This document shows, piece after piece, positions 1 through 64,000 of a DNA stretch of 64,000 nucleotides. A model generated the notes under the pieces. That model did not search any database and was not told the origin of the DNA. It was given only the letters and a program-made list of their open reading frames with translations. The stretch lies in contig NZ_AYVL01000003.1 in assembly GCF_000502835.1 (NCBI RefSeq), positions 139,837 to 203,836 on the forward strand, in the 5' to 3' direction. The position numbers and the translations under genes are program-made. Numbering within the stretch: the stretch's first letter is position 1; the number at the start of each line of letters is the position of its first letter. Origin of the DNA: Mesorhizobium sp. LSJC280B00. GTDB taxonomy: Bacteria > Pseudomonadota > Alphaproteobacteria > Rhizobiales > Rhizobiaceae.

Positions 1-47
1 CCATTGCCCTTCCGACAGGTTCAACGCCGGCGGTTGTTCAAAGCTTT

Positions 48-1829
48 TCACGACGCTGCCTTCCGAGCCCGCTCGAACATCGAGATGACGTTGTTGGTGT
101 TCGATGGCGGGCGCTCGCCGGTTCCGGTCACCCTGTCGAGATCGCCGCGTTTGCGCAGGCGCGCGGCGTCCAGCAGCATACTGCCGGCCCAGCGGTAGAC
201 ATTGTTGTCGCGGACCATCTCGCGCATCGGCCGCAAACGTTCGCGCTGCTCTTCCGGCGTCATCGTCAGCGCCTGCAACAGCGCCTCGCTCATCATGGCC
301 GCATCGTAGGGGTTGACGATCAGTGCTTCCAGCAATTCGCGCGAGGCACCGGCAAAGGTGCTGAGCAAAAGCACGCCCTGTTCGTCGTCGCGTGCTGCGA
401 CGAATTCCTTGGCGACAAGGTTCATGCCGTCATGCAGACTGGTGACCATACAGATGTCGGCGGCGCGATAGACCTCGTAGACCTGCTCCTGCCGATGATG
501 TTCGGCGACCATCAGGATAGGGCTGTATGTCTCGCTGCCATAGCGCCGGTTGAGCTCCTCGGCACAGCGGCGGCATTCGTCGTGGAGTTGCTGGTAGGCG
601 GGCAATGTCCCCCGGCTCGGCGCGGCGATCTGCAGGAAAACCACCTTGCCTATCCATTCGGGATATCTCGTGAACAATTCGTCCAAGGCATGGAAGCGAT
701 CGAGAATGCCTTTCGTGTAGTCGAGGCGCTCGACGCCAACGCATAGTTTGGTATCCGCAGACAGGCCGAATCTGTCGCGCACGCTGGCGCGGCACTCCTC
801 CACAGACGGCAGTTTTGCCAGCAATTGGGCCGGCCATTCTATGGAAATGGGATAGGCGTGGACCAATGTGGTCTGCCCACCATAGGAGATTGCCGCGTCT
901 GCCCGTTCGATCCGGCTCTCCAGAAAGCGGTCGACACTTTCGGTGAAGTTGTTGGCATGGAATTGGGTATGAAAGCCGATGATCGAACTGCCGAGCAGTC
1001 CTTCCAGGATCCGCTCACGCCACGGACAGATGCTGAATACTTCCGAATTAGGCCACGGGATATGCCAGAAGGTGATGACTATCGCGTCCGGCAGGCGCTG
1101 GCGGATCATGCGCGGCAGCAGCGCGAAATGGTAGTCCTGCACCAGCACGATCGGCCGTTCGTTGCGGGCTTCGGCAACCACCGTATCGGCGAATTTGCGG
1201 TTGACGGCCTCGTAGGCGTCCCAGTCCGAGGCGCGAAACACGGGGCGGGTGAAGGCGATATGGCAAAGCGGCCATAGGCCCTCATTAGCGAAGCCCAGAT
1301 AATAGCCCTGATATTCCTCCTCCGTCAGCCAGACCCTGCGCAGCGTGTAGGACGGATTGCCCGGCGGCACCTGCACCCGGTCGTCCTTGTCGACGGTGAG
1401 GCGGTCTGCCGTGCCGCCGCCATAGGCGATCCAGGTGCCGGCACAGGCGCGGGTGATGGGCTCGAGTGCCGAAACCAGGCCGCTGGCCGGCACCAAAAGT
1501 TGGACCCCGTCATCCTTGATGTTGTGGATGTAGGGTTCGCGGTTGGACACCACGATAACCTGTGCGTCCGGCAGGTCGTCGGCCAGGATCTTGCGCAAAG
1601 TGTCGGGCGACCATGTGACCAGTGCCGCATCGGCCGACTGGCCGTTCTTTTCGAACTCGCGCAGCACCTTGCGTGCCGCTTCCGACGCGACATCCTCGCT
1701 CGGCGTGTATGCGGCCGCCGTTGCGCGGCCGCGACGCTGGCGGGATATCGACAGGAGAATGGCAAAAGCGGAAAAGCCAAAACTTGCAATCAGCAAAACC
1801 CAGAGCAGGTTTACAGTATAATCTGACAT
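48..1829 (-). CDS. GT20 glycosyltransferase, trehalose-6-phosphate synthase-like, membrane-anchored
   Basis: Family GT20 enzymes transfer glucose from a nucleotide sugar to a sugar phosphate; trehalose-6-phosphate synthase is the usual member. Seen: SNREPYIHN near the start of the domain, the HIPWP motif, the [10 protein letters not shown] motif, and [13 protein letters not shown] near the C terminus. At 593 aa it is longer than classical OtsA (about 460-500 aa). The extra part is N-terminal: a transmembrane helix at about residues 6-27 and a linker before the catalytic domain, suggesting anchoring at the inner membrane. The start at 1829 has GGAGG about 14 nt upstream; an in-frame extension to 1934 lacks a comparable site. 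It is last of three same-strand carbohydrate genes. The acceptor could differ from glucose-6-phosphate, since glucosylglycerol-phosphate synthases share the fold. Confidence 0.88.
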
Positions 1830-2008
1830 GGAATGTGATCTCGCCTCCGGCCGGCCGATAGCCGTTTTTTTATTTGTTTTCTGGTTCGCCGCCGTATAAC
1901 AACGGCAGCGTTCCCGCGCCGCCCATTTTTGCAACGCACAAAGAGGCTATCGGTTCCGGACGATTGCAATGCCGCGCGTCATTTTCGACGCGCCGCAGTG
2001 CGGCGGCA

Positions 2009-4171
2009 TCAAGTGCGCACGATGAGCGGCACCATCCCCTCATACCGATCGGCGAGAAAGGCGACGACCCGGTCGCCGACACGCTGGAATGTGAGGTCGA
2101 CCACTGTCGAGCCGACACCTAGATGCCGCAATGTCAGCGTGTCGATGCCGATCGGCAGCCTTGGGCGGGTGACCCGGATTTCGCTGTTCCAGCCGTCGAT
2201 TTCGAGCCCAAGGCAGGCCTGCATCAGCATGAAGGCCGATCCCGCCGACCAGGCCTGCGGCAGGCACGCGACGGGATAGGCGATGGGCGCTTCGCCCGGC
2301 GACCGGGTAAAGCCGCAGAACAGTTCCGGCAGCCGCATGTTGAAATGGACAGCCGATTCGAACGTGCCGCTCATCAGCCTGACCACGCTGTCGCGCACGC
2401 CATAACGTGCCAGGCCGGCACCGCACATGGCGGTGTCGTGCGGCCAGATCGAACCATTGTGGTAGGACATCGGATTGAAGAATATCGCATCGTCGGCCAG
2501 CGTCCTCACTCCCCAACCAGAGTGGAACGACGCAGAGAGCAGCTGATCGGCGACCATCTGCGCCCGTTCCGGCTCGGGCAGCCCGACAAAGAGAAGATGG
2601 CCGGCATTCGACGTCCGTACCTTGCAGAGCTCGCCTGCACCATCGATCGCCAGTGCATAGAAATTGAGATCGTCCATCCAGAAATGGCGTTCCACCGCGG
2701 CGCGCATGGTTTCGGCGCGTTCCTCCCAATGATCGGCCTTGTCGTCCTCGCCGCGGCGGCGGGCGAGCGCCGCCAGCCCACGGAACGCGGCAAAGACGTA
2801 GCCTTGCACCTCGACCAGGGCGATCGGCCCCTTGGGCATGCGGCCATCGGCATGGAAGACGGAATCGAAACTGTCCTTCCAGCCCTGGTTGGCAAGGCCG
2901 GTCTCGGCGCCGCGCTGGTAGGTAACGAAGCCGGTCGCGCGGCTTGTCTCCTCCGTCCATTCGGCCGCTGCACAGAGCGATGGCCACAGGCTGTCGACGA
3001 ACGCCATGTCGCCGGTACGATCCGCATAGGCGCAAGCGAGATGAATGTAGAGCGGCGTGGTATCGACGCCGCCGTAATAGCGGCCGAACGGGAGCTCCCG
3101 CAGTGCCGCCATCTCGCCCTTGCGGGTCTCGTGCATGATCTTGCCCGGCTGCGAATCGCTGAACGGCGACGTTTCGGTCGCCTGATGCTGGGCGAGAAAG
3201 GCGAGTACGCCGCGCGCCAGCCCAGGATTCAACCACAGCATCTGCAGTGCGGAAATCACCCCGTCACGGCCAAATGCCGTCGAGAACCAGGGTATGCCGG
3301 CATAAGGGTAAGGTCCGGTTGAAAGCTCGGTGGTCAGCAACGCCACGTCCGCGCGCGCGCGTTCGATCCAGTCGTTGAAGACGCGGCCGGAGCTGTGCAC
3401 CGTCGCGCCGTGGCGGCGTTTGGCGCGCATGCCGAAGCGAGCGCGGGCGGCAGCAGCCCGAAAACGGTCGCGGTCGGGTGTCTCCGCCACTTCCGGGCCG
3501 ACCTCGATATAGAGGACCTCGCTGCTGCGCTTCGTCACCGCAACCAGGAAATCCGCGCGGCTGGCGGTCAAATTGTCCGGCGCCTGCGAGAACGAGATCG
3601 CCGACAGGCGCACGAGCTGGTCCAGCCCGTCATATCGAAGCACCACGGATGTCGGACTGGTCTCGGCGGCGTGGGCTATTCCGCGCTTGAGCCGGGTCGA
3701 ACCGCGCACCTCGAACATGTCGCGGAAATCTGCTGCGAAATGCAAGGAAACCCGAATGGCCGACGATTCCTGGCTGTAGTTGGAAAGGGTGATGCGCTCG
3801 AACAGCCGGTCCTGCCAAAGCAGCCTGACGCGTTCTATGTGGATCGCGCCCTGCGGAATGTCGCGACCACCGACACTCTGGATCGGCAGATTGGTCAGGT
3901 TCGAGGTGAAAAGCACATTGTCCTGGCTGAGCGAGGCGCCGAGCAACGACATTTGCCGGCCACCGACCGTCAGCCGGAATTCCGAAAGCACACGCGTGTC
4001 GTCTCGGAAAAAGCCATCGCCGGCGCCGCGGATGTCGCCATAGGCGTCGGCCACCGCGAAGCAGTCGGCTTGCTTGAGGGCGAACAGCCGGTGCGGCTCC
4101 CGGGGCGCAACCTCGTCGAGGGAGGCAAGGGCTACGGCGGGATCAAGCTTACGCTCGTCGAGTTGATTCAT
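2009..4171 (-). CDS. amylo-alpha-1,6-glucosidase / glycogen-debranching-type glycoside hydrolase
   Basis: A 720-aa protein with an N-terminal glycogen-debranching-enzyme beta-sandwich domain (about residues 25-220, beginning LFALKQADCFAVADAYGDIRG) followed by an alpha/alpha-barrel amylo-alpha-1,6-glucosidase domain (about 265-690, with GIPWFSTAFGRDGVISA, and PMSYHNGSIWPHDTA further on). The family hydrolyses alpha-glucosidic bonds in glycogen-like or other oligosaccharides; the true substrate here is unknown. It lies 47 nt downstream of the GT4 gene and 179 nt upstream of the GT20 gene, all on one strand, so the three probably act together in making and trimming an alpha-glucan or compatible-solute glycoside. 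No signal peptide is seen, so it should be cytoplasmic. Confidence 0.9.
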   Translation of the reverse strand: MNQLDERKLDPAVALASLDEVAPREPHRLFALKQADCFAVADAYGDIRGAGDGFFRDDTRVLSEFRLTVGGRQMSLLGASLSQDNVLFTSNLTNLPIQSVGGRDIPQGAIHIERVRLLWQDRLFERITLSNYSQESSAIRVSLHFAADFRDMFEVRGSTRLKRGIAHAAETSPTSVVLRYDGLDQLVRLSAISFSQAPDNLTASRADFLVAVTKRSSEVLYIEVGPEVAETPDRDRFRAAAARARFGMRAKRRHGATVHSSGRVFNDWIERARADVALLTTELSTGPYPYAGIPWFSTAFGRDGVISALQMLWLNPGLARGVLAFLAQHQATETSPFSDSQPGKIMHETRKGEMAALRELPFGRYYGGVDTTPLYIHLACAYADRTGDMAFVDSLWPSLCAAAEWTEETSRATGFVTYQRGAETGLANQGWKDSFDSVFHADGRMPKGPIALVEVQGYVFAAFRGLAALARRRGEDDKADHWEERAETMRAAVERHFWMDDLNFYALAIDGAGELCKVRTSNAGHLLFVGLPEPERAQMVADQLLSASFHSGWGVRTLADDAIFFNPMSYHNGSIWPHDTAMCGAGLARYGVRDSVVRLMSGTFESAVHFNMRLPELFCGFTRSPGEAPIAYPVACLPQAWSAGSAFMLMQACLGLEIDGWNSEIRVTRPRLPIGIDTLTLRHLGVGSTVVDLTFQRVGDRVVAFLADRYEGMVPLIVRT

Positions 4172-4218
4172 ACGTCACAAGCTCTGTCGTTTCGTTCCAA
4201 CGTCCACAATGACGCCGA

Positions 4219-5280
4219 TCAGGACGCTCTCGCTTCACCGGGAGTACCGATCAGGCGCGCATAGGCAGCCACATAGTCGTGGGCCATTCTCGTGGCAGAA
4301 AAACGGTTTTCGAACACGGCTCTCACCTGTCGCCTGTCGAGGCGCAGCAATTCCGGTATCGAGGTGACTGCGGCATCGACCGTATCGACAAGGAAACCGG
4401 TCACGCCGTAGTCGATGATCTCCGGCAGGGCACCGCATTTCCAGGCGATTACCGGCGTGCCACAGGCCATAGCCTCTATCGCGGCAAGACCGAACGGCTC
4501 CGGCCAATCGATCGGAAACAGCAGGCCGGCCGCCTTGCCGAGGAATTCCGCTTTTCTGTCCTCTTCGATCTCGCCGATATAGTCGACACGGTCGCCGTCG
4601 ATCAGCGGCTCGACCGTGTCGTGGAAAAAAGGGCGGTCGTCGTCGCCGATCTTTGCTGCAAGCTTCAGTTTCAGCCCGGAGCGCAAGGCGATCTCAATGG
4701 CACGCTCCGGGCGCTTGTCGCGCGACAGCCGGCCGAGAAAGGCCAGATACGGCTCGTCCGCATTCGTCTCGAAAGTCGGCTCGTACATATTGATCGGCAG
4801 CCCGTGATGGATGGTCGCCAGCCAATTGGCCCTGGGTAGCCCGGTTCTCTGGCTGCGGGAAATGGAGATCATCGGAAAGCGCGGAAAATGTTCGTAGGCC
4901 GGGGCTAGGTCGACATAGTCGAGCCTGCCATGCGGTGTCGTCACCGTCCGGTCGGGCATGTGTTCGAAGAAAGGAAAATGCAGGAAGTGGCTGAGATGGA
5001 AATGGATGATGTCGAACTGTTGCGCACGGCTCCTCACCTCGGCGAGCATCGAGAGATGCGCCGCGGTTTCGGATTTGTGCGGGCGCGGATCGAGACGGAG
5101 CGCGCGCTCGCGACACGCCACCAATTTCGCCGACGTCTTGGTATCGCCGCTGGCGAACAGGGTCACGTCATGGCCAAGCTCGACCAATCCTTCGGTCAGA
5201 TAGGAGACGATGCGCTCCGTCCCTCCATAGAACCGGGGTGGCACGGATTCATGGAGCGGCGCCACATGGGCTATTCTCAT
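4219..5280 (-). CDS. glycosyltransferase family 4 protein
   Basis: A 353-aa GT-B glycosyltransferase of family GT4. The N-terminal Rossmann half begins MRIAHVAPL and has the acceptor-side loop PPRFYGGTER. The C-terminal half has AFLGRLSRDKRPE and the nucleotide-sugar signature WPEPFGLAAIEAMACGTPVIA, which contains the E-x7-E motif. It would transfer a hexose from an NDP-sugar in the cytoplasm. It is the promoter-proximal gene of the operon with the debranching-type hydrolase and the GT20 enzyme. The region upstream of its start carries a perfect 21-bp tandem duplication. Donor and acceptor cannot be read from the sequence. Confidence 0.9.
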   Translation of the reverse strand: MRIAHVAPLHESVPPRFYGGTERIVSYLTEGLVELGHDVTLFASGDTKTSAKLVACRERALRLDPRPHKSETAAHLSMLAEVRSRAQQFDIIHFHLSHFLHFPFFEHMPDRTVTTPHGRLDYVDLAPAYEHFPRFPMISISRSQRTGLPRANWLATIHHGLPINMYEPTFETNADEPYLAFLGRLSRDKRPERAIEIALRSGLKLKLAAKIGDDDRPFFHDTVEPLIDGDRVDYIGEIEEDRKAEFLGKAAGLLFPIDWPEPFGLAAIEAMACGTPVIAWKCGALPEIIDYGVTGFLVDTVDAAVTSIPELLRLDRRQVRAVFENRFSATRMAHDYVAAYARLIGTPGEARAS

Positions 5281-5353
5281 GTTTTGGCATTTCCCTCAAA
5301 AAGACTGCTCGTGGCATCGAAATGCATCAGCCGCGCTAACGTTCCCGTACAAT

Positions 5354-5395
5354 GGCAAGATGTCACCCAATTGGGGCAAGATGTCACCCAATTGG
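5354..5395. repeat. perfect 21-bp tandem duplication
   Basis: Two identical head-to-tail copies (5354-5374 and 5375-5395), each starting GGCAAGATGTCACC and ending in the palindrome CCAATTGG. They sit 74-115 nt upstream of the GT4 start codon, between that gene and DUF982. They could be a regulator-binding site, or a relic of an IS21-type end, since such ends carry short multiple repeats. Neither is proven. Confidence 0.85.
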
Positions 5396-5490
5396 AGCTG
5401 CCGGGCGCGTCCACCGCTGCTCGTCTCGTGCAGCCAACATTTTTCAGGCCAAGCCCTCTTTTGCCGGGAACCAAAGTCGGGTTCGCGAGT

Positions 5491-6279
5491 TTAGTGGGGT
5501 TCGATCGCACGCATCCGGTCGACGGGGAGGAAATGATGGACCGCTTGCAATTCTTTTCGCCCGTGCGGGTTTTGCGCGGACAGGGACAGCCTGTGGAGGA
5601 GATCGACAGCGTTGCCGAAGCAATGGCATTCTTGCGAAAATGGCCGGCGGGGCGGCGCGGGCCGGTTTACCAGTGCGCCGTGAATTGCTGCGCTGCGGCC
5701 ATGGCCGGCCGGATGTCGGCCGAGGAAGCGAGAAAGGCTTTTGCCGGCTTCGCCCGGATCACCCGCCTGCTCGAGGGCGATCGGCCGTTGCCGATGAGCG
5801 GCGAGGATCGGCATCGCGATCACGCCTTGAGGCGATAGCGCCGACTGCCGCAGATGGTCCGAGCAAGGGTGGCATTCAGCCGGAGCGCCCGATCGGCGAC
5901 CGACGAGCAGCGCCGGCAAGGTGTCGTAGAGCGCTGCCCAGTAGGGGGCGTAAAACTCACGCCGGTATTCCGGCACTATCCAGTAGACTGCGGCAATGGT
6001 CGTGAGCGTAACGATGAAGCCGATGAGCTTGCGCACGACACGCTCGACTTCAAGCGCTCGCATCGGCTTCGCCTGCAATCCCGTTGAACGCCTTCGAAAC
6101 GTCTGGAAATAAGCCGTGTCGACCGCGATCATTGCTGCAGTAGTAGCTGCAATGACAGTCATGGCCTGCAAATGCACAGGCCAGCTTCTGTCGGCGAGCA
6201 TCGCGACGGTGAGCGCAAGACCAAGCAATCCTGCAAGGCCGGTGAGGGGCGCGGTCGCCGATTTCGGTCGGAGCGTCAT
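5491..6279 (-). pseudogene. truncated integral membrane protein gene (5' remnant)
   Basis: The reading frame starts at 6279 with GGGAG upstream and encodes about 126 residues of convincing membrane protein: hydrophobic segments near residues 12-30, 38-55 and 86-103, then a loop rich in Tyr and Arg (EYRREFYAPYW) and the start of another hydrophobic stretch. At about 5900 the character changes abruptly to Cys/His/Arg/Pro-rich sequence, which is simply the antisense of the DUF982 gene. The open frame runs on to 5491 without hydrophobic segments. I read it as the 5' part of a larger multi-pass membrane protein cut by a deletion or rearrangement. The parent family is not recognised with certainty. 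A translated 263-aa chimera is possible but unlikely to work. Confidence 0.5.
5536..5838 (+). CDS. DUF982 domain-containing protein
   Basis: A 100-aa protein matching the DUF982 pattern, a small family nearly confined to Hyphomicrobiales and of unknown function: PVRV near the N terminus, EAMAFLRKWPAGRRGPVYQ in the centre, and a helical AEEARKAFAGFARITRLL tail. GGGGAGG lies just upstream of two adjacent ATGs (5533 and 5536), and spacing favours 5536. It is an isolated gene in an accessory stretch, antisense to the 3' end of the truncated membrane-protein frame. Confidence 0.8.
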   Translation: MDRLQFFSPVRVLRGQGQPVEEIDSVAEAMAFLRKWPAGRRGPVYQCAVNCCAAAMAGRMSAEEARKAFAGFARITRLLEGDRPLPMSGEDRHRDHALRR

Positions 6280-6384
6280 ACTACTACTCCCGTTGTCGTG
6301 AGGATCGATCGTCGTTGCCGGCCGCGTGGTCGCCGCCACGGTTCAACTCGAGTGGCGCCGCCACCGGAGCCGCTTGAGCAGCCG

Positions 6385-6792
6385 CTACACTCCGCCGCTG
6401 CCGTTAGACCCGCCGCTGCTTGTTCCGTCGTTGCCGCCACTGGATCCGCTGCTGCCGCTCGAACCGCTGCTGCCGCTCGAACTGGTGGTGCCGCTTGAGC
6501 TGCTGGCGCCGCTCGATCCGCTGCTGCTGCTTGAGCCGCCGATGGGCCCCTTGTTGACATTGTGCGGGGAGGGATGGTTGTTAGCGCCCTCGCTTACATT
6601 TTCGCAGGTGCATTTGCGCTGATATTTGGCGCCGAAGGCACTGCCTTCATTGCTCGCCTTCTGGCAGACCAACCCATGGCAAATCAAAGTCGCTTCGGTT
6701 GTCTCGGGGGTAAGCCCGGTGATGACTATTGCGGTTGTCGTGGCCGCCATGGCCATGATCGAGAACCGGAGTAAATTCCGAAAATTTTGCAT
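6385..6792 (-). CDS. small secreted protein with Ser/Gly low-complexity tail
   Basis: A 135-aa protein. A signal peptide covers about residues 1-30 (basic start, then hydrophobic FSIMAMAATTTAIVITG). It is followed by a short segment with four Cys (ICHGLVC and KCTCE), then a tail of about 55 residues made almost only of Ser, Gly and a few Thr/Asn. The start at 6792 has GAGG about 9 nt upstream. Unlike its neighbours the 3' half is a simple codon repeat, so length may vary between strains. No family recognised. The export signal, clustered Cys and flexible tail suggest an envelope or extracellular protein; function unknown. Confidence 0.65.
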   Translation of the reverse strand: MQNFRNLLRFSIMAMAATTTAIVITGLTPETTEATLICHGLVCQKASNEGSAFGAKYQRKCTCENVSEGANNHPSPHNVNKGPIGGSSSSSGSSGASSSSGTTSSSGSSGSSGSSGSSGGNDGTSSGGSNGSGGV

Positions 6793-7009
6793 AGATACCT
6801 CGCTTTCTGACGCCTCGCTTCTCGGGCCCGCGCCCAAGCTTCCTGATTGTCGAGTGGGTGTTTGCAACAAGGCCGCACACGGATCGCTTACGCCTCAGCG
6901 ATTGGGGCTCAGGGGCGGCATAAAAAGTTGGACGAAGCGCAGACAATGGTGCCGCATTGCGGTATTTCGACCGGAAAAGGCCAAAGATGCACTTTTGGGG
7001 GAATGGATA

Positions 7010-7177
7010 ATGTCGAAACGGCTTAGACTGGTGCTGGGAACGGCCGGCGCGATTGCCGTCGCCATTGTCTGGGGGATCATCGCCACGTTAATGGGTGTGC
7101 CATCGATTCTGATCACTGTAGGAGCGGTCGCGATCGGCGCGGGCATCTACACCTATGTCGATCGAAGCCGAAGCTGA
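7010..7177 (+). CDS. small two-helix membrane protein
   Basis: A 55-aa hypothetical protein: basic start (MSKRLRL), two hydrophobic helices (about residues 7-27 and 30-47, separated by a short turn) and a charged YVDRSRS end. GGGGGA lies about 8 nt upstream of the ATG. It is divergent from the Ser/Gly-rich secreted protein gene. No family recognised; probably an inner-membrane hairpin protein. Confidence 0.6.
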   Translation: MSKRLRLVLGTAGAIAVAIVWGIIATLMGVPSILITVGAVAIGAGIYTYVDRSRS

Positions 7178-7440
7178 TCCGGTTATCAGGCTACGGGCAT
7201 AGCGCAAAAATCCCACGGTCGCAGACTGTCTGTGGCAATGCTCAGTGTACGAAAATTACCAACGACAGCGTTCTGTGGAACGAGTGGCCTGCCGAAGCTA
7301 TTGTGGTGGCGGTCCGAGACACCCCCGCCTCGGGTCATTGGCTCACCCAGCCGAGTGGTCCGCTGCTACCCAATGGCAGCGGACCTTCATCCGGAGGACA
7401 GACCCGGAAGACGGACATTGTGCCGAATCGAGGGAGAACG

Positions 7441-7665
7441 ATGGTCGTTGACGAGATTGCCGCGCGGCGCCTGAAAATTCTGCTCGAGCAGTACATGGAG
7501 ACCAGCAAGAGGCGCCACGATGCGGTTTCCACCGCAGCGGCTGAGATCGCGATCAGGGCCGTCATGCCGAATTGCCCGGCCTCCGGAAAAGCCCTGGACG
7601 ACATGATTGCGGCATGTGCGTTCGAACACGGGCTGGGGGTACTGTTCGATCGACCTGACGCATGA
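7441..7665 (+). CDS. hypothetical protein, 74 aa
   Basis: A short, soluble, mostly helical protein beginning MVVDEIAARRLKILLEQYMET, with two Cys in the C-terminal half. AGGGAG lies just upstream of the ATG. No family recognised. It lies in a run of small same-strand genes before the DUF6894 gene, without obvious operon spacing. Confidence 0.5.
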   Translation: MVVDEIAARRLKILLEQYMETSKRRHDAVSTAAAEIAIRAVMPNCPASGKALDDMIAACAFEHGLGVLFDRPDA

Positions 7666-7778
7666 AGGCCTAAACGCCATGAATCCCAACGCCAAAATCG
7701 CACGGTGCTGTCGTGCACAAATCCGACGCTGTTCCTGAGACCGCTTGCGACTAGATAAACCAACCAACCGGAGCAGGC

Positions 7779-8033
7779 ATGCCGAGATATTTTTTTCATT
7801 TCCGAAACAATGACGGCCGCTTGACGGAAGATTTCGAGGGGCAGGAGCTGGATGGCCTGTCTGCCGCCCAGGACAACGCCATGGCTTCGGCCAAGGAAAT
7901 CCTGGCCGAGGGTCTGCTCAGCGGCAGCCCGGTCCTGACAGGTCTTTCCTTCGAAATCTGCGACGAGAACCGGAACCTGCTTTTCCGATTTCCATTCTCG
8001 GAAGCTGCCGAAAAGGCTGGCACTCGGCCGTGA
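7779..8033 (+). CDS. DUF6894 family protein
   Basis: An 84-aa protein with the typical start MPRYFFHFRNNDGRLTED, then a helix rich in Ala and a C-terminal strand (LSFEICDENRNLLFRFPF). This small family is common in rhizobia in many copies and has no known function. A Shine-Dalgarno-like GGAG lies upstream of the ATG. It stands alone. Confidence 0.8.
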   Translation: MPRYFFHFRNNDGRLTEDFEGQELDGLSAAQDNAMASAKEILAEGLLSGSPVLTGLSFEICDENRNLLFRFPFSEAAEKAGTRP

Positions 8034-8414
8034 TTCGCCGAAGGCCCCGCGATGCGGGCGAGCTTTGATCGAGCCTGGCTGAAAAACCGCATGTCGCGGC
8101 AAGACGGTCGTTGGTGCAAATCAGCACCATAGGCAAATTAGTAGCATAGCTGCCGGCACAAAGCAAGAACAAATATGGCTTGCCTTGCCGACGGGGGCAT
8201 TACTTATGTCCCTGCGTGGTGCCGGCCCGGGCTATCGTGCGTTTCAGGAACTCGAGGGCAGGCACGGGTAGGGGCGCCAAGCGACGTTGCCATTTCCAAC
8301 CCATATGTCGATTTGTCGGGCCGGGTGTTCGTCAACTTACCGAAACGTCTTCGCAGGATGCTGTGATCAGGAGTTCCTTTCTCCCGCGGTTGCGTTTACA
8401 GGACGCTCAGGACA
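8034..8414. other. 381-nt intergenic region without a recognisable gene
   Basis: Neither strand shows a frame with both a plausible start and protein-like composition. No RNA gene or strong hairpin was seen. It separates the DUF6894 gene from the glycan island. Confidence 0.5.
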
Positions 8415-9041
8415 GTGTCGTTTGCGCGCCAGCAACTGGACCGAGTTAGGCCGGGCGCACAGTCCCCCTCCGTCAAGGAAACCAGTCCGGCGCCGTTTTT
8501 GGAGAACAATGATTTGTGGTGGTCAAATAAGCAAAAGAGATTCAAGGGAACGTGGGACGACCGACTGGACGGCCTATTCTCAGCAGAGGTCGACTACGCC
8601 GGGAAATCCATTCTCGATGTTGGCTGCAACATGGGTGTTGTCGCCTATGAGATATCCAAGCTAGGACCGAGTTCGATCCATGGGATCGACATTCTCAAGC
8701 CGCATATCGAGACGGCCAGGATGATCTTCCTGGGTTGTCCGGTCCAAAGCCGGTTCGATTGTCTCGATCTTGGCAGCCGGAAGCTGCAAAATGTTCTCCA
8801 ACCGCAATACGACATCGTCATGCTGCTGGCAGTCTACCACCACATGCAGTGGAGCCTCGGCGCGGACAAGGCGCGAAGCGTGCTGTGCGATATCGCCGGG
8901 CGTGCTCAAACGATCGTTGCCCGCGTCCCTCCTGGCAAGGATAAGGAGATGATCGCGGTGCTTTCGGATGTGGGCTTTTCAATCAAAAGCAATCACACAT
9001 CGCCTCTTGGAAGCCATCTCATGGTCCTCGCGAAACACTGA
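8415..9041 (+). CDS. SAM-dependent methyltransferase, class I
   Basis: A 208-aa Rossmann-fold methyltransferase. Motif I is SILDVGCNMGVVAYE at about residues 64-78, followed by the acidic end of strand 2 (IHGIDILK). A later motif (YDIVMLLAVYHHM) resembles small-molecule or glycan methyltransferases. The start is probably the GTG at 8415, with AGGACG about 9 nt upstream; no ATG lies before motif I. It is the first gene of the glycan island and could methylate a sugar, but the substrate cannot be read. Confidence 0.8.
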   Translation: MSFARQQLDRVRPGAQSPSVKETSPAPFLENNDLWWSNKQKRFKGTWDDRLDGLFSAEVDYAGKSILDVGCNMGVVAYEISKLGPSSIHGIDILKPHIETARMIFLGCPVQSRFDCLDLGSRKLQNVLQPQYDIVMLLAVYHHMQWSLGADKARSVLCDIAGRAQTIVARVPPGKDKEMIAVLSDVGFSIKSNHTSPLGSHLMVLAKH

Positions 9042-9260
9042 CCAGGCATAGCGCGGCCGACGACGAATGGCGCAAGAGCCGCGCGGCTGGGGTCCGCTAT
9101 GCTCGGATGCGAGGAACCGACGGTCATAGGCCGATGACGTGCAAGGATCCGGTTCGGCATTGACTGCGGTCGGGAACGAAGCCACAGACAGGTGATCGAA
9201 ACCGTCTCGCGCTTCAAGATAACGCGAAGACCGGACGGGATCGCAACGGGCGGCGACGAG

Positions 9261-11066
9261 ATGATTACAAAGAAACGAGTGTCAACGGCCCCAGCATATC
9301 CGCTGATCAAGCGTCTGATTGGCGAAAATCTGCCGCCGCACAAGATGCTGTATGTGACAGGTTTGCTGTGCTCGATCGCCGCTGCTGCGGCGACCGGCGC
9401 GGCGGCCTGGATCATGAAAGTCATGATCAACACCATCTATGTCGAGCGAGACGCCGCCGCTGTATCGGGTATCAGCGCCGTCATCATCGGCATTTTCTTG
9501 GTCAAGGGCATAGCTGCCTACTGCCAGACCATCACGACGGGAAAGATTCGCCGGGCTATCGTTTCGGACCTGCAAAACCGGCAATTTTCCCGAATGGTGT
9601 ATTTCGACATCAGCCGTTTCGCGAACCAGCATCCGGCAAAATTCATCTCCAAAATCATGTTCAACGCGCGCGCCGGGGCGACCGTTATTCTCACCCTCAC
9701 GAGCAGCGCCGTCTCTGATCTGCTGACCCTGATTGCCTTGGCCAGCGTCATGGTCAAGCAGGACCCGGTGATGTCGCTGATATCCGTGGCGGTTCTGCCG
9801 ATGCTGTTCCTGTCAGTCGGCGCGATAACAAGGAAGCTCAAGGCGCTGGCGAGGGGCGAGACGGAATTGGCGGCACAAGTCCAGTCGATCGGCACGGAAG
9901 CCGTCGAAGGCATCCGCACCATCAAGTCCTTCCAGCTCGAGGACAAGGCCGTTGCCAGCTTTGCAAAGGCCGTCCGCAAGATGGAAAGACGTGGCATCCA
10001 GATCAACCGGACGTCAGCATTGATGAGCCCATTGATGGAGACCGGCGGCGGCGTGATCATCGGGCTTTTCGTTATGTACGCCAGCTGGCAGACCCTCGGC
10101 AACGGCAAGACGCCCGGCGAATTCATGGCCTTCATTACCGCGTTCCTGCTTGCCTATGAGCCTGCCAAGCGGTTGGCCCGGGTCAATGTCGACATCCAGA
10201 AGCAAATGGTCGCCGTCGAGCAGATGTATGATTTGATCGACACGCCCGAGCAACGGCGACTCGCGATTGCGGGCGAGCGTCTGACCGACGTCGATGGTGG
10301 TATCCGCTTTGAAGATGTGGCCTTTTCCTATGACGGCAACAGCCCCGCGCTCGAGGGTGTTTCCTTCGACGTGCGACCTCGTGAGAAGCTGGCGATCGTC
10401 GGCCGCTCCGGCGCCGGCAAGACCACCATCGTCAATCTGATCCTGCGCCTGATGGAGCCGGACAAGGGCAGGATCCTGATCGACGGAAAGGACATTTCGA
10501 AGATCAGCCTGGCCGACGTTCGCGATAACATCGCACTGGTATCCCAGGACGTCTTCCTGTTCGAAGGCTCGATCCGCGACAACATTCGCGACGGCCGCCC
10601 GAATGCCACGGATCAGGAAATCGAGTCTGCTGCGAACCTCGCCCGGGTCACCAGCTTTGCTTCGGCGCTCGAAAACGGGCTCGACACGCTTGTCGGGCCA
10701 AGCGGCACCAACCTGTCCGGCGGCCAGAAACAACGCGTTGCCATCGCGCGCGCCCTGCTCAAGAATGCTGCGGTAATCGTCTATGACGAAGCGACATCCG
10801 CGCTTGACGGTGAAAACGAACGGGCGGTTATGGAGGCAGCCTTCGACAACACATTTCAGCGCACGGTGATCTGCATTGCGCACAGGCTGTCTACAATCAA
10901 GGCGGCCGATCGTATTCTCGTGTTTGACGCCGGACAGCTTGTCGATGCTGGAACGCATGACCAGCTTGCCAAGCACAGCGAGATCTATCGTTCGATATTC
11001 CACCTGGAGACGCCCGATCCGATGGTCGAAAGCGGCAAAAAGCTGCGGCAGAGCGTATTGCGCTGA
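9261..11066 (+). CDS. MsbA-like ABC exporter (fused membrane and ATPase domains)
   Basis: A 601-aa half-transporter of the lipid/glycan exporter type. About residues 30-310 hold six membrane helices. The ATPase follows, with Walker A GRSGAGKTT at 381-389, signature LSGGQ at 485-489, Walker B VIVYDE at 505-510 and the H-loop AHRLST. It would work as a homodimer in the inner membrane, flipping a lipid-linked or glycan substrate. The start at ATG 9261 suits family length; an in-frame GTG at 9192 would add 23 residues. It lies 6 nt before the first GT9-like gene, so is probably co-transcribed with the triplet and may export what they make. Confidence 0.92.
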   Translation: MITKKRVSTAPAYPLIKRLIGENLPPHKMLYVTGLLCSIAAAAATGAAAWIMKVMINTIYVERDAAAVSGISAVIIGIFLVKGIAAYCQTITTGKIRRAIVSDLQNRQFSRMVYFDISRFANQHPAKFISKIMFNARAGATVILTLTSSAVSDLLTLIALASVMVKQDPVMSLISVAVLPMLFLSVGAITRKLKALARGETELAAQVQSIGTEAVEGIRTIKSFQLEDKAVASFAKAVRKMERRGIQINRTSALMSPLMETGGGVIIGLFVMYASWQTLGNGKTPGEFMAFITAFLLAYEPAKRLARVNVDIQKQMVAVEQMYDLIDTPEQRRLAIAGERLTDVDGGIRFEDVAFSYDGNSPALEGVSFDVRPREKLAIVGRSGAGKTTIVNLILRLMEPDKGRILIDGKDISKISLADVRDNIALVSQDVFLFEGSIRDNIRDGRPNATDQEIESAANLARVTSFASALENGLDTLVGPSGTNLSGGQKQRVAIARALLKNAAVIVYDEATSALDGENERAVMEAAFDNTFQRTVICIAHRLSTIKAADRILVFDAGQLVDAGTHDQLAKHSEIYRSIFHLETPDPMVESGKKLRQSVLR

Positions 11067-11072
11067 CGGCCG

Positions 11073-12254
11073 ATGACCAGCTTTTATCACGGTTCCTATG
11101 TCCGGTATGTGATTGGTGGACTGGGCCTTCAGGTGCGCCGGTACAAAAAGGCGGTGCGCAGGTTGTTTTCCGGTCCCAAGCAGCCTCGTTCCATTCTTGA
11201 GCTGCAGGCCAAGGTTGAGGCCCTGATCGTGCGCAGGGACTGGAAAGGCCTTGAAGCAGGTACCAATGAGATGGCTGTCACGGCCGATCATAATCGCGAC
11301 CCGGAGCTGATGCAGAAGGCGGGCCAGGCGTTCGAACGCCTTGGCAACTTTGCGCGGGCAGCTGAGCTTCGGCTTTCCGCTCGCCGGCTGCGGAAAGGGA
11401 AGAGCGCCAACGAGTGGACCGGCGAGAATCTCGGATCGGATACACTGCTGATCGATCTTGTGGAGGATGACCCGCGCAGCCTTGGCCGGGTTATCCGCCA
11501 CGCGCGACTGGCCGGCGCTGCCGCTGCCTATGCCCAAAGCGCAACAATTCGGGTCGAGCCGCGCCTGGTATCAATTCTGCAGCGAACGTTCCCGAAGGCG
11601 ACCGTGGTCCCGGCGCAGCGGGATGTGGTCGGCGACAAACACGCGACTTTCGAAGATCTCGCCTGGGTGTTCGGACGCGACGCCGAAAAGCTTGCTGCCG
11701 ACTTCGTACCGCTGCGGGCAGATCCTGAACTCGTCGAGGCATTCCGCAAGCGCTATCGCTCGATGACGGATCTGCCGCTGGTCGGTCTCTCCTGGGGCAG
11801 CAAGTCCCACACCAAGGACGTGCCTGATTTTCCTGAATGGGCACGGTTCATCGCCCAGACACAAGCGACATTCGTTTCGCTCCAGTACGGACAGATCAAG
11901 CCGGCGTTGCGGCGCCTTCGCAACGGCAACGACGCGCGTCTGATCTTTGACGACAGCGTCGACCAAATGGTCGACATGGACCGTTTCGCCGCACAGGTCG
12001 CCGCACTCGATGCTGTCGTGACGATCAGCAATACGGCGGCCCATCTTGCCGGAGCCATTGGCGTGCCGACTGTTTTCCTCATCGACGATAATTTTCAGAC
12101 GGCATGGCCGGTGACCGGCGACCGGACACCCTGGTATCCGAAGGGCATTGTCATTCGCAAGGAGGGACGCCCTTGGTCGCTGGTGCTCGACGAGGCCGGC
12201 CGGCGGCTCTCGTCGATCCTGACGACGCTTTCCGACGCTCCCCGAGGACGATAG
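11073..12254 (+). CDS. GT9-like glycosyltransferase paralogue 1 of 3
   Basis: A 393-aa protein. The N-terminal third is helical and resembles TPR-type repeats (about 40-110). The C-terminal part resembles the nucleotide-sugar-binding half of family GT9/heptosyltransferase-like proteins: WGSKSHTKDVP (241-251), SLQYG (269-273), DQMVDMDRFAAQ (297-308) and TISNTAAHLAGAIGVPT (317-333), a combination known from TPR-containing glycosyltransferases. The start ATG follows the ABC exporter stop by 6 nt. Two similar genes follow in tandem. Probably cytoplasmic and active on a surface-glycan intermediate; donor unknown. Confidence 0.75.
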   Translation: MTSFYHGSYVRYVIGGLGLQVRRYKKAVRRLFSGPKQPRSILELQAKVEALIVRRDWKGLEAGTNEMAVTADHNRDPELMQKAGQAFERLGNFARAAELRLSARRLRKGKSANEWTGENLGSDTLLIDLVEDDPRSLGRVIRHARLAGAAAAYAQSATIRVEPRLVSILQRTFPKATVVPAQRDVVGDKHATFEDLAWVFGRDAEKLAADFVPLRADPELVEAFRKRYRSMTDLPLVGLSWGSKSHTKDVPDFPEWARFIAQTQATFVSLQYGQIKPALRRLRNGNDARLIFDDSVDQMVDMDRFAAQVAALDAVVTISNTAAHLAGAIGVPTVFLIDDNFQTAWPVTGDRTPWYPKGIVIRKEGRPWSLVLDEAGRRLSSILTTLSDAPRGR

Positions 12255-12263
12255 AACATCGCC

Positions 12264-13448
12264 GTGCAGAACAGACGAACCATCCTTCAGAAGGCAAAAA
12301 CCGCCGATCTGCGCCCGCAAGGCGCCGTCGGCAAGCGGCTGCAGAAGGTTCTCGAGCGGGCAAAGGAACTTCTTAGACGTCCCTCGCGCCACGCCGACGA
12401 AAGCGCCGAAAGGCATATGAGGCTGATGGAGGAAAGCGTGCAGCGTGGTGACTGGCAAACTGCTCGCGACCATGCACTGGCGCTTGGCGCGCTTGGTGAG
12501 CAGCTTGGCGATATCGGCCTGATCAAGAAAGCGGGGCGCGGACTGAGGCGTCTCGACGGAGGAAATCGCATCTGGCAGTTGATGGCGGCGAGCAAGCAGC
12601 GCGGCAGACCCGATTGGGACGGCAGTGATCTTGCGGGTCGCACGCTTCTCGTCGATCGTCGCGAAGGCGACCTGGCGATCTTTTTCCAGTTCGCGTCTTT
12701 GCTTGGTCCAGCAGCTGCGGCTGCCGGTCGATGCATCGTCTTCGTCGAGCCGCGACTGGCACCGCTTTATCGCAGAACATATCCTGCGCTCGATGTCAGG
12801 ATTGAAGGGGAAGAGGACATGGCGGCGGTGGACGCCGATGTCGTTGCCGGTTTCGAGACACTCGCAAAGCATTTCTGGCCGGACGACCCGGCGGCACGCG
12901 CGCCCTTCGTTCCGCTGGAGCCGGACCGGCGACTGGTTGCCGAGCTGCGCGGCACCTATCTCGATGGCGGCCCAGGTCCCCTGATCGGATTTGCTTGGGG
13001 AAGCCTCAACAAGAGCAAGGATCTGCCGGCCCTGGACGATTGGCGGACGCTGTTCAGCAGTCTGCCGGGGCGCCTCGTCAGCTTGCAATATGGCGATGTC
13101 GGGCCGGCCCTCTCCGAGTTCGAGCGCCACGCGCCGGGGCGCATCATCCATGACGCTTCCGTCGATCAGTTGACGGACATGGACCGCTTTGCCGCCCAAA
13201 TTGCGGCGCTCGACGCGGTGGTGACGATCAGCAATACCGGCGCCAACCTGGCCGGAGCGCTCGGCGTGCCGACGATTGTCATACTCGACGACGGGTTTCG
13301 ACTGTCCTGGCCTGCCTTCGGCGAGACCGTCGCCGCATATCCGAGCGTTCGACTGGCCCGAAAAGGCGGCCGAGCCTGGGCGTCGGCAGTGCAGGAAGCA
13401 GGCGGACGGGTCATGCAAATCATCAGCGGAGCTGGCGATGGAAGGTAG
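12264..13448 (+). CDS. GT9-like glycosyltransferase paralogue 2 of 3
   Basis: A 394-aa paralogue of the preceding gene with the same architecture: helical N-terminal part, then WGSLNKSKDLP, SLQYG, DQLTDMDRFAAQ and TISNTGANLAGALGVPT. In the last motif the His found in the other two copies is replaced by Asn, which could change activity. The start is GTG at 12264, 9 nt after the first paralogue's stop. Its 3' end overlaps the third paralogue by 11 nt, indicating translational coupling. Substrate unknown. Confidence 0.73.
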   Translation: MQNRRTILQKAKTADLRPQGAVGKRLQKVLERAKELLRRPSRHADESAERHMRLMEESVQRGDWQTARDHALALGALGEQLGDIGLIKKAGRGLRRLDGGNRIWQLMAASKQRGRPDWDGSDLAGRTLLVDRREGDLAIFFQFASLLGPAAAAAGRCIVFVEPRLAPLYRRTYPALDVRIEGEEDMAAVDADVVAGFETLAKHFWPDDPAARAPFVPLEPDRRLVAELRGTYLDGGPGPLIGFAWGSLNKSKDLPALDDWRTLFSSLPGRLVSLQYGDVGPALSEFERHAPGRIIHDASVDQLTDMDRFAAQIAALDAVVTISNTGANLAGALGVPTIVILDDGFRLSWPAFGETVAAYPSVRLARKGGRAWASAVQEAGGRVMQIISGAGDGR

Positions 13449-14616
13449 CCTACTTCTCGGCCGGTTGCGCCGCGCTGTCGCGCTTGCAGGCTACAAATAC
13501 AAGGTCTGGTTCCGACGTCACCGCCGACAGCTCTTCCTTCGCTGGCGCGACGGCGACATTGCCGATCAGATGGCGGATTATCGGCGAAGCGTCGAGTCCC
13601 GCGATTGGCCGGCGGCCCTGCCGAAAGCCATGGCTCTTGGATCCATTGCGAAGTCGAGGGGCGAGGTCCACCTGATCGACGAGCTCAGCAAGGCGCTGAT
13701 GCGGATGGGCGCTTATGGCGCAGCCGCCGAACTCAGGATCGCCCGACGCCACATCGTCAACGGCCGCGTCGATGGCGAGTGGCTGGGCCAGGATATTTCT
13801 GGCCAGACACTGCTGATTGATCTGATGGAAACCGAAAAGCAGGGTCTGGCCACCGCGATCCATCATGCGAGTTCCGTCGGCTGTGCCCTGGCGCGCGCCG
13901 CCCGCTCGATCGTGCTGGTCGAGCGCCGCCTGGTACCGCTCTTTCAGCGCACTTTTCCGACCGCCGATGTGCGGCCGGTCGGCGCTGGCGGCAAGGCCAC
14001 CTATGCCGAGGCGCAGGCCTTCGCCGGCGTCCAGCATCTGACAGCCGTTTTCGAAACCGACGAGGCGACGATCCGCGAGCATTTCGTGCCCCTTAAGCCG
14101 GATCCGGCCCGGGTCGCTGAACTTCGCGCCCGCTACCGGAAGGAAGGACGGCCGTTGGTCGGTATCGCATGGGGCAGCTCCAATCCCGGCAAAGACCTGC
14201 CGCCGCTTGCCGCCTGGCGAAACCTGATCGGCCGACCGGACCTCCGGTTCGTCTCGCTGCAGTACGGCCAGATCGAGACCGATCTGAAGATCCTGACCGA
14301 CGGTGAGCCGGAGCGCATTCTTCATGACAGATCGGTCGATCAGCTCGTCGACATGGATCTTTTCGCCGCGCAGGTTGCCGCGATGGACGCCGTGGTGACC
14401 ATCAGCAATACCGGAGCGCATCTGGCCGGCGCGCTCGGCATCCCCTCGGTTTTCATTCTGGGCGACGGCTTCAAGCGCTCCTGGCCGGTCGAGGGCGACC
14501 GCACGCCCTACTATCCATCGGCCGTGCTGGTCTCGAAACGGGAACGCCCCTGGTCCGTGGTGATGGGCGAGGCCGAGTCCATTCTGGCGCCATGGCTCAC
14601 AAAAGTGAGTGGCTAA
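13438..14616 (+). CDS. GT9-like glycosyltransferase paralogue 3 of 3
   Basis: A 392-aa third copy, with WGSSNPGKDLP, SLQYG, DQLVDMDLFAAQ and TISNTGAHLAGALGIPS in the C-terminal half. The ATG at 13438 lies within the end of the previous gene and has GGAG upstream. An upstream in-frame extension to 13276 would overlap that gene further and is not favoured. The three similar lengths and shared motifs point to tandem duplication followed by divergence, perhaps giving three linkage-specific enzymes. Confidence 0.75.
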   Translation: MEGSLLLGRLRRAVALAGYKYKVWFRRHRRQLFLRWRDGDIADQMADYRRSVESRDWPAALPKAMALGSIAKSRGEVHLIDELSKALMRMGAYGAAAELRIARRHIVNGRVDGEWLGQDISGQTLLIDLMETEKQGLATAIHHASSVGCALARAARSIVLVERRLVPLFQRTFPTADVRPVGAGGKATYAEAQAFAGVQHLTAVFETDEATIREHFVPLKPDPARVAELRARYRKEGRPLVGIAWGSSNPGKDLPPLAAWRNLIGRPDLRFVSLQYGQIETDLKILTDGEPERILHDRSVDQLVDMDLFAAQVAAMDAVVTISNTGAHLAGALGIPSVFILGDGFKRSWPVEGDRTPYYPSAVLVSKRERPWSVVMGEAESILAPWLTKVSG

Positions 14617-14917
14617 TGCATGTCGTCCAAAAGCGCGTCACTGAATACGCTTCGACGCGATGCGCATTAAGGAGTTCGGCCGACGGACCGCGGAATGGAG
14701 CGCCCGTGTCGAACAGTCGTCGCAACAGGCCAAAAAACATAAGGCATTCCGAACCGGGATATAGTAAAGGCCAATTCGCCCCGCAGAGGATCGCAATTCT
14801 TGCTGGCATTTCTGCCTTGTGTTCGAATTAGCCGTAGGCTTAGGCGCCCAGTAATGGGGTTGGTCTGGCCGGCAGCGGTTCGGGCGCCAGCTCTGATAAT
14901 CTAAAGGAGGTCTCTCC
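14617..14917. other. 301-nt intergenic region before the sulfotransferase genes
   Basis: No credible gene. The stretch at 14615-14635 (AATGCATGTCGTCC and following) resembles one arm of a palindromic intergenic repeat I recall from rhizobial genomes, but a clear opposite arm is not seen. From about 14640 onward base composition falls towards that of the lower-GC sulfotransferase gene. A strong ribosome binding site AAAGGAGG lies at 14903-14910. Confidence 0.4.
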
Positions 14918-15712
14918 ATGTCCTTTCTAAACATGTCCTTTCTAAAATTTTTCCAGGCCAAAGCGCCGCCTCTTCCTCTTATCGTATCCTTTCCAAAATC
15001 GGGGCGCACGTGGCTACGTGTCATGCTGGACGATCTCGGAGTTGAAGTTCAATACATTCACGACGGAACCGACCACAAGTTACTTCGACCGATATCGGGC
15101 CTCAAGGAGAATAAATCTCGATACAAGAAGAGAAGAACAATAATGCTTGTTCGCGATCCAAGAGATACGGTGGTCTCAGGGTACTTTCAGGTTCAGAAGC
15201 GCCACATGCTTCCAGCGGGATCGTTCAGCGATTTTATCAGAAGCGACAATCATGGGATTGAAAAGATCATCAGATTTAATCTGCATTGGTTCGCGGCCAT
15301 GCCCCGGATGCGCGAAATCCGGTATCTTCAATATGAAGATATGCATCGGGATACGGCTGGTGTCCTTCGCGCCATCCTTGGATTCCTGAACCAGCAGGCT
15401 GACGATCGGACGCTTGTCGAGGTGGCGAACAACCGAACGTTCGACAAGATGAAAGTGAGTGAATCGACCGGTGATCTGTCCGATCGATACGGCAAGATAT
15501 TACAGCCGCGCGATGCGAATGATCCCGAAAGCTTCAAGGTGCGCAAGGGCAAGATAGGCGGTTACGGCGAATATCTTTCCGAGGACGACGTGGCCTATTG
15601 TGACGAGCAGTTGGCTAAGTTCGAATATTGGGAGAAGCTGGACAAGGTTTTTAGCACGAACGGCTTGTGCTACGCTCGCGTCGATAACCGCGTCCGGGTC
15701 GCCTTGGGTTAG
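14918..15712 (+). CDS. sulfotransferase domain protein (PAPS-dependent)
   Basis: A 264-aa cytosolic-type sulfotransferase homologue. The 5'-phosphosulfate loop SFPKSGRTW is at 24-32 and the 3'-phosphate-binding segment VRDPRDTVVSGYF at 78-90. The family moves sulfate from PAPS to a hydroxyl or amine; here a glycan or lipid acceptor is likely from context. AAAGGAGG lies 7 nt before the ATG. The first 30 nt contain a near-perfect 14-15-nt duplication including the start codon (MSFLN-MSFLK), so a second start lies at 14933. GC is nearer 50%, clearly below its neighbours, suggesting separate acquisition. Confidence 0.87.
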   Translation: MSFLNMSFLKFFQAKAPPLPLIVSFPKSGRTWLRVMLDDLGVEVQYIHDGTDHKLLRPISGLKENKSRYKKRRTIMLVRDPRDTVVSGYFQVQKRHMLPAGSFSDFIRSDNHGIEKIIRFNLHWFAAMPRMREIRYLQYEDMHRDTAGVLRAILGFLNQQADDRTLVEVANNRTFDKMKVSESTGDLSDRYGKILQPRDANDPESFKVRKGKIGGYGEYLSEDDVAYCDEQLAKFEYWEKLDKVFSTNGLCYARVDNRVRVALG

Positions 15713-15726
15713 GGAGCATTGCCGAC

Positions 15727-16422
15727 ATGGTGATGCGGACCGGATTCATTTGCGGCTGCGGCCATAGCGGGACGACGTTGATTGCGACGATCCTTGCGTC
15801 GCATCCCAACGTCTACCTGCCGCTCCAGGAAACCAACATTTTCTTCAAGTGGACGCCACTGGCCATGTTCCGCTTCTGGAAACTGAAGCGGGCGGCGCTC
15901 GATGCTGGAAAGAACGTGCTGCTTGAAAAGACACCGCGGCATATCCGCCGTGTCGCCCGCATTCGCCGGCTCGTGCCCGGCGCGCGTTTCGTCATGCCGG
16001 TGCGAGATGGGCGCGACGTCGTAGCGTCCCTGATCAAACGACTTGGCGACCCAACGGAGGCTCTCGACCGCTGGATCAACGACAATGCGCTGGTTCTTGC
16101 GGAACGGGGAAAGCCGGATGTGCTGATCTATCGCTATGAGGACCTGGTCGAGAATCCGGCCAAAGTCGTCGAGCAGATATGCGGCTTTCTCGATGTAACC
16201 TTCAGCCCGGATCTCCTCGACTATCACAAGAACCCGCAGCAGTGGTTCAAGCCGACCGACGCCAGCGGCGAGACGCCGCATGCGGTGCTCCGGAACCAAC
16301 AGGTCAATCAGCCGATCTATGACGGGAGCGGAAGATGGCGCTCCGAACTTGGAAACGCCGAGCTACAGGACCTGGTCCAAGGACGAGGTGCCCAGCTTAT
16401 GAAAGCATTCGGTTATGCATGA
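15727..16422 (+). CDS. sulfotransferase family protein
   Basis: A 231-aa protein of the bacterial sulfotransferase_3 type. The phosphosulfate-binding loop GCGHSGTTL is at 10-18, and the 3'-phosphate segment is FVMPVRDGRDVVASL at about 85-99. It differs in sequence from the preceding sulfotransferase, so the two are not a recent duplication. The stop of the first is 14 nt upstream and GGAG precedes the ATG, suggesting co-transcription. The acceptor is probably a surface glycan. PAPS-making genes are not in the window. Confidence 0.85.
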   Translation: MVMRTGFICGCGHSGTTLIATILASHPNVYLPLQETNIFFKWTPLAMFRFWKLKRAALDAGKNVLLEKTPRHIRRVARIRRLVPGARFVMPVRDGRDVVASLIKRLGDPTEALDRWINDNALVLAERGKPDVLIYRYEDLVENPAKVVEQICGFLDVTFSPDLLDYHKNPQQWFKPTDASGETPHAVLRNQQVNQPIYDGSGRWRSELGNAELQDLVQGRGAQLMKAFGYA

Positions 16423-16452
16423 TGTCGGTTCGGCATCTGCTTGAAATGCCGT

Positions 16453-17451
16453 CTACCAATCAATTTTGTCGATCAAACCCGTTTTGAACAGGCTGTGAGC
16501 TCCTTCGTACAGCATTGACTGTTCGCTCATCGCGCTGAGAGCGGCTTTACCGCTCGATACCTCATGATACTGGCGATATTTGGAAGCGCCGTTCCAATAC
16601 TGACCTTCCGCCACCGCGACCTGCGCCTTGTCGTTGAAATCGGCGAAGAACTTGAAATGAAGCAGGCCAGCCAATCCCTTTATATAGTTTCGCCAGTAGG
16701 GCAGCGGTGAGTGAATCGACGTAAAAATCGTCTGGCGATCAACATATATCAGAGGAAACTTGGTCAACTTGTGCTGCCTGGCGAAAAGCCGGGTTCTCGG
16801 GCCGCCTGTGATCTTGAGATGCCGGGGGCTCCTCGTCACCTCATAGCCGCTGCCGTCGAAATGGTCCGCAACTTGCCATGGCGGCACGATGGGATCGAAG
16901 GGTACGTCCCAGATGTTTCCGCTCGGATACATGTCGATCATCGGCGCCAGCAGGCGTGTCATTCCGCGCCGCTTGAGCCAGTCGGCCATCGCACCGAGCG
17001 GATGCTGATCCATACCGTCATAGACAAGATATTCGTCCGCATCCACGGTCAGATACCAGCGAGGCTGACCATAGATCTGCACAATCCGCTGACGCCAAAG
17101 GTTTCCCAGGTCCGACTGCGAATAGGTGATCGGCGAGCTGAATAGATCGACATCTGGCTGCTCGGCCAGAAGCTCAGCTGTTCCGTCTGTCGAGCGGTCA
17201 TCGAGGACGGCGAATCTGGTGACGCCGAGTTCGCGATAGTGCTTCAGGAACGGGCGTAGCCTGTCCGCCTCGTTGCGGATGACGAGGATCAAAGGCAGGT
17301 CATTCGCTTTAAGGGGCGTTATCGGCCGCAGCGATGACACTTCTGCCCGTCTTCCGAAGGTGTGTCTCAGCCGATATATGGCGGTGTCGGTAATCGTCCG
17401 GCGGACAATGGCGGGCCAGGTTGCTTTGCTCAAGCCATCGATTCCCCTCAT
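16453..17451 (-). CDS. glycosyltransferase family 2-type protein (Glyco_tranf_2_4)
   Basis: A 332-aa GT-A glycosyltransferase: LILVIRNEADRLRPFLKHY at about 54-72, DDRSTDGT at 84-91 and the metal-binding VDADEYLVYDG at 136-146. The family is typical of capsule, LPS or exopolysaccharide loci. The start at 17451 is chosen where homology-like sequence begins; the frame stays open far upstream only because it runs antisense to the next gene. No strong ribosome binding site is seen. It converges on the second sulfotransferase gene, 30 nt between stops. Confidence 0.85.
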   Translation of the reverse strand: MRGIDGLSKATWPAIVRRTITDTAIYRLRHTFGRRAEVSSLRPITPLKANDLPLILVIRNEADRLRPFLKHYRELGVTRFAVLDDRSTDGTAELLAEQPDVDLFSSPITYSQSDLGNLWRQRIVQIYGQPRWYLTVDADEYLVYDGMDQHPLGAMADWLKRRGMTRLLAPMIDMYPSGNIWDVPFDPIVPPWQVADHFDGSGYEVTRSPRHLKITGGPRTRLFARQHKLTKFPLIYVDRQTIFTSIHSPLPYWRNYIKGLAGLLHFKFFADFNDKAQVAVAEGQYWNGASKYRQYHEVSSGKAALSAMSEQSMLYEGAHSLFKTGLIDKIDW

Positions 17452-17658
17452 GGCGGTCACCGCCCGGCTGGAGCTGGCGCTGATCCGCTGTTTGCAGTTA
17501 ATTTCTACATGCAGCACCGTTAGGCAAATCGCAAGCAGTTGCGGACAATGGACACAGGCCTGTTCTGAGTTCCGGCGGGTGAGCTTTCCAAGTGTTGCCG
17601 ATGCGAGCTGGCCTCTATAGACATCGTCAGATGGCAACAAGGCCGGAGCCCAGACCCC

Positions 17659-18822
17659 ATGTACGCCGGCATTCGTGGCACCGAAATTCAATTCGACAGG
17701 CCGCTCCTGTTCGTGCGCCAGCGTTATGCGCCTTTCGGTGGCGGCGAGATCATGTTGGAAAACATCATGGCCGCATTCGCCGCGCGTCAGCGGCGGGTGG
17801 CCGTGCTGTCCGGCGACTGGCCGCGTTATGAAGGCATCGAGTTCATCCATTGTGCCGGCCGCCGGTTTCCGCGTTCGCTGCGGGCGACGTCCTTTGCTCA
17901 AGCTGCCTGCCGCAAGATCGCCGAGATGCCGCCGGCGCTGGTGCAGAGCAACGATCGCCTCCCGTGCTGCGATGTCTTCCGGGCCGGGGAGGGCGTTCAT
18001 GCCGCCTATCTTGCCGAGCGGCGGCGTTTCGAGACGCGGCTTGGCAGGGCGGCAATGGCGCTGAGCCCCTTTCACCGCCAGACGCTGCGCCTTGAACGTG
18101 CAACCTACGCCAGCCCGAGGCTCAAAGCTGTCATTGCCATTTCGAAGATGGTGGCAGAGGACATTGTCCGTCACTACGATTATCCGGCGGAAAATGTGCA
18201 CCATATTCCCAACGGGGTGGATCTCGACCGCTTCAACCCGCAGCTGCGCCAGCAGCATCGGGCGACAATCCGCGCGCGGCTCGACGTCGACGAAAACAGG
18301 CCGGTCGTCCTGTTTGTCGGCTCGGGCTTTGCGCGAAAAGGACTTCTTGCACTGATGAAGGCGGTCGCTAGGCTCGATGGCGAGCCTGAATTGTGGGTCA
18401 TCGGCCATGATTCGCGCGCCAACGCCTTCAGGCAGGCCGGTGACAGGCTCGGTCTCGGCGCACGGCTCAAGATGCTGGGGCCGCAGAAAGACATGCTGCC
18501 GTGGTACGGCGCGGCCGATATTGCCGTGCTGCCTTCCATCTATGATCCTTTCGGCACAGTGGTCATCGAAGCGATGGCCAGCGGCTTGCCCGCCGTGGTA
18601 AGCACCGGCTGTGGAGCGCGCGAGCTTGTCGAGCGGTTCGAGCCGACGCTCGTTTGCGATGCGGCCAGCGAAAGCGACCTCGCTGCAGCGCTCGCGCACG
18701 CGCTGCAGTTGTCGTCACGACCTGAGACCGCAGCCCGGGTGAGAGCGGCGGCCGAACACTATGATTTCAATGTCATGATCAAGCGAATGATGGCGCTGTA
18801 TGAAGGCCTTGATCTGAAATGA
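17659..18822 (+). CDS. glycosyltransferase family 4, WaaG-like
   Basis: A 387-aa GT-B enzyme. The N-terminal motif LLFVRQRYAPFGGGE resembles the start of LPS-core glucosyltransferase WaaG. The C-terminal half has VLFVGSGFARKG and SIYDPFGTVVIEAMASGLPAV, where the usual first Glu of the E-x7-E motif is Asp. It would add a hexose to an LPS core or other lipid-linked acceptor on the inner face of the membrane. It is divergent from the Glyco_tranf_2_4 gene. Confidence 0.87.
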   Translation: MYAGIRGTEIQFDRPLLFVRQRYAPFGGGEIMLENIMAAFAARQRRVAVLSGDWPRYEGIEFIHCAGRRFPRSLRATSFAQAACRKIAEMPPALVQSNDRLPCCDVFRAGEGVHAAYLAERRRFETRLGRAAMALSPFHRQTLRLERATYASPRLKAVIAISKMVAEDIVRHYDYPAENVHHIPNGVDLDRFNPQLRQQHRATIRARLDVDENRPVVLFVGSGFARKGLLALMKAVARLDGEPELWVIGHDSRANAFRQAGDRLGLGARLKMLGPQKDMLPWYGAADIAVLPSIYDPFGTVVIEAMASGLPAVVSTGCGARELVERFEPTLVCDAASESDLAAALAHALQLSSRPETAARVRAAAEHYDFNVMIKRMMALYEGLDLK

Positions 18823-18935
18823 TTTTCGACTTTGTTGAATTAGGTTAGTACCCTCAGTGTGCTAACGGGCCGGGAGCCGATGCTGCAGATGCATTCGAAT
18901 GACAGTGGCAGCTTTGATGCCGGAGCATTCTGACC

Positions 18936-19709
18936 GTGCCGGCGCTCTCGGTCATTATCATCACCCGCAACGAGGAGGCATCCATCGCGCAATGCCTTCG
19001 GTCGGTCCATTTTGCCGATGAGATCGTCGTTCTCGACAACAACAGCAGCGACAGAACCAGGGAGATTGCCGGTGCTCTGGGAGCAAAGGTTCTGATGACC
19101 GTTGATTGGCCCGGTTTTGGTGCGCAAAAAAACCGTGCGCTGGCCGCGGCAACGGGGGATTGGATCCTCTCGCTGGATGCCGATGAGTGGGTGGAGGCGC
19201 CGCTCGGCGCGGAAATAAGGGCCGCAATCGCCGACCCAAAAGCCAATGACGGCTTCGAAATACCGAGAAGATCGCGCTTTTGCGGGCACATTGTCCGCCA
19301 TAGCGGCTGGTCGCCCGATCTGGTGCTCAGGCTCTTCCGTCGCCGCTCCGGGCGGTTCAGCGACGACACCGTGCACGAGAAGGTATTGGTGAACGGGAAG
19401 GTCAGCCGATTGTCCCGGCCGATCGAGCACGATTCCATTACCGACTTGGCAGATGCCCACGACAAGATCGGCCGGTACGCAGAAGCGTCCGCCGCGCAAC
19501 TGCTTGCCGAGGGCAAAAAAAGCTCGATAGGCAAGGCGGTTTTGCGCTCGGTCTGGGCCTATGTGCGCAGCTATATTTTCCGGCTGGGATTTCTGGACGG
19601 TTCCATTGGTGCGATGGTGGCCGCGTATTCGGCCAGCTACACCTATCAGAAATGGGCCCGTGTCGCATTGGGAATGCGAGGCCCAGTCCACCCAAAAAAG
19701 CAACGCTGA
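18936..19709 (+). CDS. glycosyltransferase family 2, WaaE/KdtX-like
   Basis: A 257-aa GT-A enzyme: LSVIIITRNEEASI at 4-17, VLDNNSSDRT at 32-41, DADEW at 81-85. The layout, including the FGAQKNRAL segment, resembles LPS-core beta-glucosyltransferases of the WaaE type. The start is GTG at 18936 with CCGGAG about 13 nt upstream. A hydrophobic C-terminal segment may associate with the membrane. It follows the WaaG-like gene by 113 nt, which supports a core-oligosaccharide role. Confidence 0.87.
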   Translation: MPALSVIIITRNEEASIAQCLRSVHFADEIVVLDNNSSDRTREIAGALGAKVLMTVDWPGFGAQKNRALAAATGDWILSLDADEWVEAPLGAEIRAAIADPKANDGFEIPRRSRFCGHIVRHSGWSPDLVLRLFRRRSGRFSDDTVHEKVLVNGKVSRLSRPIEHDSITDLADAHDKIGRYAEASAAQLLAEGKKSSIGKAVLRSVWAYVRSYIFRLGFLDGSIGAMVAAYSASYTYQKWARVALGMRGPVHPKKQR

Positions 19710-19817
19710 GGCCAGGACAAATCTGTGAGAAACCGGCTTGGTTGACCGCAATTGTTGCCGAGCCATCGCCAACTAGTTAGTGTACGACCGTAAAAATCGA
19801 AAGCCAGGGTAGTGAAT

Positions 19818-20540
19818 ATGACTGATGCGTTTAGGGTATTTATCGGATGGGACAGCCGTGAGCCGATCGCGTACGACGTCGCGCGACACTCCCTGCTCAA
19901 ACATGCGTCGGCGCCTGTCTCCGTCATTCCGATCAAACAGGACGAGATGCGTGCCCGCGGGCTATATTGGCGGGAAAAAGATCCGCTCGCCTCAACGGAG
20001 TTCACCTACACGCGCTTCCTCACGCCCTTTCTCGCCGACTACACGGGTTGGGCCCTGTTTTGCGATTGCGATTTCCTGTGGCTTGGTGACGTCGCAGGCC
20101 TGCTGAAATATACGGACTCGGACAAGGCGGTCTATTGCGTCCAGCATGACTATACGCCGAAGGCCACAACCAAGATGGATGGTGTGGTCCAGACGTCCTA
20201 TCCTCGGAAAAACTGGTCGTCGCTGATGCTGTTCAATTGCGCGCATCCTTCGGTCAGATCGCTCACGCCAGAGGTCGTGAATCAGGAAAGTGGCGCCTAT
20301 CTTCACCGAATGCAGTGGGTTGCCGACAAAGATTTGGGCTCATTGCCGGTAGAGTGGAATTGGCTCGAAGGCTGGAACGAAAAGCCTGCGGTCGGCACAC
20401 CTAAGGCGGTCCACTATACCAGCGGCGGCCCGTGGTTTGCCGAATGGCAGAATGTCGACTACGCCGATTTGTGGATAGCAGAACGCGACGAGTTCCTGGC
20501 TTCCGAACAAGCGGAATCTTCTCAGAGCGCCGTTCGCTAA
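19818..20540 (+). CDS. GT8-like glycosyltransferase
   Basis: A 240-aa protein starting MTDAFRVFIGWDSREPIAYDV, with the metal-binding DxD motif in LFCDCDFLWLGD at about 80-91 and a C-terminal HYTSGGPWF motif that probably closes the active site. The fold is GT8-like with a retaining mechanism expected. ATG 19818 has AGGG 9 nt upstream; a GTG at 19812 is an alternative. It belongs with the surrounding surface-glycan genes. Specificity unknown. Confidence 0.8.
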   Translation: MTDAFRVFIGWDSREPIAYDVARHSLLKHASAPVSVIPIKQDEMRARGLYWREKDPLASTEFTYTRFLTPFLADYTGWALFCDCDFLWLGDVAGLLKYTDSDKAVYCVQHDYTPKATTKMDGVVQTSYPRKNWSSLMLFNCAHPSVRSLTPEVVNQESGAYLHRMQWVADKDLGSLPVEWNWLEGWNEKPAVGTPKAVHYTSGGPWFAEWQNVDYADLWIAERDEFLASEQAESSQSAVR

Positions 20541-20753
20541 GAACATCGTGTTTGGCAGGTGACCTGGGCGCTTCCGAAAGTGGCATTGATTTTCGTGTCG
20601 CCAAGGGCGCAGCAACCAGCCGTCAGGCGCTGGGCGTCGACAACAATGCGTGTTGCCGCCTGGGGGCGGGACCGGGGCAGATTGCGCCTACGAATCTGGC
20701 GGCTCCGGCCGGGTAAACATGCCGCGCTGAGATAAGGATCAGCTCGCGGCAAC

Positions 20754-21851
20754 ATGATCGGTTTGGGGTCCGTCAGCTCTTTCATCGGCCTAGCCGGCAC
20801 GCGAAAGTCGACCATGCCGTCACTGCGAAGACGCCTCGATCGTTTCCTGGAGAACCGCGGGCCTAAAATACCGCGGCTGCAGCTGAACCATGTCGAGCGC
20901 CTGGCGCTGGTCCGTCGCCACGGTGATTTTTCCCTTGCCTATTCGACCGCCGTGCAGAAGGGGCTTCACTACTTCGGCGATGCCCAGGGCTACATCGCTT
21001 ACGGCAGCAAAACGCGACATCATTTCGCGCTCGGTGATCCAGTGGCTGCCCCGGCCGATCGGCGCGACTATATCAGACGTTTCATCGAGGTTGCCGGCAG
21101 CCCGTGGTTCGTGCAGATCGGCGACCAGACGGCGCGCGTGCTTGCCGGGCTTGGCTATCAGGTCAACCGCCTCGGCGTCGACACCAGGCTTGTCCTGCCC
21201 AGACACGACTTTTCCGGAAAGCGCAATGAGACAGTGCGCTATTCCGAACGCTGGCTCTTGAAGAAGGGTTTTTCCTTCGCAGAGGACAACGGGACTGTCT
21301 TCCTCGACGAGATTGCCAGGCTCTCCCAGAATTGGCGGGCCGACCGCATCGTCAAGCGCTGGGAGATGAGATTTCTCAACAGGCCCTTTGCCGATCACCT
21401 TGGCGTCGATATGCGCCGTTTCGTCCTGCACGGTCCGGATGGGGAGCTCGTGGCCTTGCTGGATTTCGATCCGCTGTTCAGCGACGGCAAGGTCATCGGC
21501 TACACCACCTCGTTCAAGCGCAAGCATATCGATGGCTCGGCGCATGCCGAGATCGGCCTGACCAAATTCGCGGTCGACCGCTTTCGCGATGAAGGTGTTT
21601 CCGTCGTCACCCTAGGCCTGTCGCCGCTTGTCGAAATCGGACCTAGCGGGTTTGCCGAAAGCGATTTCTGGCGGCACGCCTTCCAGCGTGCCTATGACTC
21701 TCCCTGGGTCAATCGCACCCGCTTCAATCTGCAGGGGCAGGCGGCCTTCAAGCGCCGGTTCCATGGTGTCGAAGAGCCGACCTATCTTGCCTTTCGCAAG
21801 GGGACCTTTTTCGAAGCGCTTTCTCTGCTCCGGCTGATCAGGGCCGTCTAG
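20754..21851 (+). CDS. DUF2156 (MprF synthase-like) protein
   Basis: A 365-aa protein with the two tandem GNAT-like lobes of the DUF2156 domain, the catalytic part of MprF-type phosphatidylglycerol aminoacyl transferases: YIAYGSKTRHHFALGDPVA in the first lobe, FAVDRFRDEGVSVVTLGLSPL in the second. MprF itself has a long membrane flippase domain, absent here, so it is either a stand-alone synthase or a transferase with another acceptor. The start may be 20754 or 20814 (MPSLRRRLD). It ends the glycan island and may modify membrane lipids or the glycan. Confidence 0.8.
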   Translation: MIGLGSVSSFIGLAGTRKSTMPSLRRRLDRFLENRGPKIPRLQLNHVERLALVRRHGDFSLAYSTAVQKGLHYFGDAQGYIAYGSKTRHHFALGDPVAAPADRRDYIRRFIEVAGSPWFVQIGDQTARVLAGLGYQVNRLGVDTRLVLPRHDFSGKRNETVRYSERWLLKKGFSFAEDNGTVFLDEIARLSQNWRADRIVKRWEMRFLNRPFADHLGVDMRRFVLHGPDGELVALLDFDPLFSDGKVIGYTTSFKRKHIDGSAHAEIGLTKFAVDRFRDEGVSVVTLGLSPLVEIGPSGFAESDFWRHAFQRAYDSPWVNRTRFNLQGQAAFKRRFHGVEEPTYLAFRKGTFFEALSLLRLIRAV

Positions 21852-22054
21852 TGCCTAGTGACTGAGCGCTCGTCGTCTCCTAGTATCGTCGACCTCACAC
21901 CGGTCAGGCTCGTTGTTTAGGTGGGAAAGGAATGCCGCGGCGGGAAGCAAAAGACCGGCTGCGAATCGCCGGCCCATTCTGCGGCGTCCCCCAGTCCCGC
22001 CGGGCACGTTTGGCAGCCTGAGAACGGCTTCGCGTCAGCGCCAAGGGGTCGGAT

Positions 22055-22213
22055 TTACGGTTGCTGCAGCGTACCGCCGGGAATAACGAGGGTACCCTGG
22101 CCTGGCCTTGAGTATCTGAAGCCTATGAAGAACAAAGCAACGATGATCAAACAAATGACGATGACCGCGACGACGCTGCCAGGATGGTGTCCGGTATCTG
22201 GCGGTTGGACCAT
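22055..22213 (-). CDS. small single-pass membrane protein, 52 aa
   Basis: A short gene with a good ribosome binding site (GGGAAGG 2 nt before the ATG). It encodes an N-terminal MVQPPDTGHHPG, one strong hydrophobic helix at about residues 14-32 (VVAVIVICLIIVALFFIGF) and a short polar tail ending GGTLQQP. The opposite strand has an overlapping frame without protein-like features. No family recognised; probably an inner-membrane peptide. Confidence 0.6.
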   Translation of the reverse strand: MVQPPDTGHHPGSVVAVIVICLIIVALFFIGFRYSRPGQGTLVIPGGTLQQP

Positions 22214-22438
22214 TGCCTTCCCGTATGGCTATCGCCGCTGACCTTCTTCATCTTCCAACCGAGCATGACGACTGTCAATGGATACGGGAGTTGCGCCCGC
22301 CATCCAATCAGCCGACTGCAGCGTCGATCACGTTGCGCGTTGCTGACCGAAGCTGATGATGGACCTAACCACAGCTTGTCCCCAAGCACGCTTCCATCGC
22401 TGCGAAGCGTTGAAGGGCGGCGATCCACCGCGGCTTAG

Positions 22439-23512
22439 TCAGGCCGGAAACAGGAATGCAGCAGCGGGATCGAAAAAGACCTGCCGGCTGCAGGGCCACA
22501 CATCCTGCGATTGCATGGCGGAGGTCGGCCTGATGTCAACCTCCTGTCCAGCGGCGATGCGCGCGACGATCCGCCGGCGCTCGCCGTAAAATGCGATGTC
22601 GACGATCTCGACATTCAGTTCCGCGCTCGCCGGGCTCCGCTCCATGCTAAAGGCTTCGGGCCGGATCATCAGCCTGGTCTTCTGGCCTTTGCCGAACGTG
22701 CCGTTGGCCCTGACTCCGGATATCACCGAACCGTCTGTCATGCGGATCGTTGTCGTGCCGTTGGTGGTGCCGAGATGTTCGGCGGCGAGGAAATTCGAAT
22801 TGCCGATGAAGCCGGCGACGAAATCGGTCGCCGGCCTGAGATAGAGATCCTCGCCGGTGCCGGTCTGCTCGATGCGGCCATCCTTGAACAGGGCGATTCG
22901 GTCCGACAGATGCAGCGCCTCTTCCTGATCGTGGGTGACGTAGAGAATGGTGACGCCGGTCTGGCGATGGATGCGGCGGATTTCGCCCTGGATTTCCTCG
23001 CGCAGCTTCTTGTCGAGCGCCGACAATGGCTCGTCCATCAAAAGGATCGGAGGATCGTAGGCCAGCGCCCGGGCCAGCGCGACGCGCTGCTGCTGGCCGC
23101 CCGACAGCGCACCGGGTAAGCGTCCGGCAAAGCTTTCGAGCCGCACCAGGGCCAGCATGTCGGCGACCTTTTTCTTCACGTCGGCGTCCGGCCGGCGGCG
23201 AACCCGCAGCGGAAAAGCGACGTTTTCGGCCACCGTCAGATGCGGAAACAGCGTGTAGCGCTGGAAGACCATGCCGATGTTGCGCTTATGCGAAGGCACT
23301 GCAAGCAGTGATTTTCCTTCCAGCAAGACATCGCCGGAAGTCGGGTCCTGAAAGCCGGCGATCGCGTAGAGCGTCGTCGATTTTCCCGAACCGGAGGGCC
23401 CGAGGAAGGTCAGGAACTCGCCCCTGGGAATGTCCAGCGTGACGTCGTGCACGGCGACGATCGCCCCGAACGCCTTGCGCAGATTGCGGATGGAGAGGAA
23501 AGGGTGGGTCAT
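22439..23512 (-). CDS. ABC transporter ATP-binding protein, polyamine/PotA type
   Basis: A 357-aa ATPase: Walker A GPSGSGKST at 38-46, Q-loop VFQRYTLFPH, signature LSGGQ at 136-140, Walker B ILLMDE at 156-161, H-loop YVTHDQEEA, then a C-terminal TOBE regulatory domain (about 270-350), as in PotA and FbpC. It energises the importer encoded just upstream. Its ATG overlaps the previous permease stop by 4 nt. An upstream open extension to 23695 is antisense-free but lacks family match and is rejected. It is the last gene of the eight-gene operon. Confidence 0.92.
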   Translation of the reverse strand: MTHPFLSIRNLRKAFGAIVAVHDVTLDIPRGEFLTFLGPSGSGKSTTLYAIAGFQDPTSGDVLLEGKSLLAVPSHKRNIGMVFQRYTLFPHLTVAENVAFPLRVRRRPDADVKKKVADMLALVRLESFAGRLPGALSGGQQQRVALARALAYDPPILLMDEPLSALDKKLREEIQGEIRRIHRQTGVTILYVTHDQEEALHLSDRIALFKDGRIEQTGTGEDLYLRPATDFVAGFIGNSNFLAAEHLGTTNGTTTIRMTDGSVISGVRANGTFGKGQKTRLMIRPEAFSMERSPASAELNVEIVDIAFYGERRRIVARIAAGQEVDIRPTSAMQSQDVWPCSRQVFFDPAAAFLFPA

Positions 23513-24309
23513 GTCCGGAACTTTCGGTGCAGCAGCGCCGTCATCACCATCAGGGCAAGCGTCAGCCCGACCAGCAGGCTGGAGGCAGCGGCGATCACCG
23601 GACTGAGGTCCGACCGCAGACTGCCCCAGATCTTGACGGGCAAGGTTTGCAAGCTGGGGCTGGCCATGAAGATCGCCACCACGACTTCGTCCCACGAGGC
23701 GAGGAAGGAAAAGATCGCGGCGGAGAAGATGCCGATCCGGATCGACGGCAAGGTGATCCTGAGCCTGGCCTCGAGCGGGCTTGCCCCGCAGACGATTGCC
23801 GCGTCCTCGATCGACTTGTCGAACCCTTCGAGCGCGGTGGCGATCGGAATGATGGCGAAGGGCAGCGCCAGCACGGTGTGGGCGATGACGAAGCCGATGG
23901 TGGTGCCGCCGAGGCCAAGGCGAAGGAAGAAGGCGTAGATGGCGATGGCGAAGACAACGACGGGCAGCACCATCGGCGTCAGCAGCAGGCCGCGCAGGAT
24001 CTCACGTCCGGCAAACCGTCCGCGAACCAGGGCAAAGGAGGCGAGCAGGCCGATCGCTACTGCCAGGATCGCCGTCATGGTGGCGATTCGGGCGCTGGTC
24101 AGCGCGGCGTTGAGCCAAGCCGGATCGGCAAAAAGCTCCTGGTACCATTTGAGCGTCCAGCCGGGCGGCGGAAAAGCCAGCCAGCGCGACGAGCCGAAGG
24201 AGAGCAGGACGATGAAAACCACCGGCAACAGAAGAAAGCCGGCGACCAGCGCGGTGAAGCCGAGCAGGGCAACCCGTAGCCAACCCATGCGGTCATAGTC
24301 GAGCAGCAT
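23509..24309 (-). CDS. ABC transporter permease, PotC type
   Basis: A 266-aa inner-membrane permease with about six helices and the binding-protein-dependent transport EAA loop (EDAAIVCGASPLEARLRITLPSI at roughly 170-192) that contacts the ATPase. The start at 24309 lies immediately after the stop of the upstream permease. Together they form the heteromeric channel of a polyamine-type (family 1 spermidine/putrescine-like) importer. The actual substrate is unknown; the operon's enzymes suggest an amine or N-containing compound. Confidence 0.9.
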   Translation of the reverse strand: MLLDYDRMGWLRVALLGFTALVAGFLLLPVVFIVLLSFGSSRWLAFPPPGWTLKWYQELFADPAWLNAALTSARIATMTAILAVAIGLLASFALVRGRFAGREILRGLLLTPMVLPVVVFAIAIYAFFLRLGLGGTTIGFVIAHTVLALPFAIIPIATALEGFDKSIEDAAIVCGASPLEARLRITLPSIRIGIFSAAIFSFLASWDEVVVAIFMASPSLQTLPVKIWGSLRSDLSPVIAAASSLLVGLTLALMVMTALLHRKFRT

Positions 24310-24310
24310 C

Positions 24311-25219
24311 TCAGATGCCTCCGCTCGTGCGCCTGGCACCGACAAGGCGCAGCTGCAGTGCGTAGAGAACCATGGTGACGACAAGCAGGATGAAGGCAGC
24401 GGCGCTGCCGAGCCCCCAGTTGAGCAGCGACTGGACCATTTGCGCGATCATTTCGGCAAGCATCATGTTCGACGTGCCGCCGAGCAGTGCCGGCGTTACG
24501 AAGTAGCCGAGCGACATGACGAAGACCATCAGGCCGCCGGCCGCGACGCCGGGCAGCGACAGCGGCACGAGGATGCGGCGGAACGCCTGGAAGGGGCTTG
24601 CGCCGCACAGCGACGCCGCACGCAGCGTCATCGGATCGATCGCCCGTAACGTGCCGACCAGCGGCAGGATCATGAAGGGCAGCATGATATAGACCATGCC
24701 GATGGTGACGCCGGTGAGATTGTTGATGAGCGGCAGCGGGTGGTCGATGACGCCGATGGTCATCAGCGTCCGGTTGATCACGCCGGTACGCTGCAGGAGC
24801 ACCATCCAGGCATAGGTGCGGGTGAGCAGGTTCGTCCACATCGACAGAATGATGATGCCGAAGATGATCGAGGCCAGTCCCGAAGGCATGATCGCCAGCA
24901 TCCAGGCGACCGGAAAGGCGACAAGGACCGTGGCGACGGTGACCAACGCCGCGACCAGGAATGTGTTGAAGAACACCCGCGCATAGGTGCCGTCACCAAG
25001 CAGGGCAGCATAGTTCTGCAAGCCTGGCTCGGGCTCCGTGACACTGCGCAAAAGCAGCGCCAGCACGGGGATGACGAAGAACAGCATAATCAGAATCAGG
25101 GCCGGCAGCAGGCCATTGAGACCTGCCGGCACCCGCACCGTTCCAAAGTTCCGGCGTGTTTCGACCGACATGACAGCGACCCGGCTACGGGACGAGACGG
25201 CGCGAACCGTCTCGTCCAT
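24311..25219 (-). CDS. ABC transporter permease, PotB type
   Basis: A 302-aa permease with about six membrane helices and the EAA-loop motif (LRAASLCGASPFQAFRRILVPL) near residue 215. The start at 25219 lies 18 nt after the binding-protein stop, fitting coupled translation; MSVETRR at 25171 is an alternative. It is the first of two permease subunits of the polyamine-type importer. Confidence 0.9.
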   Translation of the reverse strand: MDETVRAVSSRSRVAVMSVETRRNFGTVRVPAGLNGLLPALILIMLFFVIPVLALLLRSVTEPEPGLQNYAALLGDGTYARVFFNTFLVAALVTVATVLVAFPVAWMLAIMPSGLASIIFGIIILSMWTNLLTRTYAWMVLLQRTGVINRTLMTIGVIDHPLPLINNLTGVTIGMVYIMLPFMILPLVGTLRAIDPMTLRAASLCGASPFQAFRRILVPLSLPGVAAGGLMVFVMSLGYFVTPALLGGTSNMMLAEMIAQMVQSLLNWGLGSAAAFILLVVTMVLYALQLRLVGARRTSGGI

Positions 25220-25237
25220 TGCGGTTCAAGGGCGGGC

Positions 25238-26257
25238 TTATTTCGCCTGCCAGGCATACCAGCGCGCGGCGATGGTGTCGCGATTGGCGGCCCAGTAGTT
25301 CATGTCGAGATTGATCTGCCCGCCGACATGAGCGTCCGGCAGCGATTTCACGGCATCGGCCGGCATCTCTGCCTTGGCCTTGGTATTGATCGGCGCATAA
25401 CCGCTGGCTTCGGCAAATTTGGCCTGGCCGGCGGGGCTGCTCGCCGCGGCGAGGAATTTCATCGCCGTATCCTTGTTCTTGGCACCCTTCGGTACCACCA
25501 GAACGTCGGCTGCGGTCAGGTTCTGGTTCCAGGAGACGCCGACATCGGCGCCATCCTTGTCCAGTGCGAAGACGCGGCCGTTCCACAGCTGGCCGAACGT
25601 TGCTTCGCCGGATGCGATCAATTGCTGCGACTCCGCCCCGCCGCTCCACCAGACGATGTCCGACTTGATGGTGTCGAGTTTCTTGAAGGCGCGATCGAGA
25701 TCCAGCGGATAGAGCTTGTCCGCCGGAACACCATCGGCCAGCAGCGCGATCTCGATGACACCGGGCGCCGACCATTTGTAGAAGGTCCGCTTGCCCGGGA
25801 ACTTCGTCAGGTCGAACATGTCGGCCCAGCCGGCCGGTTCACCCGAAACGGCGCCCTTGTTCCAGGCGAGCACGAAGGAATAGTAGAAACTGCCGACGGC
25901 GTGATCGGTGGTGAAGCGCGGATCGAGGTCGGCCTTCGGCACGGTCTTGAAGTCGATCGGCTCGAGCAGACCGTCCTTGGCCGCCTTGATGGCGAAATCC
26001 ATCTCGACGTCGACGACGTCCCAGTTGACACTGCCGCTGTCGATCATCGCCTTCAGCTTGCCGTAGTCGGTCGGGCCGTCCTGCATGACCTTGATGCCGG
26101 ATGCAGCGGTGAACGGCTCGGCCCAGGATTTGGTCTGCGCTTCCTGGGTCGTCCCGCCCCAGCTGGTGAACACCATGTCCTCGGCCTTTGCGGCCGTCGT
26201 TGCCGGAACTGTCGTTGCAATAAATCCGGCAAGGAAGCCGGTGATGATCAGTTTCAT
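25238..26257 (-). CDS. ABC transporter periplasmic substrate-binding protein, PotD type
   Basis: A 339-aa extracellular solute-binding protein. A signal peptide of about 25 residues (MKLIITGFLAGFIATTVPATTAAKA) precedes mature EDMVFTSWGG. The fold is that of spermidine/putrescine-like binding proteins, with Asp and Trp residues (DVVDVEMDF, IVWWSGG) suited to cationic or amine ligands, but this is inference. GGAG lies before the ATG. It sits 84 nt after the aldehyde dehydrogenase gene and begins the transporter half of the operon. Confidence 0.9.
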   Translation of the reverse strand: MKLIITGFLAGFIATTVPATTAAKAEDMVFTSWGGTTQEAQTKSWAEPFTAASGIKVMQDGPTDYGKLKAMIDSGSVNWDVVDVEMDFAIKAAKDGLLEPIDFKTVPKADLDPRFTTDHAVGSFYYSFVLAWNKGAVSGEPAGWADMFDLTKFPGKRTFYKWSAPGVIEIALLADGVPADKLYPLDLDRAFKKLDTIKSDIVWWSGGAESQQLIASGEATFGQLWNGRVFALDKDGADVGVSWNQNLTAADVLVVPKGAKNKDTAMKFLAAASSPAGQAKFAEASGYAPINTKAKAEMPADAVKSLPDAHVGGQINLDMNYWAANRDTIAARWYAWQAK

Positions 26258-26341
26258 TGTCGTTCTCCTCTGTTGTTTTCGTTGTTGTCTGTTCGCGATC
26301 GGTCGTTTTCGCCTTGATCGCGCATCTCCGGCCAGCGGCGG

Positions 26342-27817
26342 CTACCGCATGACAAAAGGATCGGGAATCGGGTCGTCGGAGGTGCGTATCCACACCGATT
26401 TCGAACGCGTGTAGTCGCGGATCGCATCGAGGCCGCCCTCGCGGCCGAGCCCGGATTGGCCGTAGCCGCCAAACGGAACCAGCGGCGAGACCGCCCGATA
26501 GGTGTTGATCCAGACCACGCCGGCATGGATGCCGCGCGCCATGCGGTGGGCTTTTGCCAGATTGGTGGTGAACACGCCGGACGCCAGGCCGAATTTCGTG
26601 TCGTTGGCGAGCGAAAGCGCTTCAGCTTCGCCGTCGAAGGCTAGCACACAGAGCACCGGGCCGAAGAGCTCTTCGCGCACGCAGGCAAGGGTCTGATCAG
26701 GCGCGTCGATAATCGTCGGCGCGTAATAGAAGCCGTCCGCCATGCCCGCGGGGCGAATGCCGCCGGTGACCAGTTGCCCGCCCGCGGCCAGGCTTTCAGC
26801 AATGATCTTCTCTATCCATTCGCGCTGGCGCGAGGTGGCGAGCGGTCCCATTTCGATCGCGGGATCCTGCGGATCGCCAATCCTGATCGCCTCGGCTTTG
26901 CGCTTGAGCCGGGCGAGGAATTCGTCCTTCACGGAGCGCTGGACCAGCAGCCGAGAGCCGGCGACGCAGCTCTGGCCGGTGGCAGCGAAGATGCCGGCAA
27001 CGACCGCGTTGGCGGCGCTGTCCAGATCGGCATCGGCAAACACCACGACCGGGCTTTTGCCGCCGAGCTCGAGCGTCGTGAAAGCGAGGTTTTCCGCCGT
27101 ATTCCTGACGATCTGCCGAGCGGTCGAGGGACCGCCGGTGAAGGCGACGCGGGCGACGAGCCGATGACTGGTCAGCCGGTGACCGCAATCGTGGCCGAAG
27201 CCGGTCAGGATGTTCACGGTCCCGGCGGGAAATCCCGCCTCATGGACGAGTTCGGCGAAGGCCAGCAACGGGGCAGGGCCGTCTTCCGATGCTTTCAGAA
27301 CGATGGTGCAGCCGGCCGCCAGCGCCGGCCCGAGCTTGACGGCGGACAGGAAGAGCTGCGAGTTCCACGGCACAATGGCGGCTACGACGCCAATTGGCTC
27401 CGGCCGGATGGTCACTTCCATGTCGGCCTTGTCGATGGGGACAAACGAGCCCTCGTGCTTGTCGGCCAGCCCGCCATAATAGCGGTAATAGTCGCCGACA
27501 TAGGCGATCTGGGCGCGGGTCTCGCGGATGATCTTGCCGGTATCGCGCGTCTCGAGTTCCGCCAGCCGGTCGGCATTGGCGACCACCAGATCGCCGAGCC
27601 GCACCAGAAGCTTGCCGCGTGCCGTTGCCGTCATTGCCGGCCACGTGCCGGAGCCAAGCGCCCGGTGAGCAGCTTCGACGGCGCGGTCGACGTCATCAGA
27701 CGATGCAGCGGGCATCTTCGCCCATGGCGCGCCCGTCGAGGGATCGATGCTGTCGAAGGTCGCCGCCACTTCGACGAAGCTGCCGTCAATATAGTTCCTG
27801 AATTGAGTGGTGCTCAT
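26342..27817 (-). CDS. aldehyde dehydrogenase family protein
   Basis: A 491-aa NAD(P)-dependent aldehyde dehydrogenase of normal length. Catalytic Glu250 lies in LELGGKSP and catalytic Cys284 in GQSCVAGSRL; the IVPWNSQLFLS segment binds the cofactor. The family oxidises aldehydes to acids. Its start overlaps the luciferase-like gene's stop by 4 nt. In this operon it probably oxidises an aldehyde released by the monooxygenase or hydrolase step. Confidence 0.93.
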   Translation of the reverse strand: MSTTQFRNYIDGSFVEVAATFDSIDPSTGAPWAKMPAASSDDVDRAVEAAHRALGSGTWPAMTATARGKLLVRLGDLVVANADRLAELETRDTGKIIRETRAQIAYVGDYYRYYGGLADKHEGSFVPIDKADMEVTIRPEPIGVVAAIVPWNSQLFLSAVKLGPALAAGCTIVLKASEDGPAPLLAFAELVHEAGFPAGTVNILTGFGHDCGHRLTSHRLVARVAFTGGPSTARQIVRNTAENLAFTTLELGGKSPVVVFADADLDSAANAVVAGIFAATGQSCVAGSRLLVQRSVKDEFLARLKRKAEAIRIGDPQDPAIEMGPLATSRQREWIEKIIAESLAAGGQLVTGGIRPAGMADGFYYAPTIIDAPDQTLACVREELFGPVLCVLAFDGEAEALSLANDTKFGLASGVFTTNLAKAHRMARGIHAGVVWINTYRAVSPLVPFGGYGQSGLGREGGLDAIRDYTRSKSVWIRTSDDPIPDPFVMR

Positions 27818-28872
27818 CGCAATCCAGCTTTCGGCTCGGAAAAGGCCGGCATCACCCTGTCGATGAAGAGCTGCAGCGATTTCTTCTTGCGCCGATGGGA
27901 AAGGCCGCTGTCGATCCAGATCGAATACTGATCGTAGCCGAGCGCTTCGTAGGCCTTCAGCCTGGCGATCACCTCGTCGGCTTCGCCAATGACCAGGTTC
28001 TGCTTGATCTTGTCAGGCGCATATTGCGGCATGGCCGCGATCTCGTCTTCGGTCAGCGCTTCCATTATGCCCTGGTGCACCGGCTTCTTGTTCTGGAACC
28101 AGGCGCCGAACTGGCAGTAGAACTGCGACAGATCCTGCGCGAGCCGGTCAGCCTCCGCGGCATCCTCGGCGACGAAAGTATGCATCAGCAGCATGATCTC
28201 CGGCCTTGGTACGTCGGGGTGGGCATTACACGCCGCGTTGAAACGCTCCATCAGGCTGGCCACTTCGCCATCGCCGGAGGCAAGCGGCGTCACCTGGACG
28301 TTGCATTTGCTGGAAACCGCAAAGTCGTGCGAGTTCGGATCGCGTGCGGCCACCCAGATCGGCGGATAAGGCTTTTGCAGCGGCTTGGGCGACGAGGTGG
28401 TCGACGGAAACGACCAGAACTCGCCGGCGAGTTCGAAATCACCATCCCAAAGGCCGCGGATCGCCGGCACCATCTCGCGCATACGCTGGCCGGCACCCCA
28501 GGCCTCGAGGCCCGGGAAAAGTCGCTGGTATTCGTAAGCGTAGGCGCCGCGCGCAATGCCGATGTCGAGACGGCCGCCGGTGACGACGTCGGCCATCGCT
28601 GCTTCGCCGGCAAGCTTGATCGGGTGCCAGAACGGCGCGACGATGGTTCCTGTTCCGAGCCGGATGCGCCTGGTTTTGGCGGCGAGCCAGGCGATGTTGA
28701 TGAACGGGTTCGGCGAGATGGTGAATTCCATTCCGTGATGCTCGCCGATCCAGGCAGTCTCGAATCCTGCCTCTTCCGCCTGCAAAACCAGCTCCTCCAG
28801 CTCGCCGACAAGCTCGGAATGCGGCTTTGCCAGATCCGATCGCTCCATGTGCACGAAAAGCGAAAACTTCAT
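27814..28872 (-). CDS. LLM-class flavin-dependent oxidoreductase (luciferase-like monooxygenase)
   Basis: A 352-aa TIM-barrel FMN-dependent monooxygenase of the bacterial luciferase family: MKFSLFVHMERSDL at the start, WIGEHHGMEF near 42-51, LGTGTIVAPFWHP near 75-87, and ADVVTGGRLDIGIARGAY near 96-113. Such enzymes use reduced FMN from a partner flavin reductase, and that partner is encoded as a domain of the next upstream gene, 5 nt away. The substrate is unknown. The start at 28872 is chosen at the beginning of homology; the frame is open further upstream only as a shadow. Confidence 0.92.
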   Translation of the reverse strand: MKFSLFVHMERSDLAKPHSELVGELEELVLQAEEAGFETAWIGEHHGMEFTISPNPFINIAWLAAKTRRIRLGTGTIVAPFWHPIKLAGEAAMADVVTGGRLDIGIARGAYAYEYQRLFPGLEAWGAGQRMREMVPAIRGLWDGDFELAGEFWSFPSTTSSPKPLQKPYPPIWVAARDPNSHDFAVSSKCNVQVTPLASGDGEVASLMERFNAACNAHPDVPRPEIMLLMHTFVAEDAAEADRLAQDLSQFYCQFGAWFQNKKPVHQGIMEALTEDEIAAMPQYAPDKIKQNLVIGEADEVIARLKAYEALGYDQYSIWIDSGLSHRRKKKSLQLFIDRVMPAFSEPKAGLR

Positions 28873-28877
28873 CGGTT

Positions 28878-30677
28878 TCACCCGCGGCCGGAAAGAGGAA
28901 TTTGAGAAGGCGCGGGCTTGGCGAGCGGCCGGACTTCGCCTTCGACCTCGTTGCCGACATAGACGCCGAATGCATCTTCCGTACGTTCGCGCGCATAGCG
29001 GGCAAGCATCGAACGCACTGCGGGATCGGCGATCTTCAGATCCGCGATCTTCTCGAGGTCGACAAGCCGCATCTGGCGATCGTCGGAATAGGATCCCTCG
29101 ACCGTTCCGCGATAATAAACATGCGTGCGCCAGGGTTCGGCGGCATCGTCCCACACCGCGAACAGGAAGCCGAGCTGGGCGTCTATGGCCCTGGCGGCAA
29201 GGCGCCCTTTGAGGCTGCGCGCATCGTTGGGCGTGCCCAGTCCGCGCCCCGCAGGCAATTCATAAATCCCGTCGGCTGTTTCGACGAACAGCACACGGCC
29301 CTCGTTCTCGAGAATGGCGCCGACCTCCGTATCGGGGGGCGCCGCCGCCAGCGCCTCCTGGCTGAGGCCAGGCGTGACGTAGGTGCCTCTGCAATAACCG
29401 AGGGGCTGGGCTCCGTTGTGGCTGAAGTCGCGGACGCGGCCGATGAGGATCGAGTGATCGCCAGCATCGACCAGCTGCTCCATGCCGCAATCGAACACCG
29501 CAACGGAGCCGTCGATCAGCGGATTGCCGGTCCGGCCCGGTTGCCAGCTCACGGCCGCGAACTTGTCCGCTGCTTTGGAAGCGAAGATGCCGGAATGGGC
29601 CTTCTGGTCCTCTGACAGGATGTTGATGGCGAAACCTCTCGACGTCGAAAAAGCACTGTGCCCCAGCGCCCTCTTGGCGATGCAGACAAGCACCAGCGGC
29701 GGCTCGAGTGAGACCGAGGTGAAGGAGTTGGCGGTGAAGCCGCGCGGTTCGCCTTCCGCTCCGATCGTTGTGACGATGGTGACACCGGTCAGGAAGGAGC
29801 CGAGTGCGCGCCGGAATTCGCCGCTGTCAAAGACTGCATCCGTCTCCGGCCTCACGCCAGCGTCTCCTGCCGTGTCGAGAAATTCCATGATGTGTTTGGT
29901 CACTTTTTCAGGTGAAGCCATTGCCATCATGTGCCTTTCTCCATTGAGCACGAGGCATTGGCTGTGCGGCGCAAGCCTCGCCATCGCCGCCGACATGGCC
30001 GGGGTCGAATTGCTGTCCTGCGACCCGGTCATGAACAGGGCCGGTGCGGCAAGACCGGGGAGGGCATCGGCATGCTCGGCATCGGCACGGGCAAAGAGGC
30101 GATAGGTGCGCGCGTAGCCTTCGGGGTCGACCCTTTCAAGGGCGGCGCGCGCGGTAGAGGCCGCCCCGATAAGGTTCGCCGGCAGCGGGTCGCCGAACCA
30201 GCGGGCAAGCGTAGCCGCAATGGCGGAACGGTTGCCATGGGTGCCGAGCGCGGCCGCCCGCTCGCGCACGGCCTGCGTCAAGGCCGCGGGGCGGCGGAAC
30301 ACCGCGTTGAGGCACACGATGGCGCGAACGCGCAAAGGGGCGCGAAGGGCGATTTCCAGTGCGACCAGCGCGCCCATCGAATGGCCGACGATCGACACCG
30401 ACGCCACGCCAAGATGGTCGAGCAGGCGAACCGCCTGATCGGCGAAATCCGACAGGCTGGCTTCTTCCGGCGGCAGCGGTGAAACGCCGTGGCCGAGCAT
30501 GTCGATGGCGATCAGGTCATGATGGTCTTTCATCGCCGCGATCTGATCGTGCCAGATCGCGGCGTTCATGCCGACACCGTGAATGAGCAGAACCGGCGCG
30601 CCGGAGCCGGCGCGGATGAAGCCGGTGCCGTCCGGAGCCGTGTCCCGGACCCATGCGGTGGCAGCGACGTCAGCCAT
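28878..30677 (-). CDS. alpha/beta hydrolase - flavin reductase - Nudix-like fusion protein
   Basis: A 599-aa three-part protein. Residues about 20-270 form an alpha/beta hydrolase with HGVGMN, nucleophile Ser100 in GHSMG, and likely Asp221 and His249. Residues about 286-436 are a flavin reductase domain (FRRALGSFLTGVTIVTT, FTANSFTSVSLEPPLV, DHSILIGRVRDF). Residues about 451-575 resemble a degenerate Nudix fold (VGAILENEGRVLFVE, YELPAGRG) without a complete Nudix box. It would supply reduced flavin to the adjacent monooxygenase and hydrolyse a pathway intermediate, as RutF and RutD do as separate proteins. The ATG has GGAG upstream and overlaps the DUF1185 gene by 8 nt. Domains 1 and 2 are secure; the third is tentative. 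Confidence 0.85.
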   Translation of the reverse strand: MADVAATAWVRDTAPDGTGFIRAGSGAPVLLIHGVGMNAAIWHDQIAAMKDHHDLIAIDMLGHGVSPLPPEEASLSDFADQAVRLLDHLGVASVSIVGHSMGALVALEIALRAPLRVRAIVCLNAVFRRPAALTQAVRERAAALGTHGNRSAIAATLARWFGDPLPANLIGAASTARAALERVDPEGYARTYRLFARADAEHADALPGLAAPALFMTGSQDSNSTPAMSAAMARLAPHSQCLVLNGERHMMAMASPEKVTKHIMEFLDTAGDAGVRPETDAVFDSGEFRRALGSFLTGVTIVTTIGAEGEPRGFTANSFTSVSLEPPLVLVCIAKRALGHSAFSTSRGFAINILSEDQKAHSGIFASKAADKFAAVSWQPGRTGNPLIDGSVAVFDCGMEQLVDAGDHSILIGRVRDFSHNGAQPLGYCRGTYVTPGLSQEALAAAPPDTEVGAILENEGRVLFVETADGIYELPAGRGLGTPNDARSLKGRLAARAIDAQLGFLFAVWDDAAEPWRTHVYYRGTVEGSYSDDRQMRLVDLEKIADLKIADPAVRSMLARYARERTEDAFGVYVGNEVEGEVRPLAKPAPSQIPLSGRG

Positions 30678-31257
30678 GCAGGTCTCCGACCTCCTTGAGG
30701 TCCTGATAGCGGTCGCCGATACGATGGTGCGGGCGGCCACCAATCGAAGCGCCAAGCGCCACTACCAGCTCATCGGGCGCTGGCGCGTCGCCGATTTGGA
30801 AATGTACGGTCAGATAGTGGGAGCGGCGGCCTTCGTCGTTCTTGTCCATCAGCGGGATCATGATCGGGGTGTTCGGCCCTCCGCGCAGATTGGTGAAGGC
30901 GAGATAGGTCTTGGCGCCGACCGCGCGACGGTAATGGTTGCCGAAATGCAGCGTATGGATCAGCGCCGATGCATGCTCGATCTCGCCCGCCGTGCCGCAG
31001 ACCGCGGCCTTGCCATAACCCTCTATCGCCTCGCCGGAACCGGCGACGGCGATGATTTCGCGGGTCAGCAGTTCACCGAGGACGGGAGCAATAGCGCGGA
31101 TCTCCGGCGACAGGTCGTCGGTGAAACCGCGGCCGGCCCAGGGATTTGTCAGCACAGCCGCGACACCGATCAGACGCAGCGGTTTTGGGGCTTCCTTGCC
31201 GCCCTCGATTAACGTGTTCTCGATGTACGTGACGATCTTTCGAATGGCTGGTTTCAT
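30670..31257 (-). CDS. amino acid synthesis family protein (DUF1185)
   Basis: A 195-aa protein of family PF06684: MKPAIRKIVTYIENTLIEGG at the start, LTNPWAGRGFTDDL near 36-49, EIEHASALIHTLHFGNHYRRA near 91-111. Its structural family is described as a chorismate-mutase-like fold of unknown reaction. It is the first gene of the eight-gene operon and the first transcribed from the divergent promoter next to the GntR regulator. Its biochemical role is not established, and the word synthesis in the family name is not proof of one. Confidence 0.87.
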   Translation of the reverse strand: MKPAIRKIVTYIENTLIEGGKEAPKPLRLIGVAAVLTNPWAGRGFTDDLSPEIRAIAPVLGELLTREIIAVAGSGEAIEGYGKAAVCGTAGEIEHASALIHTLHFGNHYRRAVGAKTYLAFTNLRGGPNTPIMIPLMDKNDEGRRSHYLTVHFQIGDAPAPDELVVALGASIGGRPHHRIGDRYQDLKEVGDLHG

Positions 31258-31298
31258 GAAAGTCCTCGGTCGCCACGGCGCTGTGCAACGCCGAAATC

Positions 31299-31328
31299 TT
31301 TACATCATCTTATGGTATACCATACTAT
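31299..31328 (+). promoter_or_regulatory. predicted sigma70-type promoter of the GntR gene
   Basis: TTTACA (31299-31304), 18-nt spacer, TACTAT (31323-31328), reading towards the regulator gene at 31398. The 14-bp palindrome lies in the spacer and touches the -10 box, consistent with autorepression. Confidence 0.5.
31311..31324. promoter_or_regulatory. 14-bp palindrome, probable GntR/FCD operator
   Basis: TATGGTATACCATA is a perfect palindrome of the kind bound by GntR/FCD regulators (a TGGTATACCA-type core). It lies in the 140-nt gap between the divergent GntR gene and the catabolic operon and overlaps both predicted promoters. Confidence 0.75.
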
Positions 31329-31350
31329 GGAGCACCAGAAGCCTTGTCAA
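31322..31350 (-). promoter_or_regulatory. predicted promoter of the eight-gene catabolic operon
   Basis: On the minus strand TTGACA (31350-31345), a 17-nt spacer and TAGTAT (31327-31322) match sigma70 consensus well. The start codon of the first gene is at 31257. The operator palindrome overlaps the -10 box. Confidence 0.6.
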
Positions 31351-31397
31351 TCGGCTATGGAATCTGTTTTGTGGCCGGATCGGGGTAGGGAGAGAAA

Positions 31398-32069
31398 ATG
31401 TCAGGCGATACGCTGCGGATCGACCGCTCTGCCAAGACGCTGAGGACGCTGGCGCTGGAGCGCATGCGTGAGGCGATCATGGGCTTCCATTTCCAGCCTG
31501 GTGAAAGGCTGGTCGAGCGGCCGCTATGCGATCAGCTCGGGGTAAGCCGTTCCGTCGTGCGCGAGGTGCTGCGGCAGCTGGAGGCGGAAGGCCTGGTGCA
31601 GATGATACCGGGCCACGGACCCGCCGTGGCCAAACCGGATCTCGGCCGCACCGACGAAATCTATGAATTGCGGGCGCTGCTCGAGGGCATCGCGGCGCGG
31701 GCTTGCGCCCTGACAGCCACGGACGCGCAGATCGCCTCGCTCGATGCCGCCTTGACGAACCTGCTTGAGGCGTGGGCGTCCGGTGCGCCTGTCGAGGTGA
31801 TGCGGGCAACGACCAAGTTCTACGAAACGCTGTTCGAGGCGGCGGACAAGCGCATTGCCTGGGAAATCGTGACGGGGCTGAATGTCCGCATCAACCAGCT
31901 CCGCTCAATGACGATCGCGTCGGAGAACCGCCGCGAGCCGGCGATCGCCGAAATGACCGAAATCATGGATGCAATCCGGTCGCGCAAGCCGGACGAGGCG
32001 GAGGAGGCGGCGCGGCGGCATGTCGAATCCGCGTGGCAGATCGCCCGCAACACGCTTCGCCTTGGCTGA
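31398..32069 (+). CDS. GntR-family transcriptional regulator with FCD domain
   Basis: A 223-aa repressor-type regulator. The winged helix is at about 14-75 (GERLVERPLCDQLGVSRSVVREVLRQLEAEGLV). The FCD ligand-binding domain is at about 85-215 (DEIYELRALLEGIAARACA, and HVESAWQ near the end, where His and Asp residues usually bind a metal). It is divergent from the catabolic operon and probably controls both promoters through the palindrome. The inducer is probably a substrate or intermediate of the pathway. ATG has GGGAG nearby. Confidence 0.9.
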   Translation: MSGDTLRIDRSAKTLRTLALERMREAIMGFHFQPGERLVERPLCDQLGVSRSVVREVLRQLEAEGLVQMIPGHGPAVAKPDLGRTDEIYELRALLEGIAARACALTATDAQIASLDAALTNLLEAWASGAPVEVMRATTKFYETLFEAADKRIAWEIVTGLNVRINQLRSMTIASENRREPAIAEMTEIMDAIRSRKPDEAEEAARRHVESAWQIARNTLRLG

Positions 32070-32265
32070 CTGGTATGCCGCCGGCGGTCCATCGTTCCAC
32101 GGCAGGCATCTAACTGGTGCGTACAGTGACATGTGTGACATGCCAATTTGCTTTCAGTTGCGGCGGCAAAATCGTATATCGGGTCAGTTAGGTGTGCATC
32201 TCTTGCCAAATTGCTCTGTCATTCGAACGGAGTATCGGACGGACTGAGACAGAAAAAATAGTAAA

Positions 32266-33258
32266 ATGAATATGTTACGCCACAAAGTTGCCGTGGCGCC
32301 GATGATGGATTGGACGGACCGGCACTGCCGGTTCTTCCATCGCCAGCTGACGCGCGAGGCGCTGCTCTACACCGAGATGGTGGTGGCCGATGCGGTCATC
32401 CACGGCGCACGCGAGCGGCTGCTCGGCTTCGACGACAGCGAACATCCGGTTGCGCTGCAACTCGGCGGCGCCGATCCGGGAAAGCTGGCCGAGGCGGCGC
32501 GCATCGGCGAAACCTTCGGCTATGATGAAATCAACCTCAATATCGGCTGCCCGTCCGACCGCGTCCAGTCGGGCACTTTCGGCGCCTGCCTGATGAAGAC
32601 GCCCGTGCTCGTCGCGGATTGCGTCGCGGCAATGAAGGCGGCGGTGAAAATACCGGTTACCGTCAAGTGCCGCATCGGCGTCGATGAGCAGGATCCGGAA
32701 CCGGCACTCGATGCGTTGGCCGATGGTGTTTTCGCGGCCGGCGCCGACGCGCTGTGGGTGCACGCCCGCAAGGCCTGGCTGGAAGGACTGAGCCCAAAGG
32801 AAAATCGTGACATCCCACCGCTCGACTATGACCGCGTCTATCGGCTGAAAGCCAGAAAACAAAACAAATTCATCGGCATCAACGGTGGCATTCAATCTCT
32901 CGCAGAGGCGCTGACGCATCTCGACCATGTCGATGGCGCCATGCTCGGCCGCGCCGCCTATCACACGCCAGGGATACTGACCGGCATCGATGCCGCGTTT
33001 TACGGCAGCACAGCTGAGTCGTTCGATTTTGCCGCACTGATCGATGCCATGGCGGATTACGCGTCACGCCATATCGAGCAGGGCGGACGGCTCGGGCATG
33101 TCACCCGGCACATGGTCGGGCTGTTTCACGGCCTGCCCGGTGCACGCCGCTATCGGCAGATCCTGTCCACCGAGGCGACAAAGCCCGGTGCCGGACCGGA
33201 GGTGATCAAGACGGCTTTCGCAGAGGTCGATTTCGGCCGGACCGCAGAGGCGGCCTGA
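32266..33258 (+). CDS. dusA: tRNA-dihydrouridine synthase A
   Basis: A 330-aa FMN TIM-barrel enzyme that reduces uridine in the D-loop of tRNA. MVAPMMDWTDRH-like start (VAPMMDWTDRH at 10-20), NLNIGCPS with catalytic Cys95, CRIGVDEQD near 142-150, and the C-terminal helical tRNA-binding domain with HVTRHMVGLFHGLPGARR. The length and the HKPxxW-type region (ALWVHARKAWLEGL) are typical of DusA. A second ATG lies two codons downstream. It converges on the protease gene, with 8 nt between stops. Confidence 0.95.
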   Translation: MNMLRHKVAVAPMMDWTDRHCRFFHRQLTREALLYTEMVVADAVIHGARERLLGFDDSEHPVALQLGGADPGKLAEAARIGETFGYDEINLNIGCPSDRVQSGTFGACLMKTPVLVADCVAAMKAAVKIPVTVKCRIGVDEQDPEPALDALADGVFAAGADALWVHARKAWLEGLSPKENRDIPPLDYDRVYRLKARKQNKFIGINGGIQSLAEALTHLDHVDGAMLGRAAYHTPGILTGIDAAFYGSTAESFDFAALIDAMADYASRHIEQGGRLGHVTRHMVGLFHGLPGARRYRQILSTEATKPGAGPEVIKTAFAEVDFGRTAEAA

Positions 33259-33266
33259 GGAAAAAC

Positions 33267-33971
33267 TTAATCCCGCAAAATCATGCGATCGCCGCGTACG
33301 TCGAAACCCGATAGCGAGCCGATGAAATTCATACCGAGAAGGCTCTGGCCGAGCGTGCCTGGTGCGGCGATCATGATGGGCATGTCCTTGCGCACGATGC
33401 CGCCGATCGACAGTTCGTCGGTTCGCACCGCCGCCGCGCGTGTCATGCCGTTGGCGGTAGAGATCGGTATGGTGAAGCGGAGAGCCGCCGAATTGAACCC
33501 GACCGCCAGCGCGTCCTCGGCGGTCAGAACGGTGCTGGTCGCGCCGGTATCGACAACCGTCAGGATCGGCGTGCCGTTGATCGTGACGCGCGCTTCGAAA
33601 TGGCCGCTGCCGGCCTTGTCCAGGGTGACGGTGGCATGGCCTTCTTCCACGCCCAGCGCCAGCGGACTGCCGGGAACAAGGCCGGCGGTGACGCGGCTGG
33701 CGAAATCCTGCAACTCATAGCGGTACTGATAGCCGGCGATCAGCGCCAGCACGATGGCACCCCAGGCGCCGAGGCTGCGGGCCATGGTGCCCAACGGCCT
33801 GCCCGATCTGACCAGGCCGGCGCCGACGAGTGCCGCTAAGGCGCCAAGCCAGATCAACTGGCTGAAATCGTAATTCTCGATGCCGAACGTACTGCCGGCG
33901 GAATCGTTGAGCATGAGCAGGAGCACACCCGCCCCGATCGCGACGATCAGAATCCACAACAGTCGGTTCAT
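33267..33971 (-). CDS. retropepsin-like aspartic protease, TIGR02281 family
   Basis: A 234-aa membrane protein. Three hydrophobic helices at about 4-20, 38-54 and 67-82 are followed by a periplasmic retropepsin-like half-domain with catalytic Asp141 in VVDTGATSTVL and a later hydrophobic flap segment. The clan AA protease domain should dimerise. Substrate unknown. It shares the strand with the DUF1289 gene (13 nt apart) and may be coupled to it. Confidence 0.87.
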   Translation of the reverse strand: MNRLLWILIVAIGAGVLLLMLNDSAGSTFGIENYDFSQLIWLGALAALVGAGLVRSGRPLGTMARSLGAWGAIVLALIAGYQYRYELQDFASRVTAGLVPGSPLALGVEEGHATVTLDKAGSGHFEARVTINGTPILTVVDTGATSTVLTAEDALAVGFNSAALRFTIPISTANGMTRAAAVRTDELSIGGIVRKDMPIMIAAPGTLGQSLLGMNFIGSLSGFDVRGDRMILRD

Positions 33972-33984
33972 CTCTGCGGCCGGT

Positions 33985-34218
33985 TCACGAGAGGGCGTCG
34001 CGTTCGCGTGCCATGCGGCTGCGACGGGTTTCCCGGCGGGGGCGTCGCTCGACCGTTTCCAGCCTTGCCGGCAGCTCGGCCATGACGCTGCGGCGGGTTT
34101 GCGGGGTCATGTCGATCCAGGCGGCGATTTCCTCGCGCGTGCGCCCGCAACCGAAACAGAAGCCGGTTTTCATGTCGATCGAGCAGACCAGGATGCACGG
34201 GGATTCAATGGCCGTCAT
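33985..34218 (-). CDS. DUF1289 domain-containing protein
   Basis: A 77-aa protein with the four conserved Cys of DUF1289: SPCILVCSIDMKTGFCFGCGR at about residues 6-26, a likely metal or Fe-S site, followed by TREEIAAWIDMTPQTRR. The start at 34218 has AAGGA upstream; a longer frame to 34245 is less likely. DUF1289 genes are often found by cobalamin genes in rhizobia, and cobT is divergent here. Function unknown. Confidence 0.87.
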   Translation of the reverse strand: MTAIESPCILVCSIDMKTGFCFGCGRTREEIAAWIDMTPQTRRSVMAELPARLETVERRPRRETRRSRMARERDALS

Positions 34219-34333
34219 AAGGATTTCCTTGGCTAGCCTCCACATGGTGCAACGACAAAGTCAATGCAAGCCCTCCGGGAAGCGCCGCCAACGAATGCTT
34301 TCGCGTCAATACCGCCAAGTTGTACCAGGCCTG

Positions 34334-34365
34334 GAGGTTGTGCCGGCTTGAGGTTGTGCCGGCTG
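34334..34365. repeat. 16-bp tandem repeat upstream of cobT
   Basis: Two head-to-tail copies (34334-34349 and 34350-34365) of GAGGTTGTGCCGGCTT, differing at the last base. They lie 50-80 nt before the cobT start. Probably a chance slippage duplication; no riboswitch elements seen. Confidence 0.7.
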
Positions 34366-34415
34366 GCCAAGGCGGCTATGCCGCTCACCAATCCACACGG
34401 ACGATCGCCATCGAC

Positions 34416-35414
34416 ATGACCAGCGCGCTGCCTTTCGACGATTTTCGCGACCTCCTGGTGAGCCTGCCGCCGGGAGATATGGCGGCCAAGGCCCGCGTGC
34501 GCCAGTTGTTTGCCAAGGCAGACAAGCCCAAAGGCTCGCTTGGCCGCATCGAGGACATCGCCGCCTGGCTTGCCGGGTGGAGCGGCCGCGCGCCGCCGGC
34601 GGTGACGCGGCCATTGGTGGCGATCTTTGCCGGCAATCATGGCGTCACCCGTCACGGCATTTCGCCGCGCCCCGCCGCCGCCACGGCAAATGCAGTCGAG
34701 CTCTGCGCCGCCGGCGGTGCAGCGATCAACCAGATCTGCATCGCCAACGATCTCGGCTTGAAGGTGTTCGATCTGGCCCTGCACATTCCGACAGCCGACA
34801 TTACGGAGGATGCGGCACTGGACGAGCGCGGTTGTGCCGCTACCATGGCCTTCGGCATGGAAGCGATTGCCGGCGGTACCGACCTGCTTTGCCTTGGCGA
34901 CCTCGGCGTCGGCAATTCGACTGTCGCCGCGGCCCTTTGCACGGCACTGTTCGGCGGCACCAGCGCCGACTGGGTCGGCCCTGGATCAGGGGCGGACGCG
35001 GCGATGCAGAGGCGCAAGGCGGAGGTGGTCGATGCCGCGGTCGCGTTTCACGGCGCGAGCCTCAAGGACCCGCTGGAAGCGCTGCGCCGGGTCGGCGGGC
35101 GGGAATTCGCCGCGATCTGCGGCGCCATTCTGGCGGCGCGGATGCAGAAGATCCCGGTGCTGCTCGATGGGTTTGCGGTGACTGCGGCCGCTGGTGTCCT
35201 ACATACCGCCAACCCCGCCGCGCTCGATCACTGTCTCCTCGCAAGCCTGTCGCCAGAGTCTGGTCATGCCAAGGCCGCCGAGCGCCTCGGCCTTCGCCCG
35301 CTGCTCGATCTGGGCGTCAGTCAAGGCGAGGGGGTAGGGGCGGCGCTTGCCGCCGGCCTGGTCAAGGCGGCCGCGCTGACCAGCTCCGGCATGGCAGCCG
35401 CGGTCCGCGGTTAA
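34416..35414 (+). CDS. cobT: nicotinate-nucleotide--dimethylbenzimidazole phosphoribosyltransferase
   Basis: A 332-aa enzyme that makes alpha-ribazole 5'-phosphate for the lower ligand of cobalamin. KPKGSLGRIEDIAAWLAGW (38-56), FAGNHGV (71-77), CLGDLGVGNST (159-169), and the catalytic-base segment LDLGVSQGEGVGAAL with Glu305. Length is normal (about 340-350). The ATG at 34416 is chosen at the start of homology. It is divergent from DUF1289 and converges on the histidine kinase gene. No B12 riboswitch box is evident upstream. Confidence 0.95.
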   Translation: MTSALPFDDFRDLLVSLPPGDMAAKARVRQLFAKADKPKGSLGRIEDIAAWLAGWSGRAPPAVTRPLVAIFAGNHGVTRHGISPRPAAATANAVELCAAGGAAINQICIANDLGLKVFDLALHIPTADITEDAALDERGCAATMAFGMEAIAGGTDLLCLGDLGVGNSTVAAALCTALFGGTSADWVGPGSGADAAMQRRKAEVVDAAVAFHGASLKDPLEALRRVGGREFAAICGAILAARMQKIPVLLDGFAVTAAAGVLHTANPAALDHCLLASLSPESGHAKAAERLGLRPLLDLGVSQGEGVGAALAAGLVKAAALTSSGMAAAVRG

Positions 35415-35418
35415 GCAT

Positions 35419-36933
35419 TCAGCGCCGGCGCGAGGCAACCGCCTTGGTCGGCAGCGCCGGCAGTTCCTCCATCACCCGGCTCAGCGGGAAGATGGCGATC
35501 GCCTCGGTGCCTTCGCGCAGCCTGGAATGGAGCTGGAATTCGCCGCCATGCATGGCCAGCAGGCCTTGCACGATCGGCAGGCCAAGCCCGGTGCCCTGTT
35601 CGGCGCTCTTGATGGCGATCGAGCCCTGGCCGAAGGCCGAAAGCACGATCGGAATCTCGTCTTCCGGTATGCCCGGCCCATTGTCCTTGACGGAGAGATA
35701 TTGCCCGCCGCCCGCCGTCCAGCCGACGCGCACGCGGATTTCGCCGCCGGTGGCGGTGAACTTGATGGCATTGGACAACAGGTTGAGCGCAATCTGCCGC
35801 ACCGCGCGTTCGTCGGCGAACAAGCGCGGCAAGGCGTTTTCGAAATCCTGGACGATGCGGATGTCCTTGTTGCGCGCCTTCAGCTCCATCATGTGGCAGC
35901 AATCCTCGACGACGGAGAGCAGCATCATCGGCTCCTCGTTGAGCTGGTAGCGGCCCGCTTCGATGCGCGACAAATCGAGAATTTCGTTGATCAGGTCGAG
36001 CAGATGCTGTCCGGAGTCGTGCACGTCACGGGCATAGTCGCGATAGGTCGGGTTGCTCATCGGGCCGAGCACCTCGTTGGCCATCACTTCGGAAAAGCCG
36101 AGAATGGCGTTGAGCGGTGTACGCAGTTCGTGGCTCATCGAGGCCAGGAAACGCGATTTCGCCAGATTGGCGTCTTCCGCCCGCCGCCGTGCCTCGTCCG
36201 ACATCGATTTCGCCGTCTCCAGTTCGGCGATCAGCGCATCCTTTTCGGAGCGGAACGACAGCAGCATCAGCGAGGAACGGTTGAGCTGGCGCGCCACATA
36301 GGCGAAGAAAGGCAACGAGGCGATCAGCAAGCCTGCCATGATCACTTCGACCGGCATCCATAATTTCGCACTGGCATAAGCATAGATGGCGACCGGGAGG
36401 GCGAAGGTCGCCAACAGCGCACCGCGCAGGGACGAGGCCAGGATCGCGGTTGCCGACATGGCGAGCAGCAGCACCACCGCCTTGGCGACCTGGAACTGAT
36501 CCATTTGGCAAGTTTCGCAGCCGAGCCATGCGAACCAGGCCCAGCCAAGCCCGCACAGAAAATGGCCGATCAGGAAATCCCTATGCGTTTCCAGCGGGTT
36601 GAGCTCGGACGCTTGAGTGACGCGTCTGGCCATGAATGCAACGATGGTATAGCAGATGAATGTGAACAGCGCCCAGACGCCGATCTCCTTGCCGATGCCC
36701 GCGAGCAAGCCTGCCGCGGCCGTTGCCAGAACGAGCAGCGGAATGACGATCACGCCGCCGGTCATCGAAAGCGCGTGGAGCTTCAACAGCTCGCGGTCGA
36801 AGTCGGGATTTCCGGCTTGCTGCGAAAGACGGTCGCGCGTCTTGCGCACCGCGCGCGCGACATCGCTGTTGCGATGGCGTTTTCTGCGGTCCACAATAAA
36901 CTTGTCCGCCGTGGTCGAGCGTTGCAGGGGCAT
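35419..36933 (-). CDS. membrane sensor histidine kinase
   Basis: A 504-aa kinase. Hydrophobic helices between about 58 and 215 (four to six) form the sensor, followed by a short coiled coil (about 228-256). The H-box SMSHELRTPLNAILGFSEVM has the phospho-acceptor His268. The C-terminal ATPase domain has NLLSNAIKF (N box), DNGPGIPEDEIP (G1) and GTGLGLPIV (G2). The H-box form resembles the PdhS/DivJ group of alphaproteobacteria. No response regulator is adjacent, so the partner is encoded elsewhere. Its stop is 4 nt from that of the convergent cobT. Confidence 0.9.
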   Translation of the reverse strand: MPLQRSTTADKFIVDRRKRHRNSDVARAVRKTRDRLSQQAGNPDFDRELLKLHALSMTGGVIVIPLLVLATAAAGLLAGIGKEIGVWALFTFICYTIVAFMARRVTQASELNPLETHRDFLIGHFLCGLGWAWFAWLGCETCQMDQFQVAKAVVLLLAMSATAILASSLRGALLATFALPVAIYAYASAKLWMPVEVIMAGLLIASLPFFAYVARQLNRSSLMLLSFRSEKDALIAELETAKSMSDEARRRAEDANLAKSRFLASMSHELRTPLNAILGFSEVMANEVLGPMSNPTYRDYARDVHDSGQHLLDLINEILDLSRIEAGRYQLNEEPMMLLSVVEDCCHMMELKARNKDIRIVQDFENALPRLFADERAVRQIALNLLSNAIKFTATGGEIRVRVGWTAGGGQYLSVKDNGPGIPEDEIPIVLSAFGQGSIAIKSAEQGTGLGLPIVQGLLAMHGGEFQLHSRLREGTEAIAIFPLSRVMEELPALPTKAVASRRR

Positions 36934-37008
36934 GAAGTCTTCAATTTACGCGGGCAGCAATTTCAAATCGTTAAGCTACGTTCGAATGATTAACCAACGG
37001 TTTGCCAT

Positions 37009-37632
37009 ATGAGCCGTTCGTGGTCGCGATGGCCGCGCCAGCGATACTATGCGCCACGTCCGCGAAGCCTGTGGCGCCGACTAATGGACTATGGGGTGAC
37101 ACTCATCGTGCTCGGCCTGGCGATCCTCCTGGCGGCGCGCCTCGACCGGGTGGAGACGCGCAAGACGGAGGGCGTGGCCATTGTCAATGACGGCGATAGC
37201 ATCACGCTCGGCGGCGAGCGTATCCGCATGCGTGGCATCGACGCGCCGGAATATTCGCAGATCTGCCGCAAGAACGGTGCCGACTATCCCTGCGGCAAGC
37301 TCGCGCGGCAGTCCCTGGTGCGGTTGATAGCCGGCAAAGCGGTCTCCTGCAGCGGCTGGCAGCGCGACCGCTACGGCAGGCTGCTCGGCGACTGCAAGGC
37401 CGGCGGCAAGGATCTCAACCGCGCACAGGTCGAGGCCGGCTGGGCGGTCGCCTTTGGCGATTTCGAGACCGAGGAAGCTGCTGCGCGCGCGGGCAAAGCC
37501 GGCATCTGGGGCGGAACTTTCGACGAGCCGAAGAACTGGCGCGAGAGCCACGGCCACGAGCTGGTCGAAAGAAAGCACGGCACCTTGGCGTCGATCGGCG
37601 ATGCCTTGCGTGAAATTTTTCGCTTCTGGTGA
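37009..37632 (+). CDS. thermonuclease-family (SNase-like) protein
   Basis: A 207-aa protein with a basic N terminus, one membrane helix at about 26-44, and a staphylococcal-nuclease OB-fold at about 55-155: IVNDGDSITL, IRMRGIDAPE and DRYGRLLG, which carry the expected catalytic Arg/Glu/Asp pattern. Cys residues (QICRK, YPCGK, VSCSGW, GDCKAG) may form periplasmic disulfides. It would be an anchored nuclease outside the cytoplasm. It is divergent from the histidine kinase gene. Activity is not certain. Confidence 0.85.
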   Translation: MSRSWSRWPRQRYYAPRPRSLWRRLMDYGVTLIVLGLAILLAARLDRVETRKTEGVAIVNDGDSITLGGERIRMRGIDAPEYSQICRKNGADYPCGKLARQSLVRLIAGKAVSCSGWQRDRYGRLLGDCKAGGKDLNRAQVEAGWAVAFGDFETEEAAARAGKAGIWGGTFDEPKNWRESHGHELVERKHGTLASIGDALREIFRFW

Positions 37633-37673
37633 GTTGTGCCTATAGTTCGTCGGGACGGACGAGGAGGATGGAG

Positions 37674-38285
37674 ATGAAGCTGTTCGACGGCGGGCGCGCG
37701 CCCAATCCACGTCGGGTTCGGATTTTTCTGGCCGAAAAGGGACTTCAGGTTCCGTTGGTGCCCGTAGACATGGGCGCGCTGGAGCACAAAGAGCAGCCGG
37801 TCAGCTCGCGCAACCCGCTGAAGCGTCTGCCAGTGCTCGAACTCGATGATGGCACCATCATCACCGAGTCCGTCGCAATCTGTCGCTACTTCGAGGAACT
37901 GCACCCCGAGCCGGCTTTGTTCGGGCGTGGCGCACTCGGCAAGGCAATCGTCGAGATGTGGCAAAGGCGTGTGGAGTTCAATCTGTTCGGCTGCGTCGCC
38001 GCGGCGTTCCGGCATATCCACCCCGCGATGAGGGAATGGGAGATCCCGCAAATCCCCGAATGGGGCGAGGCTAACAAGCCGAAGGCGATCGATTTCCTGA
38101 AATTCCTCGATGCTGAGCTCGCCAGCAGGGAATTCGTCGCCGGCGATGCCTATTCGATCGCCGACATCACCGGGCTGGTCGCCATCGACTTCATGAAGCC
38201 GGCTCGCATCAAGGTACCTGAAGAGTGCACCAACGTGCTGCGCTGGCATCAGGCAATCTCGAGCCGTCCGAGTGCCGCCGCCTGA
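37674..38285 (+). CDS. glutathione S-transferase family protein
   Basis: A 203-aa GST: thioredoxin-like N-terminal domain with MKLFDGGRAPNPRRVRIFLAEKG at the start, LKRLPVLELDDGTIITESVAICRY (glutathione-binding, cis-Pro and the E-S pair) and a helical C-terminal domain (GDAYSIADITG). GAGGAGG lies just before two ATGs; spacing favours 37674 over 37668. It is the middle of three same-strand genes with the nuclease and the UDG-like gene. Substrate unknown. Confidence 0.9.
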   Translation: MKLFDGGRAPNPRRVRIFLAEKGLQVPLVPVDMGALEHKEQPVSSRNPLKRLPVLELDDGTIITESVAICRYFEELHPEPALFGRGALGKAIVEMWQRRVEFNLFGCVAAAFRHIHPAMREWEIPQIPEWGEANKPKAIDFLKFLDAELASREFVAGDAYSIADITGLVAIDFMKPARIKVPEECTNVLRWHQAISSRPSAAA

Positions 38286-38298
38286 CAATGAATTCCGA

Positions 38299-38916
38299 AT
38301 GAGCGAAGAGTTGGAAGCCTTGACGGCGCGGGTACGCGCCTGCCGCATCTGCGTTGATAAGCCGGCCGGCAGGCCGTTGCCGCACCAGCCGCGTCCGGTG
38401 CTCAGGCCATCGTCGAGCGCCCGCATCCTGATCGCCAGCCAGGCGCCGGGTACCAAGGTCCACGTCTCAGGCATGCCGTTCACCGACGCCTCCGGCGACC
38501 GGCTGCGAAGCTGGCTGGGCGTCGGCAGCGAGGAATTCTATGACACGGACAAGTTTGCCATCGTGCCGATGGGCTTTTGCTTTCCCGGTCAGGACGCCAG
38601 GGGCGCCGACCTGCCGCCGCGCCGCGAATGTGCGCCGGCGTGGCGCGTATCGCTGATGGCACTGATGCCGCAAGTCGATATGGTGCTGACGATCGGCATC
38701 TACGCGCAAAGCTGGCATATGGGCGCGGCGCGCCGTCCCTCGCTGACGGAAACGGTCATGGATTGGCGTGCCATCTGGGCGGCGGCAACCGACCCGAAAG
38801 TCCTGCCGCTGCCGCACCCGTCCTGGCGCAACACCGGTTGGCTGCAGCGCAATCCATGGTTTGAAATGGATTTGCTGCCCTTTCTGAGATCGGAAATCCG
38901 CTATCGCCTCGGCTAG
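38299..38916 (+). CDS. uracil-DNA glycosylase family protein
   Basis: A 205-aa protein of the UDG superfamily. The first motif is SQAPGTKVHVSGMPFTDASGDRL at about 38-60, where the usual GxxPG pattern is degenerate, and the second is LPLPHPSWRNT near 179-189. CRICVDKPAGRPLPHQPRPV near the start supplies two Cys. It resembles rhizobial proteins annotated as UDG family with unproven glycosylase activity. The start at 38299 follows the GST stop closely. Confidence 0.83.
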   Translation: MSEELEALTARVRACRICVDKPAGRPLPHQPRPVLRPSSSARILIASQAPGTKVHVSGMPFTDASGDRLRSWLGVGSEEFYDTDKFAIVPMGFCFPGQDARGADLPPRRECAPAWRVSLMALMPQVDMVLTIGIYAQSWHMGAARRPSLTETVMDWRAIWAAATDPKVLPLPHPSWRNTGWLQRNPWFEMDLLPFLRSEIRYRLG

Positions 38917-39117
38917 GCATTCAGCAAGAAATCACTCGCTTTCGCACTATGCGGCAGAATTTCTTTCTTGTAATAGGCTCGAGCAAGAGGGATTATGGTA
39001 ATCCATTCCTCGAAGCGCGCCGCGCATGAGGGGACGCGCGTTAAATTCTTGTTTTTATGCATGTCGTTGTGCCAAGGCCGCTGCGCACTTGGACGACTTG
39101 CATCAGGGGAGCACCCA

Positions 39118-39609
39118 ATGGACCGCCTTGATAGAAAAATTCTCCGCCTCCTGCAGGAGGATGCGACGCTTGCAGTCGCCGACGTCGCCAAGAAGGTCGG
39201 CCTGTCGACGACGCCGTGCTGGCGGCGCATCCAGAAGCTCGAGGAAGAGGGCGTCATCAAGCGGCGCGTCGCCATCCTCGATCATGAAAAGGTCAATGTG
39301 CGGGTCACGGTGTTCGTCTCGATCCGCACCAATTCGCACAGCCATGAATGGCTGCGGCGCTTTTCGGAGGTCATCCAGGAATTCCCGGAAGTGGTCGAAT
39401 TCTATCGCATGAGCGGCGACGTCGACTATCTCTTGCGCGTCGTGGTGCCCGATATCGCCGCCTACGACGCCTTCTACAAGCGGCTGATCGCCAAGATCGA
39501 GATCCGCGACGTGTCGTCTTCCTTCGCCATGGAGCAGATCAAATACACGACCGAAATGCCGCTGGATTACATGATGCTCGACAAGGAGTCCGGCGCGAAC
39601 GCCGCCTGA
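39118..39609 (+). CDS. Lrp/AsnC-family transcriptional regulator
   Basis: A 163-aa regulator: HTH domain at about 1-60 (MDRLDRKILRLLQEDATLAVADVAKKVG, CWRRIQKLEEEGVI), then an RAM ligand-binding domain at about 65-145 (VTVFVSIRT, PEVVEFYRMSGDVDYLLRV). It normally forms octamers and responds to an amino acid. GGGGAG lies upstream of the ATG. No obvious target gene is adjacent, so it probably acts on distant genes or itself. Confidence 0.92.
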   Translation: MDRLDRKILRLLQEDATLAVADVAKKVGLSTTPCWRRIQKLEEEGVIKRRVAILDHEKVNVRVTVFVSIRTNSHSHEWLRRFSEVIQEFPEVVEFYRMSGDVDYLLRVVVPDIAAYDAFYKRLIAKIEIRDVSSSFAMEQIKYTTEMPLDYMMLDKESGANAA

Positions 39610-39679
39610 AGCCCGATTGATTTGTGAGGTCGGGCGCAACCGGCTCCAGCACCCGCCCAGCCTGCTGCAGAGATGACAG

Positions 39680-39949
39680 TTGACGGAGCAAACTCTAATA
39701 TTCGGTTTTCGCAACGAGGGCACCGACAGTGTTCGTTTGATAGTCGAGCCGTGGGCGGAAGAATTTGACATCCCAGGAGAATCGGCGGCTGAAATATCGA
39801 TATTTTTCACGGCGCCAGGTAGGATAGACAGCCAGCATACTCATGGCACGTTTGTGATATGGCTTTGGGAGGGGTGCCGCGCGATGGTATCCATAGATGG
39901 AACGGATTGCACGAACTCCATGCTTATTCCAGTTCCGTCTATTCCTTGA
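39680..39949 (+). CDS. hypothetical protein, 89 aa, lower GC
   Basis: A short acidic protein, mostly predicted beta strand (TLIFGFRNEGTDSVRLIVEPW, HGTFVIWLWEG), beginning at a TTG codon, as no ATG or GTG fits in frame. GC is nearer 50% than the 63% of its neighbours, and two Cys occur near the C terminus. No family recognised. The composition suggests recent acquisition or a non-core gene. Start confidence is low. Confidence 0.45.
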   Translation: MTEQTLIFGFRNEGTDSVRLIVEPWAEEFDIPGESAAEISIFFTAPGRIDSQHTHGTFVIWLWEGCRAMVSIDGTDCTNSMLIPVPSIP

Positions 39950-39960
39950 GTTAGCCCCGC

Positions 39961-40533
39961 TTAGTTCTTCTTTTTGTTGAGGAAACTCCAGGGCGAGTTG
40001 ACCGGCAGTGTGATCGTGTCCGGCACGGTGTCGACATTGACCACCTCGGCCTTGCGCACGGTGTAGCCCGACTGGATGACGCTGACGCCGTCAAGGATGA
40101 AAAGCTGGCTCTTCTCCATGCCCGGCCGTAATGCGCCGGTCACCGAAACCGGCTGGTAGGCCTCGGACATCCTGTAAGGGTGTGCAGGCGTGACGAGGAC
40201 GATCTGGTTGGGCGGCGGCGTCGGCATGTGGCTGCAGGCTCCCGTCCACGGCACCAGCAGGAATTGGTAGACGAGATCACCATCGCGGTCGACTGGCAGC
40301 GCATAGCCTGCGAGTTGCACGGTCTTGTCCTGCAAGTTGAGTGAGAGCGTCTCGCCATGATCCGGCATTTTGGCCGCGATCATTGGCAGTCCGACGCTTT
40401 CGGCGGCTGCCTGGGTCGCCGGGCGCAGATCCTTCCAGAAAATATGCATCGTCCCGGCGCAAGCGCTGTCTGCCACAATGGACACGAACACCGCGGCCGC
40501 CAGGATCGCTCCTGATTTGAGACGGTTGCTCAT
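39961..40533 (-). CDS. DUF3299 domain-containing periplasmic protein
   Basis: A 190-aa protein with a signal peptide of about 26 residues ending ACAG. The DUF3299 core follows: WKDLRP, AGYALPVDRDGD, FLLVPWTGACSHMPTPPPNQIV near residues 91-112 with its single conserved Cys-His pair. The family is often near metal or lipoprotein transport genes, but its function is unknown. It stands alone here. Confidence 0.85.
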   Translation of the reverse strand: MSNRLKSGAILAAAVFVSIVADSACAGTMHIFWKDLRPATQAAAESVGLPMIAAKMPDHGETLSLNLQDKTVQLAGYALPVDRDGDLVYQFLLVPWTGACSHMPTPPPNQIVLVTPAHPYRMSEAYQPVSVTGALRPGMEKSQLFILDGVSVIQSGYTVRKAEVVNVDTVPDTITLPVNSPWSFLNKKKN

Positions 40534-40601
40534 TGCTGCTCCATTGTTGAGCCTTGATCAGCGGCCTATGCCAGCAAGTAAAGCTGCCGCTGTCGCCAAG
40601 G

Positions 40602-41183
40602 TCAACGTTCAAGCCGCATCACATGCCGGCGCGAGCCGGTCATGCCGATCTCGCGAAAGCCGCGGGCGACGAACATGTCGCGAAAACCCATGAAGCTGTA
40701 GCTCGGCGAAGCCTGGTCGACGGGATAGGCTTCGATCGTCTTGGCGCCTTTGGCAAAGGCGTGATCGATGGCCGCGTCGAGCAATGCGCTTGCCAGCCCG
40801 CCGCCGCGCAGCGCTCTCGGTACATAGAAGCAGACGATCGACCAGATGCCCATCTCGCTATCGTCCTGCTGCCGTGACAGCTTGCGGTAGGTCTCGCGCG
40901 GCGCAATCGAGCACCAGCCGACGGTCCGGCCATCGATCTGGGCGACAATGCCGACCGGCGTGCCGGCGTCGATCAGCGTCATCATCGCGCGTTTCTTCTC
41001 GTCGTTCTCGACATGCTCGCGGCGGTCGAGATTGCGCCAAGCCATACACCAGCAGTATTTCGGCCCGCCGGGTTGCTCGAACAGGTTTTCGAAATCGGCG
41101 CGCGTCGATTGCGTCACCTCCGTGAAGCGCACTTCGCTCAGGTCAAGCTTTTCTGGCGGCGAGCCGCTCGAGCGTCTTGGCAT
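40602..41183 (-). CDS. GNAT-family N-acetyltransferase
   Basis: A 193-aa GNAT-like protein: CWCMAWR near residues 43-49, IDGRTVGWCSIAPRE (strand 4), IWSIVCFYVPRALRGGGLASALLDAAIDHA with the acetyl-CoA loop at about 115-141, and the C-terminal DMFVARGFREIG. Substrate unknown. Its first 41 nt overlap the 3' end of the AlkD-like gene on the same strand, implying coupling. An alternative start further in cannot be excluded. Confidence 0.83.
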   Translation of the reverse strand: MPRRSSGSPPEKLDLSEVRFTEVTQSTRADFENLFEQPGGPKYCWCMAWRNLDRREHVENDEKKRAMMTLIDAGTPVGIVAQIDGRTVGWCSIAPRETYRKLSRQQDDSEMGIWSIVCFYVPRALRGGGLASALLDAAIDHAFAKGAKTIEAYPVDQASPSYSFMGFRDMFVARGFREIGMTGSRRHVMRLER

Positions 41184-41847
41184 CGGAAAGTTCCTTCAGG
41201 GCATCCTTGCCGATCCAGCGAGCAGTCCTGTCTGTCGAGGCCGCCAATTTTTGCGCCAGGGCAAGGGCAGGGCCGTGCAAATTCATCGATCGCTTGCCGA
41301 TCGAACGAAGCGCCCAGTTCACGGCCTTCTTCACAAAATTGCGGCCGTCGGTCGCATGCGCCTCGATGATCGACAGGAATTCGAGGAAGGTCGTCTCGGG
41401 TTCCTTCTTCCGGTGGACTACCGACCAGGCCATCATCGCAAAAGCCGTGCGTCGAACGAATTCCCGTTCGTCGACCGCGAATTCGGCGATCAATTCCTTC
41501 CAGCAATCCGTATCGACAAAGAGATCGGAGACCCCGTCGACGATATCCCACGAGTCGAAAGTCGCCGCCCATCGTCTTGCATCCGCGGCGGAGAACCGCT
41601 CCGGATCGGCTGTCACGGAAGCGATGAACTGCGCCTCCACGATGCCTGTCTGCCAAAGCTCAAAGGCACGCTCATGGTTGCGCTTGATTTTCTTGGCAAT
41701 CTGCCGCTGCACGCCATGCGAGATACCGAGCGCACGTTCGATCTTGATGCCGTAGCGCAGCATGCCAAGTCGATTTTCCTCCGAGGCGATCAAGCGCAGA
41801 TGAGCGACGATTTCATCGGCGCTGGATTGAGGCGAAAGCTCGGCCAC
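41143..41847 (-). CDS. DNA alkylation repair (AlkD-like) HEAT-repeat protein
   Basis: A 234-aa all-helical protein like AlkD glycosylases: GMLRYGIKIERALGIS near the N terminus, FELWQTGIVEAQFIASV, VRRTAFAMMAWSVVHRK, and KKAVNWALRSIGKRS near residue 180. AlkD-type proteins remove alkylated bases through stacked HEAT-like repeats, with Trp and Asp residues near the lesion. It is first of a pair with the overlapping GNAT gene. Activity is inferred. Confidence 0.83.
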   Translation of the reverse strand: MAELSPQSSADEIVAHLRLIASEENRLGMLRYGIKIERALGISHGVQRQIAKKIKRNHERAFELWQTGIVEAQFIASVTADPERFSAADARRWAATFDSWDIVDGVSDLFVDTDCWKELIAEFAVDEREFVRRTAFAMMAWSVVHRKKEPETTFLEFLSIIEAHATDGRNFVKKAVNWALRSIGKRSMNLHGPALALAQKLAASTDRTARWIGKDALKELSDAKTLERLAARKA

Positions 41848-41856
41848 GGTGAAATC

Positions 41857-42726
41857 CTATTTCTCCAGCCGCGCCAGCAGCGAGGACGTGTCCCAGCGCT
41901 TGCCGCCCATCGCCTGCACGTCCTTGTAGAACTGGTCGACAAGTGCCGTCACCGGCAGTTTGGCGCCGTTGCGGTCGGCCTCGGCGAGGCAGATGCCAAG
42001 ATCCTTGCGCATCCAGTCGACGGCGAAGCCGAAATCATATTTGCCGGCATTCATCGTCTTGTGGCGGTTCTCCATCTGCCAGGAACCGGCCGCACCCTTG
42101 GAAATCACCTCGATTACCTTGTCGATGTCGAGCCCAGCCTTCTTGCCGAAATGGATACCCTCCGCCAGGCCCTGAACGAGGCCGGCGATGCAGATCTGGT
42201 TGATCATCTTGGTGAGTTGGCCAGCCCCGGCCGGTCCCATCAATCCGACCATGCGGGCATAAGCATCTATGACTGGCTTGGCCCTGTCGAAGGCGTCGGG
42301 CTCGCCGCCGACCATCACGGTCAGCATGCCGTTCTCGGCGCCTGCCTGACCGCCGGAGACCGGGGCGTCGAGGAACAAAAACCCGAGCGCTTGCGCCTGC
42401 TGCGCCAGTTCGCGCGCGACCTCCGCAGATGCCGTGGTGTTGTCGATGAAGATGGCGCCTTTCTTCATGGAATTGAAGGCGCCTTCGGCACCGGTCGTCA
42501 CCGAGCGCAGATCGTCGTCATTGCCGACGCAGGAAAAGACGAAGTCCTTGCCCGCGGCCGCCTCTGCTGGTGTCGCGGCGAAGCTGCCGCCATGCTGGGC
42601 AACCCACTGCTCGGCCTTCGCCCTGGTGCGGTTGTAGACGGTGACGTCGTGACCGCCCTTGTTCTTGAGATGTCCGGCCATCGGATAGCCCATGACGCCA
42701 AGACCAAGAAATGCCACCGAAGCCAT
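41857..42726 (-). CDS. NAD(P)-dependent beta-hydroxyacid dehydrogenase (3-hydroxyisobutyrate dehydrogenase-like)
   Basis: A 289-aa enzyme: FLGLGVMGYPMAGHLKNKG (Rossmann glycine motif at 5-23), FLDAPVSGGQAGAENG (substrate loop at about 118-133), and GPAGAGQLTKMINQ with the catalytic Lys near 173. These families oxidise 3-hydroxyisobutyrate, tartronate semialdehyde or similar. It lies 64 nt downstream of the amino-acid permease genes, but a functional link is not shown. Confidence 0.9.
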   Translation of the reverse strand: MASVAFLGLGVMGYPMAGHLKNKGGHDVTVYNRTRAKAEQWVAQHGGSFAATPAEAAAGKDFVFSCVGNDDDLRSVTTGAEGAFNSMKKGAIFIDNTTASAEVARELAQQAQALGFLFLDAPVSGGQAGAENGMLTVMVGGEPDAFDRAKPVIDAYARMVGLMGPAGAGQLTKMINQICIAGLVQGLAEGIHFGKKAGLDIDKVIEVISKGAAGSWQMENRHKTMNAGKYDFGFAVDWMRKDLGICLAEADRNGAKLPVTALVDQFYKDVQAMGGKRWDTSSLLARLEK

Positions 42727-42790
42727 GTTTTCGAATCCCTTAGAAGCCTGCTTTGCGGTCTTCTTACCGGATCAGGCAAGGCGATGGGAG

Positions 42791-43618
42791 TCAGCGGTGT
42801 AGATGGATGGTGATGCGCCGTTCGATCCACTCGACGCCGTGGCGCAATGTTTCCACGATGATCAGATAGATGATCGCCGCCCAGATATACGACTGAAAGT
42901 CGAAGGTGCGCGCATAGGTGAGCCGGGTGATGCCCATCAAATCGTAGACCGTGATGATGGCGACGATTGCCGAGCCCTTGATCATCAGGATGATCTCGTT
43001 GCCATACGGGCGCAACGCGACGATCAGCGCCTGCGGCAGGATGATCTTCCACATCGTCTGCAGTTTGTGCAGGCCGAGCGAGGCGGCACCTTCCCACTGG
43101 CCCCTCGGCACGCTCTCGATCGCGCCACGCAAAATCTCGGCCTGGTACGCCGCCGTATTCAGCGAAAAGGCGAAGATCGCGCAGTTGAACGCTTCGCGGA
43201 AGAAGCCCCACAGTCCGACCATCTCGAGCTCCGGCCGGAAGGAGCCGACCCCATAGTAGACCAGGAAGGTCTGCGCCAACAGCGGCGTGCCGCGAAAGAA
43301 ATAGACATAGGCATAGGCGAACCCCGAAAGGATCGGGTTCTTCGACATGCGTGCATAGGCGATCGGCACGGACAGGATCGCGCCAAGCACAATCGAGATG
43401 GCAACCAGCAACAGGGTGATGCCGAGGCCGGATATGTAGCCGGGTGCATATTTCTGGAAGAACTCCGGGTTCCACGCAGCGACCAGGTAGACGACCATGC
43501 CAATGCCGAGAGCGATCCACAGGCCGACCAGGACATGGCCGAGGATGCGTTGGCGCGACCAGCCGCGTGCGGGCGGCGGCGGCCGGTCGACTTTCAGCGT
43601 GTCGGTGGCAAGGCTCAT
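42791..43618 (-). CDS. amino acid ABC transporter permease (HisM/ArtM type)
   Basis: A 275-aa permease, one of a pair for a polar or basic amino acid. An N-terminal extension of about 25 residues precedes the helices, and the EAA-loop (QWEGAASLGLHKLQTMWKIILPQ) is near residue 175. The start overlaps the upstream permease stop by 4 nt. It forms the channel with the next gene and the binding protein. No cognate ATPase gene is in the window. Confidence 0.92.
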   Translation of the reverse strand: MSLATDTLKVDRPPPPARGWSRQRILGHVLVGLWIALGIGMVVYLVAAWNPEFFQKYAPGYISGLGITLLLVAISIVLGAILSVPIAYARMSKNPILSGFAYAYVYFFRGTPLLAQTFLVYYGVGSFRPELEMVGLWGFFREAFNCAIFAFSLNTAAYQAEILRGAIESVPRGQWEGAASLGLHKLQTMWKIILPQALIVALRPYGNEIILMIKGSAIVAIITVYDLMGITRLTYARTFDFQSYIWAAIIYLIIVETLRHGVEWIERRITIHLHR

Positions 43619-44328
43619 CTCTTGACCTCGCTGCCGCCGACCGCTCGTTCGATCGCGTTGATGCCGAAGGAGGAGACGATCGCCAGCAGGAGATAGATGA
43701 GGCCGGCAAAACCGTAAAACAGGAACGCGTGCTTGGTGACGCGAGCGGCAACCCCGCTCTGCCGGAGGATCTCGTTGAGGCCGACGGCCGAGACGAGCGC
43801 GGTGTCCTTGAGCAGGATAAGCCAGAGATTGGCAAGTCCGGGCAACGCGATGCGGATCAACTGCGGCAGCACGATCAGCCGCATCGTCTGGCCGCTGGAC
43901 AGGCCAACCGAATAGCCTCCCTCATATTGCCCTTTTGGAATGGCGCGGAAGGCGGATAAAAACACCTCGCTGGAATAAGAGGAAAAAATGAAGCAGAGCG
44001 CGATCATGCCGGCGACGAAGCTGTTGACGTCGGCGGACGTTCCGGGGCTCACCAGCCGGACAATGTACTGCAGGATCAATGGGATGCCGAAGAAGATCAG
44101 AAACAGCGTGAGCAGCTCGGGTATTCCGCGAAAAATCGTGGTGTAGATGTTCCCGGCCAGTCTCAGCGACGGCTCTTCCGACTGTTTGGCCAGCGCCACG
44201 AAAAAGCCGAGCGTCAGCCCGAAGGGCAGAGTGGCCAGCGCAAGACATACTGTGACAAACACACCCGCGGCGATGTCGTCGAGCCAGCCTTCGGGTCCCC
44301 AACTGAGAAGCGTCAGTGCGCTCTGCAT
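43615..44328 (-). CDS. amino acid ABC transporter permease (HisQ/ArtQ type)
   Basis: A 237-aa permease with about five helices and the EAA-loop (YEGGYSVGLSSGQTMRLIVLPQL) near residue 147. MQSALTLLSWGPEGW is the start favoured by family length; 44376 is an alternative. It is 118 nt downstream of the binding-protein stop, and a perfect 11-bp hairpin lies in that gap. It is the first of the two permease genes. Confidence 0.9.
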   Translation of the reverse strand: MQSALTLLSWGPEGWLDDIAAGVFVTVCLALATLPFGLTLGFFVALAKQSEEPSLRLAGNIYTTIFRGIPELLTLFLIFFGIPLILQYIVRLVSPGTSADVNSFVAGMIALCFIFSSYSSEVFLSAFRAIPKGQYEGGYSVGLSSGQTMRLIVLPQLIRIALPGLANLWLILLKDTALVSAVGLNEILRQSGVAARVTKHAFLFYGFAGLIYLLLAIVSSFGINAIERAVGGSEVKR

Positions 44329-44400
44329 CCGCCTGCCTGTTCTCCTTAAGGCTCTTTGAGACCCGTGCCGCGTCACCCCTCGTGCGCGGCATCCTTATAA

Positions 44401-44425
44401 GAACGGCGGGAATCTCCCGCCGTTC
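44401..44425 (-). terminator. 11-bp perfect stem-loop between binding protein and permease genes
   Basis: GAACGGCGGGA (44401-44411), 3-nt loop, and its exact complement (44415-44425). On the minus strand it is followed by TTATAA, a weak T-rich run. It starts about 22 nt past the binding-protein stop. It probably attenuates read-through or protects the binding-protein mRNA, giving more binding protein than permease. Confidence 0.7.
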
Positions 44426-44446
44426 AAGTCCTCGTATGTCGGTCGA

Positions 44447-45229
44447 TCAGGACTCGCCGCCATAAACATCATATTTGAAGTATTTGTCGTTGATTTCCTT
44501 GTACTGTCCGTTTGCTCGGATGGCGTCGATCGCCGCATTGAACTGGTTGACCAGATCGGTCTCGCCCTTGCGCACGGCAATGCCGGCGCCCGGACCGTGG
44601 ATTTCGATGACCGGCTTGATTGTGCCGACCAGCTTGCAGCAGGCGCCGTCCGGCGAATCCAGCCATTGCTGCAGCACGACGATGTCGTCATTGGCGGCAT
44701 CGAGCCGGCCATTGGCCAGATCGAGCTGGTATTCCTGTGCGGTCGGGTACGGCTTGACGGTGCTGTCGGTATAAGTCTTGGTCGAATAGTTGAAATGCGT
44801 GGTGGACGCCTGCACGCCGATCGTCTTGCCGGCCAAATCTTCCTTGGTGACACCCTTGATGTCGGTGTCCTTGGGCGCGGCAATCGCCGGCGGCGTATTG
44901 TAATATTTGTGGGTGAAGTCGACCTTCTCGGCGCGTTCCGGCGTGATCGACATCGACGCGACGATGGCGTCGAACTTGCCTGCCTGAAGGGCGGGAATGA
45001 TGCCGTCCCAGTCCTGCGCGACAAAGGTGCACTTCACCTTCATCTCGTCGCAGAGCGCCTTGGCAATGTCGATATCGAAGCCTACGAGCTGGCCGTCGGC
45101 TGTCAGATTGTTGAATGGGGGATAGGCTCCCTCGGTGCCGATCCTCAAGGTCTTTTCCTGGGCCTGGGCAACGCCAAGCGTCAGCAGCGCAGCCGAAGCG
45201 GCAAGCGCGATACGCAGTGCAATACGCAT
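44447..45229 (-). CDS. amino acid ABC transporter periplasmic binding protein
   Basis: A 260-aa solute-binding protein of the lysine/arginine/ornithine or octopine type: signal peptide of about 23 residues (ending AQA), mature EKTLRIGTEGAYPPFNNL, VGFDIDIAKALCDEMKVKC (Cys pair of the LAO group), and FDAIVASMSITPERAEKVDFTHKYY. It delivers substrate to the permeases just downstream. The start at 45229 is chosen by signal-peptide length; an upstream frame to 45316 has no signal. Confidence 0.92.
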   Translation of the reverse strand: MRIALRIALAASAALLTLGVAQAQEKTLRIGTEGAYPPFNNLTADGQLVGFDIDIAKALCDEMKVKCTFVAQDWDGIIPALQAGKFDAIVASMSITPERAEKVDFTHKYYNTPPAIAAPKDTDIKGVTKEDLAGKTIGVQASTTHFNYSTKTYTDSTVKPYPTAQEYQLDLANGRLDAANDDIVVLQQWLDSPDGACCKLVGTIKPVIEIHGPGAGIAVRKGETDLVNQFNAAIDAIRANGQYKEINDKYFKYDVYGGES

Positions 45230-45442
45230 AATGGTCCTCTCTGTTGGTCCCGGCCGTCGTTCCCGAACGGCTCTGTGGGCGGTGCTTTTGACCGCCCGCT
45301 GATGCGATATTCCCATTCTTTCCCAAGAAAAAGCAACTGCAAAACCGTCGCTTGAGGGAAGGTCATGTTCAGAAAGCGATGATGCTGGGTCAGACGCCTA
45401 AATTGGAAAGCAAGTGGGCGGAAACTGTCTTCTGCCGCATTT

Positions 45443-45952
45443 TCAGCGCGACAGGCTTGTGGCGCGCTCGATGAAGTCAGCTATCGAATTCGTGTCGTCG
45501 AGATCGAAGGCCGGCAGGTCTTCGCCGACAATGGGGAAGTCGGAGGCGATGGCGACAATGTGTGGATCGCCTGCCGAGAGCGGTGTCCGGTCCTTGGCCT
45601 CGAGCCGTCTCGTCTCGATTTTCTTGTGCGCTTCGCGCTTGTAACCCTCGACCAACACGATGTCGCACGGTGCCAGCCGTGACAGGATCGCGTCTAGCGT
45701 CGGCTCGTCCTCGCCGCGCAATTCGTGCATCAGCGCCCAGCGCCTGCCCGACACGACCGCGACCTCCATCGCTCCCGCCTGCCGGTGACGAAAGCTGTCC
45801 GCTCCGGGTTTGTCGATGTCGAAATCATGATGGGCGTGTTTTACCGTCGACACTTTCCAGCCGCGCCGGACGAGTTCGGCTACCAGCTTTTCGGTCAATG
45901 TCGTCTTGCCGGAGTTCTTCCAGCCGGTGATGCCGAAAATACGTCTTTTCAT
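45443..45952 (-). CDS. mobB: molybdopterin-guanine dinucleotide biosynthesis protein B
   Basis: A 169-aa GTP-binding protein: P-loop GWKNSGKTT at about 10-18, KHAHHDFDIDKPGADSFRHRQAGA near 39-62, DIVLVEGYKREAHKKIE near 97-113. MobB assists MobA in guanylation of molybdopterin. Its start overlaps mobA by 4 nt. With moaA nearby it supports molybdoenzyme maturation. Confidence 0.93.
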   Translation of the reverse strand: MKRRIFGITGWKNSGKTTLTEKLVAELVRRGWKVSTVKHAHHDFDIDKPGADSFRHRQAGAMEVAVVSGRRWALMHELRGEDEPTLDAILSRLAPCDIVLVEGYKREAHKKIETRRLEAKDRTPLSAGDPHIVAIASDFPIVGEDLPAFDLDDTNSIADFIERATSLSR

Positions 45953-46578
45953 GGCTCGATGCTCTGCAACAGATGCACGGCCTGGGCAAGGTCGTCGGGA
46001 GTGTTGATGTTGAAGAACGGATCGATCTCGGCCCCGCCGGATTTCAGGATGGGAAATTCCACCTCGACAAAACCGTGCCGGTCGATGAACGCCGCAACGC
46101 GCCGGTTGTCTTCCTCGACGAGAAATTGTCGCAAGACCTGATCTAACCCTAGCGGCCAGAGTGCAAAGGTCGGATGCCGTTTGCCGCCGGAACAGGCGAC
46201 CGCAATCGAGCCGGGGCGTTCGTCGGCTGCCGCGAGCAGCCGCTCGACCATATCCCTGGGCAGGAAAGGCGTATCGCCGGCAGCCGTGACCAGCGCCTGG
46301 CAGGTCGTGTCGGAAGCCCATTCGAGGCCGGTCAGGATCCCGGCAAGCGGCCCGGCATAACCTTTGACAGTGTCGGCAAGCACCGGAAGCCCCGTCGCGG
46401 CAAACCGTGTCGGATCGCCATTGGCGTTTAGCGCGAGCGGTCCGACCTGCGGGCCAAGGCGCGAAACGACACGGTCGAGCAGGGTACCGTCGCCAAGCGC
46501 AAGCAGCGTCTTGTCGCCGCCACCCATCCGGCTAGATCGGCCGCCGGCCAGAATGATCCCTGCGATATGTCGGCCCAT
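45949..46578 (-). CDS. mobA: molybdenum cofactor guanylyltransferase
   Basis: A 209-aa nucleotidyltransferase: IAGIILAGGRSSRMGGGDKTLL at about 4-25 (GTP-binding loop with Lys24-type residue), GPLAGILTGLEWA near 76-88, and AAGDTPFLPRDMVERLL near 98-114 (metal-binding Asp). It attaches GMP to molybdopterin to form the bis-MGD cofactor. It is upstream of and overlaps mobB. Spacing to the DMT gene upstream is 58 nt. Confidence 0.93.
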   Translation of the reverse strand: MGRHIAGIILAGGRSSRMGGGDKTLLALGDGTLLDRVVSRLGPQVGPLALNANGDPTRFAATGLPVLADTVKGYAGPLAGILTGLEWASDTTCQALVTAAGDTPFLPRDMVERLLAAADERPGSIAVACSGGKRHPTFALWPLGLDQVLRQFLVEEDNRRVAAFIDRHGFVEVEFPILKSGGAEIDPFFNINTPDDLAQAVHLLQSIEP

Positions 46579-46636
46579 CGTTTGCTGCCTAGACCCAAAA
46601 TCCAGTTTTCAAATCAGACAGTCGTCGACAGTCACT

Positions 46637-47656
46637 CTATATGCCGTCCAGCGCCATGTCCGGTCCAGTGCTTTCGGCGGCTGTTTTTCGCCGTCCGACG
46701 ATCCGTTCGCGGTAGAGTGCATAGAGGCCTGACGCGATGATGATCGTGGCACCGAGGATCATCGGCAGATCGGGGACATCGCCGAAGATCGTGAAGCCAA
46801 GCAAGATCGACCAGAGCAGGGCGGTGTAGCGAAACGGCGCGATGAAGGAGATATCGCCCACCCGCATCGCCGTGATGATGAAGTGATAGCCGATGAGCAC
46901 GAGCACCGCCGCCAGCGCCAGGAACGCCGTGCTTTGTCCTGTCATCGGTGTCCAGCCGCCCATCGGCGAAAGCAGTGCCGCGCCCAGAACTGTCATGGCA
47001 AGTGCGGTGGCGGTCGACACCAGCAATGTTGGAATTGCCTGCGGGATCCGCTTGGTAGCGAGATCGCGCACCGCGCAGCATGCGACGCTGGCCAGCGCCA
47101 GCAGAGAAAAGACGCTGAACCCTTCGAAGCCGGGCCGCACGATGATCAGCACGCCGGCAAAACCGGCGGCAATGGCCAGCCAGCGCCGCCAGCCGACGCC
47201 CTCGTTGAACACAAGCGCGGCGCCCATCGTCACCGCCAGCGGCAGCGCCTGCAGTACGGCGGAGACATTGGCGATCGGAAGATGTGCCAGAGCAACCAGG
47301 AACGACACGGTGGCGCCGGCCTCGCCGGCGACGCGCAGCGCAACGGTCGGCTGCAGCATCGAACCTGGCCGGGCAAGCGCGCCCCGTTGCCACGCAAGCA
47401 GGCCAACGAACAGCGAAGCGAAGGCGCCGCGGATCAGCATGACCTGCGCCATGTTCATCGATTCCGATGAGAATTTGGTGATCGCATCGTTGAGAGTGAA
47501 ACCAGCCATGGCCACCATCATGAACAACGCGCCGCGGAGGTTTGGCGAAAGAGGCAAGGCGATTACCGGGTGAGTCCTGCAGCGAGCGTCTAGCAGGCAC
47601 CCACAAGACAGCAACGTCAAAGGGCTGGGCCACAGCCTTTCTGTGGCCCGTGACAT
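46637..47656 (-). CDS. DMT-superfamily (EamA) transporter
   Basis: A permease with two EamA five-helix halves: GALFMMVAMAGFTLNDAITKF opens the first half, and LALAAVLVLIGYHFIITAMRVGDISFIAPFRY is in the second. Such proteins export metabolites or amino acids. The start is uncertain: ATG 47656 gives 339 aa but with an unusual Cys-rich N terminus, TTG 47557 or ATG 47521 would give about 295-306 aa, closer to family length. It lies upstream of mobA. Confidence 0.85.
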   Translation of the reverse strand: MSRATERLWPSPLTLLSCGCLLDARCRTHPVIALPLSPNLRGALFMMVAMAGFTLNDAITKFSSESMNMAQVMLIRGAFASLFVGLLAWQRGALARPGSMLQPTVALRVAGEAGATVSFLVALAHLPIANVSAVLQALPLAVTMGAALVFNEGVGWRRWLAIAAGFAGVLIIVRPGFEGFSVFSLLALASVACCAVRDLATKRIPQAIPTLLVSTATALAMTVLGAALLSPMGGWTPMTGQSTAFLALAAVLVLIGYHFIITAMRVGDISFIAPFRYTALLWSILLGFTIFGDVPDLPMILGATIIIASGLYALYRERIVGRRKTAAESTGPDMALDGI

Positions 47657-47679
47657 CTGCCGCGCAAGAGCGGCAGGGC

Positions 47680-48036
47680 TTATTTGGGCGTCAGTACCTC
47701 GGTGCCGTTGCCTTCCTTGCCGGCAATCGTCCACAGGCCATGCAGCGAGCCGTCTTCCTGCACCTTGTAGACGACTAGACCGACCGCCTTGCCCATGACA
47801 TAGCCGGCGGAGAAGGCATCGTCGTTGCGCATGCAGATACCGTCCGAGGACGAGCCGCCTGTCTCCCAATGGATCGTGCAGGTCGTCTCGCTGGTCAGCG
47901 TGATCGTCGCGTCGCCACCATAGGACGACCCATCGAAATTGGTGCCGGCCACGGCATAGGTGCCGCCGATCGACTGAGCCGCCGCGGGCAGGGCCGCGAG
48001 GCTGAGCAATGCAAGAGAAAGAATGAGTTTGCGCAT
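47680..48036 (-). CDS. hypothetical periplasmic protein, 118 aa
   Basis: A small exported protein: signal peptide MRKLILSLALLSLAALPAAAQ, then a beta-rich domain (GTYAVAGTNFDGSSYGGDATITLTSETTCTIHW cut into strands) with two Cys likely bonded (residues around 53 and 68). The family is found in rhizobia without a known role. It precedes the DMT transporter gene by 23 nt on the same strand. Start at 48036 is chosen by signal-peptide form. Confidence 0.75.
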   Translation of the reverse strand: MRKLILSLALLSLAALPAAAQSIGGTYAVAGTNFDGSSYGGDATITLTSETTCTIHWETGGSSSDGICMRNDDAFSAGYVMGKAVGLVVYKVQEDGSLHGLWTIAGKEGNGTEVLTPK

Positions 48037-48297
48037 ATCGTATTCCCCCACTGGGCGAAGAACCGCTCCAGAGCAGAGGCTAGGCCCGAATGGGCTTGCG
48101 GTAAATCCGGTGACCGTTTGCGGACAAGACCTTTTCTGGGTGTGACCCCAAAAAAGGTGCCGTTCTAAAGGATGGGTTCGGAGGGCAAATTTGTCACACT
48201 GCGGCTCGAGGAGAATTTTTCGACGAGATCAAATTTGCTCGGCAAGATTCACCAAATTGGTCATTGTAAGCTTCTGATCGTGTTGGGGAGATGGTCC

Positions 48298-48963
48298 ATG
48301 ATGAATGCACGAGGCAATGCGGACTGGCTTGGCACAGGCAGCAGGCGGCATGTTTCGTCGGCTTTCCGGTTCTCCTCTGCCCTGGCGGTTATCCTCATGG
48401 CGATAGCGCCTGCGTTCGCCGAGAACGGCGCTTCGGCGTCGGCAGTCGAACGGATGTCCACGCCGGGTCACGAAGCGGATGAGCTCGCTCGCCGCGTCGG
48501 GAAATGGTCCGTCGTCAACACGATCTGGCCAACGCCCGGCGCCCAGCCGATCGTGATGACGGGGCTGGTGGCCGAGCGCACGATGATCGGTCCCTTCATG
48601 CAGGAGGTGATGCGCCCGGCGCCCGGGTCGAAAATGCCGGACTTCCAGCGGATAGCCTATTTGAGCTATGACCGGGTGGAGGGCCGCTGGAAGTATGTCT
48701 CCATGGACACCCGTTTCCCGGCAGGGATCATGCCCGCCTGGAGTTTTGGTGGCGAGGAGGACGGCAAGATTTCACTGCTGTTCCAGCCGCTTGGTTTCGT
48801 CGGCTTCGGCCCGGAGGTCGAAGGGCGGTTCACGGCCTCCGATTTCGTCATTTCCAGGGACGGCGACAATCACGAAGTGGCCGAGCAACATTTCCTCCAG
48901 GCCAATGGCAGCGGCAAAAAATGGCTTGCCGTACGATATGACTACACGCGCCAACAACCGTGA
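48298..48963 (+). CDS. DUF1579 domain-containing secreted protein
   Basis: A 221-aa protein with a long N-terminal part ending in a signal-like hydrophobic stretch (FRFSSALAVILMAIAPAFA) and a DUF1579 lipocalin-like beta domain: VGKWSVVNTIWPTPG, GLVAERTMIGPFMQEVM, FQRIAYLSYDRVEGRWKYVSMDTR. GGGGAG lies 7 nt before the ATG. Role unknown; such domains bind small hydrophobic molecules in some cases. Confidence 0.8.
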   Translation: MMNARGNADWLGTGSRRHVSSAFRFSSALAVILMAIAPAFAENGASASAVERMSTPGHEADELARRVGKWSVVNTIWPTPGAQPIVMTGLVAERTMIGPFMQEVMRPAPGSKMPDFQRIAYLSYDRVEGRWKYVSMDTRFPAGIMPAWSFGGEEDGKISLLFQPLGFVGFGPEVEGRFTASDFVISRDGDNHEVAEQHFLQANGSGKKWLAVRYDYTRQQP

Positions 48964-49014
48964 CTCGCTAGCAAAAACAATAGGCTGCCAATAAGTTCTG
49001 ACGTCGCCGGATGC

Positions 49015-49488
49015 TCACGGTCCCCTGAGGCTGCCGGCGATCGCATCGACGAGCGGGTCGTATTTCGATTTCAGGGCTGGCGGGTAGTCGATCCAGACCG
49101 TGCGGATGACACCGTCTTTTCCGAACAGGCGGCGTTCATAGAAGATGTTCCCGCCTTTGATGCCCGACAGCACCGCCCAGTCCTTGCCGGTCTTGCTGTA
49201 GGTGATCCTGTAGCCAGGTTCCTTGCTGGCCCTCTCGGCGGAGACGAAGGCTGTCGGGGTGTCATCATCGATGTTGAGGATACCCGAACAGATCAGGCTG
49301 GCGCCATCGGCAGTGAGCCATTGTTGTCCATCGCCATTGTCCGGCTCAGGCTGGCGAAGAGTGAAGATTTCATCCGGAAAGGTGCAGATGGTACCGAAGC
49401 GCTCGTTCGTGTAGGTAAATGGCGCGGCAACTGCCGTGGTCCCCGCCATCACTCCGAAAAACGTCAGGACTGCAAAAAACCGCTGCAC
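49015..49488 (-). CDS. hypothetical secreted protein, 157 aa
   Basis: Starts at a GTG with a signal peptide of about 22 residues (MQRFFAVLTFFGVMAGTTAVAA). The mature part is a beta-rich domain with two Cys (TICTF, LICSG) that probably bond, and YERRLFGKDGVIRTVWIDYP near the end. Similar proteins are common in rhizobia and unassigned. It lies between the DUF1579 and moaA genes. Confidence 0.7.
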   Translation of the reverse strand: MQRFFAVLTFFGVMAGTTAVAAPFTYTNERFGTICTFPDEIFTLRQPEPDNGDGQQWLTADGASLICSGILNIDDDTPTAFVSAERASKEPGYRITYSKTGKDWAVLSGIKGGNIFYERRLFGKDGVIRTVWIDYPPALKSKYDPLVDAIAGSLRGP

Positions 49489-49543
49489 GCTTTGCCTCGC
49501 GCCGATACCAAGGCGATTATTCTTGCACGAAATCGGCGAAAAA

Positions 49544-50539
49544 TCAGCCGCCGGTGACGCTCATATGCCGCGACACCGACGGACGGTTGGTGCGGCGATC
49601 GATGATGAAGTCGTGGCCTTTGGGCTTGCGGCCGATTGCTTCGTCGATGGCATCGGCGACCAGCTCGTTGCCTTCCGACGCACGCAGCGGCGCGCGCAGG
49701 TCGGCGGCATCTTCCTGGCCGAGGCACATGTAAAGGGTGCCGGTGCAGGTCAGCCGGACCCGGTTGCAGCTTTCGCAGAAATTATGCGTCATCGGCGTGA
49801 TGAAGCCCAGCCGTCCGCCGGTCTCGGCGACTTGGACATAGCGGGCCGGGCCACCGGTCTTGTAGGGAATGTCGCTTAGCGTGAACTGGCGTTCGAGAGC
49901 CGCGCGCAGCAGCGACAGCGGCAAATACTGGTCGGTGCGGTCGGCGTCGATCTCGCCCATCGGCATGGTTTCGATGACCGTCAGATCCATGCCGCGGCCA
50001 TGCGCCCAGCGCAGCATTTCCGGCAATTCGGCGTCATTGAAGTCCTTCAACGCCACGGCGTTGAGCTTTACCTTCAGCCCGGCCGCCTGCGCGGCGTCGA
50101 TGCCGTCCATGACCTTGTCCAGATTGCCCCAGCGGGTGATCTGGCGGAATTTGTCGGCATCGAGGGTATCGAGCGAGACGTTAATGCGCTTGACGCCGCA
50201 GTCGGCGAGCTCGGTGGCAAAGCGGGAAAGCTGCGATCCGTTGGTGGTCAGCGTCAGCTCTTCCAGTGCACCACTCTCGAGATGCCGCGAAAGCTGGCGT
50301 ACCAGGTGCATGATGTTCTTGCGCACAAGCGGCTCACCGCCGGTGAGGCGGAGCTTGCGCACACCCTTTTCGATGAAGACCGTGCAGAGCCGGTCGAGCT
50401 CTTCCAGCGACAGCAGGTCCTTCTTCGGCAGGAACGTCATGTCCTCGGCCATGCAATAGGTGCAGCGGAAATCGCAGCGGTCGGTGACCGACACGCGCAG
50501 GTAGGTGATCGTGCGACCGAAAGGATCGATCATATCCAT
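49544..50539 (-). CDS. moaA: GTP 3',8-cyclase MoaA
   Basis: A 331-aa radical SAM enzyme that begins molybdopterin synthesis from GTP. The N-terminal 4Fe-4S motif is CDFRCTYC with Cys22, Cys26 and Cys29. The C-terminal cluster is [13 protein letters not shown] (CxxCx13C), and [13 protein letters not shown] is the SAM motif. Length is normal. The start at 50539 is preferred over an upstream frame to 50641. No Moco riboswitch is obvious upstream. It pairs with mobAB for cofactor supply. Confidence 0.96.
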
Positions 50540-50738
50540 GCTTGTGCGCTTCCCGTGGGCGTGAACGGCTTCGTTATATATGGCTATGTGATACGAGCCA
50601 ACTTGGCATTCAAGATAGAAGCTCGCGATCATCGGTAACATTCCGACGCCGACAGATCATGTCGGAAGTTCTGAAACGGCCTGTTCCCTCGACGCGAAGC
50701 GGCGTAGGGAAGGGTGGTATTCCGCAGGATCCATCAGC

Positions 50739-51092
50739 ATGACAGCGCCAAAAGAACTCAGGGTCTCGAAGGACCGCAAGCTGCTTTCCGTCACCTTTCC
50801 GGGCCATCAGCCGTTCGAATTGTCGGCCGAGCTGCTGCGCGTCGCCTCGCCATCGGCCGAGGTGCAGGGCCATTCGCCCGAACAGCGCGTCACCGTTCCC
50901 GGCAAGCGCAATGTAACGATTCTGAAGATCGAGCCGGTCGGCAATTATGCCGTGCGCATCACCTTCGACGATTTCCATGATACCGGCATCTTCACCTGGA
51001 ATTACCTGCATACGCTGGGTCATGAGAAGGATGCACGCTGGGCCGCCTATCTCGCCGAACTGGAAGAGAAGGGGCTGAGCCGCGACCGTTGA
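50739..51092 (+). CDS. DUF971 domain-containing protein
   Basis: A 117-aa protein of the gamma-butyrobetaine hydroxylase N-terminal domain type: LRVSKDRKLLSVTFPG, ELSAELLRVASPSAEV, YAVRITFDDFHDTGIFTWNYLHTLG with a conserved Trp and His near 86-93. The family often accompanies Mrp/ApbC or MoaA-related genes, but its role is unknown. It is divergent from moaA and stands alone. Confidence 0.88.
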   Translation: MTAPKELRVSKDRKLLSVTFPGHQPFELSAELLRVASPSAEVQGHSPEQRVTVPGKRNVTILKIEPVGNYAVRITFDDFHDTGIFTWNYLHTLGHEKDARWAAYLAELEEKGLSRDR

Positions 51093-51115
51093 ATGGATCC
51101 CGCAGGACTCTCAGG

Positions 51116-51544
51116 TCAACGCAGGATTGCCAGTATCTCGCTGGTGTCGTGATAAAACGGCGTACCTTCGATCAGCCGATCATCCTTGAAGCGCAAGACT
51201 TCGGCAAACGGCTGTTTGATGGTTGCACCATTGGCCCGCGATGTCAGCGAAAGCGAGCAGCTCATGAACACCGTGTCATCGTTTTGGGCGACCTGAAGGT
51301 CCTCCACCGCCACGTCGCTCCAGATTTCCCGCATTTTGCGGAAAAGGGCGCCAACGCCGTCGAGGCCGTTCCAGTCACCGGCATAGGGCAGGGAGCGCGG
51401 CTCATGCACGACAATCTCGGCATGAAATGCGCCGGCAAGCACATCAAGGCTCTCCGACCCTGATTGCAGGAAACGCATTTCAACATTGAACATGTTTTCA
51501 ATAAGTTCCATGGCGGTGCGTCGCCGGTCGAGCGGTTTATCCAT
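51116..51544 (-). CDS. NTF2-like (SnoaL-type) protein
   Basis: A 142-aa cone-shaped alpha+beta protein: FLQSGSESLDVLAGAFHAEIVVHEP, WNGLDGVGALFRKMREIWSDV, EVLRFKDDRLIEGTPFYHDTSEI. GGAGG lies 6-10 nt before the ATG. Such proteins may be enzymes or binding modules; no catalytic residues are assigned. It is near the pyridoxamine-oxidase-like gene but transcribed away from it. Confidence 0.8.
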   Translation of the reverse strand: MDKPLDRRRTAMELIENMFNVEMRFLQSGSESLDVLAGAFHAEIVVHEPRSLPYAGDWNGLDGVGALFRKMREIWSDVAVEDLQVAQNDDTVFMSCSLSLTSRANGATIKQPFAEVLRFKDDRLIEGTPFYHDTSEILAILR

Positions 51545-51703
51545 TTTTGACCTCCGTATCCATTGGCACGATCATGCAGGTAAAGCGGTTTGCCCTTGTT
51601 TGCGTTGCCTCGACACCCGTTTCCTGATGACCGGCAAACGGGCACTTGTCGTGAAAACGTCATCCATCTGGAGTAGCGCCGGCAAAGCTTTGGAGACGAA
51701 AAC

Positions 51704-52315
51704 ATGTCCATGATCACCAGCATCGAACAGCTTGAAGCGCTCTATGGCCTGCCCGGCGAGGCGTCGGTGGTCAAGGAACTCGACCAGCTGATTCGCGAAT
51801 ACGCAGCTATCATCGAGGCTTCGCCGTTTGCCGCGCTCGCAACCTGCGGGCCAGAAGGGCTGGACTGCTCGCCGCGCGGCGATCTCGCCGGGTTCGTCCG
51901 CATCCATGATCCGAAAACGCTGATGATGCCGGACCGGCGCGGCAACAACCGTGCCGATTCGCTAAGGAACATCCTTCGCGATCCGCGCGTCGCGCTCCTG
52001 TTCCTGGTGCCGGGTTCCGGCACGACGCTGCGCGTCAATGGCCGCGCCCACATCACCACCGATACCGGGCTCTGCGCCTCGTTCGCCGTCGAGGGCAAGC
52101 CGGCGCGCTCGGTGACGATCATCGAGATCGATGCGGTTTATTTCCAGTGCGCCCGCGCCATCCACCGATCGGAACTGTGGAATCCGGCAAGGCATGTCGA
52201 CCCGAGATCGCTGCCGACTCCCGGCCAAATCCTGGAAATCACCAGCCGCAAGAACATTGACGGCGAGGTCTACGACAAGGAATGGCCCGAGCGCGCGAAA
52301 AAATCGATGTGGTGA
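51704..52315 (+). CDS. pyridoxamine 5'-phosphate oxidase-family (split-barrel flavin) protein
   Basis: A 203-aa split-barrel FMN-binding-type protein: FAALATCGPEGLDCSPRGDLAGFVRI, DRRGNNRADSLRNILRDPRVALLFLVPG, GTTLRVNGRAHITTD. It resembles MSMEG_1071/PPOX-type rhizobial proteins. The reaction is unknown; relatives reduce small molecules with F420 or FMN. It converges on the MarR gene. Confidence 0.85.
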   Translation: MSMITSIEQLEALYGLPGEASVVKELDQLIREYAAIIEASPFAALATCGPEGLDCSPRGDLAGFVRIHDPKTLMMPDRRGNNRADSLRNILRDPRVALLFLVPGSGTTLRVNGRAHITTDTGLCASFAVEGKPARSVTIIEIDAVYFQCARAIHRSELWNPARHVDPRSLPTPGQILEITSRKNIDGEVYDKEWPERAKKSMW

Positions 52316-52342
52316 AGCATTTGGTGGTGGAGCACTGGGCTG

Positions 52343-52795
52343 TCAGGCGGTCTTCAAAACCTCGGCAATCCTACGCATCTGTTCGCCGATCATGTCACAT
52401 TGTTCCGGCGTCGACTGGCTCATCGCCTTCTCGATCAGCGCCATATGGACCTTCAGCGCCTGCATCAGCAGTGCCTCGCCGGCCTCTGTCAACGTCAGCC
52501 TCAGCACGCGCTTGTCCTTCTCGTCGCCCTCGCGGCGCAGCAGGCCACGGGCCTCCAGCTGAGGCAAAAGCATAGTGATGTTGGAGCGGCCGACCAGCAG
52601 CCGACGAGCAAGGTCGTGCTGCGACATGCCGGGATGACGGTAGAGGTTCATCAGCACGTCGAGCTGCGCCGGCTTCAGGTCGAGCGGCGCAAGCTTCACC
52701 GCCAGGGTGCGTTCCACCACATGGCAGGCGCGCGCCACCGCGACCCAGTTGCGAAAACGCGGGTTGTCCCAGGGCAGGTCTTGCTTAATGTTCAT
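52343..52795 (-). CDS. MarR-family transcriptional regulator
   Basis: A 150-aa winged-helix regulator: ACHVVERTLAVKLAPLDLKPAQLDVLMNLYRHPG, then the HTH MSQHDLARRLLVGRSNITMLLPQLEARGLL and the wing REGDEKDKRVLRLTLTEAGEAL. It is divergent from the alpha/beta hydrolase gene. Two 14-bp inverted-repeat sites lie in the shared intergenic region, the first covering its own start codon. Probably represses both genes until a small aromatic or phenolic ligand is bound. Confidence 0.92.
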   Translation of the reverse strand: MNIKQDLPWDNPRFRNWVAVARACHVVERTLAVKLAPLDLKPAQLDVLMNLYRHPGMSQHDLARRLLVGRSNITMLLPQLEARGLLRREGDEKDKRVLRLTLTEAGEALLMQALKVHMALIEKAMSQSTPEQCDMIGEQMRRIAEVLKTA

Positions 52796-52809
52796 GTTTG
52801 AACTATTAT
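52781..52809 (+). promoter_or_regulatory. predicted promoter of the alpha/beta hydrolase gene
   Basis: TTGCTT (52781-52786), 17-nt spacer and TATTAT (52804-52809), reading towards the gene at 52843. The first MarR-like operator fills the spacer and the second follows the -10 box. Confidence 0.5.
52790..52803. promoter_or_regulatory. probable MarR operator 1
   Basis: GTTCATGTTTGAAC, a 5-bp perfect inverted repeat around a 4-nt centre, overlapping the regulator start codon at 52793-52795. Confidence 0.65.
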
Positions 52810-52823
52810 GTTCATGCTTGAAC
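52810..52823. promoter_or_regulatory. probable MarR operator 2
   Basis: GTTCATGCTTGAAC, the same inverted repeat as site 1 with one central change, exactly 20 bp downstream, so the two sites lie on nearly the same face of the helix. Confidence 0.65.
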
Positions 52824-52842
52824 CAATGAATGGATCGCCACT

Positions 52843-53751
52843 ATGGCATCATTTGGACTGAAGGTCATCCGCGGCACGTTCGGCGTGGCTGAGCATGTGG
52901 CACCGCGACTCACCGGGCGTGCTGCATTCGAGCTGTTCTGCCGCACGCCGCACGAGAAGAGCTTGAGCAAAGGCGAGCGCAGCGCAATTGATCGCGCCGC
53001 CGATTTCATGACCCAGGCACGCCATCACCGGCTAAAGACCAGAACCGGCTGCGTCATGGTGCATGAATTCCGGCCCGAGCCGGGCAGGGCGACTGCCGGC
53101 ACCGTGCTCGTCATCCATGGTTGGCGTTCGCGCACCGAATACATGCGCGCGCTGATCGAAGCCTATCGCGATGCCGGCTACAAGGTGGTCTCGCTCGATC
53201 TGCCGGGCCACGGCCAGTCGCAGGGCCGCCGGCTTACCCTGGTCAGTGCGGTCGATGCGGCACGGGTTGCCGGCGAATGGTTCGGCCCGTTCGCGGCCAT
53301 TGTCGGCCATTCCTTTGGTGGTGCCGTTGCCGCCAACGCCGTCGCCGGTTCGATCAGGAACATCCCGCGATTGGCGGCCGGGCGGCTGGTGCTTATCGCC
53401 GCGCCGAGCTCGCTGCCGGCGATCTTCGCTGATTTCAGCCGCATGCTGAATGTCGGCTCGCGCTCGCAGGCCGCCATGGCCGACCGGGTCGAGCGCATCG
53501 CCGGCCGGCCGTTGCACGAGTTCACCGGTGACCGCCAGCTCGCAAGCACGCCGCTGCCGACGCTGGTGATCCACGCGCCGAACGACCGCGAAGTGTCCGC
53601 CGAGCATGCAAGGCTCTACGCGCGCGCCGGCGACCATGTGCGGCTTTACTGGGCCGACGGGCTCGGCCACCGCCGCATTCTCGCCGACAGGGGTGTGGCG
53701 GAGCGTGCCGTTGGCTTCGTTGCCGGCAGACTGGAGCCGTCTCTGCAGTGA
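52843..53751 (+). CDS. alpha/beta hydrolase
   Basis: A 302-aa hydrolase: TVLVIHGWRSR, VVSLDLPGHGQSQG, nucleophile Ser in IVGHSFGGAVAANAV (about residue 151), Asp in VIHAPNDREVS and His in ADGLGHRRIL. The first 50 residues are an N-terminal extension without a signal. Its regulator is the divergent MarR gene. Substrate unknown; a detoxifying esterase is plausible. Confidence 0.9.
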   Translation: MASFGLKVIRGTFGVAEHVAPRLTGRAAFELFCRTPHEKSLSKGERSAIDRAADFMTQARHHRLKTRTGCVMVHEFRPEPGRATAGTVLVIHGWRSRTEYMRALIEAYRDAGYKVVSLDLPGHGQSQGRRLTLVSAVDAARVAGEWFGPFAAIVGHSFGGAVAANAVAGSIRNIPRLAAGRLVLIAAPSSLPAIFADFSRMLNVGSRSQAAMADRVERIAGRPLHEFTGDRQLASTPLPTLVIHAPNDREVSAEHARLYARAGDHVRLYWADGLGHRRILADRGVAERAVGFVAGRLEPSLQ

Positions 53752-53785
53752 CCTGAATATCGTTCTTGTCAGCCGGTTTCGACCG

Positions 53786-54400
53786 TCACGCCGCCCCGGT
53801 GCTGGCCATCGCTATCCAAGCTGCCATCGCCCCGGCCACCGTCGCCAGAAGAGCCGAGCGCGACGCGCCGTCGCGCGCCTGGATCGACATGCCGTGCTGC
53901 ACGGTCGCGTAGAAGGTCGCGGCCGTACCGCAGTCGAAATCGGCCGGCAACTCTCCCTCGGCCACGCCACTCTCGAGGCGTCTCAGCAAGGCTTCGCGGT
54001 TTTCGGCGCGGCGACGGCGCAGATCATCGCAGATGGCGCCGCGGCTTGAATCCTGGTGCAAAGCGCCGAGCGCGATAAGGCAGCCTTGCGGGCGACCGGT
54101 CTGTGAATAGGCCCTGGCCGTCTGCCGCAGGAACCGCTCGACCGCCTGGCGCGCGGTCGGCGCCTTGTCCAGCGCGGACCAGATCTCGGTTCCCTCGACC
54201 CGCGTGTAAAGCTCGGTTGCCTCGAGAAACAGCGCTTCCTTGCTGCCGAAGGCGGCATAGAGGCTGGGTGAGTTGATGCCCATTGCAGCGGTCAGGTCGC
54301 TTATCGACGCGCCCTCATAACCCTTGGCCCAAAACACTTCCATTGCGCGCCGCAAGGCGGCGGCTCGATCGAAGGTGCGGGGGCGGCCTCGTTCCGGCAT
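53786..54400 (-). CDS. TetR/AcrR-family transcriptional regulator
   Basis: A 204-aa repressor: HTH at about 10-55 (RPRTFDRAAALRRAMEVFWAKGYEG, NSPSLYAAFGSKEALF), then a helical ligand domain. The LIALGALHQDSSRGAICDDL segment matches the subgroup controlling short-chain dehydrogenases. It is divergent from the SDR gene and a near-palindrome lies in between. Confidence 0.92.
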   Translation of the reverse strand: MPERGRPRTFDRAAALRRAMEVFWAKGYEGASISDLTAAMGINSPSLYAAFGSKEALFLEATELYTRVEGTEIWSALDKAPTARQAVERFLRQTARAYSQTGRPQGCLIALGALHQDSSRGAICDDLRRRRAENREALLRRLESGVAEGELPADFDCGTAATFYATVQHGMSIQARDGASRSALLATVAGAMAAWIAMASTGAA

Positions 54401-54411
54401 GGCATCCTTTC

Positions 54412-54427
54412 TGTATTGATCGATACA
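54412..54427. promoter_or_regulatory. probable TetR operator
   Basis: TGTATTGATCGATACA matches its reverse complement at 14 of 16 bases and overlaps the predicted minus-strand -10 box of the regulator (TTGCTG, 17-nt spacer, TATGTA at 54452-54424). A related half-site TGTATCAAT lies at 54469-54477 next to the SDR gene. Confidence 0.6.
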
Positions 54428-54435
54428 TAATTCAG

Positions 54436-54465
54436 TTGACGTGGTTCAGCAAGGCTGGCAGATAT
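54436..54465 (+). promoter_or_regulatory. possible promoter of the SDR gene
   Basis: TTGACG (54436-54441), 18-nt spacer and AGATAT (54460-54465), followed by the TGTATCAAT half-site. The -10 box is weak. Confidence 0.35.
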
Positions 54466-54498
54466 TTATGTATCAATCACTACAAAATGGAGAAGCAG

Positions 54499-55245
54499 AT
54501 GTCATCCAGAAGCTTGAACGGCAAGGCCGCCCTCGTCACCGGCGGCAGCCGCGGCATTGGTGCGGCGATCGCAAGAAGGCTCGCGGCCGACGGCGCAGGC
54601 GTGGCGATCACCTATGTGAATGGCGAGGAAGGGGCGCGTGCGGTGGTCAGGGAAATCGAGGCGGCCGGCGGCCGGACCTTTGCCATCAAGGCCGACAATC
54701 GCGATGCTGGTGCGATCGAGGCGGCAGTCGATGAGGCAGCAAAAGCCTTCGGACGGCTCGACATCCTGGTCAATAGCGCCGGCATCTGGCGCGCTGCGCC
54801 GATCGATGTCCTGTCGCTTGCCGATTTCGATGAGACAATGGAGGTCAACCTCAGAGCCCCGTTCGTCGCCGCCAAGGCGGCAGCAGCGCATATGGGCGAG
54901 GGTGGCCGGATCATCTCGATCGGCAGCAATCTGGCCGAGCGTGCCACGGACGCCGGCCTGAGCGCCTATTCGGCCAGCAAGGCTGCCTTGGTTGGCCTGA
55001 CCAAGGCCTTTGCACGCGATCTCGGTCCGCGCGGCATCACCGCCAATGTCGTCCATCCGGGGTCGACCGATACCGACATGAATCCGGCAGGCGGCCCGCA
55101 CGCCGAGCATCAGCGCCAGAAGATGGCGATGCCTCGCTTCGGCACGGCCGACGAGATCGCCGGCATGGTTGCGTGGCTTGCCGGCCCCGAAGGGCGCTTC
55201 GTGACAGGCGCGGCATTGACCATCGACGGCGGCGCCAACGCTTGA
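54499..55245 (+). CDS. short-chain dehydrogenase/reductase
   Basis: A 248-aa SDR: cofactor motif VTGGSRGIGAAIARRLA near 14-30, NSAGIW near 89-94, catalytic Ser in IISIGSNLAE, Tyr and Lys in YSASKAAL, and the C-terminal ITANVVHPGSTDTDMN. An alternative ATG at 54487 exists, but GGAG spacing favours 54499. It is controlled by the divergent TetR gene. Reduces a carbonyl with NAD(P)H; substrate unknown. Confidence 0.93.
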   Translation: MSSRSLNGKAALVTGGSRGIGAAIARRLAADGAGVAITYVNGEEGARAVVREIEAAGGRTFAIKADNRDAGAIEAAVDEAAKAFGRLDILVNSAGIWRAAPIDVLSLADFDETMEVNLRAPFVAAKAAAAHMGEGGRIISIGSNLAERATDAGLSAYSASKAALVGLTKAFARDLGPRGITANVVHPGSTDTDMNPAGGPHAEHQRQKMAMPRFGTADEIAGMVAWLAGPEGRFVTGAALTIDGGANA

Positions 55246-55464
55246 GGTTTGGCTCACGGGCACTACCATTGGTCGGGAGCGACGGCGGATTCGCTCCCCC
55301 GTCACGACGTTGTGAAACCGTTCTGCAACAGACGTTCCGAAATTTATGAAAGCTTAACGAAATCAGTATGAATCAGTGTAGTCACGCCTTACATCCGCCA
55401 TGGGGTGGGCGAGACCGTGAAAGCGGTGCGGAACGGGATCCGGTTCAACCGGAGCGGGTGATCC

Positions 55465-57369
55465 ATGAAACTCCTTGGAAACAAAGCAACCGTGCTGCCG
55501 TTTGCGGTGGCCGCGGCAATGCTGGCCTTCGGGGCGCCGAAGGCTGAAGCGCAAGGGTTCTTCGACATGCTTTTCGGCGGCGGCGTCAAACACGCACCGC
55601 CGAAAGGTAACTTTCCGCCGCCACCGTCAAAATACAAGCCGAAGCCCAAGGCGCCGGCCGCTTCCGGTGGTGGGGGCGGTGGTGGTGCGCAAATCAGCGG
55701 CCCGTCCTATTATACCTACAAGAGCGATCCGCTGGTGCGCGTCGATTTTTCGGCACTGTCGGCAGCGCCTGAACCAGCAACGCCTCAGGACGCTGCTTTC
55801 GAGCCGGCGGCCACCGGGGCTGCATTCCGCGAAGCCATTGCCGGCCTCGACGGCTATGATCTCTACGCCGAGAAGGACATCGCCAAGGCGCTGATCGCCT
55901 ATTACTCGGCCAATCCGGATTTCATCTGGGTGACGGGAACCAGTCCCAGCAGCCGTGCCCAGGATGCCGTGCGGGTGCTGGGCGAGGCCGCGAGCTACGG
56001 CCTGACGCCCGCCGACTACACCGTCGAAGTTCCGGCAGCAGGCACATCGGCGGGCAATGTCGATGAACGCCTGAAAGAGCTGGTCCGCTTCGAGATGGCG
56101 CTGTCGGCGCGTGTCCTGCGCTACGCCCGTGACGCACAAAGCGGCCGCGTCGATCCCAACCGCATGACCGGCTACTACGATTTTCCGCCGAAGCCGCTCG
56201 ACATGGAAGGGGTGCTGAAGGCGCTGGCCCATACCCAGCAAGTGCGCATTTATCTCGAGTCGCGGCATCCACAGAATTCCGAGTATCAGGCGCTGCGCGT
56301 CGAACTGGAAGCGCTCCAGGCCAGCGCCGAAGACGAAATCACCATCGATCCCAATCTGCTGTTGAAGCCGGGGCAGACCAGCCCCGAGCTGCCGAAGCTT
56401 TTGACAAAGATCGCGCGCAATCTCGATGACGAGATGGGCGGCGCCTATGGCGAGGTCCTGGCGAGGCTCGCTACCAGCGAGGTCTACGATCCGGAGCTGG
56501 TGCCGGTGATCAAGGCGGTGCAGAAACGGGCCGGCATGAAAGGCGACGGCGTCATCGGCCCGCGTACCGTTGCATCGTTGGCCGGAACGTCCAAGGCTGA
56601 CAAAATTCAGAAGGTTCGGGTTGCGCTCGAAGAGTTGCGCTGGTTGCCTTCCGACCTTGGCAGCCCGCGCGTCTTCATCAATCAGCCGGCTTTCACCGCG
56701 AGCTATATCGATGATGGCGAGGAGAAGCTGAAGACCCGCGCCGTGGTTGGCAGGCCCACCAACCAGACTGCTTTCTTCTATGACCAGATAGAGCAGGTCG
56801 ACTTCCATCCTTATTGGGGCGTGCCGCAGTCGATCCTGATCAACGAGATGCTGCCGCGGCTGCGCCGGGATCCTGGCTATCTCGACCGCGCCGGCTACGA
56901 GGTGGTCAATGCCCGCGGCAAGCGCATTCCCTCGTCCTCGGTCAATTGGGGCGCCTACGGCGCAAAGATACCCTACGGCGTGCGCCAGCTGCCGAGCGAG
57001 GCCAACGCGCTGGGCGAGCTGAAGATACTGTTCCCCAACAAGCATGCAATCTACATGCACGATACGCCGCAGAAGTCGTTTTTCCAGCGCGACATGCGTG
57101 CGCTCAGCCATGGCTGCGTTCGCTTGCAGGATCCGCGCGGCATGGCCGCTGCCGTGCTCGGCACCTCGGTCGACTACATCGAGGACAAACTGAAACACGG
57201 ACATTCGACCGAGGACGTGACACGCAAGATCCCGGTCTATGTCGCCTATTTCACCGCATGGCCGGACCTGTCCGGCAAGGTAGAATATTTCAATGACGTC
57301 TACGGCCGCGATACAAGGCTGCAGCAGGCGCTCGACAGCACGGAAGCGGTGCGTTCGCCGGCAAGCTGA
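55465..57369 (+). CDS. L,D-transpeptidase (YcbB-type murein cross-linking enzyme)
   Basis: A 634-aa exported protein. Signal peptide at about 1-30 (LPFAVAAAMLAFGAPKAEA). A Pro/Gly-rich segment follows to about 75, then a scaffold domain (about 130-300), a peptidoglycan-binding region (AVQKRAGMKGDGVIGPRTV near 352-370) and the YkuD catalytic domain (about 390-580) with LSHGCVRLQDP, catalytic His549 and Cys551. It forms 3-3 cross-links in peptidoglycan in the periplasm, as YcbB does. The gene stands alone. Confidence 0.92.
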   Translation: MKLLGNKATVLPFAVAAAMLAFGAPKAEAQGFFDMLFGGGVKHAPPKGNFPPPPSKYKPKPKAPAASGGGGGGGAQISGPSYYTYKSDPLVRVDFSALSAAPEPATPQDAAFEPAATGAAFREAIAGLDGYDLYAEKDIAKALIAYYSANPDFIWVTGTSPSSRAQDAVRVLGEAASYGLTPADYTVEVPAAGTSAGNVDERLKELVRFEMALSARVLRYARDAQSGRVDPNRMTGYYDFPPKPLDMEGVLKALAHTQQVRIYLESRHPQNSEYQALRVELEALQASAEDEITIDPNLLLKPGQTSPELPKLLTKIARNLDDEMGGAYGEVLARLATSEVYDPELVPVIKAVQKRAGMKGDGVIGPRTVASLAGTSKADKIQKVRVALEELRWLPSDLGSPRVFINQPAFTASYIDDGEEKLKTRAVVGRPTNQTAFFYDQIEQVDFHPYWGVPQSILINEMLPRLRRDPGYLDRAGYEVVNARGKRIPSSSVNWGAYGAKIPYGVRQLPSEANALGELKILFPNKHAIYMHDTPQKSFFQRDMRALSHGCVRLQDPRGMAAAVLGTSVDYIEDKLKHGHSTEDVTRKIPVYVAYFTAWPDLSGKVEYFNDVYGRDTRLQQALDSTEAVRSPAS

Positions 57370-57380
57370 CGAATGCGGTT

Positions 57381-57857
57381 CTAGCGCTGAAACAGTGGAC
57401 GCCGGAAACCGGCATCGCGTCCGGCGATGAGCCAATAGACCAAGCCCGCGACAACGCCTGCGGCGGCAATGATGCCGATATCGGCCCAGCGCTCCGGGTT
57501 CGTGTCATCCGGTACACTGGGCCAGATCAAGGCGAAGCCGCCAACCGCGGCCGCCCCGCCGAAGACCATGTGCAGCCAAAAATTGCGCAGCGAGAAAAAC
57601 TCGGCAATCAGTGCGAAGATCAGCGTCTGCAAGCCGGTCAGCACGATCGTCAGAAAATAGATGAACATGCCTAGCGGCGGCAACAGCAGCACCGCAACGG
57701 GGGTGACACCCATGACGTCGAAATAATTCGGCGCATTTGGCAGCGAACTCAGCCCGCCATAGATCGCCGCCACCGCGATCAGCCCAACCAGTACCGCTAT
57801 GAAATAACCCGCGAGCATCATCAGAAAGCGTTTCAATACGTGCTTTACCGTCGCCAT
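57381..57857 (-). CDS. hypothetical integral membrane protein, 158 aa
   Basis: Four or five hydrophobic helices: about 12-34 (MLAGYFIAVLVGLIAVAAIY), 52-72, 73-92, 95-112 and 126-146. No family motif seen. The start at 57857 is the first ATG after a short open extension. It converges on the L,D-transpeptidase gene. Function unknown. Confidence 0.75.
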   Translation of the reverse strand: MATVKHVLKRFLMMLAGYFIAVLVGLIAVAAIYGGLSSLPNAPNYFDVMGVTPVAVLLLPPLGMFIYFLTIVLTGLQTLIFALIAEFFSLRNFWLHMVFGGAAAVGGFALIWPSVPDDTNPERWADIGIIAAAGVVAGLVYWLIAGRDAGFRRPLFQR

Positions 57858-57984
57858 GCCCACCCCCGCGCGCAATGATAGCACTCAGTCAGCCATCAAA
57901 GTCATATCTACGCAAGCGTCTGCCGAAGGCCGGGGGCCTTCGAGGCGCGCCATTTTTTAGAATCTGGACCGTTGGCGCCCAGCT

Positions 57985-58236
57985 TCATTTCGGCGCGGCT
58001 GTCACCGGATCGTAGGTGATTTCGACTTTCGCCTTGTCGCTCGTGTAATAAATGACGGTGTAGCCATCGCTGTCCCAATCGATTTCCTTGATGTAGCGGA
58101 AGTCGTCGCGCTGCTCGACCTTGGCGATGATTTCCGACAGCTTCTTGGCATTCTGCGGCGGCACCGGATTTTCGTCCGCGGCAAAGGCCGATCCGCCGAC
58201 AAGCAGCACGGCGGCCGCCAAAACAAGTCTGGACAT
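57985..58236 (-). CDS. small periplasmic PepSY-like protein
   Basis: An 83-aa protein: signal peptide of about 19 residues (MSRLVLAAAVLLVGGSAFA), then LSEIIAKVEQRDDFRYIKEIDWDSDGYTV with the helix-then-strands pattern of a single PepSY domain. Such domains inhibit proteases or sit in the envelope. The hydrophilic second half matches the usual length. Role unknown. Confidence 0.78.
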   Translation of the reverse strand: MSRLVLAAAVLLVGGSAFAADENPVPPQNAKKLSEIIAKVEQRDDFRYIKEIDWDSDGYTVIYYTSDKAKVEITYDPVTAAPK

Positions 58237-58434
58237 GGCTTTCCCTCACATCTCGATCAGCAGAAACTCGTTTCCATGCAGGTTTGTTCCGGGATCGCCG
58301 GGCGTTGCGCTACAAGGAGGCGCCGGCCGTACCTGATTTATGGCTGCCGAAAGAACACGGCGACTGCTTAAAATCATGATGCGTCGCCTCAACATCGCGG
58401 CCGTAATAATGCCGGTGGTCATTCGGGGTTTTAC

Positions 58435-58706
58435 ATGCAAATGCGTCATGCCATCATATTTGTACTTTCCATACTTTCCATCCTGGCCGTTTCGATGCCT
58501 GTGCAGAAAGCCGCAGCGCTCGAACCTGAACGCTATACGGTCTATTGCGCCGACGACCGCATCGAGGTTTCGTTCTGGGATATCGAGCAGATGAGGTGCG
58601 GGCCGGCTCCAACGTTTGCCAGTTCCAGAGCTATACAAGCTACAGCAGCGCTTCGAATTTCGCCCAAAAGAATTTTGGCGGCGAGGGGGCGACCTGCAGC
58701 TGCTAG
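58435..58706 (+). pseudogene. frameshifted small secreted cysteine-rich protein gene
   Basis: Starts MQMRHAIIFVLSILSILAVSM (signal peptide), then PERYTVYCADDRIEVSFWDIEQM. At about 58593-58597 the frame loses sense, but the neighbouring frame continues well: RAGSNVCQFQSYTSYSSASN, then AQKNFGGEGATCSC and a stop at 58704-58706. The joined product of about 90 aa would have four Cys. A 1-nt shift (natural mutation or assembly error) explains this. Without correction the first frame runs on into the next gene, which is implausible. Confidence 0.55.
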
Positions 58707-58731
58707 TGGTAAAAATCTGACGCTTGGTGCC
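58702..58731 (+). repeat. 30-bp inverted repeat, left copy
   Basis: GCTAGTGGTAAAAATCTGAC and the ten bases following, ending TGGTGCC. It matches the reverse complement of 59763-59792 at 29 of 30 positions. It begins inside the stop of the frameshifted gene. Confidence 0.85.
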
Positions 58732-58881
58732 CGATGCGGATTATCTGTTCCGACCCTTTCCGGTCGTACAGACGTGGCAATGCTACGGCGTCAGTTGACC
58801 CGTTCCGATCATTGGCCATCTTGCAACCGTTTGAAATCTGGCGCTAGATGGGACATGGGACCATTACTGCGCGAGGTCTCT

Positions 58882-59547
58882 ATGGCAAACACAGATGAAG
58901 GAACGCGCGTAGCAGGAGTTTGGCTTGCGATCGCCTCTATCCTGCTGGCAGGCGCGCTGGTCGGCCATGGTCCGATCGATCCCGACATGGGTCGCCAGAT
59001 GGGAGTCATCACCGACGACCCTGTCCGATGGGCGATCATCCATTGGGTTTCCGCGGTAGCGCTATCACTGTTCGTCCTGACAGGTCTGATCGTGCTGGCG
59101 GCCAGATCGCGCCTCACCGAGGCGTGGTGGACGTTGTCTGCCTGGGGTGTGCTGACTGTCGGCGCGCTCTGGACCATGACGACCGCGGTGGCCGAGGCCA
59201 CAGTGGTCTCCGCCGCTGCTGCCGCCGGGGACACGGCAACTTTCGAGGCCTGGTGGGCATTTTCCGAAGGAAAGGCTAACGGCTTCATGTTTTTGGCGTT
59301 GGCCGTTGCCGTGATCGCTGGCAACGAGGCGCAGACCACTCACCGAGCCACGCCGGTCTGGGCATCGTACATCGCAGTCGTGGCCGGAATTGGAGCCTTC
59401 CTCGGTTGGCCCCTGGGCATGTGGCTCGGAGTCACCCTGGGCAGCTTCGTCTGGGTCGTGGCATCACTGGTGATGTCCGTGTGGACACTTTGGTTCGGGT
59501 TGGGTTTAGCGCGGACCGTGATCGGGCTGCGGCCTCACAATGGGTGA
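58882..59547 (+). CDS. hypothetical integral membrane protein, 221 aa
   Basis: Begins MANTDEGTRVAGVWLAIASILLAGALVGHG, with about six hydrophobic segments (roughly 10-30, 55-75, 84-106, 127-150, 157-178, 186-208). GAGG lies upstream of the ATG. The gene lies between the two 30-bp inverted repeats. The frame is open upstream to 58435, but that part belongs to the separate secreted-protein remnant. No family recognised. Confidence 0.75.
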   Translation: MANTDEGTRVAGVWLAIASILLAGALVGHGPIDPDMGRQMGVITDDPVRWAIIHWVSAVALSLFVLTGLIVLAARSRLTEAWWTLSAWGVLTVGALWTMTTAVAEATVVSAAAAAGDTATFEAWWAFSEGKANGFMFLALAVAVIAGNEAQTTHRATPVWASYIAVVAGIGAFLGWPLGMWLGVTLGSFVWVVASLVMSVWTLWFGLGLARTVIGLRPHNG

Positions 59548-59762
59548 CATCGAGTCCGTAGCGGGAGCGTAGCGAGCGACCGCTTGATGACCGCGACGGG
59601 CGCTCCAGCCGCTCCGAGGCGGCGGGGATTGCTTCGCGCCGCTGAAAACGGCCTCGACGCGCGAGTTTGCCGAATGGGCAATATGCTTGCAGTAGGCGCG
59701 ATAAAAGCCGCTTCAGCAGCCGGAGCGAAAGGCAGGTTTACCCAGAGCGGGCCTACTGCTTC

Positions 59763-59792
59763 GGCACCAAGCGTCAGATTTTGACCACTAGC
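59763..59792 (-). repeat. 30-bp inverted repeat, right copy
   Basis: The partner of 58702-58731, in opposite orientation, 29 of 30 bases matching. It lies 34 nt from the tRNA-Val 3' end. Confidence 0.85.
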
Positions 59793-59825
59793 CGCTCTGA
59801 CTTGGAATTGATTCAGGAAAGCAGA

Positions 59826-59900
59826 TGGTGGGCGATGCAGGGATTGAACCTGCGACCCCACCCGTGTGAAGGGTGTGCTCTCCCGCTGAGCTAATCGCCC
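59826..59900 (-). tRNA. tRNA-Val (CAC anticodon)
   Basis: On the minus strand a full cloverleaf: acceptor GGGCGAT paired with ATCGCCC, D-arm with GCTCAGCGGGAGAGC, anticodon stem CACCC/GGGTG with loop TTCACAC (anticodon CAC), and T-arm GCAGGTTCAATCCCTGC. CCA is encoded at 59828-59826. Decodes GUG. Confidence 0.95.
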
Positions 59901-60002
59901 GCTCGTTGCCCGAAGGCCAAGCGCGCCGCGATATAAGGGAGGCCGGCCTGCTAAGTCAACCACTTGTCGGCCGTCATCTGGCGGTCTGGACTATGGCCGG
60001 CT

Positions 60003-60686
60003 TCAGCCCTCTGCCGCGGCCATCAGTCTTTGTATCAGATCGAGCGTCAACGAATCGAAATGCGAGATCACCGCCGACGGTTCGAACTCCCGCACATGAC
60101 GATCGGTGTAGCCGAAATCGACTGCCACCACCGGAATCCCGGCGGCTTTCGCCGTGTCGATGTCGGTCTGCGAATCACCGACCATCAGTGCACGGTGCGG
60201 ATCGCCGCCGGCGCGCGCGATGGTCTGCGTGAGATGGCGCGGGTCGGGCTTGCGGAACGGAAAACTATCCTGACCGCAGATCGCCGCGAAATGCCTGGTC
60301 ATACCGAGCGCCTCGATCAGCGCCACCGAATTGGCCTCGTATTTATTGGTGCAGATGGCCAGCAGGTAACCGGCTGCCTCGAACCGTGCGATCGCCTCGG
60401 GGACGCCGGGGTAGGGGCGCGATTTGCCGGGGATGTTAACAGTGTAATGGTCCAGAAACAGCTTGAGCAGGCGGTCGTGCTCCTCCACTGCCAGCGACCT
60501 GTGCTGCGCTGCGTGAGCGCGCTCGATCATCACCCGGCCGCCATGGCCGACGAAGCGCTTGAAGCCGGCCTCGTCGACGGCCGCGAGCTGGCTGGCGGCA
60601 AGGCTGTGGTTGAGACTGTCGAGCAGGTCCGGCGCCGTGTCGATCAGCGTCCCGTCGAGGTCGAACACGATGATCGGTCGGGTCAT
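60003..60686 (-). CDS. gph: phosphoglycolate phosphatase (HAD family)
   Basis: A 227-aa HAD hydrolase: FDLDGTLIDTAPDLLDSLNHSL with nucleophile Asp9 and Asp11, ICTNKYEANSVALIEALG (motif II), and MVGDSQTDIDTAKAAG (motif IV). The sequence is typical of Gph, which removes 2-phosphoglycolate. The start at 60686 is favoured over an upstream extension to 60770. It is divergent from rpiA, a common pairing in related genomes. Confidence 0.9.
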   Translation of the reverse strand: MTRPIIVFDLDGTLIDTAPDLLDSLNHSLAASQLAAVDEAGFKRFVGHGGRVMIERAHAAQHRSLAVEEHDRLLKLFLDHYTVNIPGKSRPYPGVPEAIARFEAAGYLLAICTNKYEANSVALIEALGMTRHFAAICGQDSFPFRKPDPRHLTQTIARAGGDPHRALMVGDSQTDIDTAKAAGIPVVAVDFGYTDRHVREFEPSAVISHFDSLTLDLIQRLMAAAEG

Positions 60687-60830
60687 GGCCTGTCCTGTGA
60701 CGATTTGATTGCCGGCAGGCGATAACCGCTGCGGCCCGTTCAGGCAAGACGGCTTATCCACCGCGGGCAAGGTCCTTTGACCAGCCCGGCAAAAATGCTA
60801 CGAGCGCCGAAACAAATCTCGGGACCCGGC

Positions 60831-61562
60831 ATGGATGCGAGGCAATTGAAGGTTGAGGCCGCGCGGGCAGCGCTTGCCCATGTCACGGATGGCATGCGGC
60901 TCGGCATCGGCACCGGCACGACGGCGGACGAGTTCGTGCGGCTGCTCGCCGACAAGGTCGCCACCGGCCTGACTGTCATCGGCGTGCCGACCTCGGAGCG
61001 CACCGCCGTCCTTTGCACCGAGCTTGGTGTGCCGCTGTCCACCCTCGAGCAAACCCCCGAGCTCGACCTCACCATCGACGGCGCCGACGAGATCGATCCG
61101 GCGCTGACGTTGGTCAAGGGCGGCGGCGGTGCGCTGCTGCGCGAAAAGATCGTCGCGGCGGCCTCCGCCCGCATGATCGTCATCGCCGACAGCTCCAAGA
61201 TGGTCGAGATGATCGGCCGTTTTCCGCTGCCCATCGAAGTCAACCGGTTTGGCCTGCGCGCCACCGAAATTGCGGTCGGCGCGGCGGCTGCAAACCTTGG
61301 CCTTTCCGGCCCTGTTACATTGAGGATGACGGGGAGCCAGCCATTTGTTACAGACGGCGGCCATTTTATCCTCGATGCATCTTTTGGCCGCATTCCGGAT
61401 ACAAGAGCGCTTTCGAATGCTCTCCACGCCATTCCGGGCGTGGTCGAGCATGGTCTTTTCATCGGGCTGGCATCAACGGCCATCATAGCCGGCGGCGACG
61501 GCATCCAAACCGTCCATGCCGCCCGAAAATCAGGGAGTTTTACCGATCATGATGTTGCATAA
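60831..61562 (+). CDS. rpiA: ribose-5-phosphate isomerase A
   Basis: A 243-aa enzyme interconverting ribose-5-P and ribulose-5-P in the pentose phosphate pathway: [20 protein letters not shown] near 25-44, [31 protein letters not shown] split over about 79-108, and [15 protein letters not shown] near 179-193. ATG 60831 gives normal length; 60777 would add 18 residues. Its end overlaps the next gene by 14 nt. Confidence 0.95.
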
Positions 61563-62127
61563 CCGGGTTGGCCGCTTTTTTGCCATTCTGGCGGCCTCGG
61601 CCGTTTTCGCGTTTTCGTCGCCTGCGTTTTCGCAGGACGTCACCGATGCGCATTTGAAGGCGGCGCGTGCCGCCGTCGCGGCGATCCATGCGACGGATAC
61701 GTTCGACAGCATCCTGCCGCAAGCGGCCGCGGCACTGGAGCAGCAGCTGATCCAGAAGAACCCGGACATGCAGGAACTGATCGCCAAGACGATCAACGAG
61801 AAGGCGATGACCTTGGCATCGCGCCGCGCCGACCTGGAAAAGGAAGCGGCGCTCGCCTATGCAAAGGTGTTCTCGGAAAAGGAACTCAATGAAATCGCCG
61901 CCTTCTACAATTCCGATTCCGGCAAGAAGCTGCTCGACAACGGCCCGATCGTGACGCGCGAACTGGTGAAGGCTGCCGAGATCTGGCAGAACGGCCTGGC
62001 TCGCGATCTCGCCCAGCAGGTCGGCGAGACCCTGGGCGCGGCCGCGAATGCCAAGGCGCCGGCTGCACCTGCCGACGGTACCGCTCCGGCCGATGGCGCA
62101 GCTCCCGCGGACGCTACACCGAATTGA
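61549..62127 (+). CDS. DUF2059 domain-containing exported protein
   Basis: A 192-aa protein with a signal peptide (about 1-29, [19 protein letters not shown]), a helical DUF2059 region ([33 protein letters not shown] near 105-137) and an Ala/Pro-rich C-terminal tail. Function unknown, probably periplasmic. It is translationally coupled to rpiA. A strong terminator follows. Confidence 0.87.
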
Positions 62128-62163
62128 TTGCGGACTTCCGAGCCGCCTGACCGCCACTGGACC

Positions 62164-62193
62164 AAAAGCCCGGCAAGTCCGGGCTTTTCTTTT
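62164..62193 (+). terminator. rho-independent terminator after rpiA-DUF2059
   Basis: AAAAGCCCGG, 5-nt loop, CCGGGCTTTT, then CTTTT: a perfect 10-bp stem and a T-run, 37 nt past the DUF2059 stop. Confidence 0.9.
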
Positions 62194-62245
62194 GATAGTC
62201 GGCAGCCTACCTGTCTCGGGGTTTTGAGGGGCAAGGAGTTCAGCC

Positions 62246-63634
62246 ATGGCCGGTTACGACTACGATCTTTTCGTCATCGGCGGCGGCTCCGGCGGGGTGA
62301 GGGCGGCGCGCGTCGCGGCAGCACTCGGCAAGCGTGTCGGCATTGCCGAGGAATACCGCTATGGCGGCACATGCGTGATCCGTGGCTGCGTGCCGAAGAA
62401 GCTCTATGTCTACGCCTCGCAATTCCCCGAGCATTTCGCCGATGCCGCCGGTTATGGCTGGACGGTGCCTGAGGCGCGTTTCGACTGGCAGACGCTGGTC
62501 GCCAACAAGGACCGCGAAATCAGCCGGCTGGAGGCCATCTACCAGAACAATGTGCAGGGCGCCGGCGGCGAGGTCTTTCATTCGCGCGCCACCCTGGTCG
62601 ATCGGCATGTGGTGCATCTTCTCGGTGAGGATCGCACTGTTACCGCCGACCAGATCCTGATCGCTACCGGCGGGCGACCGGCGCCGCATCCGGCATTGCC
62701 CGGCCATGAGCACTGCATCTTTTCCAACGAGGCCTTCGACCTCAAGGAACTGCCGAAGGCAATCATGATCGAGGGCGGCGGCTATATCGCCGTCGAATTC
62801 GCCAACATCTTTCACGGCCTCGGCGTCGACACGACGCTGGTCTACCGCGGCAAGGAGATCCTCAGCCGTTTCGACATGGACCTCAGACGCATGCTGCACG
62901 ACACGATGGAAAAGAAAGGGATAAAAATCCTCTGCCACGCCGTGTCCGAGTGGGTCAGGAAGCGGCCTGACGGCCGGCTCGACGCGCTTGTCACCGGCGG
63001 CACGGTGCTGACGGTCGACCAGGTCATGCTCGCCATCGGCCGCATTCCCAATACCGAGAACATGAGCTTGGAAGGCGTCGGCATCGAGATGACCAAAACC
63101 GGGGCAATCCACGTCGACGAATACTCCCGCACCAACATCGACAACATCTGGGCAATCGGTGACGTCACCCATCGCGTGCAATTGACGCCGGTGGCAATCC
63201 ACGAGGCGATTTGCTTCGTCGAGACTGCCTTCAAGGACAAGCCGACGGCGCCCGACCATGACACGATCGCTACCGCCGTCTTTTCGCAGCCCGAGATCGG
63301 TACGGTCGGCCTGTCGGAGGATGAGGCGGCAAAGCGCTTTTCGGATGTTGAAATCTACCGCGCCACCTTCCGGCCGATGCGGCACACACTTTCCGGCCGC
63401 GACGAAAAGATGCTGATGAAGCTGGTCGTCGACGGCGCCTCGAAAAGGGTCCTCGGCGCCCACATCCTCGGGCCGGATGCCGGCGAAATGGCGCAGCTTC
63501 TCGGCATACCGCTGAAGGCCGGCCTGACCAAGGATGATTTCGATCGCACCATGGCGGTGCATCCGACCGCCGCGGAAGAACTCGTCACCATGTACAAGCC
63601 GACTTACCGGGTGAGAGATGGTGAGCGCGTCTGA
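62246..63634 (+). CDS. gor: glutathione-disulfide reductase
   Basis: A 462-aa FAD- and NADPH-dependent reductase: FVIGGGSGGVRAARVAAALG (FAD), redox pair GGTCVIRGCVPKK with Cys43 and Cys48, IEGGGYIAVEFANIFHGLG (NADPH), AIGDVTHRVQLTPVAIHEA and C-terminal MAVHPTAAEELVT with the catalytic His. It keeps glutathione reduced. GGGGC-AAGGAG precedes the ATG. Confidence 0.95.
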   Translation: MAGYDYDLFVIGGGSGGVRAARVAAALGKRVGIAEEYRYGGTCVIRGCVPKKLYVYASQFPEHFADAAGYGWTVPEARFDWQTLVANKDREISRLEAIYQNNVQGAGGEVFHSRATLVDRHVVHLLGEDRTVTADQILIATGGRPAPHPALPGHEHCIFSNEAFDLKELPKAIMIEGGGYIAVEFANIFHGLGVDTTLVYRGKEILSRFDMDLRRMLHDTMEKKGIKILCHAVSEWVRKRPDGRLDALVTGGTVLTVDQVMLAIGRIPNTENMSLEGVGIEMTKTGAIHVDEYSRTNIDNIWAIGDVTHRVQLTPVAIHEAICFVETAFKDKPTAPDHDTIATAVFSQPEIGTVGLSEDEAAKRFSDVEIYRATFRPMRHTLSGRDEKMLMKLVVDGASKRVLGAHILGPDAGEMAQLLGIPLKAGLTKDDFDRTMAVHPTAAEELVTMYKPTYRVRDGERV

Positions 63635-63646
63635 CTCGACGACAAC

Positions 63647-63675
63647 CCATCGCGGCAACGAAATTGCCGCGATGG
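63647..63675. terminator. 12-bp perfect hairpin between convergent gor and mgtE
   Basis: CCATCGCGGCAA (63647-63658), 5-nt loop and exact complement (63664-63675). It lacks a long T-run, but its place between convergent genes suits a two-way terminator. Confidence 0.7.
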
Positions 63676-63691
63676 AAGTGCATGAGTTTTC

Positions 63692-64000
63692 TTACAGCAA
63701 CGTTCCGCGCAGGATCACCAGCGCCACAGAAAAATAGATCACCAGCCCGGTGACGTCGACCAGCGTGGCGACGAACGGGGCCGAGGCGCTGGCCGGGTCG
63801 AAGCCCATGCGCTTCAGGGCGAACGGCAGCATCGATCCAGACAGCGAGCCGAAGGTGACGATGCCAACCAGCGTGGCGCCGATCGTAATTGCGATCAGCG
63901 GCCAGTGCGGGCCGTAGTCGTAGAAGCCGAGATACTGCCAGAGCGCGATGCGGCAGACGCCGACCACGCCAAGAATCGAGCCAAGCACCAAGCCGGTGGG
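63692..64000 (-). CDS. mgtE: MgtE-family magnesium transporter, C-terminal part (partial)
   Basis: The last 102 codons of a gene that continues beyond the window edge. They encode the end of the MgtE membrane channel domain: [55 protein letters not shown], and [11 protein letters not shown] with the conserved Asp residues of the Mg site (MGFDPA, LVDVTG). It imports Mg2+. It converges on gor. Confidence 0.92.

Follow-up and report, generated by a model that had tools for sequence, protein, structure and literature searches.

The gene at positions 28878–30677 of the DNA analysed here encodes a single protein in which an α/β hydrolase, a flavin reductase and a Nudix-like domain appear to be joined. 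What does such a protein do, and how did its parts come together? We examined the gene within the 64,000-nucleotide stretch of Mesorhizobium sp. LSJC280B00 that contains it (contig NZ_AYVL01000003.1; hereafter, the window) and compared it with related loci in other genomes and in plasmid records.

Architecture of the fused protein

The initial annotation left the strand unspecified. The minus strand of 28878–30677 translates without a stop into 599 amino acids (N-terminus MADVAATA); stops are present on the plus strand of the same interval. All features of the protein given below lie on the minus strand. The first part, an α/β hydrolase domain (residues ~1–272; 29862–30677), matches PF00561 at residues 28–252 with 103.1 bits, against a Pfam cut-off of 25.8. 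The initial annotation had placed a catalytic triad at Ser100, Asp221 and His249, and we find these residues in the motifs GHSMGA, SQDSNS and ERHMMA, in columns that are invariant in an alignment of 10 relatives. The complete flavin reductase domain that it had also described is present at residues ~286–436 (29370–29822), where PF01613 matches residues 293–435 with 142.6 bits (cut-off 27).

These two domains are joined by a short linker (residues ~273–285; 29823–29861) that is poorly conserved. Across 19 aligned rows, mean identity is 0.33 for residues 271–285, compared with 0.74 for the hydrolase, 0.86 for the reductase and 0.76 for the C-terminal domain. The linker is also a low-confidence region of the full-length model, with pLDDT values below 50 at residues 275–282 and an overall pTM of 0.57. 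An in-frame GTG at residue 275 (29853–29855), with AGGAG upstream, is a candidate internal start; this combination is not shared by the remaining fused genes among the 21 rows examined. No ATG with a ribosome-binding motif was found in the linker of the 21 fused Mesorhizobium rows examined, and one of the fused rows (L020) has a GTG with GAGG further back, within the hydrolase part.

A predicted Nudix fold without a Nudix box

No Pfam family matches the C-terminal 160 residues of the protein, even at a threshold of E = 10. We modelled these residues on the basis of 38 sequences, obtaining a mean pLDDT of 85.5. The best match of the model among solved structures, using Foldseek, is the Nudix hydrolase 3cng (E 1.5e-8), followed by 3rh7. 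Alignment with 3cng gave a Z score of 14.9 and an rmsd of 2.5 over 126 aligned residues, and Z was at least 8 for 595 of 1000 aligned chains. The model thus places a Nudix fold in the C-terminal segment, at residues ~447–585 (28923–29339). The Nudix box pattern, with its catalytic glutamates, occurs in none of 128 homologous rows; residues 474–501 of the window protein read LPAGRGLGTPNDARSLKGRLAARAIDAQ. A Nudix-like domain devoid of its catalytic box, as had been proposed, is therefore borne out by the model, the structure matches and the box pattern together.

The same domain is not special to the fusion. It is present in unfused reductases of both clades defined below (type I and type II), and hence did not arise through the joining of the two genes. 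Its structure has, moreover, already been solved in 3rh7, to which the reductase encoded on pSymA of Sinorhizobium meliloti is identical over 311 residues. Six residues of the domain alignment are invariant: P36, where the Nudix-loop region begins, and R121, E125, G132, Y134 and G141, which belong to the final helix and the hairpin after it.

Gene neighbourhood and its match to the trigonelline cluster

The fused gene lies within a run of genes on the minus strand. Upstream, overlapping it by 8 bases, is a gene for a PF06684 protein (30670–31257), resembling TgnF. Downstream are genes for a luciferase-like monooxygenase (PF00296; 27814–28872), resembling TgnA, and an aldehyde dehydrogenase (PF00171; 26342–27817), resembling TgnC, which overlap by 4 bases; the pairing of a flavin reductase with a neighbouring luciferase-type monooxygenase, noted at the outset, is thus confirmed. 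Next come an ABC transporter substrate-binding protein (PF13416; 25238–26257), two putative permeases assigned by gene order, as annotated in M. amorphae (24311–25219, and 23509–24384 with an uncertain start), and an ABC ATPase (PF00005; 22439–23500). A GntR/FCD regulator (PF07729 and PF00392; 31398–32069, plus strand) is encoded divergently. No linked gene for a succinate-semialdehyde dehydrogenase, which would take the TgnE role, is present in the region of the window that was read.

This arrangement matches the tgn cluster. Trigonelline, or N-methylnicotinate, is a betaine found in plants. Its degradation was reportedly worked out by Perchat et al. in 2018 using Acinetobacter baylyi ADP1, and the Tgn letters and reaction steps used here go back to that work. 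In the A. baylyi locus that we compared (L035), which is from the type strain rather than ADP1, the PF06684, hydrolase, reductase (with C-terminal domain), monooxygenase and aldehyde dehydrogenase genes occur in the same order as in the window, and a GntR regulator is likewise present. Identities to the window proteins are 66, 37, 41, 60 and 62%, respectively. The two loci differ in that TgnD and TgnB of A. baylyi are encoded by two genes rather than one, and in that the succinate-semialdehyde dehydrogenase gene is linked in A. baylyi and unlinked in the window region. The window also has an ABC transporter, whereas a related locus of A. baumannii has permease-like and porin-like ORFs after the aldehyde dehydrogenase gene (judged by eye). 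The cluster on pSymA of S. meliloti 1021 (L030) is more similar in this respect, as it is complete and includes the ABC binding protein (65% identity to the window protein); the remaining identities, in the order given above, are 71, 40, 39, 61 and 68%. Its reductase (SMa0793, 3rh7), a homologue of the window reductase, has the Nudix-fold domain and a solved structure. Unlike in the window, the hydrolase and reductase genes of pSymA are separate, a succinate-semialdehyde dehydrogenase gene follows, and the proteins belong to the type I clade.

Beyond these two loci, we inspected seven annotated plasmid records from outside the genus (Paraburkholderia, Leisingera, Acidiphilium, Rhizobium, Pantoea, S. 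meliloti and Ruegeria). In six of the seven, PF06684 precedes the hydrolase/reductase pair, and the monooxygenase and aldehyde dehydrogenase follow it; over the stretch read, the Paraburkholderia record has neither a PF06684 nor a monooxygenase gene, and the monooxygenase of the Acidiphilium record is interrupted. A GntR regulator is present in these records, with an ABC transporter after the cluster in some and a succinate-semialdehyde dehydrogenase in some. We also considered 80 named loci, which rank highest among 549 relatives in similarity to the Acinetobacter monooxygenase; this sample leans toward type I. PF06684, hydrolase, reductase and aldehyde dehydrogenase surround the monooxygenase in 75 of these 80, and a succinate-semialdehyde dehydrogenase (at least 50% identity) lies within the stretch in 23.

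Published statements connect this gene set to trigonelline. Section 8 of one article refers to a TgnA/TgnB oxygenase system that opens the trigonelline ring (PMC8269262), and another describes TgnF of A. baylyi ADP1 as a homologue of PF06684-type proteins that stimulates TgnE-dependent oxidation of succinate semialdehyde (PMC7913881); it is these two statements that tie the composition of the locus to the tgn cluster. The letters A and B could be swapped relative to our use, since a figure legend elsewhere labels a luciferase-like trigonelline monooxygenase 'TgnB' (PMC11354265). PF06684 is not specific to tgn, as a homologue lies in a coumarin operon (PMC7913881) and the first PF06684 structures were linked to amino-acid metabolism (PMC2954203). 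According to PMC4207669, wild-type S. meliloti grows on trigonelline and a strain without pSymA does not; the tgn-type cluster of S. meliloti is located on pSymA.

Collectively, these data make it probable that the fused protein unites two enzymes of trigonelline degradation, the hydrolase that acts on MFMS (the role of TgnD) and the reductase that acts on FMN (the role of TgnB), or their counterparts in a very similar pathway for an N-methylpyridinium carboxylate. The match of the cluster is a direct observation; trigonelline as the substrate of the window cluster is what we infer from it. As for homarine, we found no gene data, and section 8 of PMC8269262 presents it as an improbable substrate of TgnA/TgnB.

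Two clades and the question of substrate

In the reductase tree, the clade containing the A. baylyi and S. meliloti enzymes, which we term type I or canonical, has a sister clade, termed type II, that contains the window reductase. Given this placement, and given that the window hydrolase and reductase are only 37–41% identical to the characterised enzymes, the substrate of type II may differ. The type II pathway could apply the same chemistry to another N-alkylpyridinium or to a pyridine carboxylate, with the fused protein performing the equivalent two steps. Type II does form a group of its own in both the reductase tree and the binding-protein tree (the latter, like the monooxygenase tree, a quick search), and in several Burkholderiales loci the two types are neighbours, which can also mean that two substrates are used.

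To assess how far the window proteins depart from type I, we counted conserved columns, defined as those at least 97% invariant in type I, with groups assigned by hand from the reductase tree. The window proteins keep nearly all of them: 44 of 47 in the hydrolase, 121 of 136 in the monooxygenase, 55 of 61 in the reductase, 202 of 214 in the aldehyde dehydrogenase and 69 of 70 in the PF06684 protein. A diverged third cluster (L129) keeps fewer in the hydrolase (31/47), monooxygenase (86/136), aldehyde dehydrogenase (150/214) and PF06684 protein (61/69), and an unrelated hydrolase (L096) keeps 29 of 47. The reductase does not discriminate, with 53 of 61 columns kept in L129. We regard the comparison as supportive rather than decisive, because any closer homologue would be favoured by it.

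The Burkholderiales loci provide a second line of evidence. They include type II pairs (for example L039, L040, L048 and the plasmid L022) that are the closest split relatives read, about 48–56% identical to the window protein and accompanied by an ABC binding protein related to that of the window. Unlike in the window, these pairs consist of two genes, and several have no dedicated monooxygenase within the stretch read and adjoin a canonical cluster. The type I cluster of Burkholderia sp. H160 (L048) has no hydrolase and reductase of its own; a type II pair and a type II binding protein lie a few kilobases away, where the pair would substitute for the missing canonical one. At the Caballeronia pedi locus (L045), no type I reductase is present, and an adjoining type II cluster has its own monooxygenase; in L042, the canonical reductase is missing and no type II pair is present in the stretch read. 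Nine of the 18 Burkholderiales loci have a complete or partial type II reductase on the opposite strand, and in 8 of the 18 a type II binding protein shares the locus with canonical catabolic genes. The retention of type I columns and the position of type II genes next to incomplete type I clusters in L048 and L045 suggest that type II does the same job as type I. A different substrate accordingly appears unlikely, though it is the alternative to which we give the most weight, and we continue with trigonelline or a very close variant as the preferred reading. Within Mesorhizobium, canonical-type hydrolase rows were seen only in G005 and G086, both without the fusion; two genomes provide no test of mutual exclusion.

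Distribution and origin of the fusion

Of 146 Mesorhizobium genomes, 79 encode the fused protein in an intact single frame, with 81 such frames in total; two genomes (G062 and G065) have two fused copies each. This recurrence of the same intact frame indicates that the gene fusion is real and no chance product. Some match is present in 94 of the 146 genomes, 13 of these 94 having more distant relatives only. In G019 the fused protein is in two pieces on two contigs, and in G080 it is in two frames, with a break near residues 434–442. A plasmid of M. amorphae (87% identity) and two other strains (69%) have matches that are unbroken over all 599 residues, and the M. amorphae record annotates the protein as the product of a single gene, named 'alpha/beta fold hydrolase'.

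In the reductase tree, 21 fused Mesorhizobium rows form one clade (100/99), consistent with a single origin of the fusion. The tree comprises 122 of 128 rows, repeats of the same gene being omitted, and includes 21 of at least 81 fused copies; during collection of the rows, six were dropped for an in-frame stop after extension and those shorter than 800 bases were omitted. In a class-wide sample of 385 genomes, in which at most three candidates were scored per genome, 14 genomes had a match at E ≤ 1e-45, and none other than the window's own had both parts in one frame at this threshold.

Outside the genus, hydrolase and reductase are adjacent separate genes in all seven annotated plasmid records, and five of these records show an overlap of 4 to 8 bases between the two. 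The initial annotation had pointed to independent assemblies with two genes as evidence that would count against a fusion. Within the genus, independent assemblies have the single frame, in favour of the initial reading; outside it, the annotated records read have separate genes. For 100 split pairs, the first matched base of the reductase falls within a range from 75 bases upstream to 65 bases downstream of the point where the hydrolase gene ends. Four further cases of a single hydrolase–reductase frame occur in other lineages (L073, L091, L093 and L077). By eye, each of these retains a ribosome-binding-like motif and an ATG at the start of the reductase, and for this reason we do not count them as obligate fusions, although at first sight they resemble independent fusion events that would speak for coupling. 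In the genomes sampled, obligate fusion is seen only in Mesorhizobium. Most simply, the fusion would have arisen once, in this genus, by loss of a stop between adjacent or overlapping genes.

Proposed reactions and alternative explanations

The reactions that we propose for the fused cluster follow the tgn scheme. The reductase half would form FMNH2 from NAD(P)H, as expected from its family, and FMNH2 would reach the separate TgnA-like monooxygenase by diffusion. This enzyme would open the N-methylpyridinium ring at C5–C6, the TgnC-like dehydrogenase would convert the resulting aldehyde to a dicarboxylate, and the hydrolase half would cleave the dicarboxylate to methylamine, formate, CO2 and succinate semialdehyde. 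Oxidation of succinate semialdehyde could be carried out by dehydrogenases encoded elsewhere in the genome, where two copies, 57–58% identical to the S. meliloti gene, are found on other contigs. The fusion would fix the ratio of hydrolase to reductase, without creating a new reaction.

Might the two halves instead be physically coupled for catalysis, as a metabolic channel that goes beyond co-translation? The initial annotation had proposed that the fusion couples FMNH2 supply, oxygenation and hydrolysis. Retention of the fusion in 79 of 146 Mesorhizobium genomes is compatible with this idea, as are the four additional single-frame cases and the position of hydrolase and reductase just before the monooxygenase in 76 of the 80 named loci (the 75 complete ones and L082; best 80 of 549). 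However, in the tgn route as Perchat et al. are said to have described it in 2018, ring opening and hydrolysis are separated by an aldehyde dehydrogenase step, for which the window has a matching gene at 26342–27817. Because this step intervenes, direct hand-over between oxygenation and hydrolysis is unlikely. The variable linker, which is modelled with low confidence (overall pTM of the model 0.57), the start signals kept by the four other cases (by eye) and the separation of hydrolase and reductase genes in the diverged cluster L129 also argue against a channel, which we therefore consider quite improbable.

The initial annotation had taken the Rut pathway as its frame of reference; on this reading, the fusion would provide RutD and RutF functions in the degradation of pyrimidines. 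The Rut proteins belong to the same superfamilies as the two parts of the window protein, and a distant similarity is detectable, with 94.8 bits for the RutF model TIGR03615 and 76.2 bits for the RutD model TIGR03611. These NCBIfam scores are far below the equivalog cut-offs of 254.75 and 238.5, respectively, and are exceeded by those of other models. Among the matches listed for the scanned neighbours (best 25 per protein) there is no further Rut model, and the neighbourhood matches tgn. A Rut-like role is thus very improbable. Still less credence is due to an artefact, in which faulty assembly or an overlooked stop would have merged two genes, since, for all that the other taxa read have two separate genes, 81 frames are intact in 79 genomes, M. 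amorphae has one annotated gene and the fused copies form one clade.

Two more remote similarities were considered and set aside. By E-value, the best NCBIfam match is 4-hydroxyphenylacetate reductase, yet its score is far below the cut-off. The reductase C1 of p-hydroxyphenylacetate hydroxylase (NF045919; 5zc2) gives 159.3 bits against a cut-off of 340, with only the reductase domain covered; we take C1 to be, like the window reductase, a flavin reductase with an extra C-terminal domain that serves a separate monooxygenase. Among PDB structures, the AAMS hydrolase of the pyridoxine pathway (3kxp) matches the hydrolase part only distantly (E 9.1e-17) and ranks after esterases and 3-oxoadipate enol-lactonase; it is absent from the four PDB entries that the A. 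baylyi hydrolase matches at E ≤ 1e-12. We retain it only as a chemical analogy for this part of the protein.

As to the third domain, the initial annotation had suggested that it may bind a nucleotide-like ligand. Its simplest role would be as a non-catalytic part of TgnB that binds a ligand or stabilises a dimer. A more elaborate scheme can be imagined, in which the box-less Nudix domain of TgnB-type reductases senses a pyridinium- or nicotinamide-type ligand and gates FMN reduction, such that FMNH2 would be made only when substrate is present. In Mesorhizobium, the gated reductase would then be tied permanently to the hydrolase of the third step, giving a substrate-controlled hydrolase–reductase that assembles with the monooxygenase and the dehydrogenase. 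We put this scheme forward as a speculation that we consider unlikely.

Implications

Judging from sequence, the fusion architecture appears to be what is new here, the tgn pathway and the structure of a reductase with a Nudix-fold domain being already known; no publication title naming such a hydrolase–reductase fusion was listed in searches of CC-licensed PMC papers, and those consulted contained no activity, growth or expression data on a fused protein. The analysis suggests a likely function for a protein whose sole annotation is 'alpha/beta fold hydrolase', and likewise for the solved but nameless structure 3rh7, which is titled 'putative oxidoreductase'. The role of a Nudix-fold domain in a flavin reductase becomes testable. 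The occurrence of the fused gene in 79 of 146 Mesorhizobium genomes suggests that a route for degrading a plant betaine is widespread in this genus. Finally, the 'putrescine' label of the SMa0799–803 transporter is called into question, as by gene order this transporter lies inside the S. meliloti cluster.

Single-frame, incomplete and interrupted clusters

At four loci outside Mesorhizobium (L073, L091, L093 and L077, from Phaeobacter/Roseobacter and an alphaproteobacterial MAG), one open frame spans both the hydrolase and the reductase. The start of the reductase retains an ATG and a ribosome-binding-like motif in all four, and these loci may yield free reductase as well as the fused protein.

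Three Burkholderiales clusters (L048, L045 and L042) lack the canonical hydrolase and/or reductase. A window-type copy adjoins the incomplete canonical cluster in L048 and L045; in L042, no window-type copy lies within the stretch read. On the Acidiphilium multivorum plasmid pACMV1 (L024), an IS110 transposase gene lies between the two pieces of the monooxygenase match, and in one draft Mesorhizobium genome (L132 in G080) the frame of the fused gene is broken at ∼5183, between the reductase and the C-terminal domain, reflecting either a decaying gene or a sequencing error.

A diverged cluster in Mesorhizobium

Mesorhizobium contains another cluster, diverged and of a third kind, represented by L129 (G028:C10:31000-48000). 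Its gene content, taken from this one locus among 36 places, comprises a PF06684 protein (59%), a reductase with C-terminal domain (38%), an ALDH (47%), a monooxygenase (43%), a hydrolase (32%) and an SBP_bac_3 transporter. In the survey of the genus, 35 genomes have L129-like reductase matches (36–41%), at these 36 places in all, and a fused copy is present as well in 24 of the 35. The diverged cluster possibly encodes a pathway for a different pyridine-type compound.

The window itself holds two sulfotransferase, two glycosyltransferase and one LPG_synthase_C genes (14918–16419 and 17659–21848, + strand), which are unrelated to the fused gene.

The S. meliloti pSymA cluster

The reductase of the pSymA cluster of S. 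meliloti (L030, 7051–7983) is identical in sequence to PDB 3rh7, entitled 'putative oxidoreductase (SMa0793)'. This structure is most likely that of S. meliloti TgnB. An ABC binding protein is encoded at 10931–11869 of the same locus. In a symbiosis TnSeq study (PMC7268258), SMa0799-803 are named potABCD2, a putrescine uptake system, and were recovered by the screen. Judged from gene order (SMa0793 being the 3rh7 reductase), SMa0799-803 would be the transport system encoded within the trigonelline-type cluster, this binding protein included. Because gene order places it there, trigonelline may be its ligand.
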